Assembly: GCA_019359175.1 (NCBI GenBank)
Contig: JAHHHU010000018.1
Coordinates: 1-64,000, forward strand
Length of the DNA stretch: 64,000 nt
Source: Phormidium tanganyikae FI6-MK23
GTDB lineage: Bacteria; Cyanobacteriota; Cyanobacteriia; Leptolyngbyales; Leptolyngbyaceae
Direction: 5' to 3'
Numbering within the stretch: position 1 is the stretch's first letter; each line of letters begins with the position of its first letter. The translations under genes were made by a program, and so were the position numbers. The notes below the pieces were generated by a model that was not told where the DNA came from, did no database searches, and saw nothing but the letters and a program-made list of their open reading frames with translations. Shown piece by piece: positions 1 through 64,000 of this stretch.

Positions 1-357
1 CTGCCATCCGGGAAACCAATCACCGATTGTTTGTAGGTCGTTTGCTTCTTCTTGCCAGAGTAGTATTGCTTCTGAAGTTCAGAGTCACCCGGACGTTGGC
101 GCACTTGCTCGGTGCTATCGACAATCAACTCCCACTCCGTCAGCATTTCTGTGACCACTGACCAAGCCGCCCCAAAGTCGCCCAGTTCTTCGGACAGACT
201 TGCAGGTAAGGCTTGACGCAAAAATGGCAACCAATACTGCACCACTGCATGAACTTGACTCGAACTCAGCTCAAACGTTAAGCCTAAAATTTCAAAGGTC
301 GGGTAGTGCCGCAGATATAGCGATCCTACTTGACTCGTGAAAAAACGCCATACAGTT
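1..357 (-). pseudogene. DDE transposase remnant (IS5-like, DDE_Tnp_4 type)
   Basis: Reading the minus strand from about 357 down to the window edge gives a transposase-like peptide containing YLRHYPTFEILGL, then VVQYWLPFLRQALPASL, then the DDE-core stretch VDSTEQVRQRPGD followed by YYSGKKKQTTYK. The D-x-T-E-Q-x-x-x-x-R-P-G-D and S-G-K-K-K signatures are typical of the IS5-like cyanobacterial transposases with a DDE_Tnp_4 domain. The reading frame is closed by a stop just upstream (near 365) and no start codon is evident, so the N-terminus is lost; the C-terminus lies outside the window. No terminal inverted repeat could be assigned. Identification of the family is firm; exact IS name is unknown. 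Confidence 0.75.
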
Positions 358-412
358 CAAGCTTAGGGAACTTAAACACCTGTTGATGAAGGACAAACTC
401 AAATAACCCATA

Positions 413-600
413 GGACGACAGGAAGCAAAACGTCAAGGTTTAAGAATTACTGGGATATTAGGCGTTCTACTCGCGGCTAAGAACCAAGGTCTGATCCTAG
501 AAGTTTGCCTAATCATGGATGCTTTAATTCAACAAGCGAATTTTCGGATCGGGTTACACTTTACAACAAAGTGTTGAATCTGGCAGGAGAAGCACCCTAG
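413..600 (+). pseudogene. DUF3368 (PIN-like toxin-type) remnant with frameshift
   Basis: The plus strand encodes a 5'-truncated fragment beginning around RQEAKRQGLRITGILGVLL and continuing AAKNQGLILE, ending DALIQQANFRIG. This matches the C-terminal half of DUF3368 proteins (PIN-fold, usually partnered with a UPF0175 antitoxin), which carry a GTLGVLLLAK-like motif. After FRIG the frame must shift (one base missing near 550) to recover TLYNKVLNLAGEAP and a stop at 598-600, which is the expected family C-terminus. The N-terminal half is missing and the transposase remnant lies directly upstream, so an insertion or deletion event probably destroyed the gene. No antitoxin gene is visible. Confidence 0.7.
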
Positions 601-848
601 TCATCTAGACCTCTGGGGTGCTGCAACCGTAGTGGAGTTTAGTCGTATTGACGACGTTCCGCCAACACTGCATAAGAGGCGCAGTAGCGGGATCGCAAGT
701 CACTCTAGAAGAGATCGCACAAAGCAGATGACGATCGCGCTAAATTTGCAGCATCGGAAATTACACTTGCGCCATTAGTGAGTTAAGTAGCTCGGTTCGT
801 TTGTCTGTGGCGGCATCGATTTGCTGTTCTAAGCGATTTAGAGGAACT

Positions 849-1514
849 TCAGCGACAAGCGCTTTCTTGAGGAAGCTGCGTATCAATCTCAATCTGATTA
901 AAGCCGACCTTTGTGAGAACTCCGGTTAGGAGAGCTTTCGCACTACTATTTGCCGCTTCTAAGATGCGTCCTTCACACGATTGCTGTTTGATCACCGCCA
1001 TTGCTTTGAGTTGAGCTTCTTCTTGAAGTTCAGGTGTGGATTTATCGGCAAACCAGTCGGTGTAGTCTGCCAGAATCGTTGAGTGTTCCACATCCAAGCC
1101 CAAGTCTCGAATGTAAGGGGCAGGGAGGACGATGTGAACTTTACGCCTGTCGGGGCTGATCGATTGCACTTGTAATTGCTTGAGGTTGATGCCTGCTTGA
1201 ACTTTGCTCACTCCTTCATACACAAAGTTCGTTTGCCCGATCTGCATCCCCAAAAACTCGTTTGTTTTTTCTAATTTCACCGTTGCTTTGGCATCCATTG
1301 TCACAGTCGCCAACTCATCGACATTTTGCAACCCAGCGAAGATAAGACTTTTGACTTCGACGGTGGAAGGGTGAGAATGAATCAAAAAGGGCGCACCGAA
1401 CAGCGTCAGCAGGAGGAGCGCGATCGTAGCGATCGTTTTCCATCCAAGCTTCTCAAGAAGTTGCTCGAGCGCGGTTTGAGCGCTTTGTTTCAGTAACGTG
1501 CCCCAAGTTAGCAT
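849..1514 (-). CDS. DUF4230 family membrane-anchored protein
   Basis: The product is about 221 aa when started at the ATG at 1514, which has an AGGAGA Shine-Dalgarno a few bases upstream; the frame is open further but the extra N-terminal residues look like leader. An N-terminal hydrophobic segment (IATIALLLLTLFGAPFLI, about residues 24-41) is followed by a soluble domain with the DUF4230 pattern: an early region on VDELATVTMDAKATVKLEKT, a central LPAPYIRDLGLD and a C-terminal segment of repeated alanines ending LTKVGFNQIEI. Members are of unknown function and predicted to sit on the outer face of the plasma membrane. It is probably complete. The 250 bp downstream contain no convincing gene. 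Confidence 0.75.
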   Translation of the reverse strand: MLTWGTLLKQSAQTALEQLLEKLGWKTIATIALLLLTLFGAPFLIHSHPSTVEVKSLIFAGLQNVDELATVTMDAKATVKLEKTNEFLGMQIGQTNFVYEGVSKVQAGINLKQLQVQSISPDRRKVHIVLPAPYIRDLGLDVEHSTILADYTDWFADKSTPELQEEAQLKAMAVIKQQSCEGRILEAANSSAKALLTGVLTKVGFNQIEIDTQLPQESACR

Positions 1515-1629
1515 GACCGTTCTCCTGTGACTGGAATCTCTTCGATTGTATTGGAATGGTTCAGGAAGACGATCGACTGGAATGCCGTTTTTTAATTTAT
1601 ACACACTTCAATCTTGATCAAACCCACCT

Positions 1630-1995
1630 TCAATCGAGCCACCAAGCATTGATTTGAGAAGCAACCTGAATCGTAGTGGATTGCTCTGCAACCACAGTGA
1701 ATGTCGCGACACCCACTAAAAGAACTGTACTGCGCGACCAGCATCCTGGCTCTACTTCTGCCATGACGGTATCTCCCGGCAAAAAGCCGCCTCGTGCTTG
1801 AAACTCATAGTCTCGAATAATGCGATCGTGCCGCAGTGCCTCTTCCTCATCTGAAACTTGTTGGTAGAAATCTGCGAGTTCGGAATAATGATCCGTAATC
1901 CAGTCGTCGTATTCTGCGTCGTCCCATTCTTCGCGATCGTCTTCCGTTTCTTCGTTACACAGGTGGATATCTACATTGCAAGCACTGTAAGTCAT
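1630..1995 (-). CDS. Acidic hypothetical protein, 121 aa
   Basis: I do not recognise this protein. The first 60 residues are strongly acidic (EETEDDREEWDDAEYDDW), predicted helical, and contain tyrosine-rich stretches; the C-terminal half (from about residue 70, GGFLPGDTVMAEVEPG, to the end INAWWLD) looks like a small beta-rich domain. There is no signal peptide or membrane segment. It lies on the same strand as the upstream modB gene, with a 64-bp gap to the modB stop, and 115 bp before the DUF4230 start. The ATG at 1995 lacks a strong ribosome-binding site, so the start is uncertain. It could be a cyanobacterial orphan; nothing in its neighbours indicates a role. Confidence 0.6.
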   Translation of the reverse strand: MTYSACNVDIHLCNEETEDDREEWDDAEYDDWITDHYSELADFYQQVSDEEEALRHDRIIRDYEFQARGGFLPGDTVMAEVEPGCWSRSTVLLVGVATFTVVAEQSTTIQVASQINAWWLD

Positions 1996-2059
1996 GGTGT
2001 GCTAGCCTCCCATGATCTATTAGATTATTTGTACTACTCTACAAGAAAACAGATTTTTG

Positions 2060-2722
2060 TCAAGATAAGCTTTGATGAGATCGTTTCTGTCGCTCTAATC
2101 GACGCGCCCAGAGCAATAAACAGAACGTCCATAAAGTCATGACTGCAACCATTTGATGCGCTCGATCGTACTCTTGATTTTGCACTGCATCATAAATCGC
2201 TAAAGGTAAGGTTTGTGTCTGTCCTGGAATATTTGCCGCCACCATCAACGTCGCACCAAACTCTCCCATTGCTCTCGCGACCGATAGGATAAAGCCTGCT
2301 AAAATCCCAGACTTTGCCATGGGTAACGTGATCCGACGCAAGACTTCTAACTCTGACGATCCCAATGTTCGAGCAGCGGCTTCTAGTTCAGGATGCACGG
2401 CAGAGATCGCTGATCGAGACGATTCAATCATCAACGGCAAGGCTACTACCGCAGACGCGATCGCTGCCGCTTGCCAAGTAAACAAGATATCAATCCCGAA
2501 CCAGTCGCGAATCAGACTACCTCGCCCCAATCCAATCAGCAGATAGAATCCAACCACACTCGGCGGCAACACTAAAGGCAAATTTAGCACTGTCGAAACA
2601 ATAACCTCACCAGGGAATCGAGTCCGCGCTAGAACGATCGCAGTTCCAAGCCCGACCCCAAATAGAATAATTGTTGCAACGATCGTGACTTGTAGGGAGA
2701 GAAAGTAAGGTGATAGATTCAT
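2060..2722 (-). CDS. modB: Molybdate ABC transporter permease ModB
   Basis: This 220-aa inner-membrane permease has the ModB/CysW architecture with about five to six membrane segments. The family signature for docking the ATPase, the EAA loop, is visible as ELEAAARTLGSSELEVLRRI-like sequence (about residues 112-131), followed by SGILAGFILSVARAMGEFGATLM, which is characteristic of ModB rather than sulfate permeases. Its ATG overlaps the stop of modA (ATGA), so the two are translationally coupled. In many cyanobacteria modB is fused to the ATPase modC; here the protein ends after the last membrane helix and no modC is present in the window, so the ATPase must be elsewhere. Confidence 0.92.
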   Translation of the reverse strand: MNLSPYFLSLQVTIVATIILFGVGLGTAIVLARTRFPGEVIVSTVLNLPLVLPPSVVGFYLLIGLGRGSLIRDWFGIDILFTWQAAAIASAVVALPLMIESSRSAISAVHPELEAAARTLGSSELEVLRRITLPMAKSGILAGFILSVARAMGEFGATLMVAANIPGQTQTLPLAIYDAVQNQEYDRAHQMVAVMTLWTFCLLLWARRLERQKRSHQSLS

Positions 2723-3516
2723 TCTTTTGCGACGGATTCACCGGGTAGAACGAAGCCATATTTTTGCATTGTCGGTCTACCTTTTTGACTATTGATAAAA
2801 TCAGCGAAAAGCTTGCCTTGTTCTGGATGTTTTGCGCTCTTCGGCACTGCCATCATTTGATCGAGAGGTTGGTGCAGATTTTCAGCGACGAGTTGCCATT
2901 TTCCAGGCTTTTTTACACTTAATGATAGAGCTGTCAGCGCAACATCTACATTTCCCGTTTCTGCATACTGCTGGGCTTGCCGAATGTTCTCTGCAAAGAC
3001 CAACTTGGGTTGAACTGCTTGCCAAATTCCAAGCGACTCTAATGCTTGTTTGGCAGCTACTCCATAGGGCGCTCGATCGAGACTCGCGATCGCAATTCGT
3101 TTGACCTCTGATCGGGTGAGATCTTTCAAGTCCTTTATTGTTAATGGACTATCCTGCTTTGTCCAGATCACAAGCCGACCTCGACCATAGAGTTTTTTGG
3201 TGTTCGATTGAATCAATGCTTTTTGATCTAATGCTTCAATCTGTTGGCGATCGGCAGCGACAAACAAATCTGGTGAAGCTCCTCGTTCAATTTGTTGAGC
3301 GAGTTGCCCGGTCGAGCCGAAGCTAAAAGTGATTTTGTTGCCTGTCTCTTGCTCCCACTGCTTGCCAAGTTCCTGAAAAGCATCATTCAAGCTAGAGGCT
3401 GCTGAAACCGTAATTGTAGTAGAACTAACAATCTGATTCGTAGGTTGGCATCCTGCTACGATCGAAACAACGATCGAGAACCAAACCGCAAGCGTGAAAA
3501 AGCGTTTTCTGTTCAT
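2719..3516 (-). CDS. modA: Molybdate-binding lipoprotein ModA
   Basis: This is a periplasmic solute-binding protein (265 aa from the ATG at 3516) of the ModA family. The chosen start gives a typical lipoprotein signal, MNRKRFF then a hydrophobic stretch ending SIVAGC, with the lipobox cysteine at residue 23. The longer open frame upstream (to 3684) overlaps another coding frame on the same strand and is unlikely to be translated here. Family motifs include AASLNDAFQELG, FSFGSTGQLAQQIERGA and ADLFVAADRQQ-like sequence for oxyanion binding, and a C-terminal domain ending YGFVLPGE. It precedes and overlaps modB by 4 bp, forming a modAB operon for molybdate uptake. Confidence 0.92.
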   Translation of the reverse strand: MNRKRFFTLAVWFSIVVSIVAGCQPTNQIVSSTTITVSAASSLNDAFQELGKQWEQETGNKITFSFGSTGQLAQQIERGASPDLFVAADRQQIEALDQKALIQSNTKKLYGRGRLVIWTKQDSPLTIKDLKDLTRSEVKRIAIASLDRAPYGVAAKQALESLGIWQAVQPKLVFAENIRQAQQYAETGNVDVALTALSLSVKKPGKWQLVAENLHQPLDQMMAVPKSAKHPEQGKLFADFINSQKGRPTMQKYGFVLPGESVAKE

Positions 3517-3529
3517 AACAAATAGACAC

Positions 3530-3790
3530 TCACAGAATTTTTTCTGGTAAAAGCTGCCCGTTGGCTCGTTCATACTCATCTTCAAGCAGCCATTCTTGCG
3601 CCGCTTCATAAGTTGAGTGAACGACGATGAGTTTATATTCGAGTGCAGGATCGAAGATTCGACAAGTTCCATCTCGATCGCCACCCAGCATTAGAGCTTT
3701 TGGTGGGAAAATGATTGGATCAACCCAAAGCTCTAAAAACTTCCAGTTCTTAGCTTGTTCTATAAGGGCTAATTTGTGAGATGGTATCTC
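3530..3790 (-). CDS. Small ORF without a canonical start, in frame behind the PRK-like gene
   Basis: This 86-codon open frame begins immediately after the TAA stop of the PRK-like gene, in the same frame, and ends with TGA at 3530-3532, only 14 bp before the modA start. The peptide looks like real protein: EQAKNWKFLELWVDPIIF, GGDRDGTCRIFDPALEYKL, HSTYEAAQEWLLEDEYE. It has no ATG, GTG or TTG before an internal ATG at 3691, which would leave only 53 aa and cut off the well-formed WVDP region. Possibilities are translation from a rare start codon, readthrough of the PRK-like stop, or a gene whose 5' end has decayed. I do not know a function. Coordinates given are those of the whole open frame. 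Confidence 0.45.
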   Translation of the reverse strand, partial: EIPSHKLALIEQAKNWKFLELWVDPIIFPPKALMLGGDRDGTCRIFDPALEYKLIVVHSTYEAAQEWLLEDEYERANGQLLPEKIL

Positions 3791-4723
3791 TTAAAGCGCT
3801 CTTGTCGCTTTTATCATGTGATACACAATCAACAACTGCGTCATTGCCAGCGGATGACTTTGAATCATCTCACCTGTCGTTCCCGACACCCTTCCTAAAT
3901 CCGTTTCGCCTGTCGGATTACAGACATTTGATAATGCTGGAAGCTCATCGCAGATAAATCGCTCTAAATGAATCACCTGATCCTTTGTCGCGTGTCCATC
4001 AATTTCCAACACATCGACGGGCTTTCCCATATCTCGATCGAGTCCCAACCGAATTGCCGATCTCGTCGGTGCATCATCTCCCACCACGCTCGTTAACTCT
4101 GGATGCGGAATTGTCGGACGTAGCACCAGTTTTACATTTAAATGACCATTTGCAGCCGGGGAAGGCTCTGGCGGGCAAAAGCTCACTACCATATCCGCCC
4201 ACGATCGCTGAGGGCGAATAAATTCCGCAGAGTCCGGTTCACGCTTCCGCATTTCTTCTAAAACTTGCTTCTCAGTGTAGCCGCGCTTCTGCGTATCCCG
4301 CTTTACTTTCCACTGCGAGCGCAAAGATTCAGGCGGCGCAAGATATACCTTCACGTCATAACAATCCCGCGCAGCACGAGTCGAATAACCAAGCAAGCCT
4401 TCGATAATAATGAAGCGATTCGGCTTGATGTAGGTGGGCGCTTCAAACGTTCCAGATTTATGGCTGTAATTTGGTTTGAGAATGGGTTGTCCCGATTGCA
4501 ACAGCGATAAATGCTGCTGCATAATGTCCAAATGGTTGCAGTCTGGGTGCAGTGCCGTAATGCCAATACGACCGCGATCGATGCGATCGTATTTATGATA
4601 GTCGTCGGTGCAAATGATCGTCACGTTCTCTTCACCTAAAACCTGAGCAATGCCTCGTGTCAGTGTGGTCTTTCCAGCCGCGCTATCTCCAACAATGCCA
4701 AGAAGGATCGGGCGTTGTGACAT
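3791..4723 (-). CDS. Phosphoribulokinase-like P-loop kinase
   Basis: The 310-aa product belongs to the phosphoribulokinase/uridine kinase family. A Walker A motif, GDSAAGKTT, is at residues 12-20, followed by the family motifs CTDDYHKYDR, a LHPDCNHLD region and the Walker B-like stretch FIIIEGLLGY near residue 105, and RPQRSWADMVV, corresponding to the conserved substrate region. It differs clearly from the canonical Calvin-cycle PRK of cyanobacteria (which carries paired regulatory cysteines near the P-loop); only one cysteine (ICTDD) is near the N-terminus. It may therefore be the second, divergent PRK-like protein found in many cyanobacteria, whose substrate I cannot state. It is monocistronic or leads into the start-less ORF behind it. 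Confidence 0.8.
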   Translation of the reverse strand: MSQRPILLGIVGDSAAGKTTLTRGIAQVLGEENVTIICTDDYHKYDRIDRGRIGITALHPDCNHLDIMQQHLSLLQSGQPILKPNYSHKSGTFEAPTYIKPNRFIIIEGLLGYSTRAARDCYDVKVYLAPPESLRSQWKVKRDTQKRGYTEKQVLEEMRKREPDSAEFIRPQRSWADMVVSFCPPEPSPAANGHLNVKLVLRPTIPHPELTSVVGDDAPTRSAIRLGLDRDMGKPVDVLEIDGHATKDQVIHLERFICDELPALSNVCNPTGETDLGRVSGTTGEMIQSHPLAMTQLLIVYHMIKATRAL

Positions 4724-4996
4724 AATTGCTCCTGCAACTCTTTAGAGTGGTATCAATTCTAGAGAGATTATGAGCGTTCAATCAATCTAATTTTGTTCAA
4801 GAATCATTACGATCCGCATGATCGTCTTCACAATCACTCATACCGTATACGCAATAGCGCCTCTGGGCAACCATTGATTAGACTCTATCGCATACCGTTA
4901 AGATGTATTTCATAACTTCGTCGCGCATTTAGTATCCTGAAGGCTGCGACCCCCTTCAATTTGTCAAGTCCACGCAGTCCCACCCCTCTACACCCT

Positions 4997-5734
4997 ATGA
5001 AATTTTCTGTCTTTCACACGCCCGAACTCACGCCGATACAAAACGCTGCTGATTGTGCGATCGCGATTGATGTTTTACGGGCAACGAGTACGATCGTGAC
5101 CGCGCTTTCGGCAGGCGCAGATGCGGTTCATGTGTTTAGTGACATGGAAAAGCTGGTTCACGAAAGTGAGTCAGTCTTACCCGAAAAGCGCCTCAGAGCA
5201 GGAGAACGCGGCGGCAGTAAAGTGGCAGGTTGTGATCTCGGTAATTCACCGCTTGATTGCACACCCGAACTGATGGGCGGAAAGCAATTATTTATCAGCA
5301 CGACGAACGGAACGCGGGCACTGCAAAAAATTCAGGCTTCTCCGAGCGTGTTAGCAGCGGCATTGATCAACCGTCATGCTGTGGTGGACTATTTGGTTGA
5401 GCATCAACCGGAAGCAGTTTGGATCGTGGGTGCGGGTTGGGAAGGCTCGTTTGCGCTAGAAGATACGGTCTGCGCGGGCGCGATCGTACAAAGTGTTGCA
5501 GATCGATTGGGGTGTTCGCTTGAAGAATTAGTGGGCAATGATGAAACGGTGGGCGCGGTTGCACTGTATCAACGGTGGCAGGATGATTTACTCGGTTTGC
5601 TGCATCACGCGAGTCACGGGAAGCGATTGCTGCGATTGCACTGTCTGGAAGATTTGAAATACTGCTCAACATTAGATACTTTGAATGTTCTGCCAATTCA
5701 GTCTGAGATTGGAACTTTGGTAAAACACGCTTAG
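4997..5734 (+). CDS. comB: 2-phosphosulfolactate phosphatase family protein (ComB)
   Basis: This 245-aa protein matches the ComB family, magnesium-dependent phosphatases that in methanogens convert 2-phosphosulfolactate to sulfolactate for coenzyme M synthesis. Conserved stretches are [33 protein letters not shown] and STTNGTRAL, which match the family active-site regions, and [17 protein letters not shown] near the C-terminus. The ATG at 4997 starts directly on the conserved [10 protein letters not shown]; an upstream in-frame TTG at 4961 would add 12 non-conserved residues. Coenzyme M is not expected in cyanobacteria, so the physiological substrate is unknown although the family is widespread there. 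It is separated from hflX by a palindromic repeat and a bidirectional terminator. Confidence 0.88.
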
Positions 5735-5764
5735 GAAAATAAATTAGTGAACGCTGAGATCTTC

Positions 5765-5861
5765 GCCCTCATCCCCTAGCCCCTTCTCCCATTTTGGGAG
5801 AAGGGGAACCGGATTTCGTCTTGCTCCCTCTCCCAAAATGAGAGAGGGTTGGGGTGAGGGC
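5765..5861. repeat. Palindromic repeat (GCCCTCA...TGAGGGC family)
   Basis: The 97-bp element is bounded by GCCCTCATCCC and GGGGTGAGGGC and has internal hairpin arms CCCCTTCTCCCATTTTGGGA / GAAGGGG and CCCTCTCCCAAAATGAGAG. It folds into one long cruciform. Such elements (non-coding, probably REP/MITE-type) are scattered through many cyanobacterial genomes. It sits between comB and the terminator shared with hflX. Confidence 0.8.
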
Positions 5862-5919
5862 AAGACAACCCCGCAATGATGGAAGTGATTGAATTCGCGA
5901 TCGTTAAAATCAATCGTGC

Positions 5920-5947
5920 AAAAAAGCCCTCGATCGAGGGCTTTTTT
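5920..5947. terminator. Bidirectional rho-independent terminator
   Basis: A perfect palindrome, AAAAAAGCCCTCGATCG followed by AGGGCTTTTTT, gives a GC-rich stem flanked by A and T runs on both sides. It lies between the converging comB and hflX genes and can end both transcripts. Confidence 0.85.
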
Positions 5948-5959
5948 GCGTTTAAATTT

Positions 5960-7615
5960 CTAATTTGTCATGGCGTAACGAATCAGGTGACACAAGCGCT
6001 GTCGGAGCGTTTCCAGTCCTAAGCGTTCGTGTGCTGAAATAAATGCCGCTTGTGGAAATTCTTCACGCGCAATCGCGAGTTGTTCGGCATCGACTTGATC
6101 GATTTTGTTAAACGCCAACAGTGCAGGGCCGGGAGTAATCGGCATTTCGGACAGGATTTGCATCACTGCTCGAATCTGAGTTTGCCAAGCAGGATGCGAT
6201 AAATCTACGACGTGCAATAGTGCATCCGCTTCGGTCACTTCCTCTAAAGTTGCTCGAAACGCATCCATTAACGACGGCGGTAACTCATGTATAAATCCGA
6301 CGGTATCAGTTAGTAGAATCTGTGTGCTGCCGAGCGTTTCTGAATCTGTTACGGTTAAGCGTCGAGTCGTTGGATCGAGTGTTGCGAACAGTTGATCAGC
6401 CGTATAAACTTCGGCATTCGTTAAAGCATTTAGTAGCGTTGATTTACCTGCATTGGTATAACCGACTACTGCGATCGAGGGAACTTCTTCATGTTGTCTT
6501 CGCTGTCTCAGTCGGGCGCGATGTGCCTGAAGCTGATTGACTTCTTGCTGGAGTCGAGTAATTCGACGCTGAATCGATCGACGTTCGGTTTCAAGCTTAG
6601 TTTCTCCAGGGCCTCGTGTCCCAATCCCGCCACCGAGTCGAGACATTGCTTGTCCGCGTCCTGTCAGTCTTGGCAGCATATATTCAAGCTGAGCCAGTTC
6701 GACTTGGAGTTTTCCAGCTCCAGACTGAGCGCGTTGAGCAAAAATATCAAGAATCACTTCAGTACGATCGACAATTCGCAGCCCAATTTGCGTTTCTAAA
6801 TTGCGGATTTGAGCAGGGGAAAGATCGCGATCGAACACAATTAGATTTGCCCCGATCGTTTGAGCTGCTAAGGTAATTTCCTGAATTTTTCCTTCTCCCA
6901 CAACCGTTTGAGGATGAGGACGAGGGCGTTTTTGCGTCATGGTTTCTAGCACTTCGCCGCCTGCGGTTTCCACCAGTCGCGCCAGTTCTTCTAAACCTGT
7001 TTTGAAAATTTGCGTCGATCGACTATCCGTTTGCAATCCCACAATCAGCACTTGATCATGATCTCGATCGACTTGCTGCGCGACATACTCCCGCCGAAAC
7101 TCTTCTTCGAGTCCCTCGACCAGTGAGAGAAAGTCCTGCTCCGCCACAGTGTCCAAACTCAGCGGCGGTGAAATTGTCCAATTTGCCTCTGGATGCGGAA
7201 CTAAATGCGCCAGATAAACACCTCTCACATATCCCGTCGCGCCGCCGCCTCTACGCTCAAATCCACCCCCGGTTAGCGTCAATGCTACAAACGCATCTAA
7301 TCGCTGAAGCGCCATGACCGTCAGCATCGATTCTCCGGGCGGATCTTGCTTCAGTTGCGTTGCAATACAGCGAATCCCACAGAGCCGCTCTGCCCCATAA
7401 CGTGGAAGTTCTAGCATCGGAATTTGAGTTTGTCGCAGCGTTCCCACGCCGACTCGAATCACTTGACCTCGACGATTGACGTAGGTACAGACAGGCTGAC
7501 TGATTTCTGAGCTAATTGCGGCGATCCGTTGAGCAAACTCGGCGGTAGTGATGCGATCTCCGGGTAAGCGTTGATGATACAACCGCTGTAGCTGTTTAAG
7601 TTGGCTTGTTTTCAA
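5960..7615 (-). CDS. hflX: GTPase HflX
   Basis: HflX (551 aa) is a ribosome-associated GTPase that can split stalled or heat-damaged ribosomes. The N-terminal 190 residues are a cyanobacterial-type extension; the HflX N-domain follows (EELARLVETAGGEVL, then PHPQTVVGEGKIQEI), with the glycine-rich linker GRGQAMSRLGGGIGTRGPGE and a coiled-coil segment. The G domain contains G1 GYTNAGKST, the switch region ATLDPTTR, G3 DTVGF and G4 NKID. The protein is longer than E. coli HflX (426 aa) because of the N-terminal extension, which is usual in cyanobacteria. It is transcribed towards comB and ends at the shared terminator. Confidence 0.95.
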   Translation of the reverse strand: MKTSQLKQLQRLYHQRLPGDRITTAEFAQRIAAISSEISQPVCTYVNRRGQVIRVGVGTLRQTQIPMLELPRYGAERLCGIRCIATQLKQDPPGESMLTVMALQRLDAFVALTLTGGGFERRGGGATGYVRGVYLAHLVPHPEANWTISPPLSLDTVAEQDFLSLVEGLEEEFRREYVAQQVDRDHDQVLIVGLQTDSRSTQIFKTGLEELARLVETAGGEVLETMTQKRPRPHPQTVVGEGKIQEITLAAQTIGANLIVFDRDLSPAQIRNLETQIGLRIVDRTEVILDIFAQRAQSGAGKLQVELAQLEYMLPRLTGRGQAMSRLGGGIGTRGPGETKLETERRSIQRRITRLQQEVNQLQAHRARLRQRRQHEEVPSIAVVGYTNAGKSTLLNALTNAEVYTADQLFATLDPTTRRLTVTDSETLGSTQILLTDTVGFIHELPPSLMDAFRATLEEVTEADALLHVVDLSHPAWQTQIRAVMQILSEMPITPGPALLAFNKIDQVDAEQLAIAREEFPQAAFISAHERLGLETLRQRLCHLIRYAMTN

Positions 7616-7814
7616 GCCGTTGAGGTTTCCGTAGACGGTTTCGATAACTCACTTTGCCAAACGCGACTGTCTTTATCTTAGATCGCGGGCGCAGATTAGA
7701 GATCCAAGGATTGTTACGCGATCGCGAATCACATTACCGAAAGAGTTTGGCGCTTAAAAACTAGGGTTCGGTTATCACGACAAATGAGTAATTTGCTAAT
7801 TGTGGCAAGTTTCT

Positions 7815-7832
7815 GTTACATTAATTTACATA
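7815..7832 (+). promoter_or_regulatory. HLR1-like box (RpaB binding motif)
   Basis: The sequence GTTACATTAATTTACATA is a full match to the HLR1 consensus, two (G/T)TTACA(T/A)(T/A) half-sites separated by two bases. A further GTTACA lies at 7845-7850. HLR1 is known to be bound by the response regulator RpaB in promoters of high-light-regulated and photosystem genes. The box ends 28 bp before the ATG of the psb35-like gene, which is very close for an upstream promoter element, so it may act as a repressor site in low light. Confidence 0.7.
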
Positions 7833-7860
7833 AGGAAACAGAACGTTACAGGAGCCGCAG

Positions 7861-8094
7861 ATGTTTATTCTCATCAGTTTATTGGTTGTGGGTTGGGTCG
7901 CGGTTGCTCTGTTGGGTTCGTTGACTTACTTTTTGGGAGAACAATCCAAGCCGATTCATGCTCGCAATTGGCGATCGGAGTCGTTTGAAAAGCTTTCAGA
8001 ATCGATCACCGGAAACTCGATCGACTACGGTTCTCGCGTTCCTGCATTTGTTGTGGCAGATGCCTATACAAGCTCAACTCTGCCGAATGCTTAA
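7861..8094 (+). CDS. psb35: Small membrane protein, Psb35-like (PSII assembly)
   Basis: The 77-aa product starts with one transmembrane helix (ISLLVVGWVAVALLGSLTYF, about residues 4-23) followed by a soluble tail with GEQSKPIHARNWRSESF, then SITGNSIDYGSRVPAF and a short C-terminus ending SSTLPNA. This layout agrees with what I recall of Psb35 (Ssl2148 in Synechocystis), a thylakoid protein reported to stabilise the CP47 assembly module and its high-light-inducible proteins; I am working from memory of that family and did not align it. The start has a CAGGAG ribosome-binding site 7 bp upstream. The HLR1 box upstream fits a light-regulated photosynthesis gene. It is followed by a strong terminator and is monocistronic. 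Confidence 0.6.
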   Translation: MFILISLLVVGWVAVALLGSLTYFLGEQSKPIHARNWRSESFEKLSESITGNSIDYGSRVPAFVVADAYTSSTLPNA

Positions 8095-8130
8095 CGCTTA
8101 ATTGTCTATGACTACTCTCTTCTAAGTTCT

Positions 8131-8159
8131 CCCTTTGCTGTTGCGGCAAAGGGTTTTTT
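8131..8159 (+). terminator. Terminator of the psb35-like gene
   Basis: Stem CCCTTTGC / GCAAAGGG with a short loop is followed directly by TTTTTT, 37 bp after the stop codon. Confidence 0.85.
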
Positions 8160-8186
8160 GTTGCAAGTTCTCTCCCAGGTTGGGAG

Positions 8187-8390
8187 CTACTCTATATGCA
8201 CAAGTCTCGCGATCGATCTGTTATTGCTAAAGTGTTCGCCCCCTAAGTCCCCCCATTCTGGGGGACTTAGAATCTTAAAAGCTTTTTGGGGTTCTGAAAT
8301 TTCTCTGCTCAAAGTCCCCCAGAATGGGGGATTTAGGGGGCAGAAGCCGACCCAAACGAAGCGATAAACATAGTTGTGCATACACAGTAG
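8187..8390. mobile_element. MITE-like element, copy 1 (204 bp)
   Basis: The element starts with CTACTCTATATGCACAA and ends with the inverse of CTACTGTGTATGCACAA, that is a 17-bp terminal inverted repeat with two mismatches. The interior contains two oppositely arranged copies of the CCCCCTAAATCCCCC / GGGGGATTTAGGGGG palindrome. It encodes no protein of its own; the open frames across it on both strands come from the palindromes. Three further relatives occur in the window near 16400, 34400 and 54360. Confidence 0.75.
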
Positions 8391-8448
8391 CGACTTGGAG
8401 TGAGAAGAGCCACCTTTACAGTGATCAAAGTGATTTAGTTCTCGATCG

Positions 8449-10779
8449 TCAATCCAGAATCAAAGGCAATCGCACCGTAAAAACTGCACCTTGATTTGTT
8501 CCAGGACTTTCAGCGCGAATTGTACCTTGATGCAACTCTACTAAGTGACGCGAAATTGCTAGCCCCAAACCCAATCCATCCTTTGATCGACTCGAATCAC
8601 TTTCAGCTTGAGTAAATCGATCGAACACATGAGGTAAAAATTCCGCATCGATTCCTTTTCCAGTATCGCGAACGGCAATTTCAACGATCGAGGAATCGTC
8701 GATCGCAATCCCCAACATGACATGAACACGACCGCTGTTTGGAGTAAATTTAACCGCATTGGTTAACAAATTAGTAATTACTTGCTGCAATCGGTGGGGA
8801 TCACCTAGAACCAGATTGATCGATTGTTCAATCTGCGATCGCACGATAATTTCTTTCGCGTCTGCGGCAAGCTGCACATTTGCGATCGCGATTTCTACGA
8901 TCGGAGCAAGATGTACCGGAGCAAGTGTAATTCGGAGATTTCCGTGAATCATGCGGGAGACATCGAGCAGATCTTCAATCAGTTGGGATTGTGCTTGAGC
9001 ATTGCGCTCGATCGTAGAAAGGGCACGACTCACCGTTTCAGGATCATACGTGCGGGCTTGAAGCAGCTTTGCCCAACCTAGAATCGAATTGAGCGGCGAT
9101 CGCAGTTCGTGAGAGACGACTGCGAGAAATTCATCTTTGCTTCGGTTGATGGATTCTGCTTCAGCGCGGGCAGTTTGGGCTTCAATCAGGAGCTTTTCTC
9201 GCTCTTGAAGTGCCCGTTTACGATCGCGCAAATCCATCACAAAACAGATGCTATACCCGTCGCGTTCGTGACCTTCCAAAATCGCTGTGCCGATCAAAAT
9301 CGGAACGCGAGAGCCGTCTTTGTGGAAGTACTCTTTCTCAGAAGGAACCGCAATACCAGAAGCCCTTAGCTGTGCTTCGACTTCTTGGGCTTGAGCTTCG
9401 TATCCCGGTGGCGTCATTGTTTGCCAGTTGAGGATGCCCGCCTCTAGCTCCTCGTGCGTGTAGCCGAGCAAGTCTAGAAACGCATCATTTGCTTCATAGA
9501 TTCGCCCGGTAAAATCAGCAAAGAAGATTCCGATCAGATTCGAGTCTGCCAGCCGTCGAAATTTCGCTTCACTTTCTCGCAATGCCTGCTCTGCCGCTCT
9601 GCGTTGGCTGATATCATTCGTATTGCCGATGATACGAATCGGTTGTCTAGCCCCATCGCGAACGATAATTCCTTGTTCTTGTACCCAGACGTAATGCCCG
9701 TCTTTGTGTCGCACTCGATACTCACCTTTGTATCGATCGAGGTGCTTCACCTGTTCGATCAATTCGTTCAAAGTTGTTGAATTTAGATCGTCCGGGTGAA
9801 TCAGATCTTGCCACCATTGCGCGGTAGGTTCCGCTTCTTCTGGCAAATATCCAACGACATTCACCAATCCGCGAGTCCGTTCAACCCACCCTGTCGTGAG
9901 ATCTAATTCGTAAATCAGGCTATTGATCGCGTCGGCTGCAAGCTCAAATCGTTCATTCGATCGAGCCAGAGAAAGCTCCGCCATTTTTCGCTGCATGACT
10001 TGTTGAGCGATTCCCAGAATTTGATCAGGCGTTCCATCATCAGTCGATCGACGAAATACAACTTCCTGTGTGTGCAGCCAGCACCATTCACCCTGAGCAT
10101 TTCGCATTCGATATTCAAACTCAAACATCTGATCATCCCGCGCAGTTTGGAACTGTGAAAAATGTAGCGGAACTCGATCGAGATCTTCAGGATGAATTAG
10201 CTTCGGTAAAATGTCGCTCCCCATTTCTCGAACTTGCTCTGGTGTGTATCCGAGTAGATCTGTAACTCGGCGATTTGTGTAAACATTACAATTTCCAACC
10301 AAATCATAGATGTAGAGAATTCCAGGAATCGCTTCGGTGAGCCGCTGACTGTAGCGTTGGCTTTCGTGTAGTGCCTGCTGAGTTTGGGCAAGTTCGCGTT
10401 TTAGGTGTGCATTCTCGATCGCTCTTCGCACCACGCAATTCAGTCTGCTTGCTGTGACTTGACTGCGGATTAGATAATCTTCCGCCCCTTGTTCAAGTGC
10501 TTGAACTGCGATCGATTCACTTTCCTCGCTAGTCATCACCAGGATCGGCGGAGATGAGCTTCCGAATGTTGTTTTAATTTCTGCTATTAATGAAAGTTCG
10601 CTACTTCCTAAGAATAGAGAATTTAATAAAATTAAGTCGATCGATTCTGTGCGACAAATCCTGAGAGCATCGCTGGCAGAAGTTGCGTCTAAAATGACAA
10701 ATTGATCATCCGATAAATAGTGACGATCAAATTCATCGTCGCTAACGATTAAAATCTTGAGCGAAGACTCAGGAAACAT
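8449..10779 (-). CDS. Multi-PAS histidine kinase with N-terminal pseudo-receiver
   Basis: This 776-aa cytoplasmic sensor kinase has an N-terminal receiver-like domain (about 1-120), three PAS/PAC modules (about 145-265, 275-395 and 400-520), a short coiled coil, a HisKA dimerisation domain with SHELRSPLNSILGW (phosphoacceptor His about 557) and an HATPase_c domain with the N box NLLTNAVKFT, DTGKGI and GLGLGLAI. The receiver keeps the acidic pair (SDDE) but has LLNSLF where the phosphorylated Asp should be, and YLIRS in place of the conserved Lys, so it is probably not phosphorylated. The single-domain receiver gene lies 79 bp upstream on the same strand, and the two probably form a signalling pair. 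The sensed signal is unknown. Confidence 0.92.
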   Translation of the reverse strand: MFPESSLKILIVSDDEFDRHYLSDDQFVILDATSASDALRICRTESIDLILLNSLFLGSSELSLIAEIKTTFGSSSPPILVMTSEESESIAVQALEQGAEDYLIRSQVTASRLNCVVRRAIENAHLKRELAQTQQALHESQRYSQRLTEAIPGILYIYDLVGNCNVYTNRRVTDLLGYTPEQVREMGSDILPKLIHPEDLDRVPLHFSQFQTARDDQMFEFEYRMRNAQGEWCWLHTQEVVFRRSTDDGTPDQILGIAQQVMQRKMAELSLARSNERFELAADAINSLIYELDLTTGWVERTRGLVNVVGYLPEEAEPTAQWWQDLIHPDDLNSTTLNELIEQVKHLDRYKGEYRVRHKDGHYVWVQEQGIIVRDGARQPIRIIGNTNDISQRRAAEQALRESEAKFRRLADSNLIGIFFADFTGRIYEANDAFLDLLGYTHEELEAGILNWQTMTPPGYEAQAQEVEAQLRASGIAVPSEKEYFHKDGSRVPILIGTAILEGHERDGYSICFVMDLRDRKRALQEREKLLIEAQTARAEAESINRSKDEFLAVVSHELRSPLNSILGWAKLLQARTYDPETVSRALSTIERNAQAQSQLIEDLLDVSRMIHGNLRITLAPVHLAPIVEIAIANVQLAADAKEIIVRSQIEQSINLVLGDPHRLQQVITNLLTNAVKFTPNSGRVHVMLGIAIDDSSIVEIAVRDTGKGIDAEFLPHVFDRFTQAESDSSRSKDGLGLGLAISRHLVELHQGTIRAESPGTNQGAVFTVRLPLILD

Positions 10780-10858
10780 TAAAACTAATCAAATGAAACA
10801 AGTGCAAATCGAATTGATTAAACTACATTAAACTACACAGAGTAAATGAGTAATTTAA

Positions 10859-11242
10859 CTAGCTCGGTATGCAGTATCGCTGAATTAGGCGCATTAATTC
10901 AAGCGGATCGACAGGTTTTGTCAAGTAATCATTGAAACCGGAATGGATTGCTTGCTGACGGTCTTCTTCTCGTGCGTATGCAGTTAGCGCGATCGCGGGA
11001 AGTTCTGCACATTGGGGCAATTCACGCACTTGCTCAATCAGTTGAAATCCGTCCATTTCGGGCATTGCGACATCGCTGACCAAAATCGTTGGAAGTTCCT
11101 TCTTTAGAAGGGACAGTGCTTCTTTCGCATTGGTCGCTACGGTTACGATCGCGCCTTCTTCCTCCAGCATAAATCGCAAGAGATCCCGCGTATCAGGATC
11201 GTCATCCACTACAAAGATGTTAATTTGCTGCAACGATTCCAT
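10859..11242 (-). CDS. Single-domain response regulator (CheY-like)
   Basis: The 127-aa protein is a stand-alone receiver with all catalytic residues: the acidic pair in VVDDDPD, the phosphoacceptor Asp in LVSDVAMPEMDGF (about residue 58), the switch Thr in ALTAY and the Lys in YLTKPVDP. It has no output domain. It is transcribed just ahead of the PAS histidine kinase and, given that kinase's degenerate receiver, is a plausible phosphotransfer target of it. Confidence 0.92.
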   Translation of the reverse strand: MESLQQINIFVVDDDPDTRDLLRFMLEEEGAIVTVATNAKEALSLLKKELPTILVSDVAMPEMDGFQLIEQVRELPQCAELPAIALTAYAREEDRQQAIHSGFNDYLTKPVDPLELMRLIQRYCIPS

Positions 11243-11684
11243 TTTTAACTGCTACCCAAGCGAAGAAAAGCGTTAGAGGAATTTTTTTAGAATTCAAAGT
11301 AAAACCTAGCCTACGTCTCACGATAGAGAACGTCTTCCATCCAAAGGGGGAGAACGAGGGTTTTCTAGAACAACCACCGCATCTTCTAATCTACTGCTTC
11401 GATGGGATCACGCAATCTTTTATGAATCAGATTGATTCTTTCTAAACATCTACGGGATAATTCAAAAATTTAAGTACGCTAACGTACATTCCTTGTTGAA
11501 TTCAACCGATAGCAGTAGTTGCTAAATCAATTGCTCTAACTTTTGTTAGGTTACGATTCTACTCCAAAGAAAGGGACGGAATGAAATCAATTTTTCTATA
11601 GTTTGAATATCTAAAGCTTACTCAGCTTACTCTCCCCTCTCTGGTAAGGTTTGGTTCAGAAGTCCGCCCTGTGTCGTATTCGGC
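11243..11684. other. Intergenic region, 442 bp, no gene seen
   Basis: No ORF with coding character was found on either strand. It should hold the promoter of the response regulator-kinase pair reading leftwards. A hairpin CCCTG...CAGGG followed by five T on the plus strand lies at about 11668-11695, overlapping the 3' end of rbsK, but no plus-strand gene precedes it. Confidence 0.6.
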
Positions 11685-12617
11685 TCAGGGTTTTTGCATT
11701 TGATTCAAAAACGCATCAAACGTCGATCGATGAACTAATGAAGACTGTGCCCCAGATTTTGTCACCGAAAGCGCTCCCGATGCTGCTCCCCACACGATCG
11801 CATCTTGGATCGGCAATCCTTCCGACAGCGCAACTGCCAATCCCGCATTAAACGCATCTCCCGCCGCCACCGTATCGATTGCTTCTACCGGAAAAGCTGG
11901 AACAAAGAAGCGATCGTGTTCCGTGGCGCAAAATGCTCCTTGAGAGCCAAGTTTGACCACAACCGTTTTGGCTCCTTTCTGTTGCAGCACTGTTGCCGCA
12001 CGATCGGCATCGGATTGATTCTGAATCGGAAATCCTACGAGTTGAGCCGTCTCGATCGCGTTTGGAGTCAAAATATCAATCAGCGGATAAAGCGGCTCTG
12101 GAAAGTTCGCGGGTGCGGGTGCAGGATCAAGAATCACGGTTGCACCGATTTGTTTTGCGATCGTTGCCGCAGATTCTACGATCGCGATCGGAATCTCAAG
12201 CTGCAACAGCAAAATTGATGAGTTCGTCAACACTGATTTGAGTCGATCGACATCGCTTGTATCAACATTTCCGTTAGCACCAGGGATCACGATAATGTGA
12301 TTCTCACTGCGATCATCTACTGCAATCATTGCAACACCAGATGAAATCGTGCGATCGACCGTAATCAAATCCGTTTGCACGCCCGCATCTTGCAGGCTTT
12401 TTAGCAATTCCGCCCCAAACGCATCTTCTCCAACGCGCCCGATCATCCGACTTGATCCACCCAGTTTCGCCACGCCGACCGCTTGATTTGCCCCTTTCCC
12501 TCCCGGAACCGTCGCAAAAGAGTACCCAGATAAGGTTTCTCCAGGTTGAGGCAATTGGGGAACTCGCGCCACGAGATCCATATTGATGCTGCCGAAAACA
12601 ATAATCGATCGTGTCAT
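11685..12617 (-). CDS. rbsK: Ribokinase (PfkB family)
   Basis: This 310-aa sugar kinase phosphorylates ribose at O5 with ATP. Family signatures are clear: the N-terminal GSINMDLVARV, PfkB signature 1 PGGKGANQAVGVAKLGG (about residues 37-53), and signature 2 DTVAAGDAFNAGLAVAL near residue 245, containing the catalytic Asp in the GAGD-like AAGDAF. A central ILTPNAIE motif is also typical. No ribose transporter or repressor gene is adjacent, so whether the natural substrate is ribose or another sugar is inferred from similarity alone. Its start lies only 9 bp from the terminator of the upstream ABC exporter genes. Confidence 0.92.
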   Translation of the reverse strand: MTRSIIVFGSINMDLVARVPQLPQPGETLSGYSFATVPGGKGANQAVGVAKLGGSSRMIGRVGEDAFGAELLKSLQDAGVQTDLITVDRTISSGVAMIAVDDRSENHIIVIPGANGNVDTSDVDRLKSVLTNSSILLLQLEIPIAIVESAATIAKQIGATVILDPAPAPANFPEPLYPLIDILTPNAIETAQLVGFPIQNQSDADRAATVLQQKGAKTVVVKLGSQGAFCATEHDRFFVPAFPVEAIDTVAAGDAFNAGLAVALSEGLPIQDAIVWGAASGALSVTKSGAQSSLVHRSTFDAFLNQMQKP

Positions 12618-12625
12618 AAAAAATC

Positions 12626-12657
12626 GGGCAAAGGTAGTCTAGATTCTACCTTTGCCC
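12626..12657 (-). terminator. Terminator of the ABC exporter operon
   Basis: A perfect 12-bp stem GGGCAAAGGTAG / CTACCTTTGCCC with an 8-nt loop is followed on the minus strand by GATTTTTTATG, placing a T run behind the stem for transcripts coming from the ABC permease gene. Confidence 0.85.
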
Positions 12658-12678
12658 AATTTCGATTTGATTAGAAAG

Positions 12679-13554
12679 TTAAGCCAATCGGCGTTTCATC
12701 AGCGGTTGAACACTGACAAGCGCGACCGCACAAAGTCCAACCAAAATCAGCAACGCTCCACCCAACGTCACACTACCGAAAGGAGCCTGCATGATCACAC
12801 TGCCAAAGCTCCAATCCGGGTGTAGATAGAGGTAACGAATTGGCTCGATCGCATAACTTAACGGATTCAATGTTGCGACAATTTGCAACCACTTCGGCAT
12901 AAACGACAACGGAACGAGCGCGGTACTTGCAAACAGTAACGGTAAATTCGTGACAAAAATCACGGCAAGCAATTCAATATGTCCCGGTAGCGCAAACGCC
13001 AAACCCAAACTTAACGCTGTGACCGCAACGACCAACAGTAAAACGATCAATCCGACCAATGCAAGCCCGAGCGGATCTGGCAATGCTGCACCTAAAAAGG
13101 CACTCGTCACTACGATCGCTGCGGTTTGAATCAAGCTCAACGTCGTGATGAAAATCGCAGAAGCCATCACGATCGAGAATCTCGATGCTAACGGTGCGAC
13201 TAACAATCGATTTAAAAAACCAAATTCTCGATCGAACATCACGGGAAGTCCCGCATTTAATGCGCCGCCGAATGCTGTAAACACGATCACGCCAGCTCCT
13301 AAGAACTGTCCGTAATTCACTTGATCCCCAAACAATCCTTTCGGTGCATTCTGAAACAGCGCACCAAACAGAACGAGCCACATCAACGGCTGAATAATGC
13401 CTGCAACCAGCGTAGACGGACGGCGCTGAAGCTGAATAAATAACCGTCGCGTCATTGCGAATGTCTCTTGAAGAAATTCACCGAAAAGATTCGGTTGAGC
13501 GATCGCGGTTTTTTGCTCTAATGAAGCCTTTGCAGGGGTAATGGTTGTACTCAT
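12679..13554 (-). CDS. ABC-2 type transporter permease (DrrB-like)
   Basis: The 291-aa membrane protein has a short cytoplasmic N-terminus and six predicted transmembrane segments. It shows the ABC-2 signature region FNRLLVAPLASRFSIVMASA (about residues 130-150) and the first segment STLVAGIIQPLMWLVLFG typical of DrrB/NodJ exporters. It lies 47 bp behind the ATPase gene and shares its operon. Such pairs export lipids, polyketides, heme or other amphiphiles; the cargo here cannot be read from the sequence. The daunorubicin label is by family only. Confidence 0.9.
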   Translation of the reverse strand: MSTTITPAKASLEQKTAIAQPNLFGEFLQETFAMTRRLFIQLQRRPSTLVAGIIQPLMWLVLFGALFQNAPKGLFGDQVNYGQFLGAGVIVFTAFGGALNAGLPVMFDREFGFLNRLLVAPLASRFSIVMASAIFITTLSLIQTAAIVVTSAFLGAALPDPLGLALVGLIVLLLVVAVTALSLGLAFALPGHIELLAVIFVTNLPLLFASTALVPLSFMPKWLQIVATLNPLSYAIEPIRYLYLHPDWSFGSVIMQAPFGSVTLGGALLILVGLCAVALVSVQPLMKRRLA

Positions 13555-13601
13555 AATTAAATCGTGAATGACATTGCAACAAAACCATCTCGAAATGGGG
13601 G

Positions 13602-14621
13602 TTATCTCATACTTTGCTTGCGTTCCGCTTTCGGATCTCGGCTTCCGGCTGCCGCTAATTCGGCATCCATTAACGTTCGCCCCGTCGCTGCAAGATATAC
13701 ATCGTCTAAACTCGGACGAGATTGAGCGATTCCAAAGGTTGGGAGTCCCGCTTGCTGAAGAGCTTGCTGAACCGTCGTCAACGCATCACTATTTGGAGCG
13801 ACCACTAAGTTTAACGAATTGCCCTGCGCTCCGTTAATAATCACTTCTTGAACCATCGGCAGAGATTCGAGCAGCGATCTCGCTTTTTGGGCTTCGTCGA
13901 GGGGCGAAAATTCCCGAATTCGCAGAGTAATTCGCTCTCCACCCACTTGATCTTTGAGGGCAGAAGGCGTTCCCGATGAAATCACAATTCCTCGATCGAT
14001 AATTGCGACTCGATCGGCAAGCGCATCGATTTCTTCTAAGTAATGGCTTGTGATTAAAACCGTTGTGCCTTGTTCGCGCAACTGTCGAAGAAAGTTCCAC
14101 ACGGCAACTCGGCTTTCAATATCGAGTCCGACGGTCGGTTCGTCTAACACCAAAACATCAGGCTGATGAAGCAATCCGGCTGCGAGATCCAACCGCTTTT
14201 TTAACCCACCAGAATAAGTGCCGCTTTTTTTATCTGCATATTCATCGAGTCCGAGCAGATTCAAAACCTCAGCAATTCGGGGTTTGATCGTCTGCTTCGG
14301 CAAATGATACAGAGCCGCTTGGAGTTCGAGCAGTTCGCGACCCGTGAGAACTTTATCGATCGCGACTTCTTGCGCCACGTAGCCCAACCGCTGTCGGGCT
14401 GCACGCGGATTGTCGATCGCGCTAACTCCCGAAACTTCGACTTTGCCTGCATCCGGCTCGGTCAGCGTACAAAGACAGCGTAACGTCGTCGTTTTGCCTG
14501 CCCCATTCGGGCCCAAAAGCCCAAAGATTTCGCCTGCTTGAACCTCTAACGAAACGTCTTTCACCGCTTCTACGGCTCCATAACGCTTCTGTAACTTTTC
14601 AATTAGCACCGCAGGAGTCAT
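13602..14621 (-). CDS. ABC transporter ATP-binding protein (DrrA-like)
   Basis: This 339-aa ATPase powers the neighbouring permease. Walker A is GPNGAGKTT (about residue 38), the ABC signature is YSGGLKKRLDLA, Walker B is VLVLDEPTVGLD and the switch histidine is in ITSHYLEE. The roughly 100-residue C-terminal extension after the ATPase core (SPLDEAQKARSLLESLPMVQ onwards) is usual for DrrA-type proteins. The start at 14621 is chosen because a GGAGGAG ribosome-binding site precedes it; eight more residues are open upstream but lack such a site. Confidence 0.93.
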   Translation of the reverse strand: MTPAVLIEKLQKRYGAVEAVKDVSLEVQAGEIFGLLGPNGAGKTTTLRCLCTLTEPDAGKVEVSGVSAIDNPRAARQRLGYVAQEVAIDKVLTGRELLELQAALYHLPKQTIKPRIAEVLNLLGLDEYADKKSGTYSGGLKKRLDLAAGLLHQPDVLVLDEPTVGLDIESRVAVWNFLRQLREQGTTVLITSHYLEEIDALADRVAIIDRGIVISSGTPSALKDQVGGERITLRIREFSPLDEAQKARSLLESLPMVQEVIINGAQGNSLNLVVAPNSDALTTVQQALQQAGLPTFGIAQSRPSLDDVYLAATGRTLMDAELAAAGSRDPKAERKQSMR

Positions 14622-14826
14622 GCTGCTCCTCCCTATTTGATACAAATCTTTAAGATGTCTTCCTCTATTCTAAGAACTGTAAGCCTTGATATCCCACGCA
14701 TTGGAGATATTTATGAAAAATCCTGGATTCAACCCTCGATCTACAGTGTTTGTGAAAAAAGATGTGTTTTATGAGAGATATTGTAAAGAATAATTAACTA
14801 ATATGTCACGAATTATGATACTTTAT

Positions 14827-14857
14827 ACCGTAGCAGGAAAACGAAGCGGTCTACGGT
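14827..14857 (+). promoter_or_regulatory. Inverted repeat in the ocp leader
   Basis: ACCGTAG at 14827-14833 and CTACGGT at 14851-14857 form a perfect 7-bp stem around a 17-nt loop, 48 bp before the ocp ATG. It could be an operator or an RNA hairpin in the leader. No function is known to me. Confidence 0.4.
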
Positions 14858-14905
14858 GTTAGATCGAGTTTTCCGCGACCCGTTCCACACTCTAGGTCTT
14901 AAATT

Positions 14906-15865
14906 ATGCCGATTACCATTGATTCAGCCCGTAGTATTTTCCCTAATACGCTCTCGGCGGATGCTGTGCCCGCAACGACTGCTCGATTCAATCAACTCAG
15001 TGCGGAAGATCAACTGGCCTGGACTTGGTTCGCTTATTTAGAAATGGGTAAAACTGTGACGGTAGCAGCTCCGGGTGCTGCGAGTATGCAGTTTGCAGAA
15101 CCGACATTAGAGCAAATCAAAAAGATGACGTTTCCTGAGCAAACGCAAGTGATGTGCGACCTCGCGAATCGTGCAGACACGCCCATTTGCCGCACTTATG
15201 GAGTTTGGTCGCCCAACATCAAACTCGGCTTCTGGTTCCAGCTTGGAGAATGGATGGAGCAAGGCATCGTTGCCCCGATTCCGACGGGTTACGAGCTTTC
15301 TGCAAATGCGTCGGCAGTGCTGCAAGCCTTGAGAGAGATGGATCAAGGTCAGCAAATTACCGTCTTGCGGAACTCGGTGGTAGATATGGGATACGATCCC
15401 AACAAACTCGGTGAGTTTACGCGCGTAGTTGAGCCTGTGACCGCGCCCAAAGATCAGTCTCAACGCACCCAGGTCAAAATCGAAGGCATCAACAATTCGA
15501 CCGTGTTGAAATACATGGACAACATGAACGCCAACGATTTTGATGTGTTAATTGAATTGTTTGCACCCGATGGCGCACTGCAACCGCCTTTCCAAAGACC
15601 GATCGTAGGAAAAGAAGCGGTCATGCGGTTCTTTAGAGAAGAGTGTCAAAATCTCAATCTGATGCCTGAGCGCGGCGTAACTGAGCCAGCAGACGACGGT
15701 TACACTCAAATCAAAGTCACCGGAAAAGTGCAGACTCCTTGGTTTGGTGCTGCGGTTGGGATGAACATGGCTTGGAGATTCTTGATCAATCCTCAAGGCA
15801 AAATCTTCTTTGTGGCGATCGATTTACTCGCTTCGCCCAAAGAACTGCTGAATTTGATTCGGTAG
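14906..15865 (+). CDS. ocp: Orange carotenoid protein (OCP1 type)
   Basis: This 319-aa photoactive protein binds a keto-carotenoid and, when activated by blue-green light, quenches phycobilisome energy as heat. The N-terminal all-helical domain (about 15-160) and the C-terminal NTF2-like domain (about 195-315) are both complete. Key residues are present: Tyr44 and Trp110 around the ring in the N-domain, Arg155 for the interdomain salt bridge, and Tyr203 and Trp290, which correspond to Tyr201 and Trp288 of the Synechocystis protein (a two-residue linker offset), and the partner Glu at 246. Overall similarity points to OCP1 rather than OCP2 or OCPX; the adjacent FRP gene supports this. The ATG lacks a clear ribosome-binding site. 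Confidence 0.98.
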   Translation: MPITIDSARSIFPNTLSADAVPATTARFNQLSAEDQLAWTWFAYLEMGKTVTVAAPGAASMQFAEPTLEQIKKMTFPEQTQVMCDLANRADTPICRTYGVWSPNIKLGFWFQLGEWMEQGIVAPIPTGYELSANASAVLQALREMDQGQQITVLRNSVVDMGYDPNKLGEFTRVVEPVTAPKDQSQRTQVKIEGINNSTVLKYMDNMNANDFDVLIELFAPDGALQPPFQRPIVGKEAVMRFFREECQNLNLMPERGVTEPADDGYTQIKVTGKVQTPWFGAAVGMNMAWRFLINPQGKIFFVAIDLLASPKELLNLIR

Positions 15866-15899
15866 GAAATTACTGAGCGATCGTTGATAGTCTTCTCAA

Positions 15900-15925
15900 T
15901 GAGCGCTCTACTTGAAGAGCGCTCA
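15900..15925 (+). promoter_or_regulatory. Perfect hairpin between ocp and frp
   Basis: TGAGCGCTCT and AGAGCGCTCA form a perfect 10-bp stem with a 6-nt loop, 34 bp after the ocp stop and 40 bp before the frp ATG. The stem is followed by CTATTG rather than a T run, so it is more likely an mRNA-stabilising or partial-termination element setting the ocp:frp ratio than a full terminator. Confidence 0.6.
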
Positions 15926-15965
15926 CTATTGTACAAATCTTTGGGACTGCGATTCGAGTTTAGAA

Positions 15966-16295
15966 ATGCAAGTGACTGATATTCAATGGTCTACGACCGA
16001 AAAAGAAATTTCTCAATCCGCCTTCGATCGAGCGCATCAGCGAGAGATTGATACCTTAATTCAAACGGTGACTGAAAAAGCACAAACTATCTCAGACGTG
16101 AGTGAAGTTTGGCAACTGCATGATTTTTTGAGCGCAAAACGCCATGAGATCGATGGCAAGTACGACTATCGATACTCTGGTTTGCTCTTTGTGTTTGCGA
16201 GATTGGTGCGAGAGAAGTGGTTATCGATCGATGAGCTTGAGGGATTAGAACCCGATAAGCTTGCCAAAATCTCAGCTTTAGTGCGAATGGGATAG
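15966..16295 (+). CDS. frp: Fluorescence recovery protein
   Basis: The 109-aa protein matches FRP, the dimeric helical factor that speeds conversion of red OCP back to its orange form and detaches it from phycobilisomes. The conserved core WQLHDFLSAKRHEIDGKYD (residues 49-67) matches the FRP signature almost residue for residue, including Trp49, His52, Asp53 and Arg59, equivalent to Trp50, His53, Asp54 and Arg60 of the Synechocystis protein. The start at 15966 is chosen by comparison of length; an upstream in-frame ATG at 15912 would fall on the ocp-frp hairpin and add 18 residues without family support. It is 100 bp behind ocp, on the same strand, so both are probably co-transcribed. Confidence 0.95.
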   Translation: MQVTDIQWSTTEKEISQSAFDRAHQREIDTLIQTVTEKAQTISDVSEVWQLHDFLSAKRHEIDGKYDYRYSGLLFVFARLVREKWLSIDELEGLEPDKLAKISALVRMG

Positions 16296-16336
16296 GAATA
16301 GAAGCGGGCGGGTAAAACTGCCCCTATTTCTTCAAC

Positions 16337-16467
16337 CTACTGTGTATGCAAAATCGGTCATCGCTCCGTTCCAGTCGGCTTCAGCCCCCTAAATCCCCCA
16401 GAATGGGGGATTTAGGGGGCGAGCATTTTGGCAATGACCGATCAAAAAACTTGTGAGTACACGATAG
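16337..16467. mobile_element. MITE-like element, copy 2 (131 bp)
   Basis: It begins CTACTGTGTATGCAAAA and ends with the inverse of CTATCGTGTACTCACAA, a 17-bp terminal inverted repeat with several mismatches, and contains the CCCCCTAAATCCCCCAGAA palindrome. The left 60 bp align with the inverted right end of copy 1 (CTACTGTGTATGCA, TCGGCTTC, GCCCCCTAAAT). It lies between frp and the convergent gene at 16474. Confidence 0.7.
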
Positions 16468-16473
16468 ATTTCT

Positions 16474-17205
16474 TTAACTAGCGCGTAGACTATCCGATAG
16501 CGCAGATGCCGCACCCAAAACGCGATCGCCCCCCACATTCGTCGCCGCAATCAAGGCAAGCAAAACATTATTATTCGCTTGACGTGCCAGGATCACGCCT
16601 CCGACGGGTTGCGTTTGACCTGCGATCGTCAAATTTCCCGTCCAATCGATTTGGACTCCACCGGGAATCGATCGAACTTCTCCGGTCTGAAATCCTTCGC
16701 CTTGTCGAAACGCATTTTGCGCCGCTGTCACTAGTGCTTCGTTCGGAATCACGCCTCCGGTTACGCCGAGTTGCGATTGCGGTTGAGCCAAGACGCTGTA
16801 AGCCAAATTGCCGTCTGGGGCTTCGATTAGCACTGTTCCCGCTAAAGGACTCACTTTATATCCCTGAAGAATTCCAACCGTAAAGCGATTGTTTGGATCT
16901 TTGTAATCGCCGCTGACAGGGAGCGGTTGAGCCGTCGCAGCCGCAGGTAAAGAAGGTGTTACAGGCGCGATCGGGATGACTGGCGGCGTTGCGGTGGGTG
17001 AAGCTTGCGGGGAAGCAGTCGGAGAGGGAGAAGCGGTCGGAAGTGCAGGACGGTTTGACGGCAGCGACGGATCGACCGGAATCGGGGCAACCGGGACTCC
17101 CAATGCGCCCGTAGGTGAAGGCGATGGGGTTTGAGCAATACTAGAGAGCGTTGTAAACAGAAGAACCGCAACTGCGAAACATCCAATCAGCCAACTACGT
17201 TTCAT
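16474..17205 (-). CDS. Exported proline-rich protein with C-terminal domain
   Basis: I do not recognise a named family. The 243-aa product has a signal peptide (MKRSWLIGCFAVAVLLFTTL, cleavage probably near SIAQT), then a low-complexity linker of Pro, Ser, Thr and Ala (about residues 25-95, repeats such as SPTASPQASPTA), and a globular C-terminal domain of about 140 residues (NRFTVGILQGYKV to the end). That domain, with a hydrophobic core and FRQGEGFQTGEVRSIPGG, has the size and pattern of PsbP/Mog1-like folds, but this is only a guess. It lies 4 bp downstream of the CNT transporter gene, so the two are likely co-transcribed. Confidence 0.75.
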   Translation of the reverse strand: MKRSWLIGCFAVAVLLFTTLSSIAQTPSPSPTGALGVPVAPIPVDPSLPSNRPALPTASPSPTASPQASPTATPPVIPIAPVTPSLPAAATAQPLPVSGDYKDPNNRFTVGILQGYKVSPLAGTVLIEAPDGNLAYSVLAQPQSQLGVTGGVIPNEALVTAAQNAFRQGEGFQTGEVRSIPGGVQIDWTGNLTIAGQTQPVGGVILARQANNNVLLALIAATNVGGDRVLGAASALSDSLRAS

Positions 17206-17209
17206 CGTT

Positions 17210-18643
17210 TTATCCTCTCAAAACCGATGGATTGCCAAAGTAAAAAACACCTGCAACACATCCGATCATTAGTGTTGCTAACGTTGCCGCCCAGAGTGCT
17301 TTCCAGCCAATACTTGCAAGATCTTTGCGGCGCGACGGAATCAAGCTCGAAAAGCCGCCGACAAAGATACCGACTGAGGGCAAGTGAGCGAAACCGCAAA
17401 GACAGTAACTAATGATCAGTAAAGCCCGATCGCTAATCGTTCCCTGGCTCGCCAACACGCCCAATTGCTGATAGACCGGAACTTCCGTTTCTAACAATCG
17501 CCGCCCGATTAACACCGATGCTTGCCAAATTTCGTTCCAGTTTGCAGAAACGCCTGTCAGAAATGTTAGCGGCAGGAACAACGCACCCACAATGTTTTGC
17601 AGCGTCACGATTTGGAAAATTAATCCAATTCGTCTGACAAAGAGATTACTACTAGTTGCAAGTCCAGCGAGATTAGCAAAGAAAAGATTGATTAAAGCGA
17701 CAAGTCCAAGAATCGCGACCAAAAGAGCCGCGATCGAGATTGCCAGTTTTACCCCGTCCATTGCGCCGACGATCACACTTTCCATTGCGCTCGATGGTCG
17801 TTCTGAAGTGAAGCGATCGTTTTCGGGATCTTCTTCCGGCAAGGCTCCCAGTGTTTTTGGGACTTCTGTTTCAGGAACGAGTAGTTTAGAAATCACGAAA
17901 CAGGCCGGAATCGCCATAAATGATGCTGAAACTAAATGCCCTGTAATGTTCGGGAATACTGGGCGCAATAGTCCGGCATAGAGCGCGAGAACGGTAGAAG
18001 CAATACTGCCATAACAAGCGGTGAGAATGGCACAGAGTTCGCTCCGGGTCATGCTAGCGAGATATGGTCGGATCACCAATGCAGATTCGATTCCAACAAA
18101 AATATTAGCGGAGCCGCTTAATGCTTCTGCACCGCTCAGATTCATCGATCGACGAAAGATCTTCGCAAAAAATTTGACGATCGGCTGAATTACGCCAATG
18201 TAGTACAGCAATGACATCAATGCACTAAAGAAAATCACCGAGGGCAAGGCTCGAAACGCAAACATATAGCCCAAATTGAGATTCTCAGGACTTAAGCGAT
18301 CGCCTGCGACGGGAACATAAGCAGGAGTAACGGTACGTGCGATCCAACGTCCGACCAGAATCGGCCCCGGAGTCGCATTCAAATCTGGAACCAGCAGCGA
18401 CCCAAACAAAAATCGTGCGCCTGCTTCAGTTGCATCCAAAACGGCATTGATGCTGTTACTAATGACGCTGATAATGAAGCGCGTCACCGGAAACGTAAAC
18501 ACCAGCAATCCTAAAATCAGTTGTAGCGCGATGCCCCAGAGAACCACTTTCCACGGAATCACGCGGCGGTTTTCGGAACCAAGCCATGCAATTCCACATA
18601 GCGCAAAAATTCCAGCAAACGATAAGAGATTTAACCAAGACAT
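17210..18643 (-). CDS. Concentrative nucleoside transporter (NupC/CNT family)
   Basis: This 477-aa polytopic inner-membrane protein belongs to the CNT family, which imports nucleosides with H+ or Na+. Typical segments are the N-terminal GIFALCGIAWLGSENRR, the gate region ALPSVIFFSALMSLLYYIGV, the substrate-site loop GAEALSGSANIFVGIESALVIRPYL (written here in parts: GAEALSGSANIFVG and ESALVIRPYL), and the C-terminal CGFAHLPSVGIFVGG. Length is usual for animal-type CNTs and longer than E. coli NupC (400 aa). Its ATG overlaps the stop of the glycosyltransferase gene by one base (TAATG). Confidence 0.92.
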   Translation of the reverse strand: MSWLNLLSFAGIFALCGIAWLGSENRRVIPWKVVLWGIALQLILGLLVFTFPVTRFIISVISNSINAVLDATEAGARFLFGSLLVPDLNATPGPILVGRWIARTVTPAYVPVAGDRLSPENLNLGYMFAFRALPSVIFFSALMSLLYYIGVIQPIVKFFAKIFRRSMNLSGAEALSGSANIFVGIESALVIRPYLASMTRSELCAILTACYGSIASTVLALYAGLLRPVFPNITGHLVSASFMAIPACFVISKLLVPETEVPKTLGALPEEDPENDRFTSERPSSAMESVIVGAMDGVKLAISIAALLVAILGLVALINLFFANLAGLATSSNLFVRRIGLIFQIVTLQNIVGALFLPLTFLTGVSANWNEIWQASVLIGRRLLETEVPVYQQLGVLASQGTISDRALLIISYCLCGFAHLPSVGIFVGGFSSLIPSRRKDLASIGWKALWAATLATLMIGCVAGVFYFGNPSVLRG

Positions 18644-19491
18644 TATTGATATCGACCTAGCTGATCATTGAATCGAATTTTGAGCAAATCCAGAAGCATT
18701 TTAATCGAGTCTTGGATCAAATTCACTTTCGACAATTTTTTCTGATGTTTCTCAGAAACTTTTGCCGGAATTTCTCCGATCGAATATCCCCAATTTTCTG
18801 CTAAATACATTAGCTCCACATCAAACGAAAATCCGGTTAATGTTTGATAAAAAAATAGCTTCTTTGCAGCCGATTTGCGAAATCCTTTTAGCCCCGCCTG
18901 CATATCACTGTATTGCAGATTCAAAATCTTACGCGATAGGAAATTGAAGATTTTGTCCGCAATTTTTCGACTCGGTTTGACATCTTTCTGACTGCTCCTC
19001 ATTAGGCTACGATTGCCGATCACGACATCACAAGTTTGCAGCTTCTTAACTAAGAGATCTAAGTGCGCTAATGAATACGCTAAGTCGCTATCGAGAAAGC
19101 AAATCAAATCGCCGTCTGCATACTCAACCCCGCGCCGAATTGCATATCCCTTTCCTGCACGCGGTTGATAGGAAATCAATTGAATTTGCGGCATTTTTGC
19201 AAGGTGAATTCCGGCAGCAATAATTTCTTTTGTACGATCGCTTGACCCGTCATTCACAAAAATAAACGTAAAATTCGGATGCGTCTCCAAATAGCGCAGG
19301 ATCGCTTCAAACGTTTGGCGAATACAGGCTTGCTCGTTGTACACCGGAAGCACGATCGAACAAGTCTCGATCGCATTCAAGCGGGTGGAAGTTGAATTTT
19401 GCCAGGTTTGAGCATGACTTTGTGCAGGGCGCGTTGGACGCGGGCTTTTCAGTTGCGCCCAAGTCTCGATCGGGTTCCAAGATTTCTTCAT
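18643..19491 (-). CDS. Family 2 glycosyltransferase (dolichyl-phosphate glucosyltransferase-like)
   Basis: The 282-aa protein has a GT-A fold with VLPVYNEQACIRQTFEAIL at the nucleotide-binding N-terminus, VNDGSSDRT, and the metal-binding motif FLDSDLAYS (the DxD-type site). A GKGYAIRRGVEYADGD region matches the polyprenyl-phosphate glucosyltransferase (ALG5-like) subgroup. There is no C-terminal membrane segment, so it acts at the membrane from the cytoplasm, probably transferring a sugar to a lipid carrier or glycan. It is one of two adjacent glycosyltransferase genes here, 89 bp after the methyltransferase-glycosyltransferase fusion. Acceptor unknown. Confidence 0.88.
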   Translation of the reverse strand: MKKSWNPIETWAQLKSPRPTRPAQSHAQTWQNSTSTRLNAIETCSIVLPVYNEQACIRQTFEAILRYLETHPNFTFIFVNDGSSDRTKEIIAAGIHLAKMPQIQLISYQPRAGKGYAIRRGVEYADGDLICFLDSDLAYSLAHLDLLVKKLQTCDVVIGNRSLMRSSQKDVKPSRKIADKIFNFLSRKILNLQYSDMQAGLKGFRKSAAKKLFFYQTLTGFSFDVELMYLAENWGYSIGEIPAKVSEKHQKKLSKVNLIQDSIKMLLDLLKIRFNDQLGRYQ

Positions 19492-19580
19492 TCAGCTTTT
19501 ACCTAATCGCACACCATCACACCAAATTCAAGCTTCAACTAAGATACAAGATTCAGAGCGAGGATACGATTACCAAATTG

Positions 19581-21047
19581 CTAAAAAAACTTAATCTTTC
19601 GCGAGGCATAGAGACACATCCGCAACAGAATCAGTCCTTCGCGAAAGTGAGCAATGTTTGACGAACCATAGATCCGGGGTTGATATCGGACAGGCACATC
19701 GACGAGATGCAGCCCCAATTTTGTTGCCCCAAATAAAAGGTCAAAATCGCCAAACGGATCGAAATCGCCAAAATAACTCCTTCCCGCCGCAATTTTCTCG
19801 TAATCGCTTCGCCGCAATACTTTCGTGCCGCACAGTGTATCTTTAATCGATTGCCCCAATAGAAATGAAAACATCAAGCTAAAGAACTTATTCGCCCAAT
19901 TGTTTAGCCAGGGCATGGCTTTTCCCGATCGCGGATACACCAATCGCGAACCGTTGACAAATTCGCCTCGATCGCTGGCAATCACTTCATAAAAATGCGG
20001 CAAATCTTCCGGCTGTACTGTCAAATCTGCATCAAGAATGATCAAAATATCGCCCGTTGCCTCAGCAAATCCCAACCGCACCGCATCCGCCTTTCCTTTC
20101 CCGCTTTGCTGAAACGCCTTGATCGTAAATTTCGGATGCCCTTCCTGCACGACGCGCTGAATTTCGCCCCAAGTGTCGTCCTGCGAATGTCCCTCAACAA
20201 AAATCACTTCTGTATAGCTTCCCAACTGCGGCAAGCGCTCGATCGCACCTCGAATATTGCCCGCTTCATTTCGAGCAGGCACAATCACCGAGCAAGAATC
20301 GCGATCGCGATTCGATCCCAACTGCGGCTTTGCCACAATATAATTGGTCAAACAAAAATGATTCAAAATCGGCAAATGCGCCAACACTCGATTAAACAAC
20401 GGCGCAATCAGTGGAACGGGTTTGGGAAACAGAAACCGACGACCCGATCGCAATGACAAATAACCCGTAATCTCAAGCAAGTTTGCAACATCATTCATCG
20501 AAAGCCAGCTTTGAGGAGGTTGCGGACGACGTTGACCCACTTTCTCAGCAAAGTGCAATAAGGGCTGCCATAAGAAGTTGTGAAACGTCAGAATCAATCG
20601 AGTTCGAGAATGACAAAACGGTTGCAAATTCGCCAAAACTTGCTGCACATCGCTTAGATGTCCTAAAACGCCCGAAAGCACAATGAAATCGAACTGAGAC
20701 TCTGGCAAATCTTCGATTCTAAGCGTCTCGGCATCCAAACAGTAAAACTGTAAATGCGGATATTTTGCCTGAGCGAGATCAATCATCGATCGAGAAAAAT
20801 CAATCCCGACTCCAACGGCTGGATCAAGCGCTGCGAGAAGCGATCCGGTTCCACAACCGATTTCTAAAACGCGGCTACCTGATGGGATAAAAAACTGATG
20901 TAAGCGATCGAGATCTTGATAGTAATAGCGGTTGCGTTGATTCCAGCGATCGAGATCTGCGGCAATGCGATCGAAATACGATCGTACCTGCGCTTTGAAC
21001 GCATTTTTATAGCTAGAGTCCGATGATTTCGTAGCAGTCATCCGCAT
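19581..21047 (-). CDS. Fused SAM methyltransferase / family 2 glycosyltransferase
   Basis: This 488-aa protein joins two enzymes. Residues about 15-190 are a class I methyltransferase with SAM-binding motif VLEIGCGTGSLLAAL and the acidic-loop DAETL. Residues about 255-480 are a GT-A glycosyltransferase with VIVPARNEAGNI, VEGHSQDDTW and ILDADLTVQPEDL. The linker contains family-like sequence SGRRFLFPKPVPL. The combination occurs as one gene in some cyanobacteria and other bacteria, where it is probably involved in surface glycan or lipid synthesis. With the following glycosyltransferase gene it forms a small putative surface-polysaccharide pair. No substrate can be named. Confidence 0.88.
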   Translation of the reverse strand: MRMTATKSSDSSYKNAFKAQVRSYFDRIAADLDRWNQRNRYYYQDLDRLHQFFIPSGSRVLEIGCGTGSLLAALDPAVGVGIDFSRSMIDLAQAKYPHLQFYCLDAETLRIEDLPESQFDFIVLSGVLGHLSDVQQVLANLQPFCHSRTRLILTFHNFLWQPLLHFAEKVGQRRPQPPQSWLSMNDVANLLEITGYLSLRSGRRFLFPKPVPLIAPLFNRVLAHLPILNHFCLTNYIVAKPQLGSNRDRDSCSVIVPARNEAGNIRGAIERLPQLGSYTEVIFVEGHSQDDTWGEIQRVVQEGHPKFTIKAFQQSGKGKADAVRLGFAEATGDILIILDADLTVQPEDLPHFYEVIASDRGEFVNGSRLVYPRSGKAMPWLNNWANKFFSLMFSFLLGQSIKDTLCGTKVLRRSDYEKIAAGRSYFGDFDPFGDFDLLFGATKLGLHLVDVPVRYQPRIYGSSNIAHFREGLILLRMCLYASRKIKFF

Positions 21048-21182
21048 TCCTTATTCTTTCTCAATCAAAGCTTTCAGTCGCTTTAATTTCTCGGTTTAGC
21101 CGCTCCATTCTCCCACATTAATGAAACTTGCTTAATCGCAACTAGAGAGAAACGATCGCCCTTTTCAGACGATCGCATTCTT

Positions 21183-22373
21183 CTAAACCTCCACCAATTG
21201 ACTCGCAGAAACAACGGTCTGACGCGCCCATTCATCCGCCGCCAAAATCTCTTCTAGCGTTGGCGTTGAGCGATTTTGAGTGGTGTAGCGATCGCAGGTT
21301 TCTTCAATCAATCGTGGAATATCCAAGAACCGAATCTTCTCTTCTAGAAACAGCGCGACTGCTTGTTCATTCGCCGCATTTAGCACCGCAGGCATACAGC
21401 CGCCCGCTCGACCTGCTGCATATGCCAACTTCATGCAAGGATACTTCGCGTGATCCGGCTCTCGGAAGGTCAGCGTCCCCAACTTCACAAGATCCAATCG
21501 TTCCCAAGTGGTCGGAATGCGATCGGGATACGACAGCGAATACAACAACGGCAGCCGCATATCCGCCCATCCCAATTGTGCTAACACGGATGTATCTTGC
21601 AGTTCAATCAGTGAGTGAATGATGCTCTGCGGATGAATCACAATTTCAATATCGTCGTAGTCTACTCCGAATAAATAATGTGCTTCGATCACCTCCAAGC
21701 CTTTGTTCATCAGCGTGGCGGAATCGATCGTAATCTTGCGTCCCATTGTCCAATTCGGATGTTTTAGCGCATCTGCAACTGTCACCGATGCCAATTTCTC
21801 TACAGGCAAATCGCGGAACGAACCACCCGAAGCCGTTAGAATAATCTTCTTTAATCCGCCTTCTGGAACGCCTTGCAAACATTGAAAAATTGCAGAATGT
21901 TCCGAATCGGCTGGAAGCATCTTTACGCCATGTTTTTGCATCAGCGGCAACACGACAGGCGCACCCGCAATGATGGTTTCTTTGTTTGCTAAGGCAATAT
22001 TTTTCTTGGCTTCGATCGCTGCGATCGTTGGCAACAATCCCGCACAACCGACAATCCCGCTCACTACTGATTCTGCATCTCCGTAACGTGCCACTTCGAC
22101 GACACCTGCTTCGCCAGAGAGAATGATCGGTTGCGGAGTGAGATCTGCGATCGCTTCTTTTAATTCCGCCAGCTTACTCTCTTCGCAAATCGCTACGATC
22201 TCTGGGCGAAACGTGCGAATCTGCTGCGCGAATAACGCCACATTGCGTCCTGCTGCCATTCCGACGATGCGAAACTGCTCCGGATGCTGCGACACAATAT
22301 CGAGCGTTTGTGTCCCGATCGATCCAGTTGAACCAAGAAGGGTGATTGCTTTCACGGGTTGTTTGTTTGACAC
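21183..22373 (-). CDS. dxr: 1-deoxy-D-xylulose 5-phosphate reductoisomerase
   Basis: Dxr (396 aa) catalyses the NADPH-dependent second step of the MEP isoprenoid pathway that supplies carotenoids, chlorophyll phytyl and quinones. The NADPH-binding start is [15 protein letters not shown]; the catalytic metal site is [11 protein letters not shown] (the conserved D-x-E), and the substrate loop is [11 protein letters not shown] followed by [23 protein letters not shown] (cited as HPNWTMG and ATLMNKGLE). Length is usual for the family. It is transcribed alone in this window, separated by 135 bp from the methyltransferase-glycosyltransferase gene downstream. Confidence 0.97.
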
Positions 22374-22547
22374 TTCACCCCATATCTTACGGGGAACGGG
22401 GGATCAAGGGGTGAGGATCTTTGAGTCGTGGCGGTTTTACGATCGTGCTTCATCTCGGTCATTTTCGTTCACGGAGTCGATGTTGTGTGGGAGTGATCGC
22501 ACTTGCCGAATACAATGAGGAGGAAAGCAGCATTCTTTGGGTCGCTC

Positions 22548-22787
22548 ATGATTACACAAACGATGGTGCAGCCGTCTTCGTGGGTAGAGACAGGGATTCA
22601 AATGGCGAAGGTGCGAGATCGCTATCTCTTCAAATTTACGATTGAGTTGCAGGCTCGGTTAGATGAGTTGAATCAGCGCAAAAAAGAAGCGGAGTTAACG
22701 CTGGATGAAGAGGCGGAATTAGTGGGAATTTTGGAACTCGATCGCATTTTCACGCTGTTGAATGCAAAAATTATCGCCGAATCATGA
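22548..22787 (+). CDS. Small protein preceding the HNH gene
   Basis: The product (79 aa from the ATG at 22548) contains WVETGIQMAKVRDRYLFKF and IELQARLDELNQRKKEAEL, then TLDEEAELVGILELDRIFTL. It is helical, charged, with coiled-coil character, and has no membrane segment. I have no family name. Its stop overlaps the ATG of the HNH gene (ATGA), so the two are coupled. Such helical small proteins commonly precede HNH genes in cyanobacterial genomes, but no function is known to me. Starts at 22515 and 22566 are also possible. Confidence 0.65.
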   Translation: MITQTMVQPSSWVETGIQMAKVRDRYLFKFTIELQARLDELNQRKKEAELTLDEEAELVGILELDRIFTLLNAKIIAES

Positions 22788-23309
22788 CGATTTCAGCAGC
22801 AGTTCGCAGACAGGTGCGAGAACGCGCAAATTTTTTGTGTGAATACTGTCATTCTTCAGAGGAGACGAGTGCGGCGCAGTTTGAAATTGACCACATCTTG
22901 CCGCGATCGTTAGGGGGTTCAGATCAAGTAGAGAATTTGGCGCTAGCGTGTCAGCGTTGCAATGGATATCGCTACAATTTCACGACTGGAATGGATGCGG
23001 AAACTCAAACGATGCAATCTTTGTTTAATCCGCGTCAACAAGCTTGGGCAGCACATTTTGTTTGGACAGCAGATGGGTTGCGAATTATGGGAATAACGGC
23101 GTCAACAAGCTTGGGCAGCACATTTTGTTTGGACAGCAGATGGGTTGCGAATTATGGGAATAACGTCTGTGGGTCGAGCAACGTGCGATCGCTTAGATCT
23201 AAATGATGATTTTCATAATGAAGGCGCGATCTCAACTGCGAGACGGTTTTGGGTTAAAGCAGGATGGCATCCACCTTCAGAAGATCCAAGAATGAATCGC
23301 GATCAGTGA
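22784..23309 (+). pseudogene. HNH endonuclease family protein, disrupted by a tandem duplication
   Basis: The protein starts normally as an HNH nuclease: CEYCHSSEETSAAQFEIDH, ILPRSLGGSDQVENLALAC, QRCNGYR. These give the zinc-binding CxxC pairs and the catalytic EIDHILPRS. At 23032 a 67-bp segment is present twice in tandem; because 67 is not a multiple of three, the frame shifts inside the second copy and the reading stops at about 23206 after an unrelated tail. Deleting one copy restores the family C-terminus: GITSVGRATCDRLDLND, then RRFWVKAGWHPP, and a stop at 23307-23309. The lesion is therefore recent or a sequencing or assembly artefact. Confidence 0.85.
23032..23165 (+). repeat. 67-bp perfect tandem duplication
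   Basis: The segment at 23032-23098 (GCGTCAACAAGCTTGGGCAG to TATGGGAATAACG) is repeated without visible mismatch at 23099-23165. It lies inside the HNH gene. Two identical adjacent copies point to a recent event. Confidence 0.92.
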
Positions 23310-23387
23310 ATGAGAAAGAAGATGCGATCGTTCCTACAAAAAGTGTGAACGTTCGAGTAAAAAGCGCGATCGTTCCTCAAAAAACAA

Positions 23388-23418
23388 AGCCCGTCCTGAC
23401 TTTCACCACGGACGGGCT
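23388..23418 (-). terminator. trpB terminator
   Basis: Stem AGCCCGTCC / GGACGGGCT with a 13-nt loop, and TTTGTTTTTTG behind it on the minus strand, lies 20 bp after the trpB stop. Confidence 0.85.
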
Positions 23419-23437
23419 AACTTGATCGAGCAATTCT

Positions 23438-24679
23438 CTAAGGATTGAGAAGCTTCGAGACGCTCAAGACATCCTTATCCCCACGTCCCGAACAATTGAT
23501 CACAATTCGGGGACTGCCGGAAAGCTGAGGACAGAGAGCATCGAGATAAGCGATCGCATGAGCTGTCTCTAGTGCTGGAATAATTCCCTCTAGCTGAGAA
23601 AGCTTCTGAAACGCGGCTAAAGCTTGCTCATCCGTCACCGCATAGTATTCCGCTCGTCCTGCTTCCATCAGATAACTATGTTCAGGGCCAACTCCCGGAT
23701 AATCTAATCCTGCACTCACCGAATGCGGCTCAATCACTTGACCATCTTCGTCTTGCAACAAATAGCTCATTGCACCATGCAGCACCCCGACCCGTCCTTT
23801 CGTTAACGTCGCCGCGTGTTTATCCGTCTCCACTCCATGTCCCGCCGCTTCGACACCAATCATCCGAATGCTCGGTTCTTCCACAAATTCATGGAAGAGT
23901 CCCATCGCATTCGAGCCGCCACCGACGCAAGCCAGCAGAATATCAGGTAAACCGCCCCATTTTTCCTGACATTGCACGCGCGTTTCTTGACCGATAATCG
24001 CGTGGAAGTCTCGCACAATCATCGGATACGGATGCGGGCCTGCCACCGAGCCGAGAATGTAATGCGTTGTCTCCACATTCGTCACCCAATCCCGAATCGC
24101 TTCGGATGTGGCATCTTTGAGCGTTCCGGTTCCTGATGCAACTGGGCAAACTTCCGCACCCATCAAGCGCATTCTAAAAACGTTGAGCGATTGACGTTCC
24201 ATATCGTGAACGCCCATGTAAACGAGGCATTTCAAGCCAAATCGGGCGCAGGCGGTTGCGGTTGCGACTCCATGCTGTCCGGCTCCGGTTTCGGCAATGA
24301 TTCGCTGTTTGCCCATGCGTTTCGCGAGGAGAGCTTGAGCGATCGCATTATTAATCTTGTGCGCTCCGGTGTGGTTCAAATCTTCGCGCTTGAGGTAAAT
24401 CTGTGCGCCTGTACCGTCCGGTTTTGCGTAATGTTCTGTTAACCGTTCGGCAAAATAGAGCGGACTTGGACGACCGACATAATCGCGTAACAGTCCTTGG
24501 AGTTCTGCTTGAAATTCTGGATCTTGACTGTACTGTCTGTAAGCAGCTTCGAGTTCGACCAATGCGGGCATCAATGTTTCGGGCACATACTTGCCGCCGA
24601 ATTTGCCAAATCTGCCGAGCGCATCGGGGCGGTTTTCAATCGAAACAGAACGATTGGGGGGAAGCGGAGTAATAGTCAC
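23438..24679 (-). CDS. trpB: Tryptophan synthase beta chain
   Basis: TrpB (413 aa) joins indole and serine to tryptophan with pyridoxal phosphate. The PLP lysine is in [13 protein letters not shown], the phosphate-binding loop is [12 protein letters not shown], and the COMM-type domain contains [13 protein letters not shown]. The C-terminal NCSGRGDKD is also conserved. It is the TrpB1 type, normally partnered with TrpA, but no trpA gene is adjacent, which is usual in cyanobacteria where trp genes are dispersed. A strong terminator follows. Confidence 0.97.
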
Positions 24680-24714
24680 GATCGCACTTTCAAAGAATCA
24701 GAACACCTTTTATC

Positions 24715-25326
24715 TTAAGGCATCCATTCCAAGCCGATTCCGATCCGGCTTTCTTTTTGAATCGGAGAATTCTGTTTTTGAAAATCTGTCGAGATCCTCA
24801 GATTGTGAGTGAGCGCGTAACCGATCGATAAAGTCGTCAGTCCCGTTTGATTTGCACTAAACGGAGCCACCCAGCTTTGAGTCAAGCTAATATCTGCGCC
24901 GCCGCCACGAGAAAGAACAAACAAAGCCCTCACGCCCAAATTTGCACCGTCGATCGTTTGTCCTTGTGCTTCTAAATGGCGATATCCCACGACTGGCGCA
25001 ACATTAATGTAACTTCCGAGTGGACGAACATAGTAATGGAGATCTGCACCCCAGTTTGAGCGTTGATAGTTGGCGCTGGCGGTGAAATTTGTACGATCGA
25101 TTCGCAAATCTTCGACTCCAAGATTTAATTCTGAGGCTGAGTAGCCAACTCGGACTCTTGGGCGAAAACTCGGATCGGTTTTGATCGCTTCGGTCACATT
25201 GGGAACTTGTTTTTGCCAACGTTGCAGGACTGGACTGTTTTGAATCACTTTCGGATCGAGGTCAAGGTCTGCCGCGAATCCGGGCGATCCAATCAGCAAC
25301 ACAAACCCCACAATCAACGTTCTCAT
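24715..25326 (-). CDS. Exported hypothetical protein, possibly beta-barrel
   Basis: I do not recognise this family. The 203-aa product has a clear signal peptide (MRTLIVGFVLLIGSPGFAAD, cleavage near Ala19). The mature part alternates polar and aromatic residues with stretches such as FTASANYQRSNWGADLHYYV, INVAPVVGYRHL and TTLSIGYALTHNLRISTDF, ending GIGLEWMP with an aromatic near the C-terminus. This pattern fits a small outer-membrane beta-barrel (about eight strands) but is not proof. It is transcribed towards trpB with a 35-bp gap. Confidence 0.75.
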   Translation of the reverse strand: MRTLIVGFVLLIGSPGFAADLDLDPKVIQNSPVLQRWQKQVPNVTEAIKTDPSFRPRVRVGYSASELNLGVEDLRIDRTNFTASANYQRSNWGADLHYYVRPLGSYINVAPVVGYRHLEAQGQTIDGANLGVRALFVLSRGGGADISLTQSWVAPFSANQTGLTTLSIGYALTHNLRISTDFQKQNSPIQKESRIGIGLEWMP

Positions 25327-25514
25327 CTCACATACTCACGTCTAACTGGCACTATTGAAGATAAAACGTCATGGGATGTTTCCCTTGTTACTTTGGTCGA
25401 TCGCTTGCTCCGGGTCATCCTTAAGAGAGATGACCATTTCCACCTTTCGATAGAGAGTCTGTATAGACTGCACAAACTGCATTCGTAGAAATTTGCTTTA
25501 GAACGTGCACACTC

Positions 25515-28500
25515 ATGGATCAACAGGGAGAGACTCGCATTGCTCAACGGCAAGACACAAACTTGCTGACAGAGAGATCGCAACAAATACTCATTGAGCA
25601 GAATCGACTGTTGAAGATGATCGCTTCTGGACGCGCTCTAGATGAGTGTCTTTCTGCTGTGTGTGATGCTATCGCTCGGCTCAATCAAGGAAGCCGCACC
25701 TGTTTTCTCCTGACAGATCCTCAACGACTGAGCTTTCAGAGATCCATTAGTCCGACTCTCCCGCCCTCATTTGGGCAAGGGCTGAAAGATGCGCCGATTA
25801 ATGATTTGTGTATCGGAACTTGTGGGGAAGCGGTGTATCGGGGTCAGCCGATCGCTTGTGCCGATATCGCACATGACGATCGCTGGTCGCAAGAATGGCG
25901 GAATTTGTGCATTGCTCATGAGATTTTTGCTTGTCATTCTCAGCCTGTGATCGGTGTGGATAATTTGTCGATCGGATCACTGATGCTGTGTTTTGATCAA
26001 GCCCGAATGCCGACAGAGTGGGAATGTCAACTGGCGGAGTTTGGCACTCAGGTTGCCAGTATTGGGTTTGAGCGCGAACACTATGTGCAGCGAAGCTACC
26101 GAGCAGAAGCGGAAAAACGTCGCACTCAAGACTCTCTGCGCCAAAGTGAAGAGCGGTATCGAGCATTGATTGAGTTGTCTCCGCAATTTGTTTTCACAAG
26201 CAGTCCCGACGGCTCAATTTCCTATTGCAATCAATGGGGGCTGGACTTCACAGGACGATCGCTCGAAGAATTGAAAGGGAACGGTTGGGCTGAGTTGGTT
26301 CACCCGGACTACCGCGATCGTGTTTACAGCGCTTGGTCGAACGCGATGCAAGGCAATGACGAATATGAACTCGAAGTGCCCTATCGCCGCGCGGATGGAG
26401 AATATCGCTGGTTATACACTCATGCTTCGCCAGTGCGGGATGAAACGGGTGCGATCAAGTACTGGCTCGGAATCGCAAGTGATGTCACTGATCGCAAACA
26501 GGCAGAAATGGCACTCAGCCGTCAAGAAGCGGAATTTCGGCAACTTGCGAACGCTGTTCCTCAATTTGTTTGGGTGAGCGATGCTCAGGGCAAAACGAGT
26601 TATATCAATCAGCAGTGGTCTGAATTTTCGGGCTTGACGCTGGAAGAAACCGCAACGCTGGAAATTCTCCAGCAGATCTTTCATCCCGACGATCGGGAAC
26701 GGATTAATCAAGAATGGGTGATCGCATTTGAGAACGGAACGACTTACCAAGTTGAAGCCCGAATGCGACATCACCAGACCGGAGAATTTCACTGGTTTCT
26801 GATTCGATCCGAACCGTTCAAAGACGAGACTGGAAGGATTCTCCGCTGGTTTGGTACTTCGACCGACATTACGGAAACGAAACGACGCGAACTTCACACC
26901 GCATTCTTAGCCGAGATTGGTCAGGAACTAACGCTGGAGCGGGACGGAGCTGACATGATGCAACTCTTGGGCACAAAGATTGGCGAGTTCTTCGGAGTGT
27001 CTAACTGTGCGTTTGCAAAGTTTGATTTGAGTGTGGAAACTGCGATCGTCTATCACGATTGGCGCAAAGACGAGACAGCAGTGAGTTTGGTCGGGGAATA
27101 TCCCGTGGTGGACTTTGCAGTTCCAGAACTCTGGCAATGCTTGGTGAACGGTCAGTGTGTAGTAATCAATGATGTTGATACCGATATTCGCACGGCTGCA
27201 TTTGCGGAACGGTATCACGCGATCGATGTTCGCGCTTTTATGAACGCGCCGTTTGTTAGCGATCGCGGCATTCAATTTGCGATCGTGCTGCATCAATCTC
27301 ATCCTTACCAATGGCTCAACGATGAAATTGAACTGTTGCAGCAGTTAGCGACACGCATTTGGGCTTATCTGGAACGCGATCGAGCAGTGCGAAAACTTCA
27401 AGAAGTAGAAACGAGATTGCAAAATACTTTAGCTAGTATTCGCGAAAGTGTTGTAGTCATTGATCCGCAGTGGAACATTACTTATCTCAATCCGCAAGCT
27501 GTCACGACGATGCGAATGCCCCACGAAACGATTTTGGGCAGTAACTTTTGGGAACTGTTTCCCGATTTGGTGGGCACAGAATTCTGGGATCGAATGCATC
27601 AAGTCATGCACAGTCGGGCTCCGACGCAGTTTGAATATCACTATCCCACTTGGAATCACTGGTTTGAGAACCGCATATATCCCACTCCTGAAGGCATTGT
27701 AAATCTCTGTGTCGATATTACGGAGCGCAAACGCATCGAAACAGAACTGCTGCAAAAGAATGCAATTTTAAATGTCGTCAACGAAGCAACTCCCGTACTC
27801 ATCTTTCTAAAAGATCGACAGGGACGCATTACCTATGCCAATCCAGCCACGCTTGAGGTACTGGATAGACGTGCTTCTGAAGTCATTGGCTATCGCGATT
27901 GTGATCTCTATGCTGAGTACGCTGCTGAGGTCATGGAAGCCGATCAACGAATTATGGAATCTGGACAAATGGAGTTGATCGAAGAATCACCGGATGGCGT
28001 TCGTACTTTCTTAAGTATGAAAATGCCTTACCGCAATGAAGTGGGCGAGGTGATCGGACTGATTGGCGTTGCAACGGATATTAGCGATCGCGTTCAATTT
28101 GAACGCGATCGTGAACGACTTTTGCAGCAAGAACAACGAGCGCGAGAAGCAGCCGAACAAGCCAATCGGATCAAAGATGAATTCTTAGCGGTTTTATCCC
28201 ATGAACTGAGATCGCCGCTCAATCCCATTCTCGGATGGTCAAAGATTCTAAAAACAGGCACGTTAGATCCCATCAGAACCCAACAAGCCCTTACCACGAT
28301 CGAACGAAATGCCAAACTCCAATCTGAACTGATCGAAGACTTGCTCGATGTCTCGCGGATTCTGCAAGGCAAGCTGCGGCTGAATGTTAGCCCCATCAAT
28401 CTCATCTGGACGATTCAATCTGCGATCGAAACCGTCCGACTCGCCGCCGAAGCGAAATCAATTACGATCAAAACGACGCTTGCTGAAGTGGGACAAGTTT

Positions 28501-29273
28501 CCGGCGATGCGACTCGCCTACAGCAAATCGTTTGGAATCTGCTCTCGAATGCGGTGAAATTCACACCCGAAGGGGGGCGCGTGATGGTGCAGCTTGAATC
28601 GATCGATAATCAAGCTCAAATTACTATCACCGACACCGGAAAGGGCATCGATCCGAGCTTTTTACCTTATATGTTCGACTACTTCAGACAAGAAGATGGC
28701 GCGACGACTCGGAAGTTTGGCGGATTAGGATTAGGACTTGCGATCGTACGTCATTTAGTCGAGTTGCACGGCGGCGCAATTGCGGCAACCAGTGACGGCG
28801 CAGAATTGGGAGCAACCTTTACAGTGACACTCCCTCTGATGAGTATGCAGCCTACAGCAAAGGGAAACACTGATCGTTCTGATTTATTGCTCGATTTAAG
28901 CGGTATGCAAGTGTTAGTGGTAGACGACGAACCCGACTCACGAGATTTCATTGCGTTTGTGTTAGAGCAGGCGGGTGCACAGGTGAAAACGGCTGCATCT
29001 GCGGCAGAAGCTTTTGAAATATTGACGCGATTGCAATTCGATATGCTGCTCAGTGATATCGGAATGCCGGATATGGACGGGTATATGTTAATGCAGCAAA
29101 TCAGAGCATTGTCTCCAGAGCAAAACGGAAAGATTCGAGCGATCGCGCTTACAGCATACGCGGGAGATTTCAACCAGCAGCAAGCGCTCCAAGCTGGATT
29201 TCAGAGACATTTGGCAAAACCGATCGAGCCAGATGTATTAATTCGAGAAGTCGCATCTTTAATCAGCGTTTGA
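25515..29273 (+). CDS. Hybrid GAF/PAS sensor histidine kinase with receiver
   Basis: The 1252-aa cytoplasmic hybrid kinase has in order: a GAF domain (about 45-190), two PAS domains (about 215-330 and 340-460), a second GAF (about 465-635), two more PAS domains (about 640-755 and 765-880), a coiled coil, HisKA with SHELRSPLNPILGW (His 896), HATPase_c with NLLSNAVKFTPEG, DTGKGI and GLGLGLAI, and a C-terminal receiver with LLSDIGMPDMDGY (Asp 1181) and LAKPIEP. The second GAF lacks an obvious bilin-binding Cys at the usual position, so it is not clearly a phytochrome-like chromophore domain. It is one of several kinases in the window; no adjacent regulator gene is present. Confidence 0.93.
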   Translation: MDQQGETRIAQRQDTNLLTERSQQILIEQNRLLKMIASGRALDECLSAVCDAIARLNQGSRTCFLLTDPQRLSFQRSISPTLPPSFGQGLKDAPINDLCIGTCGEAVYRGQPIACADIAHDDRWSQEWRNLCIAHEIFACHSQPVIGVDNLSIGSLMLCFDQARMPTEWECQLAEFGTQVASIGFEREHYVQRSYRAEAEKRRTQDSLRQSEERYRALIELSPQFVFTSSPDGSISYCNQWGLDFTGRSLEELKGNGWAELVHPDYRDRVYSAWSNAMQGNDEYELEVPYRRADGEYRWLYTHASPVRDETGAIKYWLGIASDVTDRKQAEMALSRQEAEFRQLANAVPQFVWVSDAQGKTSYINQQWSEFSGLTLEETATLEILQQIFHPDDRERINQEWVIAFENGTTYQVEARMRHHQTGEFHWFLIRSEPFKDETGRILRWFGTSTDITETKRRELHTAFLAEIGQELTLERDGADMMQLLGTKIGEFFGVSNCAFAKFDLSVETAIVYHDWRKDETAVSLVGEYPVVDFAVPELWQCLVNGQCVVINDVDTDIRTAAFAERYHAIDVRAFMNAPFVSDRGIQFAIVLHQSHPYQWLNDEIELLQQLATRIWAYLERDRAVRKLQEVETRLQNTLASIRESVVVIDPQWNITYLNPQAVTTMRMPHETILGSNFWELFPDLVGTEFWDRMHQVMHSRAPTQFEYHYPTWNHWFENRIYPTPEGIVNLCVDITERKRIETELLQKNAILNVVNEATPVLIFLKDRQGRITYANPATLEVLDRRASEVIGYRDCDLYAEYAAEVMEADQRIMESGQMELIEESPDGVRTFLSMKMPYRNEVGEVIGLIGVATDISDRVQFERDRERLLQQEQRAREAAEQANRIKDEFLAVLSHELRSPLNPILGWSKILKTGTLDPIRTQQALTTIERNAKLQSELIEDLLDVSRILQGKLRLNVSPINLIWTIQSAIETVRLAAEAKSITIKTTLAEVGQVSGDATRLQQIVWNLLSNAVKFTPEGGRVMVQLESIDNQAQITITDTGKGIDPSFLPYMFDYFRQEDGATTRKFGGLGLGLAIVRHLVELHGGAIAATSDGAELGATFTVTLPLMSMQPTAKGNTDRSDLLLDLSGMQVLVVDDEPDSRDFIAFVLEQAGAQVKTAASAAEAFEILTRLQFDMLLSDIGMPDMDGYMLMQQIRALSPEQNGKIRAIALTAYAGDFNQQQALQAGFQRHLAKPIEPDVLIREVASLISV

Positions 29274-29335
29274 ACTTGTTTCAAAATCTGTAATCACATT
29301 TGAACCAGAGTAATGACTGAATAAGATTGGGTTCA

Positions 29336-30409
29336 ATGATTCACCCATCTCAATCTATGTTGCGATATTTCTCGAATTTAGCGATCGCTCAATCGACTCT
29401 CTTCGGCTGCTTACTTCTCGGTTCGCTGTTTCCCTTACAATCTACGGCTGCCCCTCCTCTACTCCTTCCAACGATCGATCAATCTTTCAATTCAACGGAT
29501 GTGAAGACGACCTCAGATCAACGCCAGAAATTAGTCCATTTCACAACCGAAAACGGCAATCTGATGCAGCGAAATGGGAAACCAGCGTATTACTCGATCG
29601 AACAGCCTGCCCAAGAAATTTCTTATCCTGAATTGTTGAGCGCAACGATTCAACAAGCAAAAGAATGGGGATATCGTGGACAGCTATCACCCAACAATCT
29701 ATTGATTGAAAAGACAACTTGGTCAAGAGGCTGCGAAAATTCTCCAACCCCTTTCGCTTGTGATCCAGTCGTTCGTGAAGGCTGGAAAATTACAATTCCT
29801 GGACAACGAGAGCGCTGGATACTTCGAGGCGAAAGAGCAGACGATCTACAACTGATTGAGCGCAGTAATTGGATCGAGAAACGTCTACCCATCCGAGTTC
29901 GAGATGAGATCAAGCGAGTTGCTGCAAATCAGCTTCAGCTTTCTCCTTCAGTTGTGCTCATTACAAACGTTGAATTTCAGACCTTCTCTGATGGCTGTTT
30001 AGGTTTAGGAGATTTAACAGAATCCTGCATTCAACAAATCACGAAAGGCTATCGCGTGACCGTAACTGGTAAGCCGAAAGAGCAGCAGATTTATCGAATT
30101 AGCAATGATACGAGCTCTCTTCGCACTGAAGCGATCGCAGGTCTTCCGACTCGTACCGATGAGCTACCGACAACAATCGCACGAAAAATCTTCACCGTTG
30201 CTCAGTCCGATTTGAAGCAATCGATCGAGAATCTCAAAATCACCGAAGTTGAAAAAACGTTTCAATGCTTTCGCAGTCCAACCGCTTCACCGACTGAACC
30301 TTGTTCGCCAATTAAAAAGATCAACGGCTGGAAAATGACGATTACGAACTATCAGCAATCAATCACCTACACCGTTGATCTCAATGGAACTATTCTGAGC
30401 AAACAATAA
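29336..30409 (+). CDS. Exported protein with three Cys-pair repeats
   Basis: The product (about 357 aa) has an N-terminal hydrophobic signal (SNLAIAQSTLFGCLLLGSLF) and then three similar units of about 75 residues. Each contains a cysteine pair followed by a G-(W/Y)-(K/R) beta stretch: GCENSPTPFACDP with GWKITIPG, GCLGLGDLTESC with GYRVTVTG, and CFRSPTASPTEPC with GWKMTITN, at roughly residues 130-175, 220-260 and 310-355. The cysteines probably form disulfides in the periplasm. This repeat type occurs in many cyanobacterial exported proteins of unknown function. The start at ATG 29336 is tentative; an in-frame ATG at 29357 is also possible. Confidence 0.75.
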   Translation: MIHPSQSMLRYFSNLAIAQSTLFGCLLLGSLFPLQSTAAPPLLLPTIDQSFNSTDVKTTSDQRQKLVHFTTENGNLMQRNGKPAYYSIEQPAQEISYPELLSATIQQAKEWGYRGQLSPNNLLIEKTTWSRGCENSPTPFACDPVVREGWKITIPGQRERWILRGERADDLQLIERSNWIEKRLPIRVRDEIKRVAANQLQLSPSVVLITNVEFQTFSDGCLGLGDLTESCIQQITKGYRVTVTGKPKEQQIYRISNDTSSLRTEAIAGLPTRTDELPTTIARKIFTVAQSDLKQSIENLKITEVEKTFQCFRSPTASPTEPCSPIKKINGWKMTITNYQQSITYTVDLNGTILSKQ

Positions 30410-30413
30410 CGAC

Positions 30414-31121
30414 TTAACCCGTTTTCTCAAAAATCAAGATGTGCTGTTGTGGTAGTCCGTTTCGAGTTTCAACATAGTTAAGGCCCGCAACAGTCATTTC
30501 TTGCCGCACTTGTTTCTGAGTCATCTTGTGCAACGGTTTGATCAGTACAAAAGGATTTTCGCCTCGATATTCAACCAACGCCACTCGACCGTGAGGTTTT
30601 AGCGATCGAACAATTCCCGCCATCATTTCTTTCGGGTATTCAAACTCATGATACGCATCGACCATCAATGCTAGATCAACACTGTTCTCTGGCAAGTTCG
30701 GCTCAGTCTCACTGCCTAAAGTCGGTTCCACGTTTGAGATCTTTTTCTCATCTTTGAGAGAGTTTAGAATCTCTAACATCTCAGGCTGAACATCTACCGC
30801 ATAGACTTTCCCTTGTGGAATCTGCGGTGCAATTCGGAAGCTAAAATATCCGGTTCCGGCTCCAATATCCGCGACGATACTATCCGGCTTGAGCTTCAAA
30901 GCGGTGATTACTTTTTGGGGTTGCTCCTCAGATTCGCGGCTCGATCGCTCTAACCATCCTGCACCCTGATGCCCCATCACCTCAGCAATCTCACGCCCCA
31001 TGTAAATTTTGCCAATCCCATCCGGATCGTGATTAGTGGGAATTTGATAATCATCTGCCCACACAGGCAAACTCAGACAGAGCCAAATCGCCAAAATCGC
31101 CCCTAACCTTCTCCAGAACAT
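30414..31121 (-). CDS. Exported class I SAM-dependent methyltransferase
   Basis: The product (235 aa) has an N-terminal signal-like segment (RRLGAILAIWLCLSLPVWAD) and then a class I methyltransferase domain: SAM motif I VADIGAGTGYFSF, motif II region VYAVDVQPEML, and a LALMVDAYHEF motif. Periplasmic targeting of a SAM enzyme is unusual, since SAM is cytoplasmic; related cyanobacterial proteins do carry this leader, and the segment could instead be a membrane anchor. The start at the ATG 31121 has a GAGAGG ribosome-binding site; a GTG at 31145 is an alternative. It converges with the Cys-repeat protein gene, with only 4 bp between stops. Substrate unknown. Confidence 0.82.
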   Translation of the reverse strand: MFWRRLGAILAIWLCLSLPVWADDYQIPTNHDPDGIGKIYMGREIAEVMGHQGAGWLERSSRESEEQPQKVITALKLKPDSIVADIGAGTGYFSFRIAPQIPQGKVYAVDVQPEMLEILNSLKDEKKISNVEPTLGSETEPNLPENSVDLALMVDAYHEFEYPKEMMAGIVRSLKPHGRVALVEYRGENPFVLIKPLHKMTQKQVRQEMTVAGLNYVETRNGLPQQHILIFEKTG

Positions 31122-31196
31122 TCCACGCCTCTCAATACAGTTCACGTCGCTAACAAACTGTAAACTGTTGTCAGTTTTGTATCAATCTCTAGTGCC

Positions 31197-32051
31197 GTGT
31201 TCCTGACTAAACGTTTCACTCTAATGGCAATCGGAATTGCGATCGCGTTAACCCTCATTTTCTCGACCTCTTCTCACGCGCTCCAAGCCCAAGTCACACC
31301 CAAATCGCCCGCGCTCGGAGATACTATCTCACTCGTTACCCAATCCCAAACTGCTCCAACAGTTAGCTTTAACGGTAAAAACTATCCCTCCTTCGATCTC
31401 GGCAACAATCGCTATCGAACACTTTTACCCACCACGCCGCTTGATCGTCCTGGTCGGCTCTCAGTTCAAGTCTCTGCTGGAGCCGACTCGCAAACCATTC
31501 CGATCACGTTGCGAAATCGATCATTTCCGACTCAGAGCATTTGGCTTCCTCCTGGAAAAAACGACAACGGAAGCGATGCTGAATTCGATCGCGTTGATGC
31601 GTTTAAAGCGATCGTCTCTCCCGAAAAACTTTGGACAGGTAAATTTGCGCGACCGAATCCGGGTGGAGTGACCTCTGGATATGGCATTCGACGTTATTAC
31701 AACGGAGTCTTTGCCAAAGATTACTACCATCGCGGTATTGACTATGCAGGCGGATATGGATCAGAGATCGTTGCTCCCGCAGCGGGTCGAGTCGTCTTGA
31801 TTGGACGAGAATCCCAAGGCTTTAAAGTGCATGGAAACTGCGTTGGACTCGATCACGGTCAAGGAGTCGAAACGATTTACATTCACATGAGCCGAATTGA
31901 TGTCAAAGAAGGCGATATCGTCAAAGCCGGACAGCGAATTGGTGCGATCGGAGATACCGGAGCCGCGACCGGCCCTCACCTACATTGGGGCTTATTCGTC
32001 CACGGGTTAGCCGTTGATCCGACTCCCTGGCGCACCAATTCCGTTGAATAA
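31197..32051 (+). CDS. M23 family peptidase (LytM-type)
   Basis: This 284-aa protein has a signal peptide (basic MFLTKRF, hydrophobic core to about residue 28), an N-terminal beta domain, and a C-terminal peptidase domain from about 150. Zinc ligands are visible in HRGIDYAGGYG (His178, Asp182) and HLHWGLF (His261, His263), with YIHMSRIDVKEGD between. It probably cleaves peptidoglycan cross-links in the periplasm during growth or division. The GTG at 31197 is chosen because it supplies the positively charged signal-peptide N-region that the next ATG (31224) would lack. A hairpin behind the gene (32117-32151) may terminate it. Confidence 0.92.
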   Translation: MFLTKRFTLMAIGIAIALTLIFSTSSHALQAQVTPKSPALGDTISLVTQSQTAPTVSFNGKNYPSFDLGNNRYRTLLPTTPLDRPGRLSVQVSAGADSQTIPITLRNRSFPTQSIWLPPGKNDNGSDAEFDRVDAFKAIVSPEKLWTGKFARPNPGGVTSGYGIRRYYNGVFAKDYYHRGIDYAGGYGSEIVAPAAGRVVLIGRESQGFKVHGNCVGLDHGQGVETIYIHMSRIDVKEGDIVKAGQRIGAIGDTGAATGPHLHWGLFVHGLAVDPTPWRTNSVE

Positions 32052-32116
32052 GTTTCGCTAATCTACCCTACGATGATGCAGCCCTTCCCACTCTAGCTAG
32101 ATTAATCACTCTAAGG

Positions 32117-32152
32117 CTTCCCGTTAGATTAATCATGACCTTAACGGGAAGT
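32117..32152 (+). terminator. Hairpin between the M23 and rhodanese genes (terminator or leader hairpin)
   Basis: CTTCCCGTTA / TAACGGGAAG form a perfect 10-bp stem with a 15-nt loop, followed by TTTTTATT. The rhodanese ATG begins 8 bp later, so the only plausible Shine-Dalgarno (GGGAAG) is inside the 3' arm. It may end the M23 transcript, control rhodanese translation, or both. Two AGATTAATCA copies (about 32098 and 32124) lie nearby. Confidence 0.7.
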
Positions 32153-32159
32153 TTTTATT

Positions 32160-32651
32160 ATGTCTAAACTAGAAGATGCAATTGAAAAAGCTAAAGAAAT
32201 TCTGCCCAACATCACCCCAACACCGCCCGGATTGAAGGCAGAATCTTCAGTCCACGATTTGAAGTCCCGCTTGGAATGGGGTGAGCCTGCCTTGACCATT
32301 TTGGATGTGCGTCCGCGCGATCTTTACAACCAAGGTCACATCATGGGCGCAATGGAATTTCCGCTCGATAAGCTGGTTGATTTGGCAAAAAACAACCTCG
32401 AAGTCGATCGTGATATCTATGTCTATGGCGCAAACGATCAAGAAACGGCTGAAGCTGCAAGGCTGCTGCGCCAGGCTGGTTACAAGAGCATCGCCGAACT
32501 AAAAGGCGGGATTGACGCTTGGAAGGAAGCGGCAGGTTCAACCGAAGGCGTTGACGAAACTCGTGCGGAACCGGGTGCAAATGCTTACAACGTCGTCACC
32601 AACGTGAAAAACCACTTTGAACGGCAAGAGATCGATTTTGAAAAGCCGTAG
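32160..32651 (+). CDS. Rhodanese-fold protein without catalytic cysteine
   Basis: The 163-aa protein has one rhodanese domain (about residues 30-125): ILDVRPRDLYNQGHIMGAM is the conserved CH2-type start, and AELKGGIDAWKEA is the C-terminal rhodanese motif. The active loop, which normally reads like C-x-x-G-x-R-S, is YVYGANDQETA here, with no cysteine, so sulfur transfer or phosphatase activity is unlikely. It may bind a partner instead. It has no signal peptide; a helical N-terminus (LEDAIEKAKEIL) and a C-terminal helical tail flank the domain. Both the leader hairpin and a downstream terminator suggest a single-gene transcript. Confidence 0.88.
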   Translation: MSKLEDAIEKAKEILPNITPTPPGLKAESSVHDLKSRLEWGEPALTILDVRPRDLYNQGHIMGAMEFPLDKLVDLAKNNLEVDRDIYVYGANDQETAEAARLLRQAGYKSIAELKGGIDAWKEAAGSTEGVDETRAEPGANAYNVVTNVKNHFERQEIDFEKP

Positions 32652-32672
32652 TCGATCGTATTAAACCAAAAG

Positions 32673-32705
32673 AACTCCGGCTTTCTTGATAAAGTCGGAG
32701 TTTTT
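32673..32705 (+). terminator. Terminator after the rhodanese-fold gene
   Basis: AACTCCG and CGGAGTT form the stem around a 16-nt loop, followed by a T run, 21 bp after the stop. Confidence 0.8.
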
Positions 32706-32726
32706 GCATTTCTTCAAGGTTTTCTT

Positions 32727-33383
32727 ATGTGTGGCAGATTTACCCAAACGCACTCAGCAACCGAGCTTGCAGTGGTCTTCGATCTCGATGAAACACCCAA
32801 TTGGCAACCCCGCTACAACATTGCACCAACTCAATTGATTCCCGCGATCGTCGAATCACATCAGTTCAAACTGCTCCGCTGGGGACTGATTCCCGCTTGG
32901 GCAAAAGATTTGTCGATCGGTTCAAAACTGATCAACGCTCGCGCCGAAACTGTCAGCGAAAAGCCATCCTTTCGAGATGCTTTCAAACGTCGTCGCTGTC
33001 TGATCGTGGCAGACGGATACTACGAATGGAAAAAGCAAGCAGGCAAAAAGCAGCCCTTCTATTTTCAATTGGAAAATCATCAGCCGTTTGCCTTCGCTGG
33101 ACTCTGGGATCGCTGGAATTCTCCCGAAGGCGAACCGATCGAGACCTGCACAATCATCACGACTGAGGCAAATGAACTCGCGGCAACAATTCACGATCGA
33201 ATGCCCGTGATTTTGAGCGAAGAACAGTACGATCGCTGGCTCGATCCCGCCTTCAAAGAAGCTCAATCCCTGCTTTATCCCTATTCCAGCACTGCAATGC
33301 AAACTTACCCAGTTCCGCTCGTGGTGAACAGTCCTGCTCACGATGCTCCGGATTGCATTACCAACCTTGGGAAGACTAATTAA
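32727..33383 (+). CDS. SRAP (HMCES/YedK) family DNA-protein crosslink shield
   Basis: This 218-aa protein belongs to the SRAP family, which forms a stable thiazolidine link between Cys2 and abasic sites in single-stranded DNA and so protects them. The N-terminal MCGRFTQ puts the essential cysteine at position 2. Other family motifs are LRWGLIPAWAKD, INARAETVSEKPSF, and CLIVADGYYEWKK (with the conserved Glu) and ATIHDRMPVIL (with the conserved His). Length is usual. It stands alone between a terminator and the proline-rich membrane protein gene; no LexA box was identified. Confidence 0.93.
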   Translation: MCGRFTQTHSATELAVVFDLDETPNWQPRYNIAPTQLIPAIVESHQFKLLRWGLIPAWAKDLSIGSKLINARAETVSEKPSFRDAFKRRRCLIVADGYYEWKKQAGKKQPFYFQLENHQPFAFAGLWDRWNSPEGEPIETCTIITTEANELAATIHDRMPVILSEEQYDRWLDPAFKEAQSLLYPYSSTAMQTYPVPLVVNSPAHDAPDCITNLGKTN

Positions 33384-33438
33384 AGCCGATGCGGTTCGAT
33401 CGAATACAATCGGCATTAAGTATTTATGGGTTTGGCTT

Positions 33439-34302
33439 ATGCGGCATCAGTCGTCTTGGGTTCGATATGGGTTAGCGCGGTTGCGTCCGTTGGGTCGTCC
33501 GGTTTTTTGGGCACCATCGATCGCGCTTTTACTCCTCATTCTGTTCGCATGGGAGTTCTTTAGTCGTCCAGAACTGGTTAGCTACCTCAGACTCTCAAAC
33601 CCAGACGAAACGCTATCGTCCGAAGATCGATCAATCGGCGCAGAGATCGATTCTCTACCGCTGTTGATGAACGATATCAAAATCGCCCCGAAATCAGAAA
33701 CACCCCAAAGCGCGATCGCAGTTCCCCAAAATTCTGCTCAACCCAATCCAGCAACCCCGAATCGTCTGTTTTCCGCTGCGACTGATGCGATCGAGACTCC
33801 GAAACTCGCTCAATCTCAACCCGGTCAAGGCGTATTCGGTATATTTACAAACGCATTAACCGCGCAGCTTGGACTACCCGCGCAATCGATTACCAATGAT
33901 CCGACCGCTCCTGCACCCTTACCAGCCAACCGACTGCAAGAAGCGATCGCAAAATTAGCCACAGAAAATCGCGCGATCGTGTCGCAAACTCAGATCGAAG
34001 GAACGATTCGTTTAGACAATCCCCTTTCAAGCACTTCGATCATTCAACCATCAAACTCGTTCTCAGTCTTGGTCGAGGGCACAAAACCAATCGCACCAGG
34101 AACAGCCCCAACCATTTCTGCACCGTTACCGATTGTGGTTCCGCTAAATGCGCCTGTTCTCTCACCCCAACCCGCTGAGTCTTCAGACTTTGGGGTCATT
34201 CAGAACGCGCCGATCGTCGATCCGCAACCGTTCACCGTTCCGAGATCGATTCCCGGACGCTCGATCGGCGGCGGCAATATCAATACATTCTCAAACCCTT
34301 AG
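33439..34302 (+). CDS. Membrane-anchored proline-rich hypothetical protein
   Basis: I do not recognise a family. The product (287 aa from the ATG at 33439) has one N-terminal transmembrane helix (FWAPSIALLLLILFAWEFFS, about residues 22-41) and then a long, low-complexity periplasmic part rich in Pro, Ala, Thr and Gln, with no cysteines and few charged residues. The C-terminus is basic (PRSIPGRSIGGGN). The upstream open frame to 33343 overlaps the SRAP gene and is unlikely to be translated. It could be a cell-envelope or secretion-linked protein, but this is a guess. Confidence 0.7.
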   Translation: MRHQSSWVRYGLARLRPLGRPVFWAPSIALLLLILFAWEFFSRPELVSYLRLSNPDETLSSEDRSIGAEIDSLPLLMNDIKIAPKSETPQSAIAVPQNSAQPNPATPNRLFSAATDAIETPKLAQSQPGQGVFGIFTNALTAQLGLPAQSITNDPTAPAPLPANRLQEAIAKLATENRAIVSQTQIEGTIRLDNPLSSTSIIQPSNSFSVLVEGTKPIAPGTAPTISAPLPIVVPLNAPVLSPQPAESSDFGVIQNAPIVDPQPFTVPRSIPGRSIGGGNINTFSNP

Positions 34303-34360
34303 AATCGGAACCGTTATAAAGTAACGTCGGTTCGACGAGTTTTTTCGCTTCGTTTTGATC

Positions 34361-34449
34361 GGCTTCTGCCCCCTAAATCCCCCATTCTGGGGGATTTAGA
34401 AAATCGAATTTCGGCTTGAAGTCCCCCATTCTGGGGGATTTAGGGGGCT
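34361..34449. repeat. Palindromic repeat, copy 3 of the CCCCCTAAATCCCCC family
   Basis: Two arms, CCCCCTAAATCCCCCATTCT with GGGGGATTTAG and its inverse further right, enclose a spacer of about 30 bp. The left flank (TTCGCTTCGTTTTGATCGGC) matches copies 1 and 2; the right flank CCCGGATTCAT matches copy 4 at 54416, which shows copies 3 and 4 share a different end from copies 1 and 2. It lies between the proline-rich protein gene and the 3' end of icd. Confidence 0.7.
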
Positions 34450-34517
34450 TCCCGGATTCATATTCGGAGCTAGCCATTTCTGTTGAACTTCACTTCATAA
34501 CAATTCCGATTCTGCGA

Positions 34518-35939
34518 TTAGAAATTCCGAATAATCGCATCAGCAAATTCAGAACATTTCAGAGGCGGATCAATGGGAGGCTCCATCAATCGCGCCAAAT
34601 CGTAAGTCACCTCACGCTGTTTGATCGCTTTCGCCAGTCCGCCCTTGATCAAATCCGCTGCTTCCTGCCAGCCCAGATATTCCAGCAGCATCACACCGGA
34701 TAAGATCAGCGAACCCGGATTCACTCGATCGAGTCCCGCGTGTTTCGGCGCTGTCCCGTGAGTCGCTTCAAAGATCGCAGAAGAATCTCCAATGTTCGCA
34801 CCCGGAGCCATTCCCAAACCACCCGCGATCGCTGCTGCAGCATCTGAAATGTAATCGCCGTTCAGGTTCATCGTTGCCAAAATCGAGTATTCATCGGGGC
34901 GAGTTTGGATCTGTTGGAAAATGCTGTCCGCGATGCGATCGTTGATCATCACTTTCTCTTTCCACTGCCCATTTCCGTGGGTTTCCCAAATCGTATCCAG
35001 TACCGCTTGCACTTCTTTGCAGATCGATGCTTGCTTGTCAGGTGTCATCGAACCGTAACCGGGATCAATTTGACGGGCATTTTCTTCGATCGACAACTCC
35101 GCCTTTTTCTCTTTGTTGCCAAGAATCCAGGATTCGCGCTCGGTGACACACTGCGATCGAAATTCCGTCGTCGCCAGTTCGTAGCCCCAGTCCCGAAACG
35201 CGCCTTCGGTGTACTTCATGATGTTGCCTTTGTGAACTAATGTCACCGTTTGCTTATCCTTGGGCAACCGAAGCGCGTGTTGAATCGCCCGACGCACGAG
35301 CCGCTGAGATCCTTTTTTACTAATCGGTTTGATGCCAATCCCCGAATCGAGTGGAATCTGTTTCTTCCCGTGTTCTGGCGTGCTGGGAATCAGGTCTTCA
35401 TTTAGCAGTTTGATTAAGCGATCGCCAATCTCACTTCCCTGTTTCCACTCGATCCCCAAGTAAATATCTTCGGTGTTCTCGCGATAGATAATCACGTCCA
35501 GTTTTTCAGGATAGCGATGCGGTGAAGGCGTTCCAGCGTAATACTTACAGGGACGCACACAGGCATAGAGATCAAAAATTTGGCGGAGGGCAACGTTGAG
35601 CGATCGAATTCCGCCCCCGATCGGAGTCGTTAACGGGCCTTTGATCGCCACGCCAAATTCTCGAATCGCAGCTAACGAATCTTCTGGTAAATATTGATAC
35701 GTTCCATACTGTTCGCAGGCTTCATCTCCGACGTAGACTTTGAACCAGGTGATTTCACGTTTTCCGCCGTATGCCGCCTGGATTGCCGCATCAAACACCT
35801 TTTGTGAGGCGGGCCAGAGGTCGATGCCCGTTCCATCTCCTCGGATGAACGGAATAATTGGATTATCCGGAACGATCGGTTCACCATTCTCAAATTTGAT
35901 CGCGGAACCCGTCGAAGGAGGTGTAATTTTTTCGTACAT
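34518..35939 (-). CDS. icd: NADP-dependent isocitrate dehydrogenase
   Basis: Icd (473 aa) oxidises isocitrate to 2-oxoglutarate, the carbon skeleton for nitrogen assimilation and the signal sensed by NtcA and PII in cyanobacteria. Conserved segments are [12 protein letters not shown], the substrate region [20 protein letters not shown] (family RSLNVALRQ), [35 protein letters not shown] (cited in part) and the NADP region [11 protein letters not shown]. The length matches the cyanobacterial enzyme, which is longer than E. coli Icd. It is transcribed alone. An NtcA-like palindrome 5' of it has the wrong spacing (see rejected items). Confidence 0.97.
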
Positions 35940-36217
35940 GGTCGAACAGTTCTCAAGTAGGATAAGTTGGGCAACGGCGCGGTAGATAGGCTACCAAATT
36001 TTTTAGCGCATTTTTCGCTTCCTAAATAAACGTCAGGTGAAATAGAACATAAAGATAAGCCTGAGACCTCAGAACCATCAATCACTGGGATACCATGTTA
36101 AGGGGAAATTTTTGGTTAAGAAGTTAACCTAACTGGGTGAAGGCATCGGATGGGTTCGTTCCTCGGTTTCGATCGCAGAATGGTATGGGTTGATGGTCTT
36201 AAGCTCTGGAGACGCGA

Positions 36218-36892
36218 ATGAAGAAGATCTTGATTGTCGATGATGATACTGCGCTCCGAACTGCACTGATTCGGTATCTAGAAAAACGCGGGTATGCGGT
36301 GCAAGATGCAGCATCGGGAATCGAGGGACTGAGCCAGTTTGAACAAGATCCGCCAGATTTGGTCGTGTCAGATGTGATCATGCCAAAAATGGACGGGCTA
36401 GAATTCTGTCGCCGTTTACGATCGCTGAGAGCCGGGCAGTTGGTTCCCTTCATTTTTCTCTCCAGCCGCGGCGAAGTCGAAGATCGCGTGCAAGGACATT
36501 CGATCGGCGCAGATGATTATCTGATCAAACCGTTTGAACCTAGAGAATTACTAGCGAAAATCGAAGCGCAACTAGAGCGATCTCGCCGAATGAACTCGGA
36601 GATTATTCGCCTGATGCAGCAATCGGTCAGCGTTCCAGAACCGCCCCCTCCCACAGTCGCACCGCTACCTCTAACACCTGCCGAAGAGAAAGTTTTCTGG
36701 GAAGTGATCCAAGGTCACACGAACAAACAAATCGGTGATCATCTTTTTGTCAGTCCGCGCACAGTACAAACGCATCTGAGCAATATTCTGAGCAAACTGC
36801 AATTAGAAAATCGATCGCAGTTAGTACGCTATGCGTTTGAGAAAGGCTACCGATTACCGATAGAACCCGTGGCAACTGAAGAAAAAGCATGA
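36218..36892 (+). CDS. NarL/FixJ-family response regulator
   Basis: The 224-aa transcription regulator has an N-terminal receiver (about 1-120) with IVDDD, the phosphoacceptor Asp in LVVSDVIMPKMDG (about residue 52) and LIKPFEP, then a linker rich in prolines (VPEPPPPTVAPLPLTPAEE), and a LuxR-type helix-turn-helix (about 150-215) with GHTNKQIGDHLFVSPRTVQTHLSNILSKL (cited as the TVQTHLSNILSKL core). The gene overlaps the next by 4 bp (ATGA), and gun4 follows, so the three are probably one operon. The regulated genes are unknown; the pairing with gun4 suggests a link to tetrapyrrole metabolism, but this is inference. Confidence 0.93.
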   Translation: MKKILIVDDDTALRTALIRYLEKRGYAVQDAASGIEGLSQFEQDPPDLVVSDVIMPKMDGLEFCRRLRSLRAGQLVPFIFLSSRGEVEDRVQGHSIGADDYLIKPFEPRELLAKIEAQLERSRRMNSEIIRLMQQSVSVPEPPPPTVAPLPLTPAEEKVFWEVIQGHTNKQIGDHLFVSPRTVQTHLSNILSKLQLENRSQLVRYAFEKGYRLPIEPVATEEKA

Positions 36893-37386
36893 TCGCGGGC
36901 ATCTATTCATTAAGTAAATTACAAATGGCGATCGCAGAAAATCCCGATCGCTGGCGACCGCTTGTTCTGACAAATGGCTGTTTTGATCTCTTACATTCCG
37001 GTCATGTGCGGTATCTCAATTCCGCAAGGAAACTCGGTCGATCGCTGGTAGTCGGTCTAAACAGTGATGCCTCAATACGATTGATTAAGCCCGATCGAGT
37101 CCCGTCGCGTCCGATCGTGCCCGAATTAGAACGTGCAGAAGTCCTTGCCGCGCTCAAATCTGTCGATGGAGTCGTGATTTTTTCTGAAAAAACTGCTGAA
37201 CAGCTAGTTGAAGCACTTCACCCTGAGATTTATGCTAAAGGTGGAGACTACAATTTACAAACCCTGCCCGAAGCCTCGATCGTGCAGTCCTATGGCGGAC
37301 AAGTTCGGCTCATCGAAATCGAAGTACAGTCTTCGACCAGCGCGATCGTCGATCGGATTTTGAGGGGCGAATCCCGAAACCCTTAA
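36889..37386 (+). CDS. Cytidylyltransferase-fold nucleotidyltransferase (RfaE2-like)
   Basis: The 165-aa enzyme resembles the adenylyltransferase domain of RfaE, which adenylates heptose 1-phosphate. The nucleotide-binding motif TNGCFDLLHSGHVRYLNSAR carries the family HxGH, and VGLNSDASIRLIKP and GGDYNLQTLPEA match the RfaE2 C-terminal region. It is the stand-alone form. No other heptose synthesis gene is nearby, so its substrate may be a different sugar phosphate. It overlaps the response regulator gene and ends 14 bp before gun4. Confidence 0.85.
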   Translation: MIAGIYSLSKLQMAIAENPDRWRPLVLTNGCFDLLHSGHVRYLNSARKLGRSLVVGLNSDASIRLIKPDRVPSRPIVPELERAEVLAALKSVDGVVIFSEKTAEQLVEALHPEIYAKGGDYNLQTLPEASIVQSYGGQVRLIEIEVQSSTSAIVDRILRGESRNP

Positions 37387-37400
37387 CACCAACGGTTTAC

Positions 37401-38117
37401 ATGACTAATTTAGAGACTTCTTCAGCCCTCGATCTTCCCGGTAGCATCGCGGCTCTCCAACTGAAGCTTCGATCAGACTCCGAAAAGGTTCAGATCCAAG
37501 CGATCGACGAGCTGACTGCCCTCGGTGAGGAAGGACTTCCCGCGCTGATGGAATTCTTAATTGATCGACCTGAACCCAGTCGAGCCACCGCCAAAACTTA
37601 TCAAATTTTATGCACCTCTCAAACGCCGAGAGTGCAAGAATTTCTGCAACAACATTTCCCGACCGGAACTGTTCCCCTAAAGTCCGATCGCAATATCGAC
37701 TACACCGAACTCCAGCAGCTTCTCGCACAGCAGAAATTTCAAGAAGCCGATCGCTTAACGATTCAAAAACTGTGTGAACTCGCTGGAGAATCTGCCGTAT
37801 TACGCAAATGGCTATATTTCACCGAGGTTGAGAATTTTCCAACTCCCGATCTACAAACGATCGATTCCCTCTGGCTAGCTCATTCTGACTATCAATATGG
37901 CTTCTCGGTACAGCGTCAGATTTGGCTCAATGCAGGCAAAAAATGGGAAAAACTTTGGACTAAAATCGGGTGGAAATCTGGCTATAGCTGGACACGCTAC
38001 CCAGACGGATTTACTTGGAGCCTAGACGCTCCCAAGGGGCATCTCCCACTCTCAAACCAACTGCGAGGAGTCCGCGTCATCGCCGCCTTACTCAACCACT
38101 CTGCCTGGATAAAATAA
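37401..38117 (+). CDS. gun4: Tetrapyrrole-binding protein Gun4
   Basis: Gun4 (238 aa) binds protoporphyrin IX and Mg-protoporphyrin and activates magnesium chelatase in chlorophyll synthesis. The N-terminal half (1-100) is a helical repeat region, and the C-terminal GUN4 core is clearly recognised: DYTELQQLLAQQKFQEAD, CELAGESAVLRKWLYF, TEVENFPTPDLQTID, IGWKSGYSWTRYPDGFTW and QLRGVRVIAALLNHSAW. Length agrees with cyanobacterial Gun4. It lies at the end of a short three-gene run with a response regulator and an RfaE2-like gene. Confidence 0.95.
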   Translation: MTNLETSSALDLPGSIAALQLKLRSDSEKVQIQAIDELTALGEEGLPALMEFLIDRPEPSRATAKTYQILCTSQTPRVQEFLQQHFPTGTVPLKSDRNIDYTELQQLLAQQKFQEADRLTIQKLCELAGESAVLRKWLYFTEVENFPTPDLQTIDSLWLAHSDYQYGFSVQRQIWLNAGKKWEKLWTKIGWKSGYSWTRYPDGFTWSLDAPKGHLPLSNQLRGVRVIAALLNHSAWIK

Positions 38118-38314
38118 CCTTGTCCGTATTCTCGTCAGGACGCATCGCCACAGAACGCCTAAACTTCCGTAATCTCTCTTGCGCGAAAGCGTTGATCCAC
38201 TCAAAAGTAAGGGCAGTCTTTGTATAGTTGCAGACTGTTTGACAGTAATCGTGGGTTACGACACAGTATTGTCAAGTGGTCGAAAAGTTCTTTAAATCGA
38301 GGATAGGGGTTGGA

Positions 38315-39733
38315 ATGGGAATCCCCGAAAACAGGCTCTTTTGTCGATTGGATGGGTTAACGACTGCCGCCCGTGAGCAGCAGCGTGCAATGGTACTGAC
38401 GGAACTCGGCTTGCTCGATACCGAAATTGTACCGATTTTTGAAGAAGCGACCCAAACCGCCGCTCACTCTCTCGGTGCGCCGATTAGTTTGCTCGGTGTG
38501 ATGGATCAGTCGCGTCAATGGTTCAAATCCGCCGTGGGTCTGTCACGCTTGGGTTTGATGAATGATCTGGCGGTCTCTCGCCAACTGTCGCGCGAAGAAG
38601 CTTTCTGCGTTCATGTGGTCGATAGTCAGCAAATTTTAGCGATCGAGGACACGCTCGATCATCCCGCTTTTGCAAATTCGCTGCTGTGTCAACAGTACGG
38701 CATCCGTGCGTATCTCGGTGCGCCGCTGTTAACGGTCAGTGGAGACTGCATCGGCACACTTTGCATCATGGATTCCCGCCCCCGTAACTTTACGGAACGC
38801 GATGCTGAGTTTCTCATGTTGACCGCGCGTTTGAGCATGAGCGAGTATGAACGTCTGCACTTAATGAAGTCGCAGGCAGCCGGAACTCCGATTCCAGCCG
38901 TTCAACCCGCTTTAGCTCCGCCCCCTAACCCGGTTAAGTTTGAACTCCTTGCCCAACTCACTCAAGAGCTACGCACCCCGCTTACCTCTGTGATGGGAAT
39001 GGCAAGCGTGCTCAATCGCGAAATTTATGGCCCGCTCACCAGTAAGCAAAAGGAATATCTCGACATCATTCATCACAGCGGACAGTATTTGCTGTCGCTT
39101 GTGAAAGAGATTCTAGAACTGTCGCAACTTGATGACAGTAGCCGAATGTTGAATCTGTCGCAGATCGATATCGAGATGCTTTGTCAGCAGGCAATCAGCA
39201 CGCTAGAACAAGCCGCTGGTCGTCGAGAACAGCAGATCCGTCTCTCGGTCGAACCCGGCAACCGCATTTGGCTTCTCGACAAAGAGAAAATTCGCCAAAT
39301 GTTGTATCACCTGATGTTTAGCGTGATTCAGTCCTCGAATACTGGCAGCATCGTTCGCCTGCACGTTTCACAAAAAAGCAGCGGGTTACGGCTGACGGTC
39401 TGGGCCTCTCATCCCTGTCTTAGTGATGGCATGGGTTACAACGAAATGCTCATCCCACAAACAAGTGCGATCGCAACGTTTGAGTACGATGCTCCGAGTA
39501 ATGGTCATCGTGCAGGGGCAGGACTCATGCCGATCGCCGCTGCGCTGAACGCCACAAGATTTACCGATCTCGATGAGGCTTCAGAAATTCCTGATGCTGA
39601 TGCGGTACGGAAGAATCTTGGCTTGCTGCTGAGTCGGCAACTGGCAGAAATGCACGGCGGACAAATCCTAATCCAAGGAGCCTCGGAACCCGGATACCGA
39701 TATGTGATTACGCTACCTCGATTAACGCAGTAG
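38315..39733 (+). CDS. GAF-histidine-kinase-like protein with Gln in place of the phosphoacceptor His
   Basis: The 472-aa product (ATG 38315) has an N-terminal GAF-type domain (about 35-190 with SLLGVMDQSRQWFKSAVG and CIMDSRPRNFTERD), a HisKA-like helical region LLAQLTQELRTPLTSVMGMA and a degenerate HATPase_c-like domain. In the H box, normally SHELRTPL, the histidine is replaced by glutamine (TQELRTPL). In the N box (IRQMLYHLMFSVIQSS) the conserved Asn is missing, and no DxGxG motif is present, although the C-terminal ends like a kinase (SRQLAEMHGGQI). It cannot be an ordinary histidine kinase and may instead act as a sensor scaffold or regulate another kinase. A terminator follows it. Confidence 0.88.
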   Translation: MGIPENRLFCRLDGLTTAAREQQRAMVLTELGLLDTEIVPIFEEATQTAAHSLGAPISLLGVMDQSRQWFKSAVGLSRLGLMNDLAVSRQLSREEAFCVHVVDSQQILAIEDTLDHPAFANSLLCQQYGIRAYLGAPLLTVSGDCIGTLCIMDSRPRNFTERDAEFLMLTARLSMSEYERLHLMKSQAAGTPIPAVQPALAPPPNPVKFELLAQLTQELRTPLTSVMGMASVLNREIYGPLTSKQKEYLDIIHHSGQYLLSLVKEILELSQLDDSSRMLNLSQIDIEMLCQQAISTLEQAAGRREQQIRLSVEPGNRIWLLDKEKIRQMLYHLMFSVIQSSNTGSIVRLHVSQKSSGLRLTVWASHPCLSDGMGYNEMLIPQTSAIATFEYDAPSNGHRAGAGLMPIAAALNATRFTDLDEASEIPDADAVRKNLGLLLSRQLAEMHGGQILIQGASEPGYRYVITLPRLTQ

Positions 39734-39769
39734 CCTTGTCAAAACGCCAATATCGCGGATAATAGCCCT

Positions 39770-39791
39770 AGCCCAATCTAAGTTGGGCTAT
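39770..39791 (+). terminator. Terminator after the GAF-kinase-like gene
   Basis: AGCCCAA and TTGGGCT form a 7-bp stem with a 6-nt loop followed by ATTTTTTG. It lies 30-50 bp before the ictB ATG, so it separates the two genes. Confidence 0.8.
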
Positions 39792-39821
39792 TTTTTGCTT
39801 CAAAGCACGGGAAATCCGCTT

Positions 39822-41231
39822 ATGAATTCGGTTTGGCAACAGGTGACGTTATCCACGCTGCCGCTGCGAGAGTGGCGACAGGTGAGCTATGTGTATCGGC
39901 TGGTGGGATCGCTTCAGACCTGGCGACAGCAAAGCTGGTTAATGCAACAAGGAGATGCGATCGCGGCTCTCTTGATCAGTCTCGTTTTTGCTGTTTCTCC
40001 CTTTGTTGCTACGGATCTAATCGGTTGGCTCCTTGCAACCTGCATTCTGTTTTGGTTTTTGCTGACGGTTTCAGACGATGATTCTCGCGCTGGATTCACT
40101 CCAATTCATTTGCTGGTGCTGCTGTTTTGGGGGATTTCGGCAACGGCAGCAGCACTCTCTCCACTGAAGAGATTCGCGTTTGTGGGGTTAGGGAAGCTGT
40201 CGCTGTATTTGATGTTTTTCATATTAATGGCGCGAGTTTTACGATCGCCTAAACTGAGATCGTTCTGTATTACGGCTTTTCTGTTAGTGGCGCTGGTCGT
40301 GAGTAGCTACGGAATTCGGCAGGCGATCTTTGGCGCGGATGCGTTGGCGACGTGGGTTGATCCAGAATCTCCGACCGCACAGTCTACACGGGTGTATAGC
40401 TATTTGGGAAATCCGAATCTACTCGCTGGATATTTGATGCCTGCGGTGTGGCTGTCGTTTAGTGCGATTTTTGTCTGGAAGCGATGGCTCCCGAAAGTTT
40501 TAGCGATCGTCATGTTCGGGATCAATACGGCTTGTTTGTTGCTAACTCAAAGCCGAGGCGGTTGGATTGGGTTGGTCGTATCGGCGTTGGTGCTGATCGT
40601 GTTGCTGCGGTACTGGTGGAGCGCTTATTTGCCGAGATTCTTGCGGCTGTGGGCGTTACCGATGGTATTTGGTGGATTGGCTGGCATTGTGGTACTTGGA
40701 TTTATCTTTGTTACGCCGTTTCGATATCGAGTCGGAAGTATCTTTGCAGGCAGTGGTGATAGTAGTAATGCGTTTCGGCTGAATGTTTGGCGCTCGGTGA
40801 TCGATATGATTCGCGATCGACCCATTTTGGGATTTGGCCCAGGGGATTTGGTGTTCAAGCGAATGTATCCGCTTTATTCACAGGCGCGATTTAGTGCATT
40901 GAGTGCTTATTCGGTGTTGCTAGAGATTGCAGTTGAGTCTGGATTAATTGGTTTAACAGCATTTTTGTGGTTGCTGGTGGTGACATTTAATCAAGGATTT
41001 GTGCAATTGCGACGAGTCAGAGCATTAGGCGATCGAGATGGATTTTGGCTGATTGGAGCAATTACGGCAATGGCAGGAATGTTAGGGCATGGAACAGTCG
41101 ATACGGTTTGGTATCGCCCGGAAGTGAGTGTTCTGTGGTGGCTGAATGTGGCACTGATTGCGAGTTACTACGTGCCACAGGCTGAAGAAAAGCTGCACAC
41201 ACCAACACCGGAGCTTGCAGCAGATTCTTAG
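39822..41231 (+). CDS. ictB: IctB-family membrane protein (O-antigen ligase superfamily)
   Basis: The 469-aa product has about ten to eleven membrane segments, and a large loop with LGNPNLLAGYLMPAVW, LLTQSRGGWIGL and GFGPGDLVFKRMYPLY, typical of the Wzy/RfaL superfamily. Sequence and length match cyanobacterial IctB, first described as a putative inorganic carbon transporter because of a high-CO2-requiring mutant; its true function is disputed, and a role in glycan ligation is also possible. The ATG 39822 is chosen over an upstream TTG. It is followed convergently by a Crp-family gene, leaving only 9 bp between stops. Confidence 0.9.
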   Translation: MNSVWQQVTLSTLPLREWRQVSYVYRLVGSLQTWRQQSWLMQQGDAIAALLISLVFAVSPFVATDLIGWLLATCILFWFLLTVSDDDSRAGFTPIHLLVLLFWGISATAAALSPLKRFAFVGLGKLSLYLMFFILMARVLRSPKLRSFCITAFLLVALVVSSYGIRQAIFGADALATWVDPESPTAQSTRVYSYLGNPNLLAGYLMPAVWLSFSAIFVWKRWLPKVLAIVMFGINTACLLLTQSRGGWIGLVVSALVLIVLLRYWWSAYLPRFLRLWALPMVFGGLAGIVVLGFIFVTPFRYRVGSIFAGSGDSSNAFRLNVWRSVIDMIRDRPILGFGPGDLVFKRMYPLYSQARFSALSAYSVLLEIAVESGLIGLTAFLWLLVVTFNQGFVQLRRVRALGDRDGFWLIGAITAMAGMLGHGTVDTVWYRPEVSVLWWLNVALIASYYVPQAEEKLHTPTPELAADS

Positions 41232-41240
41232 AGAACAGCG

Positions 41241-41957
41241 TTACTGCTTGCGGTGAAATCGGCTTGTTTCTTCCTGAATCACCGCATAGCACTCACAGGA
41301 AATCGCTTCTAATTCCCGTGGTTGAACGATCGCAATTCGTCCCCGACTGCACCGGATTGCCCCCGATCGAGTTAGCTCTCCGATCGCGACTGTTACGCCC
41401 GATCGACGAGTGCCCAACATCTGTGCAAGGGCTTCGTGTGTGATGGTGAATTCATCAAGCTGTAAGGCATATCGAATCAATAATAACTGTCGCGCCAATC
41501 GCTCTCGGATCGAATGAAACCGATGACAGGCAGCTAATTGCGAGGTTTGTAAAAGTAAAACTTGAATGTATTCTAATAAAAGTGACTGTAACGTTGAGCT
41601 TTGCTCAAATTCGGTTAGAAGCTGCTGAGTGGGTAAACGCAATGCAGAATTCCCAACTTGCACGATCGCTTGTTGGACACTCTCACGCCGTCCCAAAACC
41701 ACAGAAGCCCCGATAAAGCCATCGCGACCGACTAGCCCAACTTCGAGAACCGAACCATTTGAAAGCAAAGTCGTCAGCGAAATCAACGATCTCATTGGAA
41801 AGTAAACATAAGCGATCGCTTCTCCGATCGGGTGAAGAATTTGCTGAGGAGTCAGCGTTACTGGCTCAAGATGAGCCGCCAATCTTTGATAAACCTCCAC
41901 AGGAAGCGATGCCAGCAAGCGATTTTCTAGCGCACTAGAAGCCGCAAACGAAGACAT
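41241..41957 (-). CDS. Crp/Fnr family transcriptional regulator
   Basis: The 238-aa protein has an N-terminal cyclic-nucleotide-binding-like beta domain (about 25-125, PIGEAIAYVYFPMRSLISL) and a C-terminal winged helix (about 155-220, FTITHEALAQMLGTRRSGVTVAIGEL). The phosphate-binding cassette residues for cAMP (GE...RA/SA) are not clearly conserved (VLEVGLVGRDGFIG), so it may not bind cAMP. Such proteins are common in cyanobacteria, often responding to redox or light. Its target genes are unknown. It converges on ictB and there is 212 bp between its start and thiD. Confidence 0.9.
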   Translation of the reverse strand: MSSFAASSALENRLLASLPVEVYQRLAAHLEPVTLTPQQILHPIGEAIAYVYFPMRSLISLTTLLSNGSVLEVGLVGRDGFIGASVVLGRRESVQQAIVQVGNSALRLPTQQLLTEFEQSSTLQSLLLEYIQVLLLQTSQLAACHRFHSIRERLARQLLLIRYALQLDEFTITHEALAQMLGTRRSGVTVAIGELTRSGAIRCSRGRIAIVQPRELEAISCECYAVIQEETSRFHRKQ

Positions 41958-42169
41958 GGGAAAACTCCAAAATAGCTGCGCTCAGTGAGATCAGCTACAG
42001 CACAAGGAGTAGAACCATCCAGTCCCTCTGCAAAGGCGAATCCTCAAATTAACGAAGTGGGCAAACGTTTAATTGTTTTTCTTTATTGTGGCGGTTTATT
42101 CAAAGGCGGGCGAATCCAGGAACATGGGGAAAACCGTAAGCAATTAGGAGAAAAAGCCGTCACCGAAAA

Positions 42170-42982
42170 TTAAGAATGCTGGAGCAACGGGAAAAAGTGG
42201 CCTACGGGGCCTTGACCTTGACCGATCGCAAGGGAGTACTCTAACGCAGTGGTGACATAATCCTTCGCGGCTTCAATTGCCGATCGCAGATCTTTTCCCA
42301 ATGCCAAATTTGCTGCGATCGCGGCTGAGAGCGTGCATCCCGTTCCGTGAGTATGCTTGGTTTCCACTCTCCGGGTTGCAAACGTTTCGCACTGAGTTCC
42401 GTCAAACCACACATCGACTCCGCACAAGGCATCACTCATACCACCGCCTTTCACCAAAACCGACTTCGCTCCCAGTTCAAAGATTCGTTGGGCGGCTGTC
42501 TGCATCTCTTCTAAGGTGTTGATTTCGATGCCGCTAAGGAGTTGGGCTTCGTAGCGATTTGGGGTCAGGATGAGCGCTTGGGGAACGAGGAGCGTTTTCA
42601 AAGCTGCGATCGCGGCATCATCGATCAACTGTGCTCCAGTGCGCGAAACCATCACCGGATCAACAACTAAGTTAGAAATTTTGAAAGCTGAAACTTGTTC
42701 GGCAACGGCTGCAATAATGCCTCGATTTAGCAGCATTCCTGTTTTTGCCGCTTGCACGCCGATATCTTGGACGACAGCTTCGATTTGAGCCGTAACCGCT
42801 TCAGGAGGCAGAGCATCAACGCGCGTTACTTCCAGCGTATTTTGTGCGGTGATGCAGGTTAATGCGCTGGTGCCATGCACACGGTGAAACGCAAATGTTC
42901 GGAGATCGGCTTGAATTCCTGCACCGCCGCCGCTGTCTGAACCCGCGATCGTCAATGCGATCGCAATCGAAGGAAGTGTCAT
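42170..42982 (-). CDS. thiD: Hydroxymethylpyrimidine/phosphomethylpyrimidine kinase
   Basis: ThiD (270 aa) phosphorylates hydroxymethylpyrimidine to its mono- and diphosphate in thiamine synthesis. Family motifs are IAGSDSGGGAGIQADLRTF, VHGTSALTCITAQNT, VVDPVMVSRTGAQL and THGTGCTLSAAIAANLA with the active-site Cys-containing anion hole near residue 215. Length is usual for the single-domain enzyme (not fused to ThiE). No TPP riboswitch motif was recognised in the short upstream gap, and the gene is not next to other thi genes. Confidence 0.95.
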   Translation of the reverse strand: MTLPSIAIALTIAGSDSGGGAGIQADLRTFAFHRVHGTSALTCITAQNTLEVTRVDALPPEAVTAQIEAVVQDIGVQAAKTGMLLNRGIIAAVAEQVSAFKISNLVVDPVMVSRTGAQLIDDAAIAALKTLLVPQALILTPNRYEAQLLSGIEINTLEEMQTAAQRIFELGAKSVLVKGGGMSDALCGVDVWFDGTQCETFATRRVETKHTHGTGCTLSAAIAANLALGKDLRSAIEAAKDYVTTALEYSLAIGQGQGPVGHFFPLLQHS

Positions 42983-43032
42983 CGCTCTGATTTACCAAGT
43001 GAATCTACCTCTATGTTAAACGGCAAATTCAC

Positions 43033-43329
43033 TTATCTCGACACGCACGGTTGAGGATTGGAGCGCGTTTTGATCCGACACACTTCTTCGCTGGCGTAGC
43101 AAACTGATACCGATTTCACACCTAGCACAATCAAGGCTGCTTTTCCAATGAGATCGAGTTCTTCAATCACTTGGTCAACGCACCACGGTTCTGAGCAGTG
43201 AATCAGAAGCGCATCGAATTTCAATTCTAAAGAGCATCCCGAAAGCGCGTGGGCGTAAAGCTGTTGGAGTCGATCGGTGCGAAAGTCTTCGAGCATCGAC
43301 AAGTCTTGAGCCGTGAATTTCATTTTCAT
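43033..43329 (-). CDS. Small hypothetical protein, 98 aa
   Basis: The product contains LSMLEDFRTDRLQQLYAHAL, FDALLIHCSEPWCVDQVIE and ELDLIGKAALIVLGVKSVSVC and ends in a short basic tail. It has four cysteines (SGC, HCSEPWC, VC, VC) that could form pairs or a metal site, and no signal peptide. I do not recognise the family. It is transcribed towards thiD with a gap of about 50 bp, but a direct link is not established. The start at 43329 lacks a strong ribosome-binding site; a downstream Met at 43323 would be nearly equivalent. Confidence 0.55.
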   Translation of the reverse strand: MKMKFTAQDLSMLEDFRTDRLQQLYAHALSGCSLELKFDALLIHCSEPWCVDQVIEELDLIGKAALIVLGVKSVSVCYASEEVCRIKTRSNPQPCVSR

Positions 43330-43833
43330 AATCTGGTTTTGATATGTGTTGCACAGATTGAATCGGATTCACCCAAGGATCTATACGGTAGGATCTGGGA
43401 TTTTCATTTTCTATGGCGAACACAATTAAGTAAATGTACGGGTTCTACGGTCGACTTGTACGGAGCTTCTAGTTTACTTACGTCAGTTGTGTTCGCGACT
43501 CCGGATACTTTTGAGCATTGATCGTGAAGCTTTAAGATCGCTTGCTCTCAGTATCGTTTCTCTAGTGTCTCACCTGTCTTTCTTACGCGAGATGAAATTC
43601 TATGAAGCCATTCGCTAACCTCGATTGCGGTGAGTACTACATGGTAAAGTGGCGGGCTGACCAGATTTGTGACGGCTGAACGGGAAGGGAGATCGGATTA
43701 AAAATCTCGATCGTTTTCTAGTAATAAATCTGCAAATTGGCTGATTTATTCAGTTTTGGGCTGAAGAGATGCCACACTCTGACAGGGAATTCGTCACAGC
43801 TTGAGACGGTTGATTTGAGGAGAGAAAGTACGG
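43330..43833. other. Intergenic region, 504 bp, with an inverted-repeat element
   Basis: No ORF with coding character was found. The region contains the inverted repeat at 43416-43496 described separately, and a GGAGAGA ribosome-binding site before the acyltransferase ATG. The sequences around 43560-43800 have no tRNA or obvious structural RNA. Confidence 0.6.
43416..43496. repeat. 81-bp imperfect inverted repeat element
   Basis: The left end GCGAACACAA T TAAGTAAA and the reverse complement of the right end, GCGAACACAA CTGACG TAAGTAAA, share 10 and 8 matching bases around a 5-nt offset. TGTACGG occurs twice inside (43435 and 43457). It could be a small mobile element or a recombination target. 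Confidence 0.6.
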
Positions 43834-45225
43834 ATGGCTGAGTCTAAAGGATTAAGACGGTTGGCGTGGTTGGAAGGCACTCGCATCTTTGCGGCAGTGT
43901 TGCTGTTGTTCTACCATGCTCAACTATTGTTGACGAAGTATGCCTTTACGCCTCAACCTACAGGACTAGTTGCAAACGCTCAACAACTTTTTACAGCAAC
44001 GCAACAACTCGGAGAAAGTTGGATTATTCAAGCACTAAGCTTGCCGATTTGGTTTGGGTATCAGTTTGTCGATGTGTTTGTGCTGGTGAGCGGGTTTAGT
44101 TTGGTGCTGTCGCTCAAGGGAAAGCCGATCGAGGTGGGGCGCTTTCTCAAGCGAAGAATTTTAAGAATCTTATTTCCGTTCTGGACAGTTGCTTGGCTCT
44201 CTTATCCGGTGCTGTGGGTCGTTGGAAAATGGACGAATAGCTATATTCCTGATGCGTGGCATACGTTTGCTGGAATGTCCTTTCCGATTCTGTTCGATTA
44301 CGGTGGCGATGTGTTGCTGCCGACAAGTGGTCCGTGGTGGTTTGTGCCCCTAATTATTAGCTTTGCACTAATTTTTCCGGTGCTTTGGTATTTGATCAAT
44401 CGTTGGGGTTCTCGCAACTTGTTGATTGTGAGTACGGCGATTACGTTTATCTATCGAACGTTTGCGGTATATGTATTTCAAGGACATCCAACTTACGCGA
44501 TCGTGAGCGCTGCCGCAGGTTGGCAGCCTTTCGTGCCTTTCATTGCAAAACTCAGCACTTTTGTTTTAGGCATGGTGGTGGCGCGTCAGTATTCACAAGG
44601 AAAAGGCGTAATCTTCTGGAAGTCTTCAAGAGCATTATTGATCGGACTTGGCATTTATGCGATCGGCTTTGTTGCCCAGTTTTACCGATTTGGTTGGATC
44701 TTTGATGATTTCCTGCTCGCGATCGGCTTAACGCTCTGCTGTATGGTGGTCTTCCGATTTTTCAGCGATCGCTTAAAGCTCGGTAGTGCTATGGTCTGGC
44801 TCGGAATTCATAGCTATAGCTATTTTCTGATTCATAACTTTGTGGTCGATCGCACTCTAAATCTCTATGTCCGCAATCAGCTTCCGCTGTACTATCAAGT
44901 GTTGCCGTGGATGGTTGTTGGAACATTAATGCTGGCGGTGATTGCAGATAAAGTCACACCTTGGATCGAACGAGGTGCGATCGCACTATGGCACTACACG
45001 GACGCGCGGATGACTCCGATCGAGAAAATCGGCTCGTGGGTTCCAAAAGTCGGAGAGTCTGCAATTTATCGTGGAAAACCAGGCTGGACGATTCAGAAAG
45101 TCGAGCAGGTCATCCACGATAAAGCGTTTTATCTTTGCCGCATTTCTAACGGTCAGCGAACGATCTGGGTCAACCAAAATGATTTGAAGCAAGATCGAGC
45201 GCTACCCCAGGCGAAAGTGCAATAA
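43834..45225 (+). CDS. Acyltransferase family 3 membrane protein
   Basis: This 463-aa protein belongs to the acyltransferase-3 family (OafA/YrhL), which acetylates sugars on surface polymers. About ten membrane helices are predicted; the N-terminal motif LAWLEGTRIFAAVLLLFYHAQLL carries the conserved catalytic His-type arrangement (FYH) and VDVFVLVSGFSLVLS. The final 90 residues, after the last helix, form a soluble cytoplasmic tail (RMTPIEKIGSWVPKVGES to end) not usual for the family. The start has GGAGAGA 8 bp upstream. The acceptor is unknown; no surface-polysaccharide cluster is adjacent. Confidence 0.88.
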   Translation: MAESKGLRRLAWLEGTRIFAAVLLLFYHAQLLLTKYAFTPQPTGLVANAQQLFTATQQLGESWIIQALSLPIWFGYQFVDVFVLVSGFSLVLSLKGKPIEVGRFLKRRILRILFPFWTVAWLSYPVLWVVGKWTNSYIPDAWHTFAGMSFPILFDYGGDVLLPTSGPWWFVPLIISFALIFPVLWYLINRWGSRNLLIVSTAITFIYRTFAVYVFQGHPTYAIVSAAAGWQPFVPFIAKLSTFVLGMVVARQYSQGKGVIFWKSSRALLIGLGIYAIGFVAQFYRFGWIFDDFLLAIGLTLCCMVVFRFFSDRLKLGSAMVWLGIHSYSYFLIHNFVVDRTLNLYVRNQLPLYYQVLPWMVVGTLMLAVIADKVTPWIERGAIALWHYTDARMTPIEKIGSWVPKVGESAIYRGKPGWTIQKVEQVIHDKAFYLCRISNGQRTIWVNQNDLKQDRALPQAKVQ

Positions 45226-45226
45226 G

Positions 45227-45691
45227 TTACGCGATCGCTTTCATCATAAGCTGATAGCCTCGATCGCCATATCCTGCCTTGCGATAAACCCGCTGCGCTC
45301 GTTCATTGTCTTCGTGAACGGAAAGCGCGATTGAGGAAATATTCTGCGATCGACAAAACCGCTCAACGAATTTCAGCGTCTGGGTTCCGATGCCCTGTCC
45401 TCGATCAGCAGAACGGAGATACAACTCGTCGATATAGGCACCGAGTCCACGAAATTCAATGCTGTAGCTAAAAGTAACAGCAACATAACCAATGATGCGT
45501 TCTCGCTCAGTGATCAACCAAGCTCGACCCAGTGCAGGATTAGTGAGAAATTGCTGGAGCGAAACGCGATCGAGAACCGGATCGAATGGTAATTTTTCGA
45601 TCTGATGGAACTCTTTGACAAGTTCAAGCAAAACATCAACGTCTTTGGATGTTGCAGTGCGATAAGCAACATTTACATCAACGGTCAACAT
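45227..45691 (-). CDS. GNAT family N-acetyltransferase
   Basis: The product (154 aa from the ATG at 45691) is a GNAT acetyltransferase that moves acetyl from acetyl-CoA to an amine. The family core includes YIDELYLRSADRGQGIGTQTLKF with the acyl-CoA binding Q/R-x-x-G-x-G/A motif (RGQGIG) and the C-terminal LSVHEDNERAQRVYRKAGY. An upstream open frame to 45757 adds a non-conserved leader. It ends 1 bp after the acyltransferase gene in convergent orientation. The substrate cannot be predicted. Confidence 0.88.
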   Translation of the reverse strand: MLTVDVNVAYRTATSKDVDVLLELVKEFHQIEKLPFDPVLDRVSLQQFLTNPALGRAWLITERERIIGYVAVTFSYSIEFRGLGAYIDELYLRSADRGQGIGTQTLKFVERFCRSQNISSIALSVHEDNERAQRVYRKAGYGDRGYQLMMKAIA

Positions 45692-46100
45692 ACAAAATTT
45701 TTCCTTTTTAACGGCTACGAAAAATGAAACTTGGAACGTGAAAATATTCGATCGCACAAGGAAGTGTTGGACGCAATTAAATCATTGCACCAAACGCTAA
45801 AAAATTAGAAAAAACATTAAAACCACTAATCCTGATATGTCATCTAGAACACATTAGAAACTAACGATTCAAATTGCTTAAATTCCAATTGCAAATCACT
45901 AAATTGTGCTTCCTGACAATGCCCGCTATATGTCTGGAACTTCTTTTAGATAGTGCATAAAATCACCGTGTTTACTGCCTTTGGGCGCGAAAGCAATTCA
46001 AAAACCAACTGAATTTGCTTCTTTTGCTTTAGAGCGATCGGAACTCAAAAGATCTCAGCTTTTGGCTATTCCTATTTCCAGGGTAATGTGTCCCTGAATT
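45692..46100. other. Intergenic region, 409 bp, no convincing gene
   Basis: The DNA is AT-rich compared with its flanks. On the minus strand near 45950-46000 there is a short open stretch, SKHGDFMHYLKEVPDI, that ends at a stop and has no clear beginning; it may be a relic. No RNA gene was recognised. Confidence 0.5.
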
Positions 46101-47216
46101 TTAGTCAACTTCGGTTAGCCCAATTGCATACGACTGGGCCGCTCGAATACAGGTCGGTAGATCTGCATCGGTTTTAATTGCTTCTCGATCGATATGGGTC
46201 AAACTCGCACGGTGTCCCCAATCTTTCAGCGTTTGAACCAGATAACTCGATTTCGGAATATCTAATTTTCCGCGTCGTCCAATCTCGCCCAACGTGTAGA
46301 AGTACGGCGGCATTTCCGCTTCCGCCTGCATTAACTCCAGCAATCGAATGCACGATGTCCAATTCCATTCCGTTGCGACTTCAATCATTCGCATAATTTG
46401 ATCAACATCGTGCAAATTGCCCAACCACATCGCCCCACTGAGAACCAGCGATCGACAATCATTCAAACACTGCGATCGACCTAATTTTCGCCATTCCACA
46501 GGTTGATACGTGCCACACCCGTGACAAAATCCTAAGAATCCATAGTTCTGCTCGGTCAGTTGAATCGACGAAACCAATCGCACCATCACGCGATACGTCT
46601 GTCCTGTGAAGTAAGAAAACACAGGTTTGATACCCAATCCGCGCGAAGCTGCCTGCTGTTGAACATTTCCCAGAATCAACCGTAATCCTTGCTCGTGTAC
46701 CGCAGGATGAATTCGAGCATACGCACCATAATCCGCGACACAATTATCAGGAGCGCGTCCGGTCACAGTTCGCCCATCGGTACTGGTGAGATAGATTAAT
46801 CCGCCGATCGAACACGCACTTAAACACGCATGAACATAAGGAACTGGAGATCCGAACCCATCAACATCCACGAGATCATAGTAATCTTGACGGTTATAAC
46901 AATCAAAAAATACTCGAATCGCATCTCGATCGCTAATCTGATACTGTTCCGCGTTGAGCGATCGCGTTAAATTCTCTTGTAATACCGTTTGAATGTCTGA
47001 ATTGCTGTCATTTGCCCAGACAAAATCCGCCTGACTTTCGAGAACATAGCGCAGCGAGCGCACACCGCACCCCGCCATCGCATCCAACACCCGCAACGAG
47101 CCGCGATCGCGTCTATCGACTGCCGCTGCAAGAACGGCTAAATCTCTGACAATTTCTGCATCTGGATTGTAGAATGCACTGCCGATAGCGAATGTAGCTT
47201 TTCCTTCGATCGTCAT
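46101..47216 (-). CDS. Trm1-like tRNA (guanine-26-N2) dimethyltransferase
   Basis: The 371-aa protein resembles Trm1, which dimethylates guanine 26 of tRNA with SAM and is typical of archaea and eukaryotes, with bacterial forms in Aquifex and cyanobacteria. The conserved start is AFYNPDAEIVRDL, followed by LDAMAGCGVRSLRY (SAM motif), DVDGFGSPVPYV (catalytic Asp-proline region) and a cysteine-rich C-terminal part, FCHGCGTYQPVEW and SQCLNDC, likely a zinc site, ending SGAMWLGNLHD. The ATG at 47216 fits the family start and lies just after the upstream Uma2 stop; an ATG at 47228 is in frame as well. Confidence 0.88.
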   Translation of the reverse strand: MTIEGKATFAIGSAFYNPDAEIVRDLAVLAAAVDRRDRGSLRVLDAMAGCGVRSLRYVLESQADFVWANDSNSDIQTVLQENLTRSLNAEQYQISDRDAIRVFFDCYNRQDYYDLVDVDGFGSPVPYVHACLSACSIGGLIYLTSTDGRTVTGRAPDNCVADYGAYARIHPAVHEQGLRLILGNVQQQAASRGLGIKPVFSYFTGQTYRVMVRLVSSIQLTEQNYGFLGFCHGCGTYQPVEWRKLGRSQCLNDCRSLVLSGAMWLGNLHDVDQIMRMIEVATEWNWTSCIRLLELMQAEAEMPPYFYTLGEIGRRGKLDIPKSSYLVQTLKDWGHRASLTHIDREAIKTDADLPTCIRAAQSYAIGLTEVD

Positions 47217-47217
47217 A

Positions 47218-47787
47218 TCAAGGCGCAAAGAGTTGTTCTGGAGTCAAGTTAATCGCTGGAAACAGAAGAGATTCAATTCGCTCAGTGCCTTGAAAACCAA
47301 TCACGATGTACATCCCTGCTTGATTGAGCTTCAATACGGTAACAGTTTGAGTCTGAGGATCAACAATCCAATACTCAGGAATTCCCTGATCCTGATATTG
47401 GTTGCGTTTATCGTTGTAGTCTCTTGAACGATTTGTTTCACCTGGACTCACGATTTCAACGACCAACAGAGGTGGCAACATTGAAAGTCGAATCGTATCA
47501 CGTCGCTGCAACTGTTCAATGTGTTCTTCCTGAATGATGGTTAAATCAGGAAAACGGTTTCTCGGATTGCCTCGGACTTCCAACTCTAGCCCTCGAACTC
47601 GGACTCTACGAGGATCGATCAGTGGAGCGATCGCCAGAATCATGAACATAAGAATTTGACTATTTCGACCAGATTCAGGTGGCAATGCAACTAGCTCCCC
47701 ATCAACAAATTCGTACAACTGGTCTGTACCATCATCGTAGGCTAAGTACTCTTCAAAACTAGAAAATGTAGATTTTGCCTGAGTCAT
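47218..47787 (-). CDS. Uma2 family endonuclease-fold protein
   Basis: The 189-aa protein has the Uma2 (DUF820) restriction-endonuclease-like fold: FEEYLAYDDGTDQLYEFVDG, NRFPDLTIIQEE and LVVEIVSPGETNRSRDY, followed by KRNQYQDQGIPEYWIVDP, where the acidic and lysine residues of the PD-(D/E)XK core can be seen. These genes are highly multiplied in cyanobacteria and their function is not established. It lies just upstream of Trm1, overlapping its possible leader by a few bases. Confidence 0.88.
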   Translation of the reverse strand: MTQAKSTFSSFEEYLAYDDGTDQLYEFVDGELVALPPESGRNSQILMFMILAIAPLIDPRRVRVRGLELEVRGNPRNRFPDLTIIQEEHIEQLQRRDTIRLSMLPPLLVVEIVSPGETNRSRDYNDKRNQYQDQGIPEYWIVDPQTQTVTVLKLNQAGMYIVIGFQGTERIESLLFPAINLTPEQLFAP

Positions 47788-47835
47788 AGCATTTCTCGAT
47801 GTAAAATTCGCTTTCTATATTGTGTCTGATACGGT

Positions 47836-48354
47836 TCAAAAGCGTAAATAGTGCATCAATTCAGCAACAAGCTGACTCGGAAGTGAAAGCCGCTGTTGCA
47901 GATCGACGAGGTTTTTATAGTTACCTTGGGATTGACGATTTCTAACGATCGCTCTTGCTAATACCGATCGAATTTCTGGAATCTGAGTTAACTCGATCGC
48001 ACTTGCTGTATTCAAGTTCACTCGTTGAATCTGATGCAAACTCTCCAGATCGTAATAGCAAAACTTCATCACAGGTTCTAACGGTTTCAACCGCTGAAGC
48101 GATAGTCCTAATGCCGCTGCAACATCTTCGACACAGAGAAATTGCACTCCTAGTTCACTTAATTGAGTCAATGTTTTCGCCTGATGAATTGATAATCCTG
48201 GCAACCTTAACCAATCATCTACACTCGCTTGATTCACATCAATTTGAATGCCCAAATCCGCCGCAATCCGAATCTCAGCCAGAGATTGAAATCGGTAAAA
48301 CGGGTCGTTCTGAATTCTGGACTTCAGCACATTAGAAGAGAACCAATTGAGCAT
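47836..48354 (-). CDS. ComEA-like helix-hairpin-helix protein
   Basis: This 172-aa protein contains two helix-hairpin-helix units of the ComEA type: INVNQASVDDWLRLPGLSIHQAKTLTQL (residues about 37-65) and VNLNTASAIELTQIPEIRSVLARAI (about 115-140), which bind DNA non-specifically. It has no signal peptide or membrane anchor, unlike the competence protein ComEA, so a cytoplasmic role is possible. It ends 3 bp from the start of... the upstream TM2 gene in the same direction, and the two may be co-transcribed. Confidence 0.85.
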   Translation of the reverse strand: MLNWFSSNVLKSRIQNDPFYRFQSLAEIRIAADLGIQIDVNQASVDDWLRLPGLSIHQAKTLTQLSELGVQFLCVEDVAAALGLSLQRLKPLEPVMKFCYYDLESLHQIQRVNLNTASAIELTQIPEIRSVLARAIVRNRQSQGNYKNLVDLQQRLSLPSQLVAELMHYLRF

Positions 48355-48356
48355 GG

Positions 48357-48758
48357 TTATTTAATACGATCGAGAAGTTTTCGCCGTTTTTGTTCAAATT
48401 CGTATTCTGAAATTAAACCATCTTGCCGTAACTGATCGAGTTCGCGCAAACTCTCGGAAATGGTAACAACTGCATTCGATTGCAGGCTAATTGTCCCCGT
48501 TTCGGGCACAGCTTCATCATTAAAATTCACATCAAACTCATCTGGATTTTGAATCAAATAAAATACGGCATCAAACAGCGCTGCAATCCAAGCAATCTTA
48601 CTTCCAGTCAGCGCTAAGGCAAGATAAATCAAGCACCACCAGCGTTGTCCCAAATAGAGTTTGTGTAAGCCAACCAAGTGAAACCCTCCAGCGATCGGAA
48701 TGGCTCCTGCGATCGCTAATAGCGCCGCAACTCTTCGACTTTTCGGTTTACTGAACAT
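48357..48758 (-). CDS. TM2 domain protein with C-terminal SHOCT motif
   Basis: The 133-aa product has two membrane helices of TM2 type (AALLAIAGAIPIAGGFHLV and IYLALALTGSKIAWIAALF) with the intervening LHKLYLGQRWW, and a C-terminal helical SHOCT motif (ELDQLRQDGLISEYEFEQKR). SHOCT motifs are linked to oligomerisation or quality control. It is 2 bp upstream of the ComEA-like gene, and diverges from the Uma2 gene at 48788. Function unknown. Confidence 0.85.
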   Translation of the reverse strand: MFSKPKSRRVAALLAIAGAIPIAGGFHLVGLHKLYLGQRWWCLIYLALALTGSKIAWIAALFDAVFYLIQNPDEFDVNFNDEAVPETGTISLQSNAVVTISESLRELDQLRQDGLISEYEFEQKRRKLLDRIK

Positions 48759-48787
48759 AGTCCTACTGCGATTCTGGTGGATTCAAT

Positions 48788-49714
48788 ATGATCCACAATT
48801 TTACAGACACTTCAGAGATTTCAGCAGATAATGAACAAATCGGGTTCTCAGTGCTGCCCATGACTCAACAGTTCATCGAAGAAGTCGTCATTCCTGACAT
48901 TAGCCATCTCGTCACCGAGGACGATACGCCCGTGGATAATTTTCAGTCGGCTCAACAACAAAGGCTACTCGTTGAACCTCTTTACAGTTCCGAGGTCTTG
49001 ACACCACCCTTTATTGCAGATGCCAACGTCGGATTATTCTACAAGCTGAAAGGTGATCCAGTTGTCCCCGACGCGCTTCTGAGTCTGGGAGTACAACGCC
49101 CAGAGGACTTTTCACAAAAGCAAAACCGCTCCTACTTTGTCTGGGAATTTGGCAAGCATCCAGAGGTTTGTATCGAGATTGTCTCAAATCAAGAAGGTAA
49201 TGAGCTTACTTTGAGCAAAAAAGCTCAACAAGCAGGCAAGAAAGCTTCTAAAAAAGAGATTTATGCTCAGATTGGTGTGCCTTACTACGTTGTCTTTGAT
49301 CCGCTGCGACAGATTCAAGGACAGAACGAGATGAATGGCGCACTGCTGCGGGTATGGGCAATTTCACCTCCTGGCTACAGCGAACTCACGTTAGAGGCGG
49401 GTATTACTGAACCTGGGCAGTCGGTTTGGTTAGCAGGAGTTGGACTGGGCTTAATGCTGTGGGAAGGGCAGTTTGAAGAAGAGGTAACTCGGCTGTGGTT
49501 GCGTTGGTGTGATGAAGTTGGACAACCGATTCCAACAGGAGCAGAAGGGCAAGCGATAGAACGTCAACGCGCTGAGAATGAACGTCAACGCGCCGATGCT
49601 GCAAGTCAACGTGCTGAAAATGAACGTCAACATGCCAATGCCGAACGTGAGCGATCGCAGCGTTTAGCCGATCGACTTCGATCGCTTGGAATTGATCCAG
49701 ATGCGATCGATTAG
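48788..49714 (+). CDS. Uma2-like protein with C-terminal heptad repeats
   Basis: This 308-aa protein has a Uma2 core (about 75-220, VPDALLSLGVQRPEDF, SYFVWEFGKHPEVCIEIVS, AQIGVPYYVVFDP) and a C-terminal coiled coil of repeats such as ERQRAEN, ERQRADA, SQRAEN and ERQHANA (residues about 258-295) with tail SLGIDPDAID. The coiled coil is common in cyanobacterial Uma2 proteins and probably drives oligomerisation. The first 60 residues are an acidic N-terminal extension. Function is not established. It diverges from the TM2 gene. Confidence 0.85.
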   Translation: MIHNFTDTSEISADNEQIGFSVLPMTQQFIEEVVIPDISHLVTEDDTPVDNFQSAQQQRLLVEPLYSSEVLTPPFIADANVGLFYKLKGDPVVPDALLSLGVQRPEDFSQKQNRSYFVWEFGKHPEVCIEIVSNQEGNELTLSKKAQQAGKKASKKEIYAQIGVPYYVVFDPLRQIQGQNEMNGALLRVWAISPPGYSELTLEAGITEPGQSVWLAGVGLGLMLWEGQFEEEVTRLWLRWCDEVGQPIPTGAEGQAIERQRAENERQRADAASQRAENERQHANAERERSQRLADRLRSLGIDPDAID

Positions 49715-49825
49715 GTAGTGGAAACACTACTTAACGAAGGTGAAACCCTTGGAATATGATGAATACAGGATAAATTAGTCTAACCCACGGTTTTCCCTGT
49801 CCTTCGTGACCTCACAACTAAGGCA

Positions 49826-50143
49826 ATGGCATTTTTTGACTCTGAGATTGTTCAAGAAGAAGCGAAAAACCTGTTTCAGGACTATCAATCGCTGATTCAG
49901 CTTGGTGGCAGTTATGGAAAGTTCGATCGTGAAGGCAAACTGATGTACATCGAACAGATGGAAGCCATCATGGATCGCTACAAGGTCTTTATGAAGCGCT
50001 TTGAGCTTTCCGATGATTTTTCGGCTCAGATGACGGTTGAGCAGCTTAAAACTCAGTTGGGACAGTTTGGCATGACTCCCCAACAAATGTTCGAGCAAAT
50101 GACTCGAACGTTAGAACGAATGAAATCAGAAATCGATAAATAA
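49826..50143 (+). CDS. DUF1825 family protein
   Basis: The 105-aa helical protein starts MAFFDSEIVQEEAKNLF, which is the hallmark of DUF1825, a family found almost only in cyanobacteria and plastids. Other conserved stretches are LIQLGGSYGKFDREGKL and MTPQQMFEQMTRTLERM. There is no signal or membrane segment. Its function is unknown to me, although strict conservation suggests a core role. A bidirectional terminator is shared with the convergent PBP gene. Confidence 0.92.
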   Translation: MAFFDSEIVQEEAKNLFQDYQSLIQLGGSYGKFDREGKLMYIEQMEAIMDRYKVFMKRFELSDDFSAQMTVEQLKTQLGQFGMTPQQMFEQMTRTLERMKSEIDK

Positions 50144-50148
50144 TTCTA

Positions 50149-50183
50149 AAAACTCCGAGTGTTCTAGCACCCGGAGTTTTTTG
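50149..50183. terminator. Bidirectional terminator between DUF1825 and the PBP gene
   Basis: AAACTCCG and CGGAGTTT with an inner GTG/CAC pairing and a short loop make a strong hairpin, with A and T runs on both sides. Confidence 0.85.
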
Positions 50184-50186
50184 CAA

Positions 50187-52094
50187 TTACGGTTTGTCGA
50201 AATCTGAAGCAGGACGGAAGCGCTCAACTGGAACATCTTGCAGCGCTTGAGACATATAATCGCGCCAAATTGGAGCGACAAACGTACCGCCTGTTGCACC
50301 CTGTCCAAGAGGCGCGTAGTCATCGTTTCCGACCCAAACTGCTGTCGCAAGCTGAGGCACATAGCCAACGAACCAAATATCGCGCTCCGAAGAAGTCGTT
50401 CCCGTTTTGCCTGCGGCTGGACGACCGATTTGAGCCGCTGTCGCCGTTCCGCGTGAGATCACCCCTTGAAGGGTATCGTTGAGCGAGGCAGATGCCCAAG
50501 CATCAAGCACCAGTCTCGGTTTCGGAGTGTTGTCTAGAATGACGTTGCCGCTACTATCGGTGACTTGTGCGATCAAGGTTGGATCAGAGTACCAGCCGTT
50601 ATTTGCGAAAGTGGCATAAGCGCCTGCCATTTCCAGCGGAGTTAAATCAACCGAGCCGAGCGGCAGCGAAATCACCGGATCGATCGTACTTTTGATCCCG
50701 ATACTTCGACAGATTTCGACGATTTTGTTTAAGCCGATTTCTTGTCCCAGTTTAACCGCTGGAATGTTGCGAGATTGCTCTAACGCGCGTCTGAGCGTCA
50801 TCGCACCGCCAAAACTTCGATCGTAGTTCTGGGGATAATACATTTCGTACCCGTCCGGGTAGCCCACTGGAGCATCGAGAATCGTGGCATCGGGTGAGTA
50901 ACGACCAGACGCATAAGCCGCATAGTAAACGAAAGGCTTAAACGCTGATCCGGGTTGCCGCTGTGCTTGAGTGGCGCGGTTAAATTGGCTCTTCTTCGCA
51001 TCGACCCCACCGACCATTGCTTTAACGAAATGCGTCCGGGGATCAACCGATACGATCGCCATTTGATCGGCGTAAACTCCCTGATAATTCAGCGTTCCAA
51101 TCCAGCGACGTGCAGTATCCTCAGCTAACCGCTGCATTTTAGAATCGATCGTGGTTTGAATCCGCATTCCACCTTTTAAGACCGCATCCTTACCAAACTT
51201 TTTGGTTAATTCATCGATAACGGCGTTGGTCACATACGGCATTTGGCTCGTTTGGAACGAGGTGATTTTTCCGAGTTTGATCGGCTGTTTGCGGGCGGCG
51301 GATTCTTCGTCGGCAGTGATCCAACCGAGTTCGCGCATTCGATTCAGGACATCGGCTTGACGCGTTTTTGCCTTCTTCAAATCAACAAACGGACTGAGAT
51401 CTTCGGGCGATTGGATCAAGCCTGCCATCATCGCCGATTCAGCGAGGGTAAGATTCGCGGCATCTTTGTTGAAGTAGCTTCTTGCGGCGGTTTGTGCGCC
51501 GTAGTTGTTGTGTCCCCAATAAATCTGGTTCAGGTACATTTCCAAGATTTGGTCTTTCTTGAAAATCTGCTCGACTCGCAGCGACAAGACCGCTTCAGCA
51601 ACTTTTCGACTCAGCTCACGTTTTGGAGAAAGAAACAGGTTTTTCACCAACTGCATCGTCAGCGTGGAACCGCCTTCTACCGTGCGTCCTGTCGTGAAGT
51701 TTGCCAAAGTTGCCCGCGCGATCGCGCCTCCATTCACGCCGCGATGTGAATAGAAGTAGCTATCTTCGATCGCAATCACCGCGCGTTTGAGGTGTGGAGA
51801 AATATTGTTAAGCGGCACGACTTCCCGGTTTGCTTCACCGTGAATACTGGTGAGCATTTTGCCCTTCATATCGTAAATGTGCGTGGTTTCGCTCGGTTTG
51901 TAGCCTCGAAGCGATCGCACATCGGGCAAATTGCGAAAACTAATCGCAAGTCCGACCAATCCGCCTGCGATTACCGAACTCGATAGCATCGTAATGGCGA
52001 GGAGGGTTCCGCCCGTCACTTTGCCGACAGACTGGACAAACTCCAGAGTGGTTTCGGGTTCTTGCTGCTTTTGTCTAAGGGTGTTGGACGACAC
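50187..52094 (-). CDS. Class A penicillin-binding protein (PBP1A type)
   Basis: The product (635 aa from the GTG at 52094) is a bifunctional peptidoglycan synthase. After a membrane anchor (LLAITMLSSSVIAGGLVGLA, about residues 33-52) come the GT51 transglycosylase motifs EDSYFYSHRGVN, GGSTLTMQLVKNL and KRELSRKVAE, and the transpeptidase motifs SAFKPF (catalytic Ser-x-x-Lys), SRN and KTGT. The open frame reaches 52187, but the extra N-terminal 31 residues resemble an untranslated leader, and the GTG has a GAGAG ribosome-binding site. No other peptidoglycan gene is adjacent. Confidence 0.93.
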   Translation of the reverse strand: MSSNTLRQKQQEPETTLEFVQSVGKVTGGTLLAITMLSSSVIAGGLVGLAISFRNLPDVRSLRGYKPSETTHIYDMKGKMLTSIHGEANREVVPLNNISPHLKRAVIAIEDSYFYSHRGVNGGAIARATLANFTTGRTVEGGSTLTMQLVKNLFLSPKRELSRKVAEAVLSLRVEQIFKKDQILEMYLNQIYWGHNNYGAQTAARSYFNKDAANLTLAESAMMAGLIQSPEDLSPFVDLKKAKTRQADVLNRMRELGWITADEESAARKQPIKLGKITSFQTSQMPYVTNAVIDELTKKFGKDAVLKGGMRIQTTIDSKMQRLAEDTARRWIGTLNYQGVYADQMAIVSVDPRTHFVKAMVGGVDAKKSQFNRATQAQRQPGSAFKPFVYYAAYASGRYSPDATILDAPVGYPDGYEMYYPQNYDRSFGGAMTLRRALEQSRNIPAVKLGQEIGLNKIVEICRSIGIKSTIDPVISLPLGSVDLTPLEMAGAYATFANNGWYSDPTLIAQVTDSSGNVILDNTPKPRLVLDAWASASLNDTLQGVISRGTATAAQIGRPAAGKTGTTSSERDIWFVGYVPQLATAVWVGNDDYAPLGQGATGGTFVAPIWRDYMSQALQDVPVERFRPASDFDKP

Positions 52095-52359
52095 GGCAAA
52101 CTCTCTTTCAATAAAAAAGTAGGGCTTAAAAAGGAAGGATTCAGAAGACGCGGAAGCCATTCCGTAAAAACTGGAATCGAGGCTCACATTTCCGGGAGCA
52201 GGTGAAGCAACTCTAGTAGGATAATTGAGACTTAAACAAATGGAACAAAGTTTCGATGAAGCTCACAGTGCTTAAAACTGTAGTAGTGTGGCTAAGACCC
52301 GGTGAGAAATCAGAAGCCGCTGGTCGTCTAGATGGTTGAATTTCTCAAAAGTATAAAGT

Positions 52360-53568
52360 ATGTCTCACTCTCTTGACTGGCTGTTTCGGGGCACGACTGA
52401 GATTTTCCCTGATCAACCGGATTCGGATCAACCGACTGAAAATCTACGGGTGCGCTTGGAAAAGAGCGCTCGTCCTTTGCGGGTTAAGTTTGGCATTGAT
52501 CCGACGGGAACCGATATTCATTTGGGTCATAGTACGATCTATCGGAAGTTGCGACAGTTTCAAGATGCTGGACATATAGCAGTGCTATTGATTGGAGATT
52601 TTACCGCGAGAATTGGTGATCCGACTGGAAAATCGGAAGTTCGTAAGCAGTTGACTGAGGCGGATGTAGCGGAGAATGCGGCGACGTACTTAAAGCAGTT
52701 GCGTCCGATTCTGGATTTTGAGACTCCGGGACGGTTGGAAGTGCGCTACAACTCGGAATGGCTGTCGAAGCTAGATTTGAGCAAAACTCTCGGATTGTTG
52801 GCGACGATGACTGTGGGGCAAATGCTGGCGAAAGAAGGCTTTGCGGAGCGCTACAAGCAGGGGACAGCGATTTATTTGCATGAATTTTTATACCCGTTGA
52901 TGCAGGGCTACGATTCAGTTGCGCTTGAAGCCGATGTCGAACTCGGTGGAACGGATCAAAAGTTCAATTTGGCAGTGGGACGAGATTTACAGCGGCATTT
53001 TGGGCAGGTTCCGCAATTTGGGCTGTTGATGCCGATTTTGCCGGGATTAGATGGCGTGCAGAAAATGTCGAAATCGTTGGGGAACTATGTCGGATTGTCG
53101 GAAGATCCGCTCAGTATGTACTCGAAATTAGAGAAAGTTCCAGACTCAGTGATTCACCAATATTTTGAGCTTCTCACTGATTTGCCGCTCGATCGACTAC
53201 CGGAAAATCCACGCGATCGTCAAAAGCTTCTCGCGCTTGAGGTGGTGACACAGTATCACGGCAAAGCACGCGCGATCGAAGCTCAAAATGCGGCTTTGAA
53301 TCTTGTTCAGGGTGCAGGATCTCAAAGCGATTCGGTTCCAGAATTTTCGCTTTCTGGGGTGCAATTTCCGGCGAAGCTGTTTTATCTCGTCAGCGCGGCA
53401 GGATTGTGTAAATCGAGTTCTGACGCGAGGCGACAGGTTCAAGGCGGCGCGGTTAAGCTCGACGGTGAAAAAATGAGCAATGTCGATTTGCTGTTTGAAT
53501 CACCCGAAGCGTTGAGCGGAAAAGTGCTGCAACTCGGTAAAAGTAAATTCGTCCGGTTTGTCCCATGA
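52360..53568 (+). CDS. tyrS: Tyrosine--tRNA ligase
   Basis: TyrS (402 aa) charges tRNA-Tyr. The class I signatures are [11 protein letters not shown] (HIGH-type) and KMSKSLGN, and a tRNA-binding S4 domain occupies the C-terminus (about 335-400, [19 protein letters not shown]). It is the TyrRS-Z (TyrZ-like) type rather than the E. coli TyrS type, judging by the [18 protein letters not shown] and KMSKSLGN spacing, though I did not compare sequences. The next gene, pyrF, overlaps its stop by 4 bp. Confidence 0.97.
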
Positions 53569-54269
53569 ACGATCGCATTATTGTCCCGTTAGATGTGTCC
53601 TCGGAAGAAGCTGCGATCGCATTGATCGACAAACTGCCTCAAGTCACATTCTGGAAAGTCGGTTTAGAACTGTTTGTCAGCAGCGGATTGAACATTCTGA
53701 CCGTTCTGAAACAGCGACAGAAACGAATCTTTCTCGATCTAAAGTTTCACGATATTCCAAACACCGTTGCGGGAGCTTGCGGAGCGGCAGCGCGATTTGG
53801 GGTGGATCTGATTACGATTCATGCCACAGCGGGTAAAACCGCATTGCAGCAGGCACAAAGCGCGATCGTATTGAACACGCCGGAAGGATCTACGCCTTCT
53901 AAGCTAATTGCGATTACTGTCTTAACGAGTTTATCGGCTCGATCGCTGGCGTTTGAGTTGAAAATTCCGTTAGAACTGCCGGAATATGCGCTAGAAATGG
54001 CACTTTTGGCGAAAGAAAGCGGTTTATCAGGTGCAGTGTGTTCGCCGCATGAGGTGGCTCAACTGCGGCAAATTTGCGGAAATGAGTTTGTGCTGGTTTG
54101 TCCGGGAGTGCGTCCGACTTGGGCGGCAGCGGGCGATCAGCAGCGGATTATGACTCCGAAGCAGGCGATTCAGGCGGGAGCATCGTATTTGGTGATTGGG
54201 CGACCGATTACGGCAGCGGATGATCCCGTTGCGGCATTCGATCGAATTTGTGAGGAGTTGGCAGTGTGA
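53565..54269 (+). CDS. pyrF: Orotidine 5'-phosphate decarboxylase
   Basis: PyrF (234 aa) makes UMP in the last step of pyrimidine synthesis. Motifs are [11 protein letters not shown], the catalytic Lys/Asp of [11 protein letters not shown], and the phosphate-binding VCPGVRPTW and [12 protein letters not shown]. It overlaps tyrS by 4 bp (ATGA), so the two are translationally coupled; a tyrS-pyrF arrangement is common in cyanobacteria. A GTG in the following palindromic repeat overlaps its stop codon but does not start a real gene. Confidence 0.96.
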
Positions 54270-54315
54270 AAGCGAAGGCGACAACGAATCGACGGGCGAT
54301 CGCGCTTCGTTATTT

Positions 54316-54418
54316 GCGGCTTCTGCCCCCTAAGTCCCCCATTCTGGGGGACTTTGAGAATTGGAACGCATTTGGCTCAAAGTCCCCCACTCGTGGGGGA
54401 TTTAGGGGGCTACCCGGA
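54316..54418. repeat. Palindromic repeat, copy 4 of the CCCCCTAAATCCCCC family
   Basis: GGCTTCTGCCCCCTAAGTCC leads into the first palindrome and GGGGGATTTAGGGGGC ends the second, with CTCAAAGTCCCCCACTCG between. The right flank CCCGGATTCG matches copy 3. The repeat is translated in frame with the upstream pyrF region and the downstream gene, so an ORF runs through it (54266-54979), but the real gene starts later at 54452. Confidence 0.75.
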
Positions 54419-54451
54419 TTCGTCATCGAAGCGAACTATCTCCGAACTGGC

Positions 54452-54979
54452 ATGAAAGTCTGGCGTATCCTTGCATTCGGAATCACGATCGCAGCGAATC
54501 TTCTCCCTATTTCCCCCGTTCAAGCGGCTCGAATCGCCTGTCCTACCGAAGTCGAACCTACGATCCAGGCAATGCTACGGGACTTACCCGGATACGCCAA
54601 TCGCATCGCAGTTCGATCGCGAATTAGAAACAGTCGATCGTCGAGAAATTCAGTCATTTTGGCAGGGCGACCCGAATTTACACCTTTGCCATTGAATAGC
54701 GATCGACCTTCTGACCCTACCTTAAAGCAAGCCTTCATCACCACTTTGGAACGCGAAATCGTTAGTGGAAAAGCGATCGACATTCAACAATTTCACTGGT
54801 TGTTTCTCACTCGCAATCTGGAGGGTTGGCAACTGGCGCTAATGTTCACCCGCATCGGCACAACGACCCCAAACCAACCCATCACCCCTCCGATCGAAAG
54901 TCGTGAAGGGGTGATTGGGCAAGCCGTTCAACAATGGCTAAATGACTGCAATATTCAAGGGATTCGAGTCCGGCGCTAA
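54452..54979 (+). CDS. Exported hypothetical protein
   Basis: I do not recognise this family. The product (175 aa from the ATG at 54452) has a signal peptide (MKVWRILAFGITIAANLL, cleavage near AARIACP). The mature part contains two cysteines that could pair (RIACPTEV and LNDCNIQG), a basic, serine-rich stretch (RSRIRNSRSSRNS) and a C-terminus ending VRR. The open frame upstream to 54266 goes through the palindromic repeat and is not expected to be coding. The stop codon overlaps the stop of the convergent nitrate transporter gene. Confidence 0.7.
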   Translation: MKVWRILAFGITIAANLLPISPVQAARIACPTEVEPTIQAMLRDLPGYANRIAVRSRIRNSRSSRNSVILAGRPEFTPLPLNSDRPSDPTLKQAFITTLEREIVSGKAIDIQQFHWLFLTRNLEGWQLALMFTRIGTTTPNQPITPPIESREGVIGQAVQQWLNDCNIQGIRVRR

Positions 54980-56450
54980 TGAGCGACGATCGCGGCTTCT
55001 GTGATCTCTTGTTTCGTTGCTTTCGGCTCTTTCAGCAAAAATGCACAGAGGAATGCAACGACAATTCCCGCCATTCCCAACACTTGAAAGAAAGTCTGAC
55101 CTCGACCGTCTGTGGCAACAAACTATAAGTCGTAGCATAAAGCACTGATCCAACACTGCCATAAGCTCCGATGTTCCCCGCAATTTGTCCGGTCACTCGA
55201 CGCTTAATCAGCGGTACAATTCCAAACGTTGCCCCTGCACCACCAAACACAAAGAAGGCACAGCCCATCGTGAGCAAAATCGCGATCGGTAACGGCAACC
55301 CAAAATGAATCTGACTCATCACCATGTAACCCACACCCACACCGCCGATCATAAAGGTCAGTGTCCATTTGCGACTACCCACTTTATCTGAGATCAAACC
55401 GCCTGCGGGACGTGAGATTAGATTCATCAAAGGATAGGATGCAGCAACCGGCCCTGCAAGCTGATGACTCAAATTAAACGTATGTTCAAAGAACTCCGGC
55501 AGCATCGAAACTACCGCCAACTCTGACCCAAAACTTACCGCATAAGCAAGCTCTAACACAAAGACTTGACCCATCTGATAGCGATCGAGGCTTGGATAAG
55601 TTTTCTCGCCTAACACGACTTCGCGATTGACTTTGAATGCTTGATACGTTTGCAGCACAAACAACGCAGCAAGAAAGACCCAAACACCATACATCGCAGC
55701 AGGCGTGAGAAATTTAACTAACTTCAACCGCCAAGCAATCAACGCCATTGCTCCAAACAAAGGAACATTCGTGAGTATCAATGCCCAAAAGCTCTTTCTT
55801 GAAGTGATTTCCATGCCACCATCACGGGTTGGACGCTGATACTCTTTGCCGGGAGGGGTATCTTGCACATTCTTGTAGAACAGAACGCCAAACACGAGCG
55901 AGATACAGCCAGAAAGCGCGATCGCGAATCTCCAGTTTTCATGTCCCGCATAGAGAAAAGCTGAACCAAATGCGATCGCGGGTAAGAATGCTTCTGCGGC
56001 GAACGATCCAAAGTTTCCCCAACCGCCGTAAATCCCTTGTGCCAGTCCAATTTGCTTGTCTGCAAACCATTCTCCGACCAGGCGAATTCCAACCACAAAG
56101 CCTGCTCCAACAATCCCCATTGCCAGACGACTCAGCACCAATTGATCAAAGGTCTGTGCCGCAGCAAACGCCCAGCAAGGAAGCGCAGCATAAACCAACA
56201 ATGCGGAGTATGTAATTCTTGGGCCAAAGCGATCGAGCAGCATTCCAATAATGATCCGAGCCGGAATGGTAAGCGCTAGGTTACATAAACTAATCGTTCT
56301 CGCTTGCGCCACTGTTAGATGAAGGTCTTCTCGAATGACAGTTGAAAATGGCGCATAGTTAAACCACACCACAAACGTGAGAAAAAAGGCAAACCAAGCG
56401 AAGTTCAAGATCCGATACGGGCCTCGAAACGAGAGCAATCCTCGCAGCAT
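54976..56450 (-). pseudogene. Nitrate/nitrite transporter (NarK/NrtP-type MFS), frameshifted near the C-terminus
   Basis: The protein is a 12-helix major facilitator of the nitrate/nitrite porter family (NarK, cyanobacterial NrtP). Motifs: NFAWFAFFLTFVVWFNYAP, GIYGGWGNFGSFAAEAFLP with the nitrate signature, and SRPAGGLISDKVGSRKW. The reading is intact to SLLPQTVEV (about 55115), then drops into a nonsense tail ending at 55032. One added base near 55112-55120 restores the family C-terminus: GQTFFQVLGMAGIVVAFLC, LKEPKATKQEITEAA, ending at the stop 54976-54978. The lesion is therefore a one-base deletion removing the last membrane helix, or a sequencing error. It is a single gene without nearby nir genes. 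Confidence 0.88.
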
Positions 56451-56731
56451 AGTAGGATATCCTTGTAGAAAAGAAACAATTGATAAACCTTGCTGTCCGC
56501 TAACGCCTCAACAGTAAGGTTTTTCTCTAAAAGCCGATCGTGTTTTACCGATGTTGATCTTCGTTCTCAAGTTGATCGCAGGGTAGTTCACAAACGAAAC
56601 GCGATATGTCTTCAGTAACAATGGATTCATTTATAGAGTTCATCAACCCCTATAAATGTGTTCTCTGCAACAAAATTGCTTCCCAGTTGCAGGGATCAAA
56701 TGAATACTATGCGACATCTGCATCTCAGTGT

Positions 56732-57562
56732 TCAATCTACGATCTTCGCTTGGCAATGCGGACAGTAGTACAATCGTCGCCCTGCCAGAATCTCTTTTAC
56801 GATCGCAGTTCCACACACGAAACAAGGACGATTTTCCCGGTTAAACACAAAATGCCGATAGTCACTCCTTCGATGTCCTTGCGCTTTTAATTGCATCACA
56901 AGCTCTAAATCGTTGGTGATTCCTTTGGTTACATAAGATTGGTGCGTAACGGCTAAAACCGCTTGTGTGAGTGCGTGAATTTGAGATTCAGAACAATCGA
57001 TCGGGCGCAATGTCGGAAACACTCGCGCTACAAATAGAATCTCACTGCGAAGATAGTTTCCTAATCCACCTAAAAAATGCTGATCTAACAATAAAATCGG
57101 TAACTGTCGTCGATAAAATCGCTTGTCTCGAAACCTTGCTTCGACCTGTTCAGCCGTCACCGCTTCATCTAGCACATCCAATTCGATTCGACTCAAAAAC
57201 GAGTGAGTTGCTAACTCTGCTTGTTGCAGCACCTCAATATCAGACGCGCTGTAGAGCAATGCAGACTTTTTTGCATTATGAATTGCTAAACGTAACTGTC
57301 GATTTGTTTCTGGATAAGAATGAGGTTTGCGAACATACCAGCGACCGTAAAGCTGATTGTGGCTGTAGATATAAAGCTGATTGCTGAAACAAATGACCAT
57401 GCCTTTTCCGCGAGTCCGCACCGCCGTCACACAATGCCCGACAAACTGGGACTCATAAGGTTTGAGATGCTCAAACGCGAAGAACATTTCGGTTACTCGT
57501 CGATCGACGAGTGCCGCAGCAATTTGATCAGCCGCTTGGCGAATTTCGGGGCCTTCAGGCAT
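56732..57562 (-). CDS. nei: Endonuclease VIII (Fpg/Nei family DNA glycosylase)
   Basis: This 276-aa enzyme removes oxidised bases. The catalytic N-terminus MPEGPEIRQAADQI carries the essential Pro2 and Glu3 of the family; the helix-two-turn-helix is around LGGLGNYLRSEILF and the C-terminal zinc finger is CFVCGTAIV with YYCPHCQAK (four cysteines). The HRRSDYRHFVFNRENRPC region is typical of Nei rather than Fpg (MutM). It diverges from the PHP gene with 23 bp between starts. Confidence 0.92.
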   Translation of the reverse strand: MPEGPEIRQAADQIAAALVDRRVTEMFFAFEHLKPYESQFVGHCVTAVRTRGKGMVICFSNQLYIYSHNQLYGRWYVRKPHSYPETNRQLRLAIHNAKKSALLYSASDIEVLQQAELATHSFLSRIELDVLDEAVTAEQVEARFRDKRFYRRQLPILLLDQHFLGGLGNYLRSEILFVARVFPTLRPIDCSESQIHALTQAVLAVTHQSYVTKGITNDLELVMQLKAQGHRRSDYRHFVFNRENRPCFVCGTAIVKEILAGRRLYYCPHCQAKIVD

Positions 57563-57585
57563 TATCGGTGCGCTAAATTAGAGGT

Positions 57586-58413
57586 ATGTTAGAACTACAT
57601 TGCCACACAACTTACTCAGATGGAATGCTGAGTCCGATCGAACTCGTTGAAGCCGCGATCGCATCTGGCGTTCGGGCGCTCGCGATTACCGATCACGATA
57701 CGGTTTCGGGTTGGGATGAAGCAATCTCTGCGGCTCCACCTGAATTGGAAATTGTGCCCGGGCTGGAATTGAGTACCGTTTTTCGCGATCGCTCTTTGCA
57801 TATTTTGGGATTTTATCCGGATCGCGATCGCTTAACTCCGCCTCTGACCGAACGCCTCGAAGGACGCAAGCGACGCGCTCAAGAAATGATTGATAAGCTC
57901 GCTGCACTGGGATACGAGATTGAACTGCCGAAGATGGGTAAGGGTATGGCTCCCGGTCGTCCCCATATTGCGTCTGCGCTAGTAAGAGCGGGTCATGTGG
58001 AATCGACGCGAGAAGCCTTCGATCGCTTTTTAGCCGACGATCGACCCGCATTCGTGCAGTACGAGAAATTCAGCGCAGCAGACGGAATTCGATTGTTGCG
58101 TGAGTGTGGAGCGGTTCCGGTGTGGGCGCATCCGTTTTTATTTCGAGGCGCACCCGTTAAGGAAGTTCTGCCGGGACTAGTCGAGGCAGGTTTGATGGGG
58201 ATTGAGGTGTATCATCCGAGCCATACGCTTTGGCAAGCAGAGCGACTGAAAGAGATGTGCGCTCAGTATGGTTTGTTAATCAGCGGCGGCAGCGATTTTC
58301 ACGGCATCCCAGCCGATAGCAAGGCAGATGAATATCGATCGCTTAATAGTTTGAAAGTGTCGATCGATCTCTTGGAGCCAATTAAACAAGCCGCGATCGA
58401 CCTCAAACGCTAG
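57586..58413 (+). CDS. PHP domain phosphoesterase
   Basis: The 275-aa protein has the PHP metal-binding fold: HCHTTYSDGML (first metal pair), AITDHDTVSGWDEA, a VWAHPF motif and GGSDFHG near the C-terminus, all with conserved His and Asp. It resembles the TrpH/YciV type (RNase AM, 3',5'-nucleoside bisphosphatase), but specificity is unknown. It starts at ATG 57586 and diverges from nei. A terminator lies about 75 bp behind the stop. Confidence 0.9.
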   Translation: MLELHCHTTYSDGMLSPIELVEAAIASGVRALAITDHDTVSGWDEAISAAPPELEIVPGLELSTVFRDRSLHILGFYPDRDRLTPPLTERLEGRKRRAQEMIDKLAALGYEIELPKMGKGMAPGRPHIASALVRAGHVESTREAFDRFLADDRPAFVQYEKFSAADGIRLLRECGAVPVWAHPFLFRGAPVKEVLPGLVEAGLMGIEVYHPSHTLWQAERLKEMCAQYGLLISGGSDFHGIPADSKADEYRSLNSLKVSIDLLEPIKQAAIDLKR

Positions 58414-58487
58414 AAAAATCTCTCAGTTCCTCCGGATTGGATTTGAGGTTCTCGTATACAGGATTGGTAGATGCACCCTGATGATTC

Positions 58488-58516
58488 ACCCCTGGCAGTT
58501 TGTCGGGGGTTTTTTG
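58488..58516 (+). terminator. Terminator after the PHP gene
   Basis: ACCCC and GGGGT with a further inner GCA/TGT pairing are followed by TTTTTTG. Confidence 0.75.
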
Positions 58517-58581
58517 TGTGTATCGATCGACAAAGAATTCCATCCGTTCAAGGGTCTGGTCGCACTCCTAAAAGTTACTAA

Positions 58582-60162
58582 CTAATAGTTCGACTTCAAT
58601 AGTCCATTCATCACGCTAAACGTACTATCAAACCAACCGACTGTGTTAATCATATCTTGAACCAATCGGGGCGGTCGGGAGTTCAGCGTATCGAGTGCAA
58701 GTAAGCGATCGAAATTAATCTGAACCTCACCTGATCGCTTCTGCCCTTCTGAATCATAGAACTCCACTCCCGCGTCTTGCATCACTTTGATCAATTCCTG
58801 CGCGATGATGCCATATCCGATCGTTGTTGCATGAATGCCATCAAGCGAGAACAATCCGCCTTCAATACGTCCCTGTGCATTCGAGCGGAAAAATCGCGAG
58901 TCTGGAACAGGATTCAAAGCTTGCAGCGCAGGCGGCAATTCGTAAGGACTCCACCATTCAGGCTGCACTTGTGTTTGCCCAAAAAAGCGACGAATTGCTA
59001 AACGATCGAGCAATTCCACCATCTCAAACAAGTACCAGTCTTTTCCTTGCTTCCGACCTTCTCTCACCACATTAGTGATCGAATCGTTGTATTGATCGAT
59101 CGCGCTATCGATCGCTCTTGCTTCAGTTGCCGTTAAGTGAGGATGTTTTGCGGGATTAAACGGCTGATCTTTGATCCAAAACTGCGTGTAATAAGGGAAA
59201 TATCGCGACTGCGGTGCGACTTTCTCTCCTACACCACGAGCAAACGGCGCGATCGTCACATGAGGCACAGTACACCAAATCACATGACGGGCATTGATCT
59301 GTTTGACTTGCTCCACGATGAGATCTAGTTCTGCTTGAAAGTGAATCGGTCGCCATACTGTATACCGGTCGTTGATATCCATGTCGTCGTAACCAACATC
59401 CGACCACTTCACATTGAAGGTTAAGATACTACCTAAAGCATTGTTTGAGCCAATAAAAATAATTAGCGTTTCAATTTCTTCGGTTGATAACTTTTGTGCT
59501 GCTTGAAGCGGTGTTAATGCTCGTTTATTTTCATCACGAGCGGCATCTAAAACACGAATCGCAGCGCGTTCATTATGGTGATCAACAACCTGTTTAATAA
59601 AGTTATCTTTGGGCGGGTTATTTTGCACCACATCAAGACACATATCTGCATTGCGAGATAGTGTATTCCGTAAATCCCAGCCATATACCGCTAAGTTATG
59701 ATTGATCTCCCCTCTGGCTGAAAACAGAGAGTCTGCACTGCGCTCCCAGAAGTCCTCACTGCGATCGAGAAAACTCCGCAACTCCAGCAGCGCAGACGGA
59801 ATTTTCCACCAATTTAACTGTCCGCCATTTTGCATCTCCAAACGACGAGCAAGCGCTTCTAAGTTCAGCGGAATCCCGTCTCCTGGACTGTCATAAATCG
59901 GATACCGGAATGCTTTCCACCCCATCTCATGAGCAATCATGGCAGCAGAGGAAAGATGGGTTTGAAAGATTGCGCCACTTTGAAAGCCTTGGGTTAGCGA
60001 ATCTCCGATCGTCACTAATCGGTGTTTAGGCGTACTTTGTCGATCTACTTGGACGGGAATCCCCAAGGTTGGATCGGATTGCGGTTGACGCGGCTCGGCT
60101 CGAATCACCACATCAGGCGGTGTCTTTGAATCGAGCATTGCTGAAATTACGGTTTTTGCCAT
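58582..60162 (-). CDS. SGNH/GDSL hydrolase-like protein
   Basis: The 526-aa protein contains an SGNH hydrolase signature: VTIGDSLTQGF (block I with the nucleophile Ser), FIGSNNALGS (block III with Asn), and LDGIHATTIGYG (block V with Asp and His of the triad). No signal peptide is present, and the protein is longer than most GDSL enzymes, with extra helical segments between the blocks. The substrate (an ester or acyl chain) cannot be predicted. It starts at ATG 60162 with a GGGGGAAAG ribosome-binding site. It stands alone. Confidence 0.8.
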   Translation of the reverse strand: MAKTVISAMLDSKTPPDVVIRAEPRQPQSDPTLGIPVQVDRQSTPKHRLVTIGDSLTQGFQSGAIFQTHLSSAAMIAHEMGWKAFRYPIYDSPGDGIPLNLEALARRLEMQNGGQLNWWKIPSALLELRSFLDRSEDFWERSADSLFSARGEINHNLAVYGWDLRNTLSRNADMCLDVVQNNPPKDNFIKQVVDHHNERAAIRVLDAARDENKRALTPLQAAQKLSTEEIETLIIFIGSNNALGSILTFNVKWSDVGYDDMDINDRYTVWRPIHFQAELDLIVEQVKQINARHVIWCTVPHVTIAPFARGVGEKVAPQSRYFPYYTQFWIKDQPFNPAKHPHLTATEARAIDSAIDQYNDSITNVVREGRKQGKDWYLFEMVELLDRLAIRRFFGQTQVQPEWWSPYELPPALQALNPVPDSRFFRSNAQGRIEGGLFSLDGIHATTIGYGIIAQELIKVMQDAGVEFYDSEGQKRSGEVQINFDRLLALDTLNSRPPRLVQDMINTVGWFDSTFSVMNGLLKSNY

Positions 60163-60342
60163 TTTTCTTTCCCCCTTGAGCCAAAACGCTGTATCGACAC
60201 ATCTAACTAAACAAACAACGTCCCGTTTTAGTCAATTTCTCAACTTATATTTACCGGAATTGATTCTTTGATAGAAGGACAGGACGTGAAACCGATTTTT
60301 CCGGTATGGTAAAAGACTGGACGATCGCGCCTTAATATTCCG

Positions 60343-61041
60343 ATGCTGAAAGCTGTTCTATTTGACTTCAATGGTGTCATTATCAACGATGAGCCGCTCC
60401 ACGACAAACTTCTAGAGCAAGTCTTAATCGAGGAGAATCTGCGCCCCAAACCCGGAGAATTCCGCGAATTGTGTTTAGGGCGCAGCGATCGGGTGTGCAT
60501 TCAAGAACTTCTAGAACGGCGCGGACGAGTCGTAACCCCTTCCTATTTGAATGAACTGATTGCCCGTAAAGCTCAGGCATACGTTGAGAAAATTAGCGCT
60601 CTAGAGAAACTGCCGCTCTACAGCGGAATCGAAGACTTGATGTTCAAACTGCCGCAGTGTAAGTTTGCGATCGTCAGCGGCGCACTTGGAACCGAAATAG
60701 AACTCGTTTTAGAACGGGCAAATCTTCGATCGCGGTTTTCGGTCATCGTGTCCGGCGACGATCTAACCATCAGCAAGCCCGAACCGGATGGATATCTACT
60801 AGCGATCGAGCGCTTAAATCAGGAATTTCCCGATCTTCAGTTAGCAGCGGCGGAATGTTTAGCGATCGAAGATACCTTTGCAGGGATTCAAGCCGCCAAA
60901 GCTGCCAAAATTCCGGTCGTCGGTGTGGCGAATAGCTACCCGTTTCATATGCTGCAACGCTGTGCAAACTGGACAGTCGATTATTTGATTGATTTGGAAA
61001 TCGATCGGATTCAGGACAGTTTCGCAACGGTTCCTGTGTAG
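60343..61041 (+). CDS. HAD superfamily hydrolase with D-to-N in motif I
   Basis: The 232-aa protein is a HAD-fold phosphatase or phosphoglucomutase-like enzyme. Motif I reads LFDFNGVIINDEPLHDKL, where the second catalytic Asp of D-x-D is Asn. Motif II Ser is in VSGALGTEI, motif III Lys in SKPEPDGYLLA and motif IV Asp in AIEDTFAGIQAAK. The cap region (residues 15-80) fits the beta-phosphoglucomutase subgroup. The D-to-N change should weaken general acid-base catalysis, although I believe related cyanobacterial proteins may share it. No neighbouring sugar genes give a hint. Confidence 0.87.
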   Translation: MLKAVLFDFNGVIINDEPLHDKLLEQVLIEENLRPKPGEFRELCLGRSDRVCIQELLERRGRVVTPSYLNELIARKAQAYVEKISALEKLPLYSGIEDLMFKLPQCKFAIVSGALGTEIELVLERANLRSRFSVIVSGDDLTISKPEPDGYLLAIERLNQEFPDLQLAAAECLAIEDTFAGIQAAKAAKIPVVGVANSYPFHMLQRCANWTVDYLIDLEIDRIQDSFATVPV

Positions 61042-61159
61042 TTGAAGATAGCAAAACTAACTATTGCAGACTCAAACTCTCTGCTGCTTTGCTGAAATGG
61101 TGCTTTAATAAATGAGTTCGATTCCGATCGGACCTAGAATAATTCTTGGAATAATACAA

Positions 61160-61573
61160 ATGCCACGCCCGAACGCTCGAAAAACTGAAATTGATGACGC
61201 AGAGACAGAGACAGAAGTGCAAGACGCGGATTCTTCGATCGAGGAAACCGAAACCTCAGATGATCCTGTAGAGGCGACTCAAGTAGAGCCGACTCAAGAC
61301 ATCGACGAGATTCTAAACTCGCTGAAAACATTATTAAGTACAGTAGAGAAGCTGCAAAAAGTACGCCAAGAAGTAGGCGACATTAAGCCCTTACTGCTAA
61401 GAATGCTGGATGGGGAATTGATGGGCGGAGAAGAATTAGAGCAGCTTAAAACCGGAGTCGGCGGGCTGATGCGATTAGTTCGCGCTCACAGTGATCATCA
61501 AACCGCACTGGTGAAAGCACAGTCCGCGCGAGGATTGTTGGATGAGGTACTGAAAATCCAGCCTTCGAGTTGA
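61160..61573 (+). CDS. Hypothetical protein, acidic N-terminus
   Basis: I do not recognise this family. From the ATG at 61160 the product has 137 aa: an acidic, low-complexity N-terminus (about 1-45, ETETEVQDADSSIEET) and a helical C-terminal domain with EILNSLKTLLSTVEKLQKVR, EVGDIKPLLLRMLDGELM and ARGLLDEVLKIQPSS. No membrane segment is present. The open frame reaches 61112 but the preceding residues (SSIPIGPRIILGIIQ) look unlike a start. It converges with the SDR gene, leaving only 8 bp between stops. Confidence 0.65.
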   Translation: MPRPNARKTEIDDAETETEVQDADSSIEETETSDDPVEATQVEPTQDIDEILNSLKTLLSTVEKLQKVRQEVGDIKPLLLRMLDGELMGGEELEQLKTGVGGLMRLVRAHSDHQTALVKAQSARGLLDEVLKIQPSS

Positions 61574-61581
61574 GAGAACGC

Positions 61582-62406
61582 TTAACGCACCAAGTTTCGC
61601 TGCGAATCTGCCATCCCAAAGACTCTCCGGACGATTGGCTTCATTACCGCCGGAGCGAGATGAAACATCGCTGTCCAAAAATGCGCTGTCCCGACTAACA
61701 CATCTTTCTGACGATGTTCGATCGCATGGCGCAGCGTTTGAGCGACATACTCCGGCGTTTCCAGAACTGGGCTATGAAAGGCTTTGTACATGAATTCAAA
61801 CCGATTTTTCGCATCCTCGCCGCGAAACAGTGCCCGCTCATAGAGCTGTGTCCGAATAAAGCTCGGATAGATGCCACAAACGTGAATGCCTTTGGGTTCT
61901 AGCTCTGAGCGTAGGGATTTGGTTAAGCCTGTGAGCGCGTGTTTGCTCGTCGTATAAGGAACCTGGTAGGGAATCGGGTCAAGTCCGCCGATCGAAACCA
62001 CATTCACGATCGTGCCGTTTTTGCGAGACAGAAAGTGAGGCAGCAGCGCCCGAATGGTGTGAATATAGCCCCAGACATTGGTATCTAAAATGGTATGCCA
62101 GTCGTTTAGAGATGCCTCTTCGACGGGGCCCATGTAGTAGATTGCGGCATTGTTCACCAACACATCGATCGTTCCCACTTGAGCGATCGCGCGTTGAATA
62201 AGTTGTTCTACCTGCGCGGGATCTTGAACATCGGTTGGAATAGCGTATGCTTGCCGTCCTAGAGTCCGCACTTCGGTTGCAGCGGCTTCTAAGCGTTCTG
62301 GTTCACGGGCGACGAGGATAATATCATAGCCGTGCTTTGCGAGTTCTAGAACGGTAGCTTTGCCGATGCCTTGAGATGCACCAGTGACTAAAGCGGTTTT
62401 TGCCAT
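61582..62406 (-). CDS. Short-chain dehydrogenase/reductase
   Basis: The 274-aa enzyme has the classical SDR features: the cofactor motif TGASQGIGKAT, the NNA motif VNNAAIYYMG, and the catalytic YTTSKHA (Tyr-x-x-x-Lys) with an upstream Ser (VSIGGL). A C-terminal extension carrying HLAPAVMKPIVRRVFGM may interact with membranes. The NAD(P) preference and substrate are unknown. It starts at the ATG 62406. Confidence 0.92.
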   Translation of the reverse strand: MAKTALVTGASQGIGKATVLELAKHGYDIILVAREPERLEAAATEVRTLGRQAYAIPTDVQDPAQVEQLIQRAIAQVGTIDVLVNNAAIYYMGPVEEASLNDWHTILDTNVWGYIHTIRALLPHFLSRKNGTIVNVVSIGGLDPIPYQVPYTTSKHALTGLTKSLRSELEPKGIHVCGIYPSFIRTQLYERALFRGEDAKNRFEFMYKAFHSPVLETPEYVAQTLRHAIEHRQKDVLVGTAHFWTAMFHLAPAVMKPIVRRVFGMADSQRNLVR

Positions 62407-62460
62407 TGCGAAGTTTGCTCAGAACAGGATTGAGGATTTTACTGTGTTAGCTAACGTGAA

Positions 62461-62745
62461 TCAACGAAGTCTGGAGACGAGCAGGCTCACCAATACGATG
62501 AGACCAAGCGATCGACGAAAATAGTTGACTCCCTGAAATAGTTCGAGCCATGCCCAAGTAAACAACGTTCCAAAGGCAACTAATCCTAATCCTGTCTGGA
62601 TTTTACCCTCGAAGCCAATCAGTTGTAGTAGGGTTGCCGTTCCCCCAATCAAAATTGGTAGATTTGGCTTCTGTGCGATGACGATGTTGCCTTCACTATC
62701 GCGAAAAGTGCGATCGAACAAACTATTTTCCATTGTTGCTTTCAT
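62461..62745 (-). CDS. Small membrane protein, 94 aa
   Basis: Two hydrophobic segments (LPILIGGTATLLQLIGF and TGLGLVAFGTLFTWAWLELF) flank a short loop, preceded by a soluble N-terminus (FRDSEGNIVIAQKP) and followed by SLGLIVLVSLLVSRLR. It is probably an inner- or thylakoid-membrane protein. I do not recognise a family. It is a single gene between SDR and urea carboxylase. Confidence 0.7.
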   Translation of the reverse strand: MKATMENSLFDRTFRDSEGNIVIAQKPNLPILIGGTATLLQLIGFEGKIQTGLGLVAFGTLFTWAWLELFQGVNYFRRSLGLIVLVSLLVSRLR

Positions 62746-62811
62746 CGTTTTAGTTCTGCTACTTAGTTCACTGAATAGCTTACAAACTCAACAGTAGGAA
62801 AATCGTCTCTC

Positions 62812-64000
62812 TTAGGAATTGTTTAACGCGAATTCGAGGTGCTTCAACGACTGAATCACACAGAGCATTTGTCCAGCCGATACCATTTGCCCTGGAGCGC
62901 AGAAAATATCAAAAACAACACCATCCGCAGGAGCGATGACTGCAATCTCCATTTTCATCGACTCTAGAATGACTAACTGATCGCCAGCTTTAACGGTTGC
63001 ACCTTTCTCGACAGCGATTTGCCAAACGTTTGCTGGAACTTGTGCAATGACAGCATGACTATTTGGAGGAAGCTCGATCGCTTGTGTTTCAATCGGTGCA
63101 GCTTCAACATCTTCGCTGACTTGACTCAACAGAGGATTTGCTGCCCAGAGATCGCGTTCTGCTTCAAAAGCAGCTTGTTGAGTCGTCTTGAATTTCTCGG
63201 TTTCGTCAGCAATCGATCGTAGAAATTGGTTGTAGTGCTTGAGATTAAATGTCTCTTCTTCAATTCTAAGCTGCATTCTGCCATGAATAAAGTCTTTGCG
63301 GAACTGCGATAGTTCCGCAGCAGAAACAGGATAGAACCGAATTTGATCAAAAAAGCGGAGTAACCAAGGCTTATTTGGCTCAAACTCGACTGTCTCATGG
63401 AAAGTATTCCACATTTGCAGAGTCCGCCCTACAAATTGATAGCCGCCAGGGCCTTCCATACCATAAACACAGAGGTAGGCTCCTCCAATCCCGACTGCAT
63501 TTTCCGGTGTCCAAGTTCGAGCAGGATTGTATTTAGTGGTAACTAATCGATGACGGGGATCGATCGGAGTTGCTACTGGAGCGCCTAAGTAAACATCGCC
63601 CAATCCCAGAACGAGATAGCTCGCATTAAATACAATGTCTCGCACTTGTTCAATCGTGTCTAAGCCGTTGATGCGCCGAATGAATTCGATGTTACTCGGA
63701 CACCAAGGAGCATGAGGATTGACCGATCGAACATATTTCTCGATCGCGATTTGCGTCGATTCATCATCCCAGGACAGTGGTAGATAGACGATGCGCGTTG
63801 GAACTTCTATTTCCTCGATCAAAGGTAGCTCACGTTCTGCCGCGATGAGGACATCAAGCAATGTCTCTAGAGGTAGAATGCGGTTGTCGTAGTGAATTTG
63901 CAGCGATCGAATTCCAGGGGTGAGATCTAAGATTCCGGGTTGTGGATGATCAATAAGCCAGTTCATCAGAGCATGAGCGTGAAAGCGGAGATTGAGATCT
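62812..64000 (-). CDS. Urea carboxylase, C-terminal part (runs off the right edge)
   Basis: The open frame has no stop up to the window edge; the part visible (about 396 residues) is the C-terminal third of urea carboxylase, which makes allophanate from urea, bicarbonate and ATP with biotin. It begins with [15 protein letters not shown], then the KipI-type (AHS1) carboxyltransferase fold ([31 protein letters not shown], and [20 protein letters not shown]), a linker, and the biotin domain with [11 protein letters not shown] (biotinyl Lys) at residues about 355-380. The biotin carboxylase domain and the allophanate hydrolase partner lie beyond the window. It would allow nickel-free use of urea. 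Confidence 0.92.

Follow-up and report, generated by a model that had tools for sequence, protein, structure and literature searches.

A conserved cyanobacterial GAF-domain pseudo-histidine kinase with glutamine at the phosphoacceptor position

The 64,000-nucleotide stretch that was analysed (the window) carries a pseudo-histidine kinase gene at positions 38,315–39,733 of the forward strand, the strand on which all the window features described here lie. These coordinates include the stop codon and give a product of 472 residues from the ATG at 38,315, which is a candidate start. The mechanically derived open reading frame begins at a GTG at 38,276, with the ATG in frame and the stop ending at 39,733. 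In tblastn comparisons, the similarity to relatives starts at residues 1–18 of the resulting 485-residue reading in most full-length matches, and the ATG is residue 14 of that reading. The sequence AGGATAGGGG stands before the ATG, and the start can be this codon or an upstream one, for example the GTG. Upstream lie a response regulator gene with a receiver domain and a LuxR-type HTH (36,218–36,892; PF00072 and PF00196) and a GUN4-like gene (37,401–38,117; PF05419, 1.2e-63). Downstream lies an IctB-family gene (39,783–41,231; TIGR00947, 565 bits against a cut-off of 366), with a TTG as its mechanical start and an in-frame ATG at 39,822, and a terminator-like hairpin followed by T6 (39,769–39,790) stands between the pseudokinase and IctB-family genes.

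An AlphaFold2 model of the pseudokinase (mean pLDDT 81.6, pTM 0.52) and Pfam searches outline its domain architecture. The GAF domain is composed of residues 40–173 (38,432–38,833; PF01590, 1.2e-16) and is modelled at a block pLDDT of 92–98, in agreement with a preliminary description, made from the sequence alone, that had called it well formed. The DHp helical hairpin (residues 206–270; 38,930–39,124) matches HisKA (1.4e-17) and comprises helices 206–234 and 243–270 in the model. The CA core (residues 281–369; 39,155–39,421) has modelled secondary structure and is degenerate, with an HATPase_c score of 21.2 bits, under the cut-off of 26.4; among 100 family members scanned, HisKA was detected in all 100 and HATPase_c in 59 at an E-value of 0.001. 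The F box and ATP lid are replaced by a stretch of variable length that is probably disordered (39,422–39,595; pLDDT below 50 at residues 370–424), and in the model the protein lacks an ordered ATP lid. The description of the C-terminal region as well formed therefore holds for the end of the CA fold, whose final helix and strands are retained (residues 428–468; 39,596–39,718; block pLDDT 77–94), but not for the segment that replaces the lid. No receiver domain was detected by Pfam.

The phosphoacceptor histidine is replaced by Gln217 (codon CAA, 38,963–38,965) within the motif TQELRTPL, as had been noted, and the comparison of orthologues then proposed places this glutamine across the family. 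The column holds 151 Gln, 6 His, 2 Glu, 1 Arg, 1 Ser and 1 Ile in 162 distinct orthologues, the H-box alignment of the Ile sequence (L142) being unsure, and 106 Gln, 5 His and 1 Arg in a narrower set of 112 loci. The orthologue set was reduced from 180 loci to 162 by identity of the last 300 residues, so that near-identical rows stay and Nostocales weigh heavily; two loci without a match over the H box (L133 and L135) were left out. A mutation of this strain was rejected because the glutamine is family-wide. Judged from the orthologue codons, Gln and His are separated by a single-base change.

The ATP-site boxes are lost as well, and are rebuilt as motifs of a different kind. The former N box, QMLYHLMFSVIQ (39,296–39,331), has Ser336 at the position of the asparagine, the absence of which had been pointed out; the column is Ser in 132 and Asn in 4 of the 162 orthologues. 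DxGxG, also described as missing, is absent from the G1 region of the window protein, and the pattern D.G.G occurs between residues 341 and 401 in none of the 162 orthologues; over the whole proteins there is one chance match, early in L165. The box (39,401–39,421) now reads W-x-S-H-P-x-L, with P367 kept in 157, W363 in 150 and H366 in 141 of the 162, and is accompanied in the former ATP pocket by Y331 (155/162), H332 (137/162) and H350, which is also among the conserved replacement residues. The preliminary description was to be refuted by orthologues that carry His and function as kinases. At the level of sequence no refutation appeared: all six His-bearing orthologues have degenerate N and G boxes, with neither the N-box Asn nor DxGxG, and His and N-box Asn occur together in none of the 162.

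The H box retains ExxT, a phosphatase-type motif (E218 and T221; 38,966–38,977), with both residues kept in 140 of the 162 orthologues. Taken apart, E/D is found in 152 and T/N in 141, as compared with 96 and 75 of 97 distinct control kinase rows. Five orthologues (L115, L134, L138, L139 and L141) form one clade with QKxxI for QExxT, in which ExxT is thus lost while the Gln and the HPWLG motif are kept.

The protein has a conserved HisKA core, has lost the catalytic residues and is encoded by a gene under selection, which are the marks of a pseudo-histidine kinase; the phosphoacceptor His and the ATP site with N-box Asn and DxGxG, which mark an active HisKA kinase, are absent. The alignments establish the loss of His, N-box Asn and DxGxG as an old, conserved state at the sequence level, and normal autophosphorylation would be impossible. 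Of the proposal of a non-catalytic sensor scaffold, the non-catalytic part is, as regards kinase activity, well supported by sequence; 'scaffold' is too narrow, because the ExxT kept in 140 orthologues would be compatible with a phosphatase role.

Within the same genome, His is the rule at this column. Among 107 kinase domain rows, a set that leaves out the Gln217 protein itself, the H column holds 95 His and 1 Gln, with no residue in 11 rows, and the N column 98 Asn, 1 Ser and 1 Arg, with no residue in 7; the distinct domains with an H column have His in 90 of 91 cases (95 of 96 rows before collapsing). The survey covers 96 of the 98 HisKA matches of the genome, the protein's own included, with two contig-end HisKA fragments left out, and the 60 kinases behind its control profile were selected for intact motifs, which biases it towards typical kinases. 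When nine loci from other genomes are added and long rows alone are counted, the 102 rows comprise 101 with His and 98 with Asn (as 97 distinct rows, 96 His, 1 Gln and 93 Asn). As far as sequence comparison can tell, the Gln of the pseudokinase is not a matter of chance. Two further proteins of this genome, L253 (a 278-residue open reading frame) and L259 (479 residues), combine HisKA and His with altered ATP-site boxes and are possible further pseudokinases; decay of the CA domain alone is therefore not unique to the Gln217 protein. The genome also encodes a second His-to-Gln kinase with DICT, HisKA and HATPase_c domains (L250:1007-2455:-; contig C1, 86,206–87,654, minus strand). All 21 loci of this kinase, its own and those of 20 relatives, have the Gln, and the N-box Asn and the Asp of DxGxG are present in 20 of 20 loci covering those boxes, so that its ATP site is apparently intact, judging by these residues, without a phosphoacceptor. 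It falls outside the Gln217 pseudokinase clade, and strict co-occurrence of the two was rejected, since the DICT kinase is present in two genomes without a pseudokinase match (G009 and G028) and absent from one with a match (G031).

A FastTree phylogeny of the DHp and part of the CA domain, with 154 rows, included 52 of the 161 available family members. These form one clade with a support of 1.0, next to five kinases (L185, L186, L193, L269 and L272; support 0.79). In a FastTree made without the H column, at least ten changes are needed; this tree has a midpoint root and several long branches that meet, and such a count gives no direction by itself. Each His is a single tip amid Gln relatives, and its retention as an ancestral state in some lineages was accordingly not supported. 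The orthologue spans all 472 residues in seven of the seven congeneric genomes searched. Across the class Cyanobacteriia, the scope of the distribution search, a profile at an E-value of 1e-60 matches 194 of 388 genomes and a protein query at 1e-40 matches 195 of 388; with at most four candidates scored per genome, 4 of the 194 have two profile matches and the others one. Named hosts among the best 80 of 462 matches include Nostoc, Calothrix, Tolypothrix, Leptolyngbya, Phormidesmis, Stenomitos and Oculatella, among others. In three loci (L125, L126 and L127; family code f34), only the DHp–CA part matched, in open frames of 298–300 residues, with the GAF domain missing or apart.

Against six congeners, dN/dS is 0.04–0.07 for the whole protein and 0.04–0.09 for the GAF domain, lowest for the DHp domain (0.00–0.011) and highest, among the regions compared, for the lid stretch (0.11–0.28). 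The CA core gives 0.018–0.041 over four computable pairs, so that the DHp lies below both GAF and CA core, although all these ratios are rough because several pairs approach saturation at synonymous sites. G228, M229, G239, K244, Q245, Y248 and S255 are invariant in 162 of 162 orthologues, and T224 is kept in 161; of the seven columns, the six compared (all but G239) vary among 102 other kinase rows. On the pattern of the HK853–RR468 complex, several of the invariant positions presumably lie on the surface facing a regulator. DHp identity is 66 of 66 columns here and 63 of 66 in the one active pair compared, and a constrained DHp is to be expected in active kinases too.

The gene neighbourhood is recurrent in part. 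Of 152 assessable loci, 79 have an IctB-family gene on the same strand no more than 1 kb downstream, and of 142, 39 have a GUN4 gene on the same strand at most 1 kb upstream; 133 loci could be assessed for both genes, of which 19 have the two and 88 at least one. Without the block L055–L111, mostly Nostocales by their titles, the counts are 33 of 99 for IctB and 38 of 91 for GUN4. Hairpins similar to that of the window are found in five congeners, and of the 79 gaps scanned, 6 have a hairpin with a T run ahead of ictB, each of them in the genus of the window; shuffled sequence yields terminator-like sites at least as often as the region does. A simple operon with ictB is doubtful in this genus, given the hairpin. 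Among the assessed loci, no regulator or kinase gene is a general neighbour. Seven loci (L165, L166, L168, L171, L172, L173 and L182) carry a same-strand response-regulator-like stretch that begins 324–574 bases past the orthologue match, OmpR-like by eye in L172. These loci come from another family than the window; their regulator differs from the LuxR-type one of the window and is a possible partner in that lineage.

Among the 50 fold matches listed, the best is 7n0e_B, in which RetS is bound to the DHp of GacS, followed by many RetS chains, with DivL at rank 50; a profile search also matched GacS, RetS and DivL. The query-normalised TM-scores of the RetS and DivL matches are 0.33–0.36, and a shared fold may be all that these matches indicate. 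RetS of Pseudomonas aeruginosa, an inhibitor of GacS, shares with the pseudokinase a HisKA domain with ExxT and a degenerate HATPase domain. RetS is described as keeping its His and having two REC domains, whereas the window protein has Gln, as do most orthologues (His in 6/162), together with a GAF sensor. In the RetS motif HExxT, T428 is reported to be needed for dephosphorylating GacS-P, and RetS is reported also to inhibit GacS autophosphorylation (PMC5992135). The Caulobacter pseudokinase DivL likewise has a replaced His and a retained DHp, with Tyr in place of the Gln found here and with DivK as its partner; as to kinship, the comparison with DivL covers the profile match, the tree being without DivL. 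DivL is reported to bind TNP-ATP weakly and to bind DivK-P, with no kinase or phosphatase activity (PMC4211667). CSK and Hik2 resemble the pseudokinase in joining a GAF sensor to a histidine-kinase core, and the His is lost in plant and green-algal CSK. As these proteins are described, however, CSK keeps its ATP-binding domain and kinase activity, and cyanobacterial Hik2 autophosphorylates on His. Identity with Hik2/CSK was rejected on the ATP site, since the N-box Asn and DxGxG of a conserved ATP-binding domain are gone here; none of the loci was recognised as Hik2. HrmK-like PAS histidine kinases are among the five nearest in the tree and share the DHp signature, but their H, N and G boxes are intact, and L186 has PAS where the pseudokinase has GAF. 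The best NCBIfam match of both the pseudokinase and L186 is HrmK, at 119 and 310 bits, where the cut-off is 725; both lie so far under it that neither is called HrmK.

A similar version of the pseudokinase is kept by about half of the cyanobacterial genomes searched, and it is therefore probably a functioning regulator of other signalling proteins and not a broken gene. We give an even chance to its being a GAF-gated pseudo-histidine kinase whose DHp domain acts on a response regulator or on a second kinase, with RetS as the closest parallel. The output would run through the DHp hairpin, which is intact, has an almost invariant surface and should form dimers. This hairpin would pair with a related active kinase or dock a response regulator, and the GAF domain would tune the strength of the contact. 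The retained ExxT would make a negative output the most likely one, with the partner kinase inhibited, the receiver dephosphorylated, or both, as in the action of RetS on GacS. For DrBphP, a phytochrome kinase homologue, phosphatase activity is described as the sole function (PMC12189002). In Corynebacterium, a ChrS pseudokinase with a frameshift in the CA domain is reported to be accompanied by HrrS–ChrS heterodimers (PMC9491836). By analogy with RetS, DivL and ChrS, cases in which such proteins can work through protein contacts, the Gln217 protein may do the same.

A pure sensor like DivL, which would bind a phosphorylated regulator or a kinase and exert an allosteric effect without phosphatase activity, is a possible but clearly less probable account. 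The replacement of His and the alteration of the ATP site come as a set, DivL itself is a precedent and appears in the fold and profile matches, and the five sequences without ExxT retain their Gln and HPWLG motif; yet ExxT is otherwise widely kept, its last position more often than in the control kinases, although neither observation proves activity. That clade of five offers a natural test of the phosphatase idea. The most committed form of that idea, a GAF-gated dedicated transmitter phosphatase in which the Gln would orient a water molecule on a docked phospho-receiver, and which would stay kinase-dead in order to act solely as an off switch for a pathway, we consider unlikely. In CheZ, a Gln helps to orient water.

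The conserved replacement motifs (Y331-H332, H350 and W363-x-S-H-P) and the recurrence of IctB and GUN4 genes nearby would suit a former ATP pocket turned into a site for another ligand or protein, with an action outside two-component signalling, perhaps in the neighbouring GUN4 and IctB functions. We hold this to be decidedly improbable, as both neighbours occur together in few loci, the terminator-like hairpin precedes ictB in the window and five congeners, and the strongest constraint lies in the DHp. Altered chemistry of the CSK type, in which Ser, Thr or Tyr would be phosphorylated in place of His, in cis or in trans, has parallels in the reported change of the CSK His to Glu in moss and higher plants or to Tyr in green algae (PMC2677595) and in Ser188 as an autophosphorylation site of Arabidopsis CSK (PMC6949291), and the near-invariant T224 could be read in its favour. 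It is nevertheless very unlikely, because the ATP-binding domain is said to be kept in CSK (PMC2677595), while the N-box Asn and DxGxG are gone here and the model shows a disordered lid. The loss of several catalytic motifs could also mark a decaying pseudogene, a reading made barely credible by the conserved replacement motifs, a dN/dS much lower than 1 and the matches in 194 of 388 genomes.

Pseudo-histidine kinases in general are a known kind, and searches of open-licence papers showed none on the Gln217 family. What appears new, at the level of sequence, is the combination of Gln at the His position, rebuilt ATP-site boxes, ExxT and a GAF input in half of the sampled class. Half of these cyanobacteria thus keep a sensor without kinase residues, nearly always as one match per genome. 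Automatic annotation would probably label such a protein a histidine kinase, and a wiring map that includes it among the kinases would be wrong. The constant DHp surface predicts a conserved partner, which can be sought.
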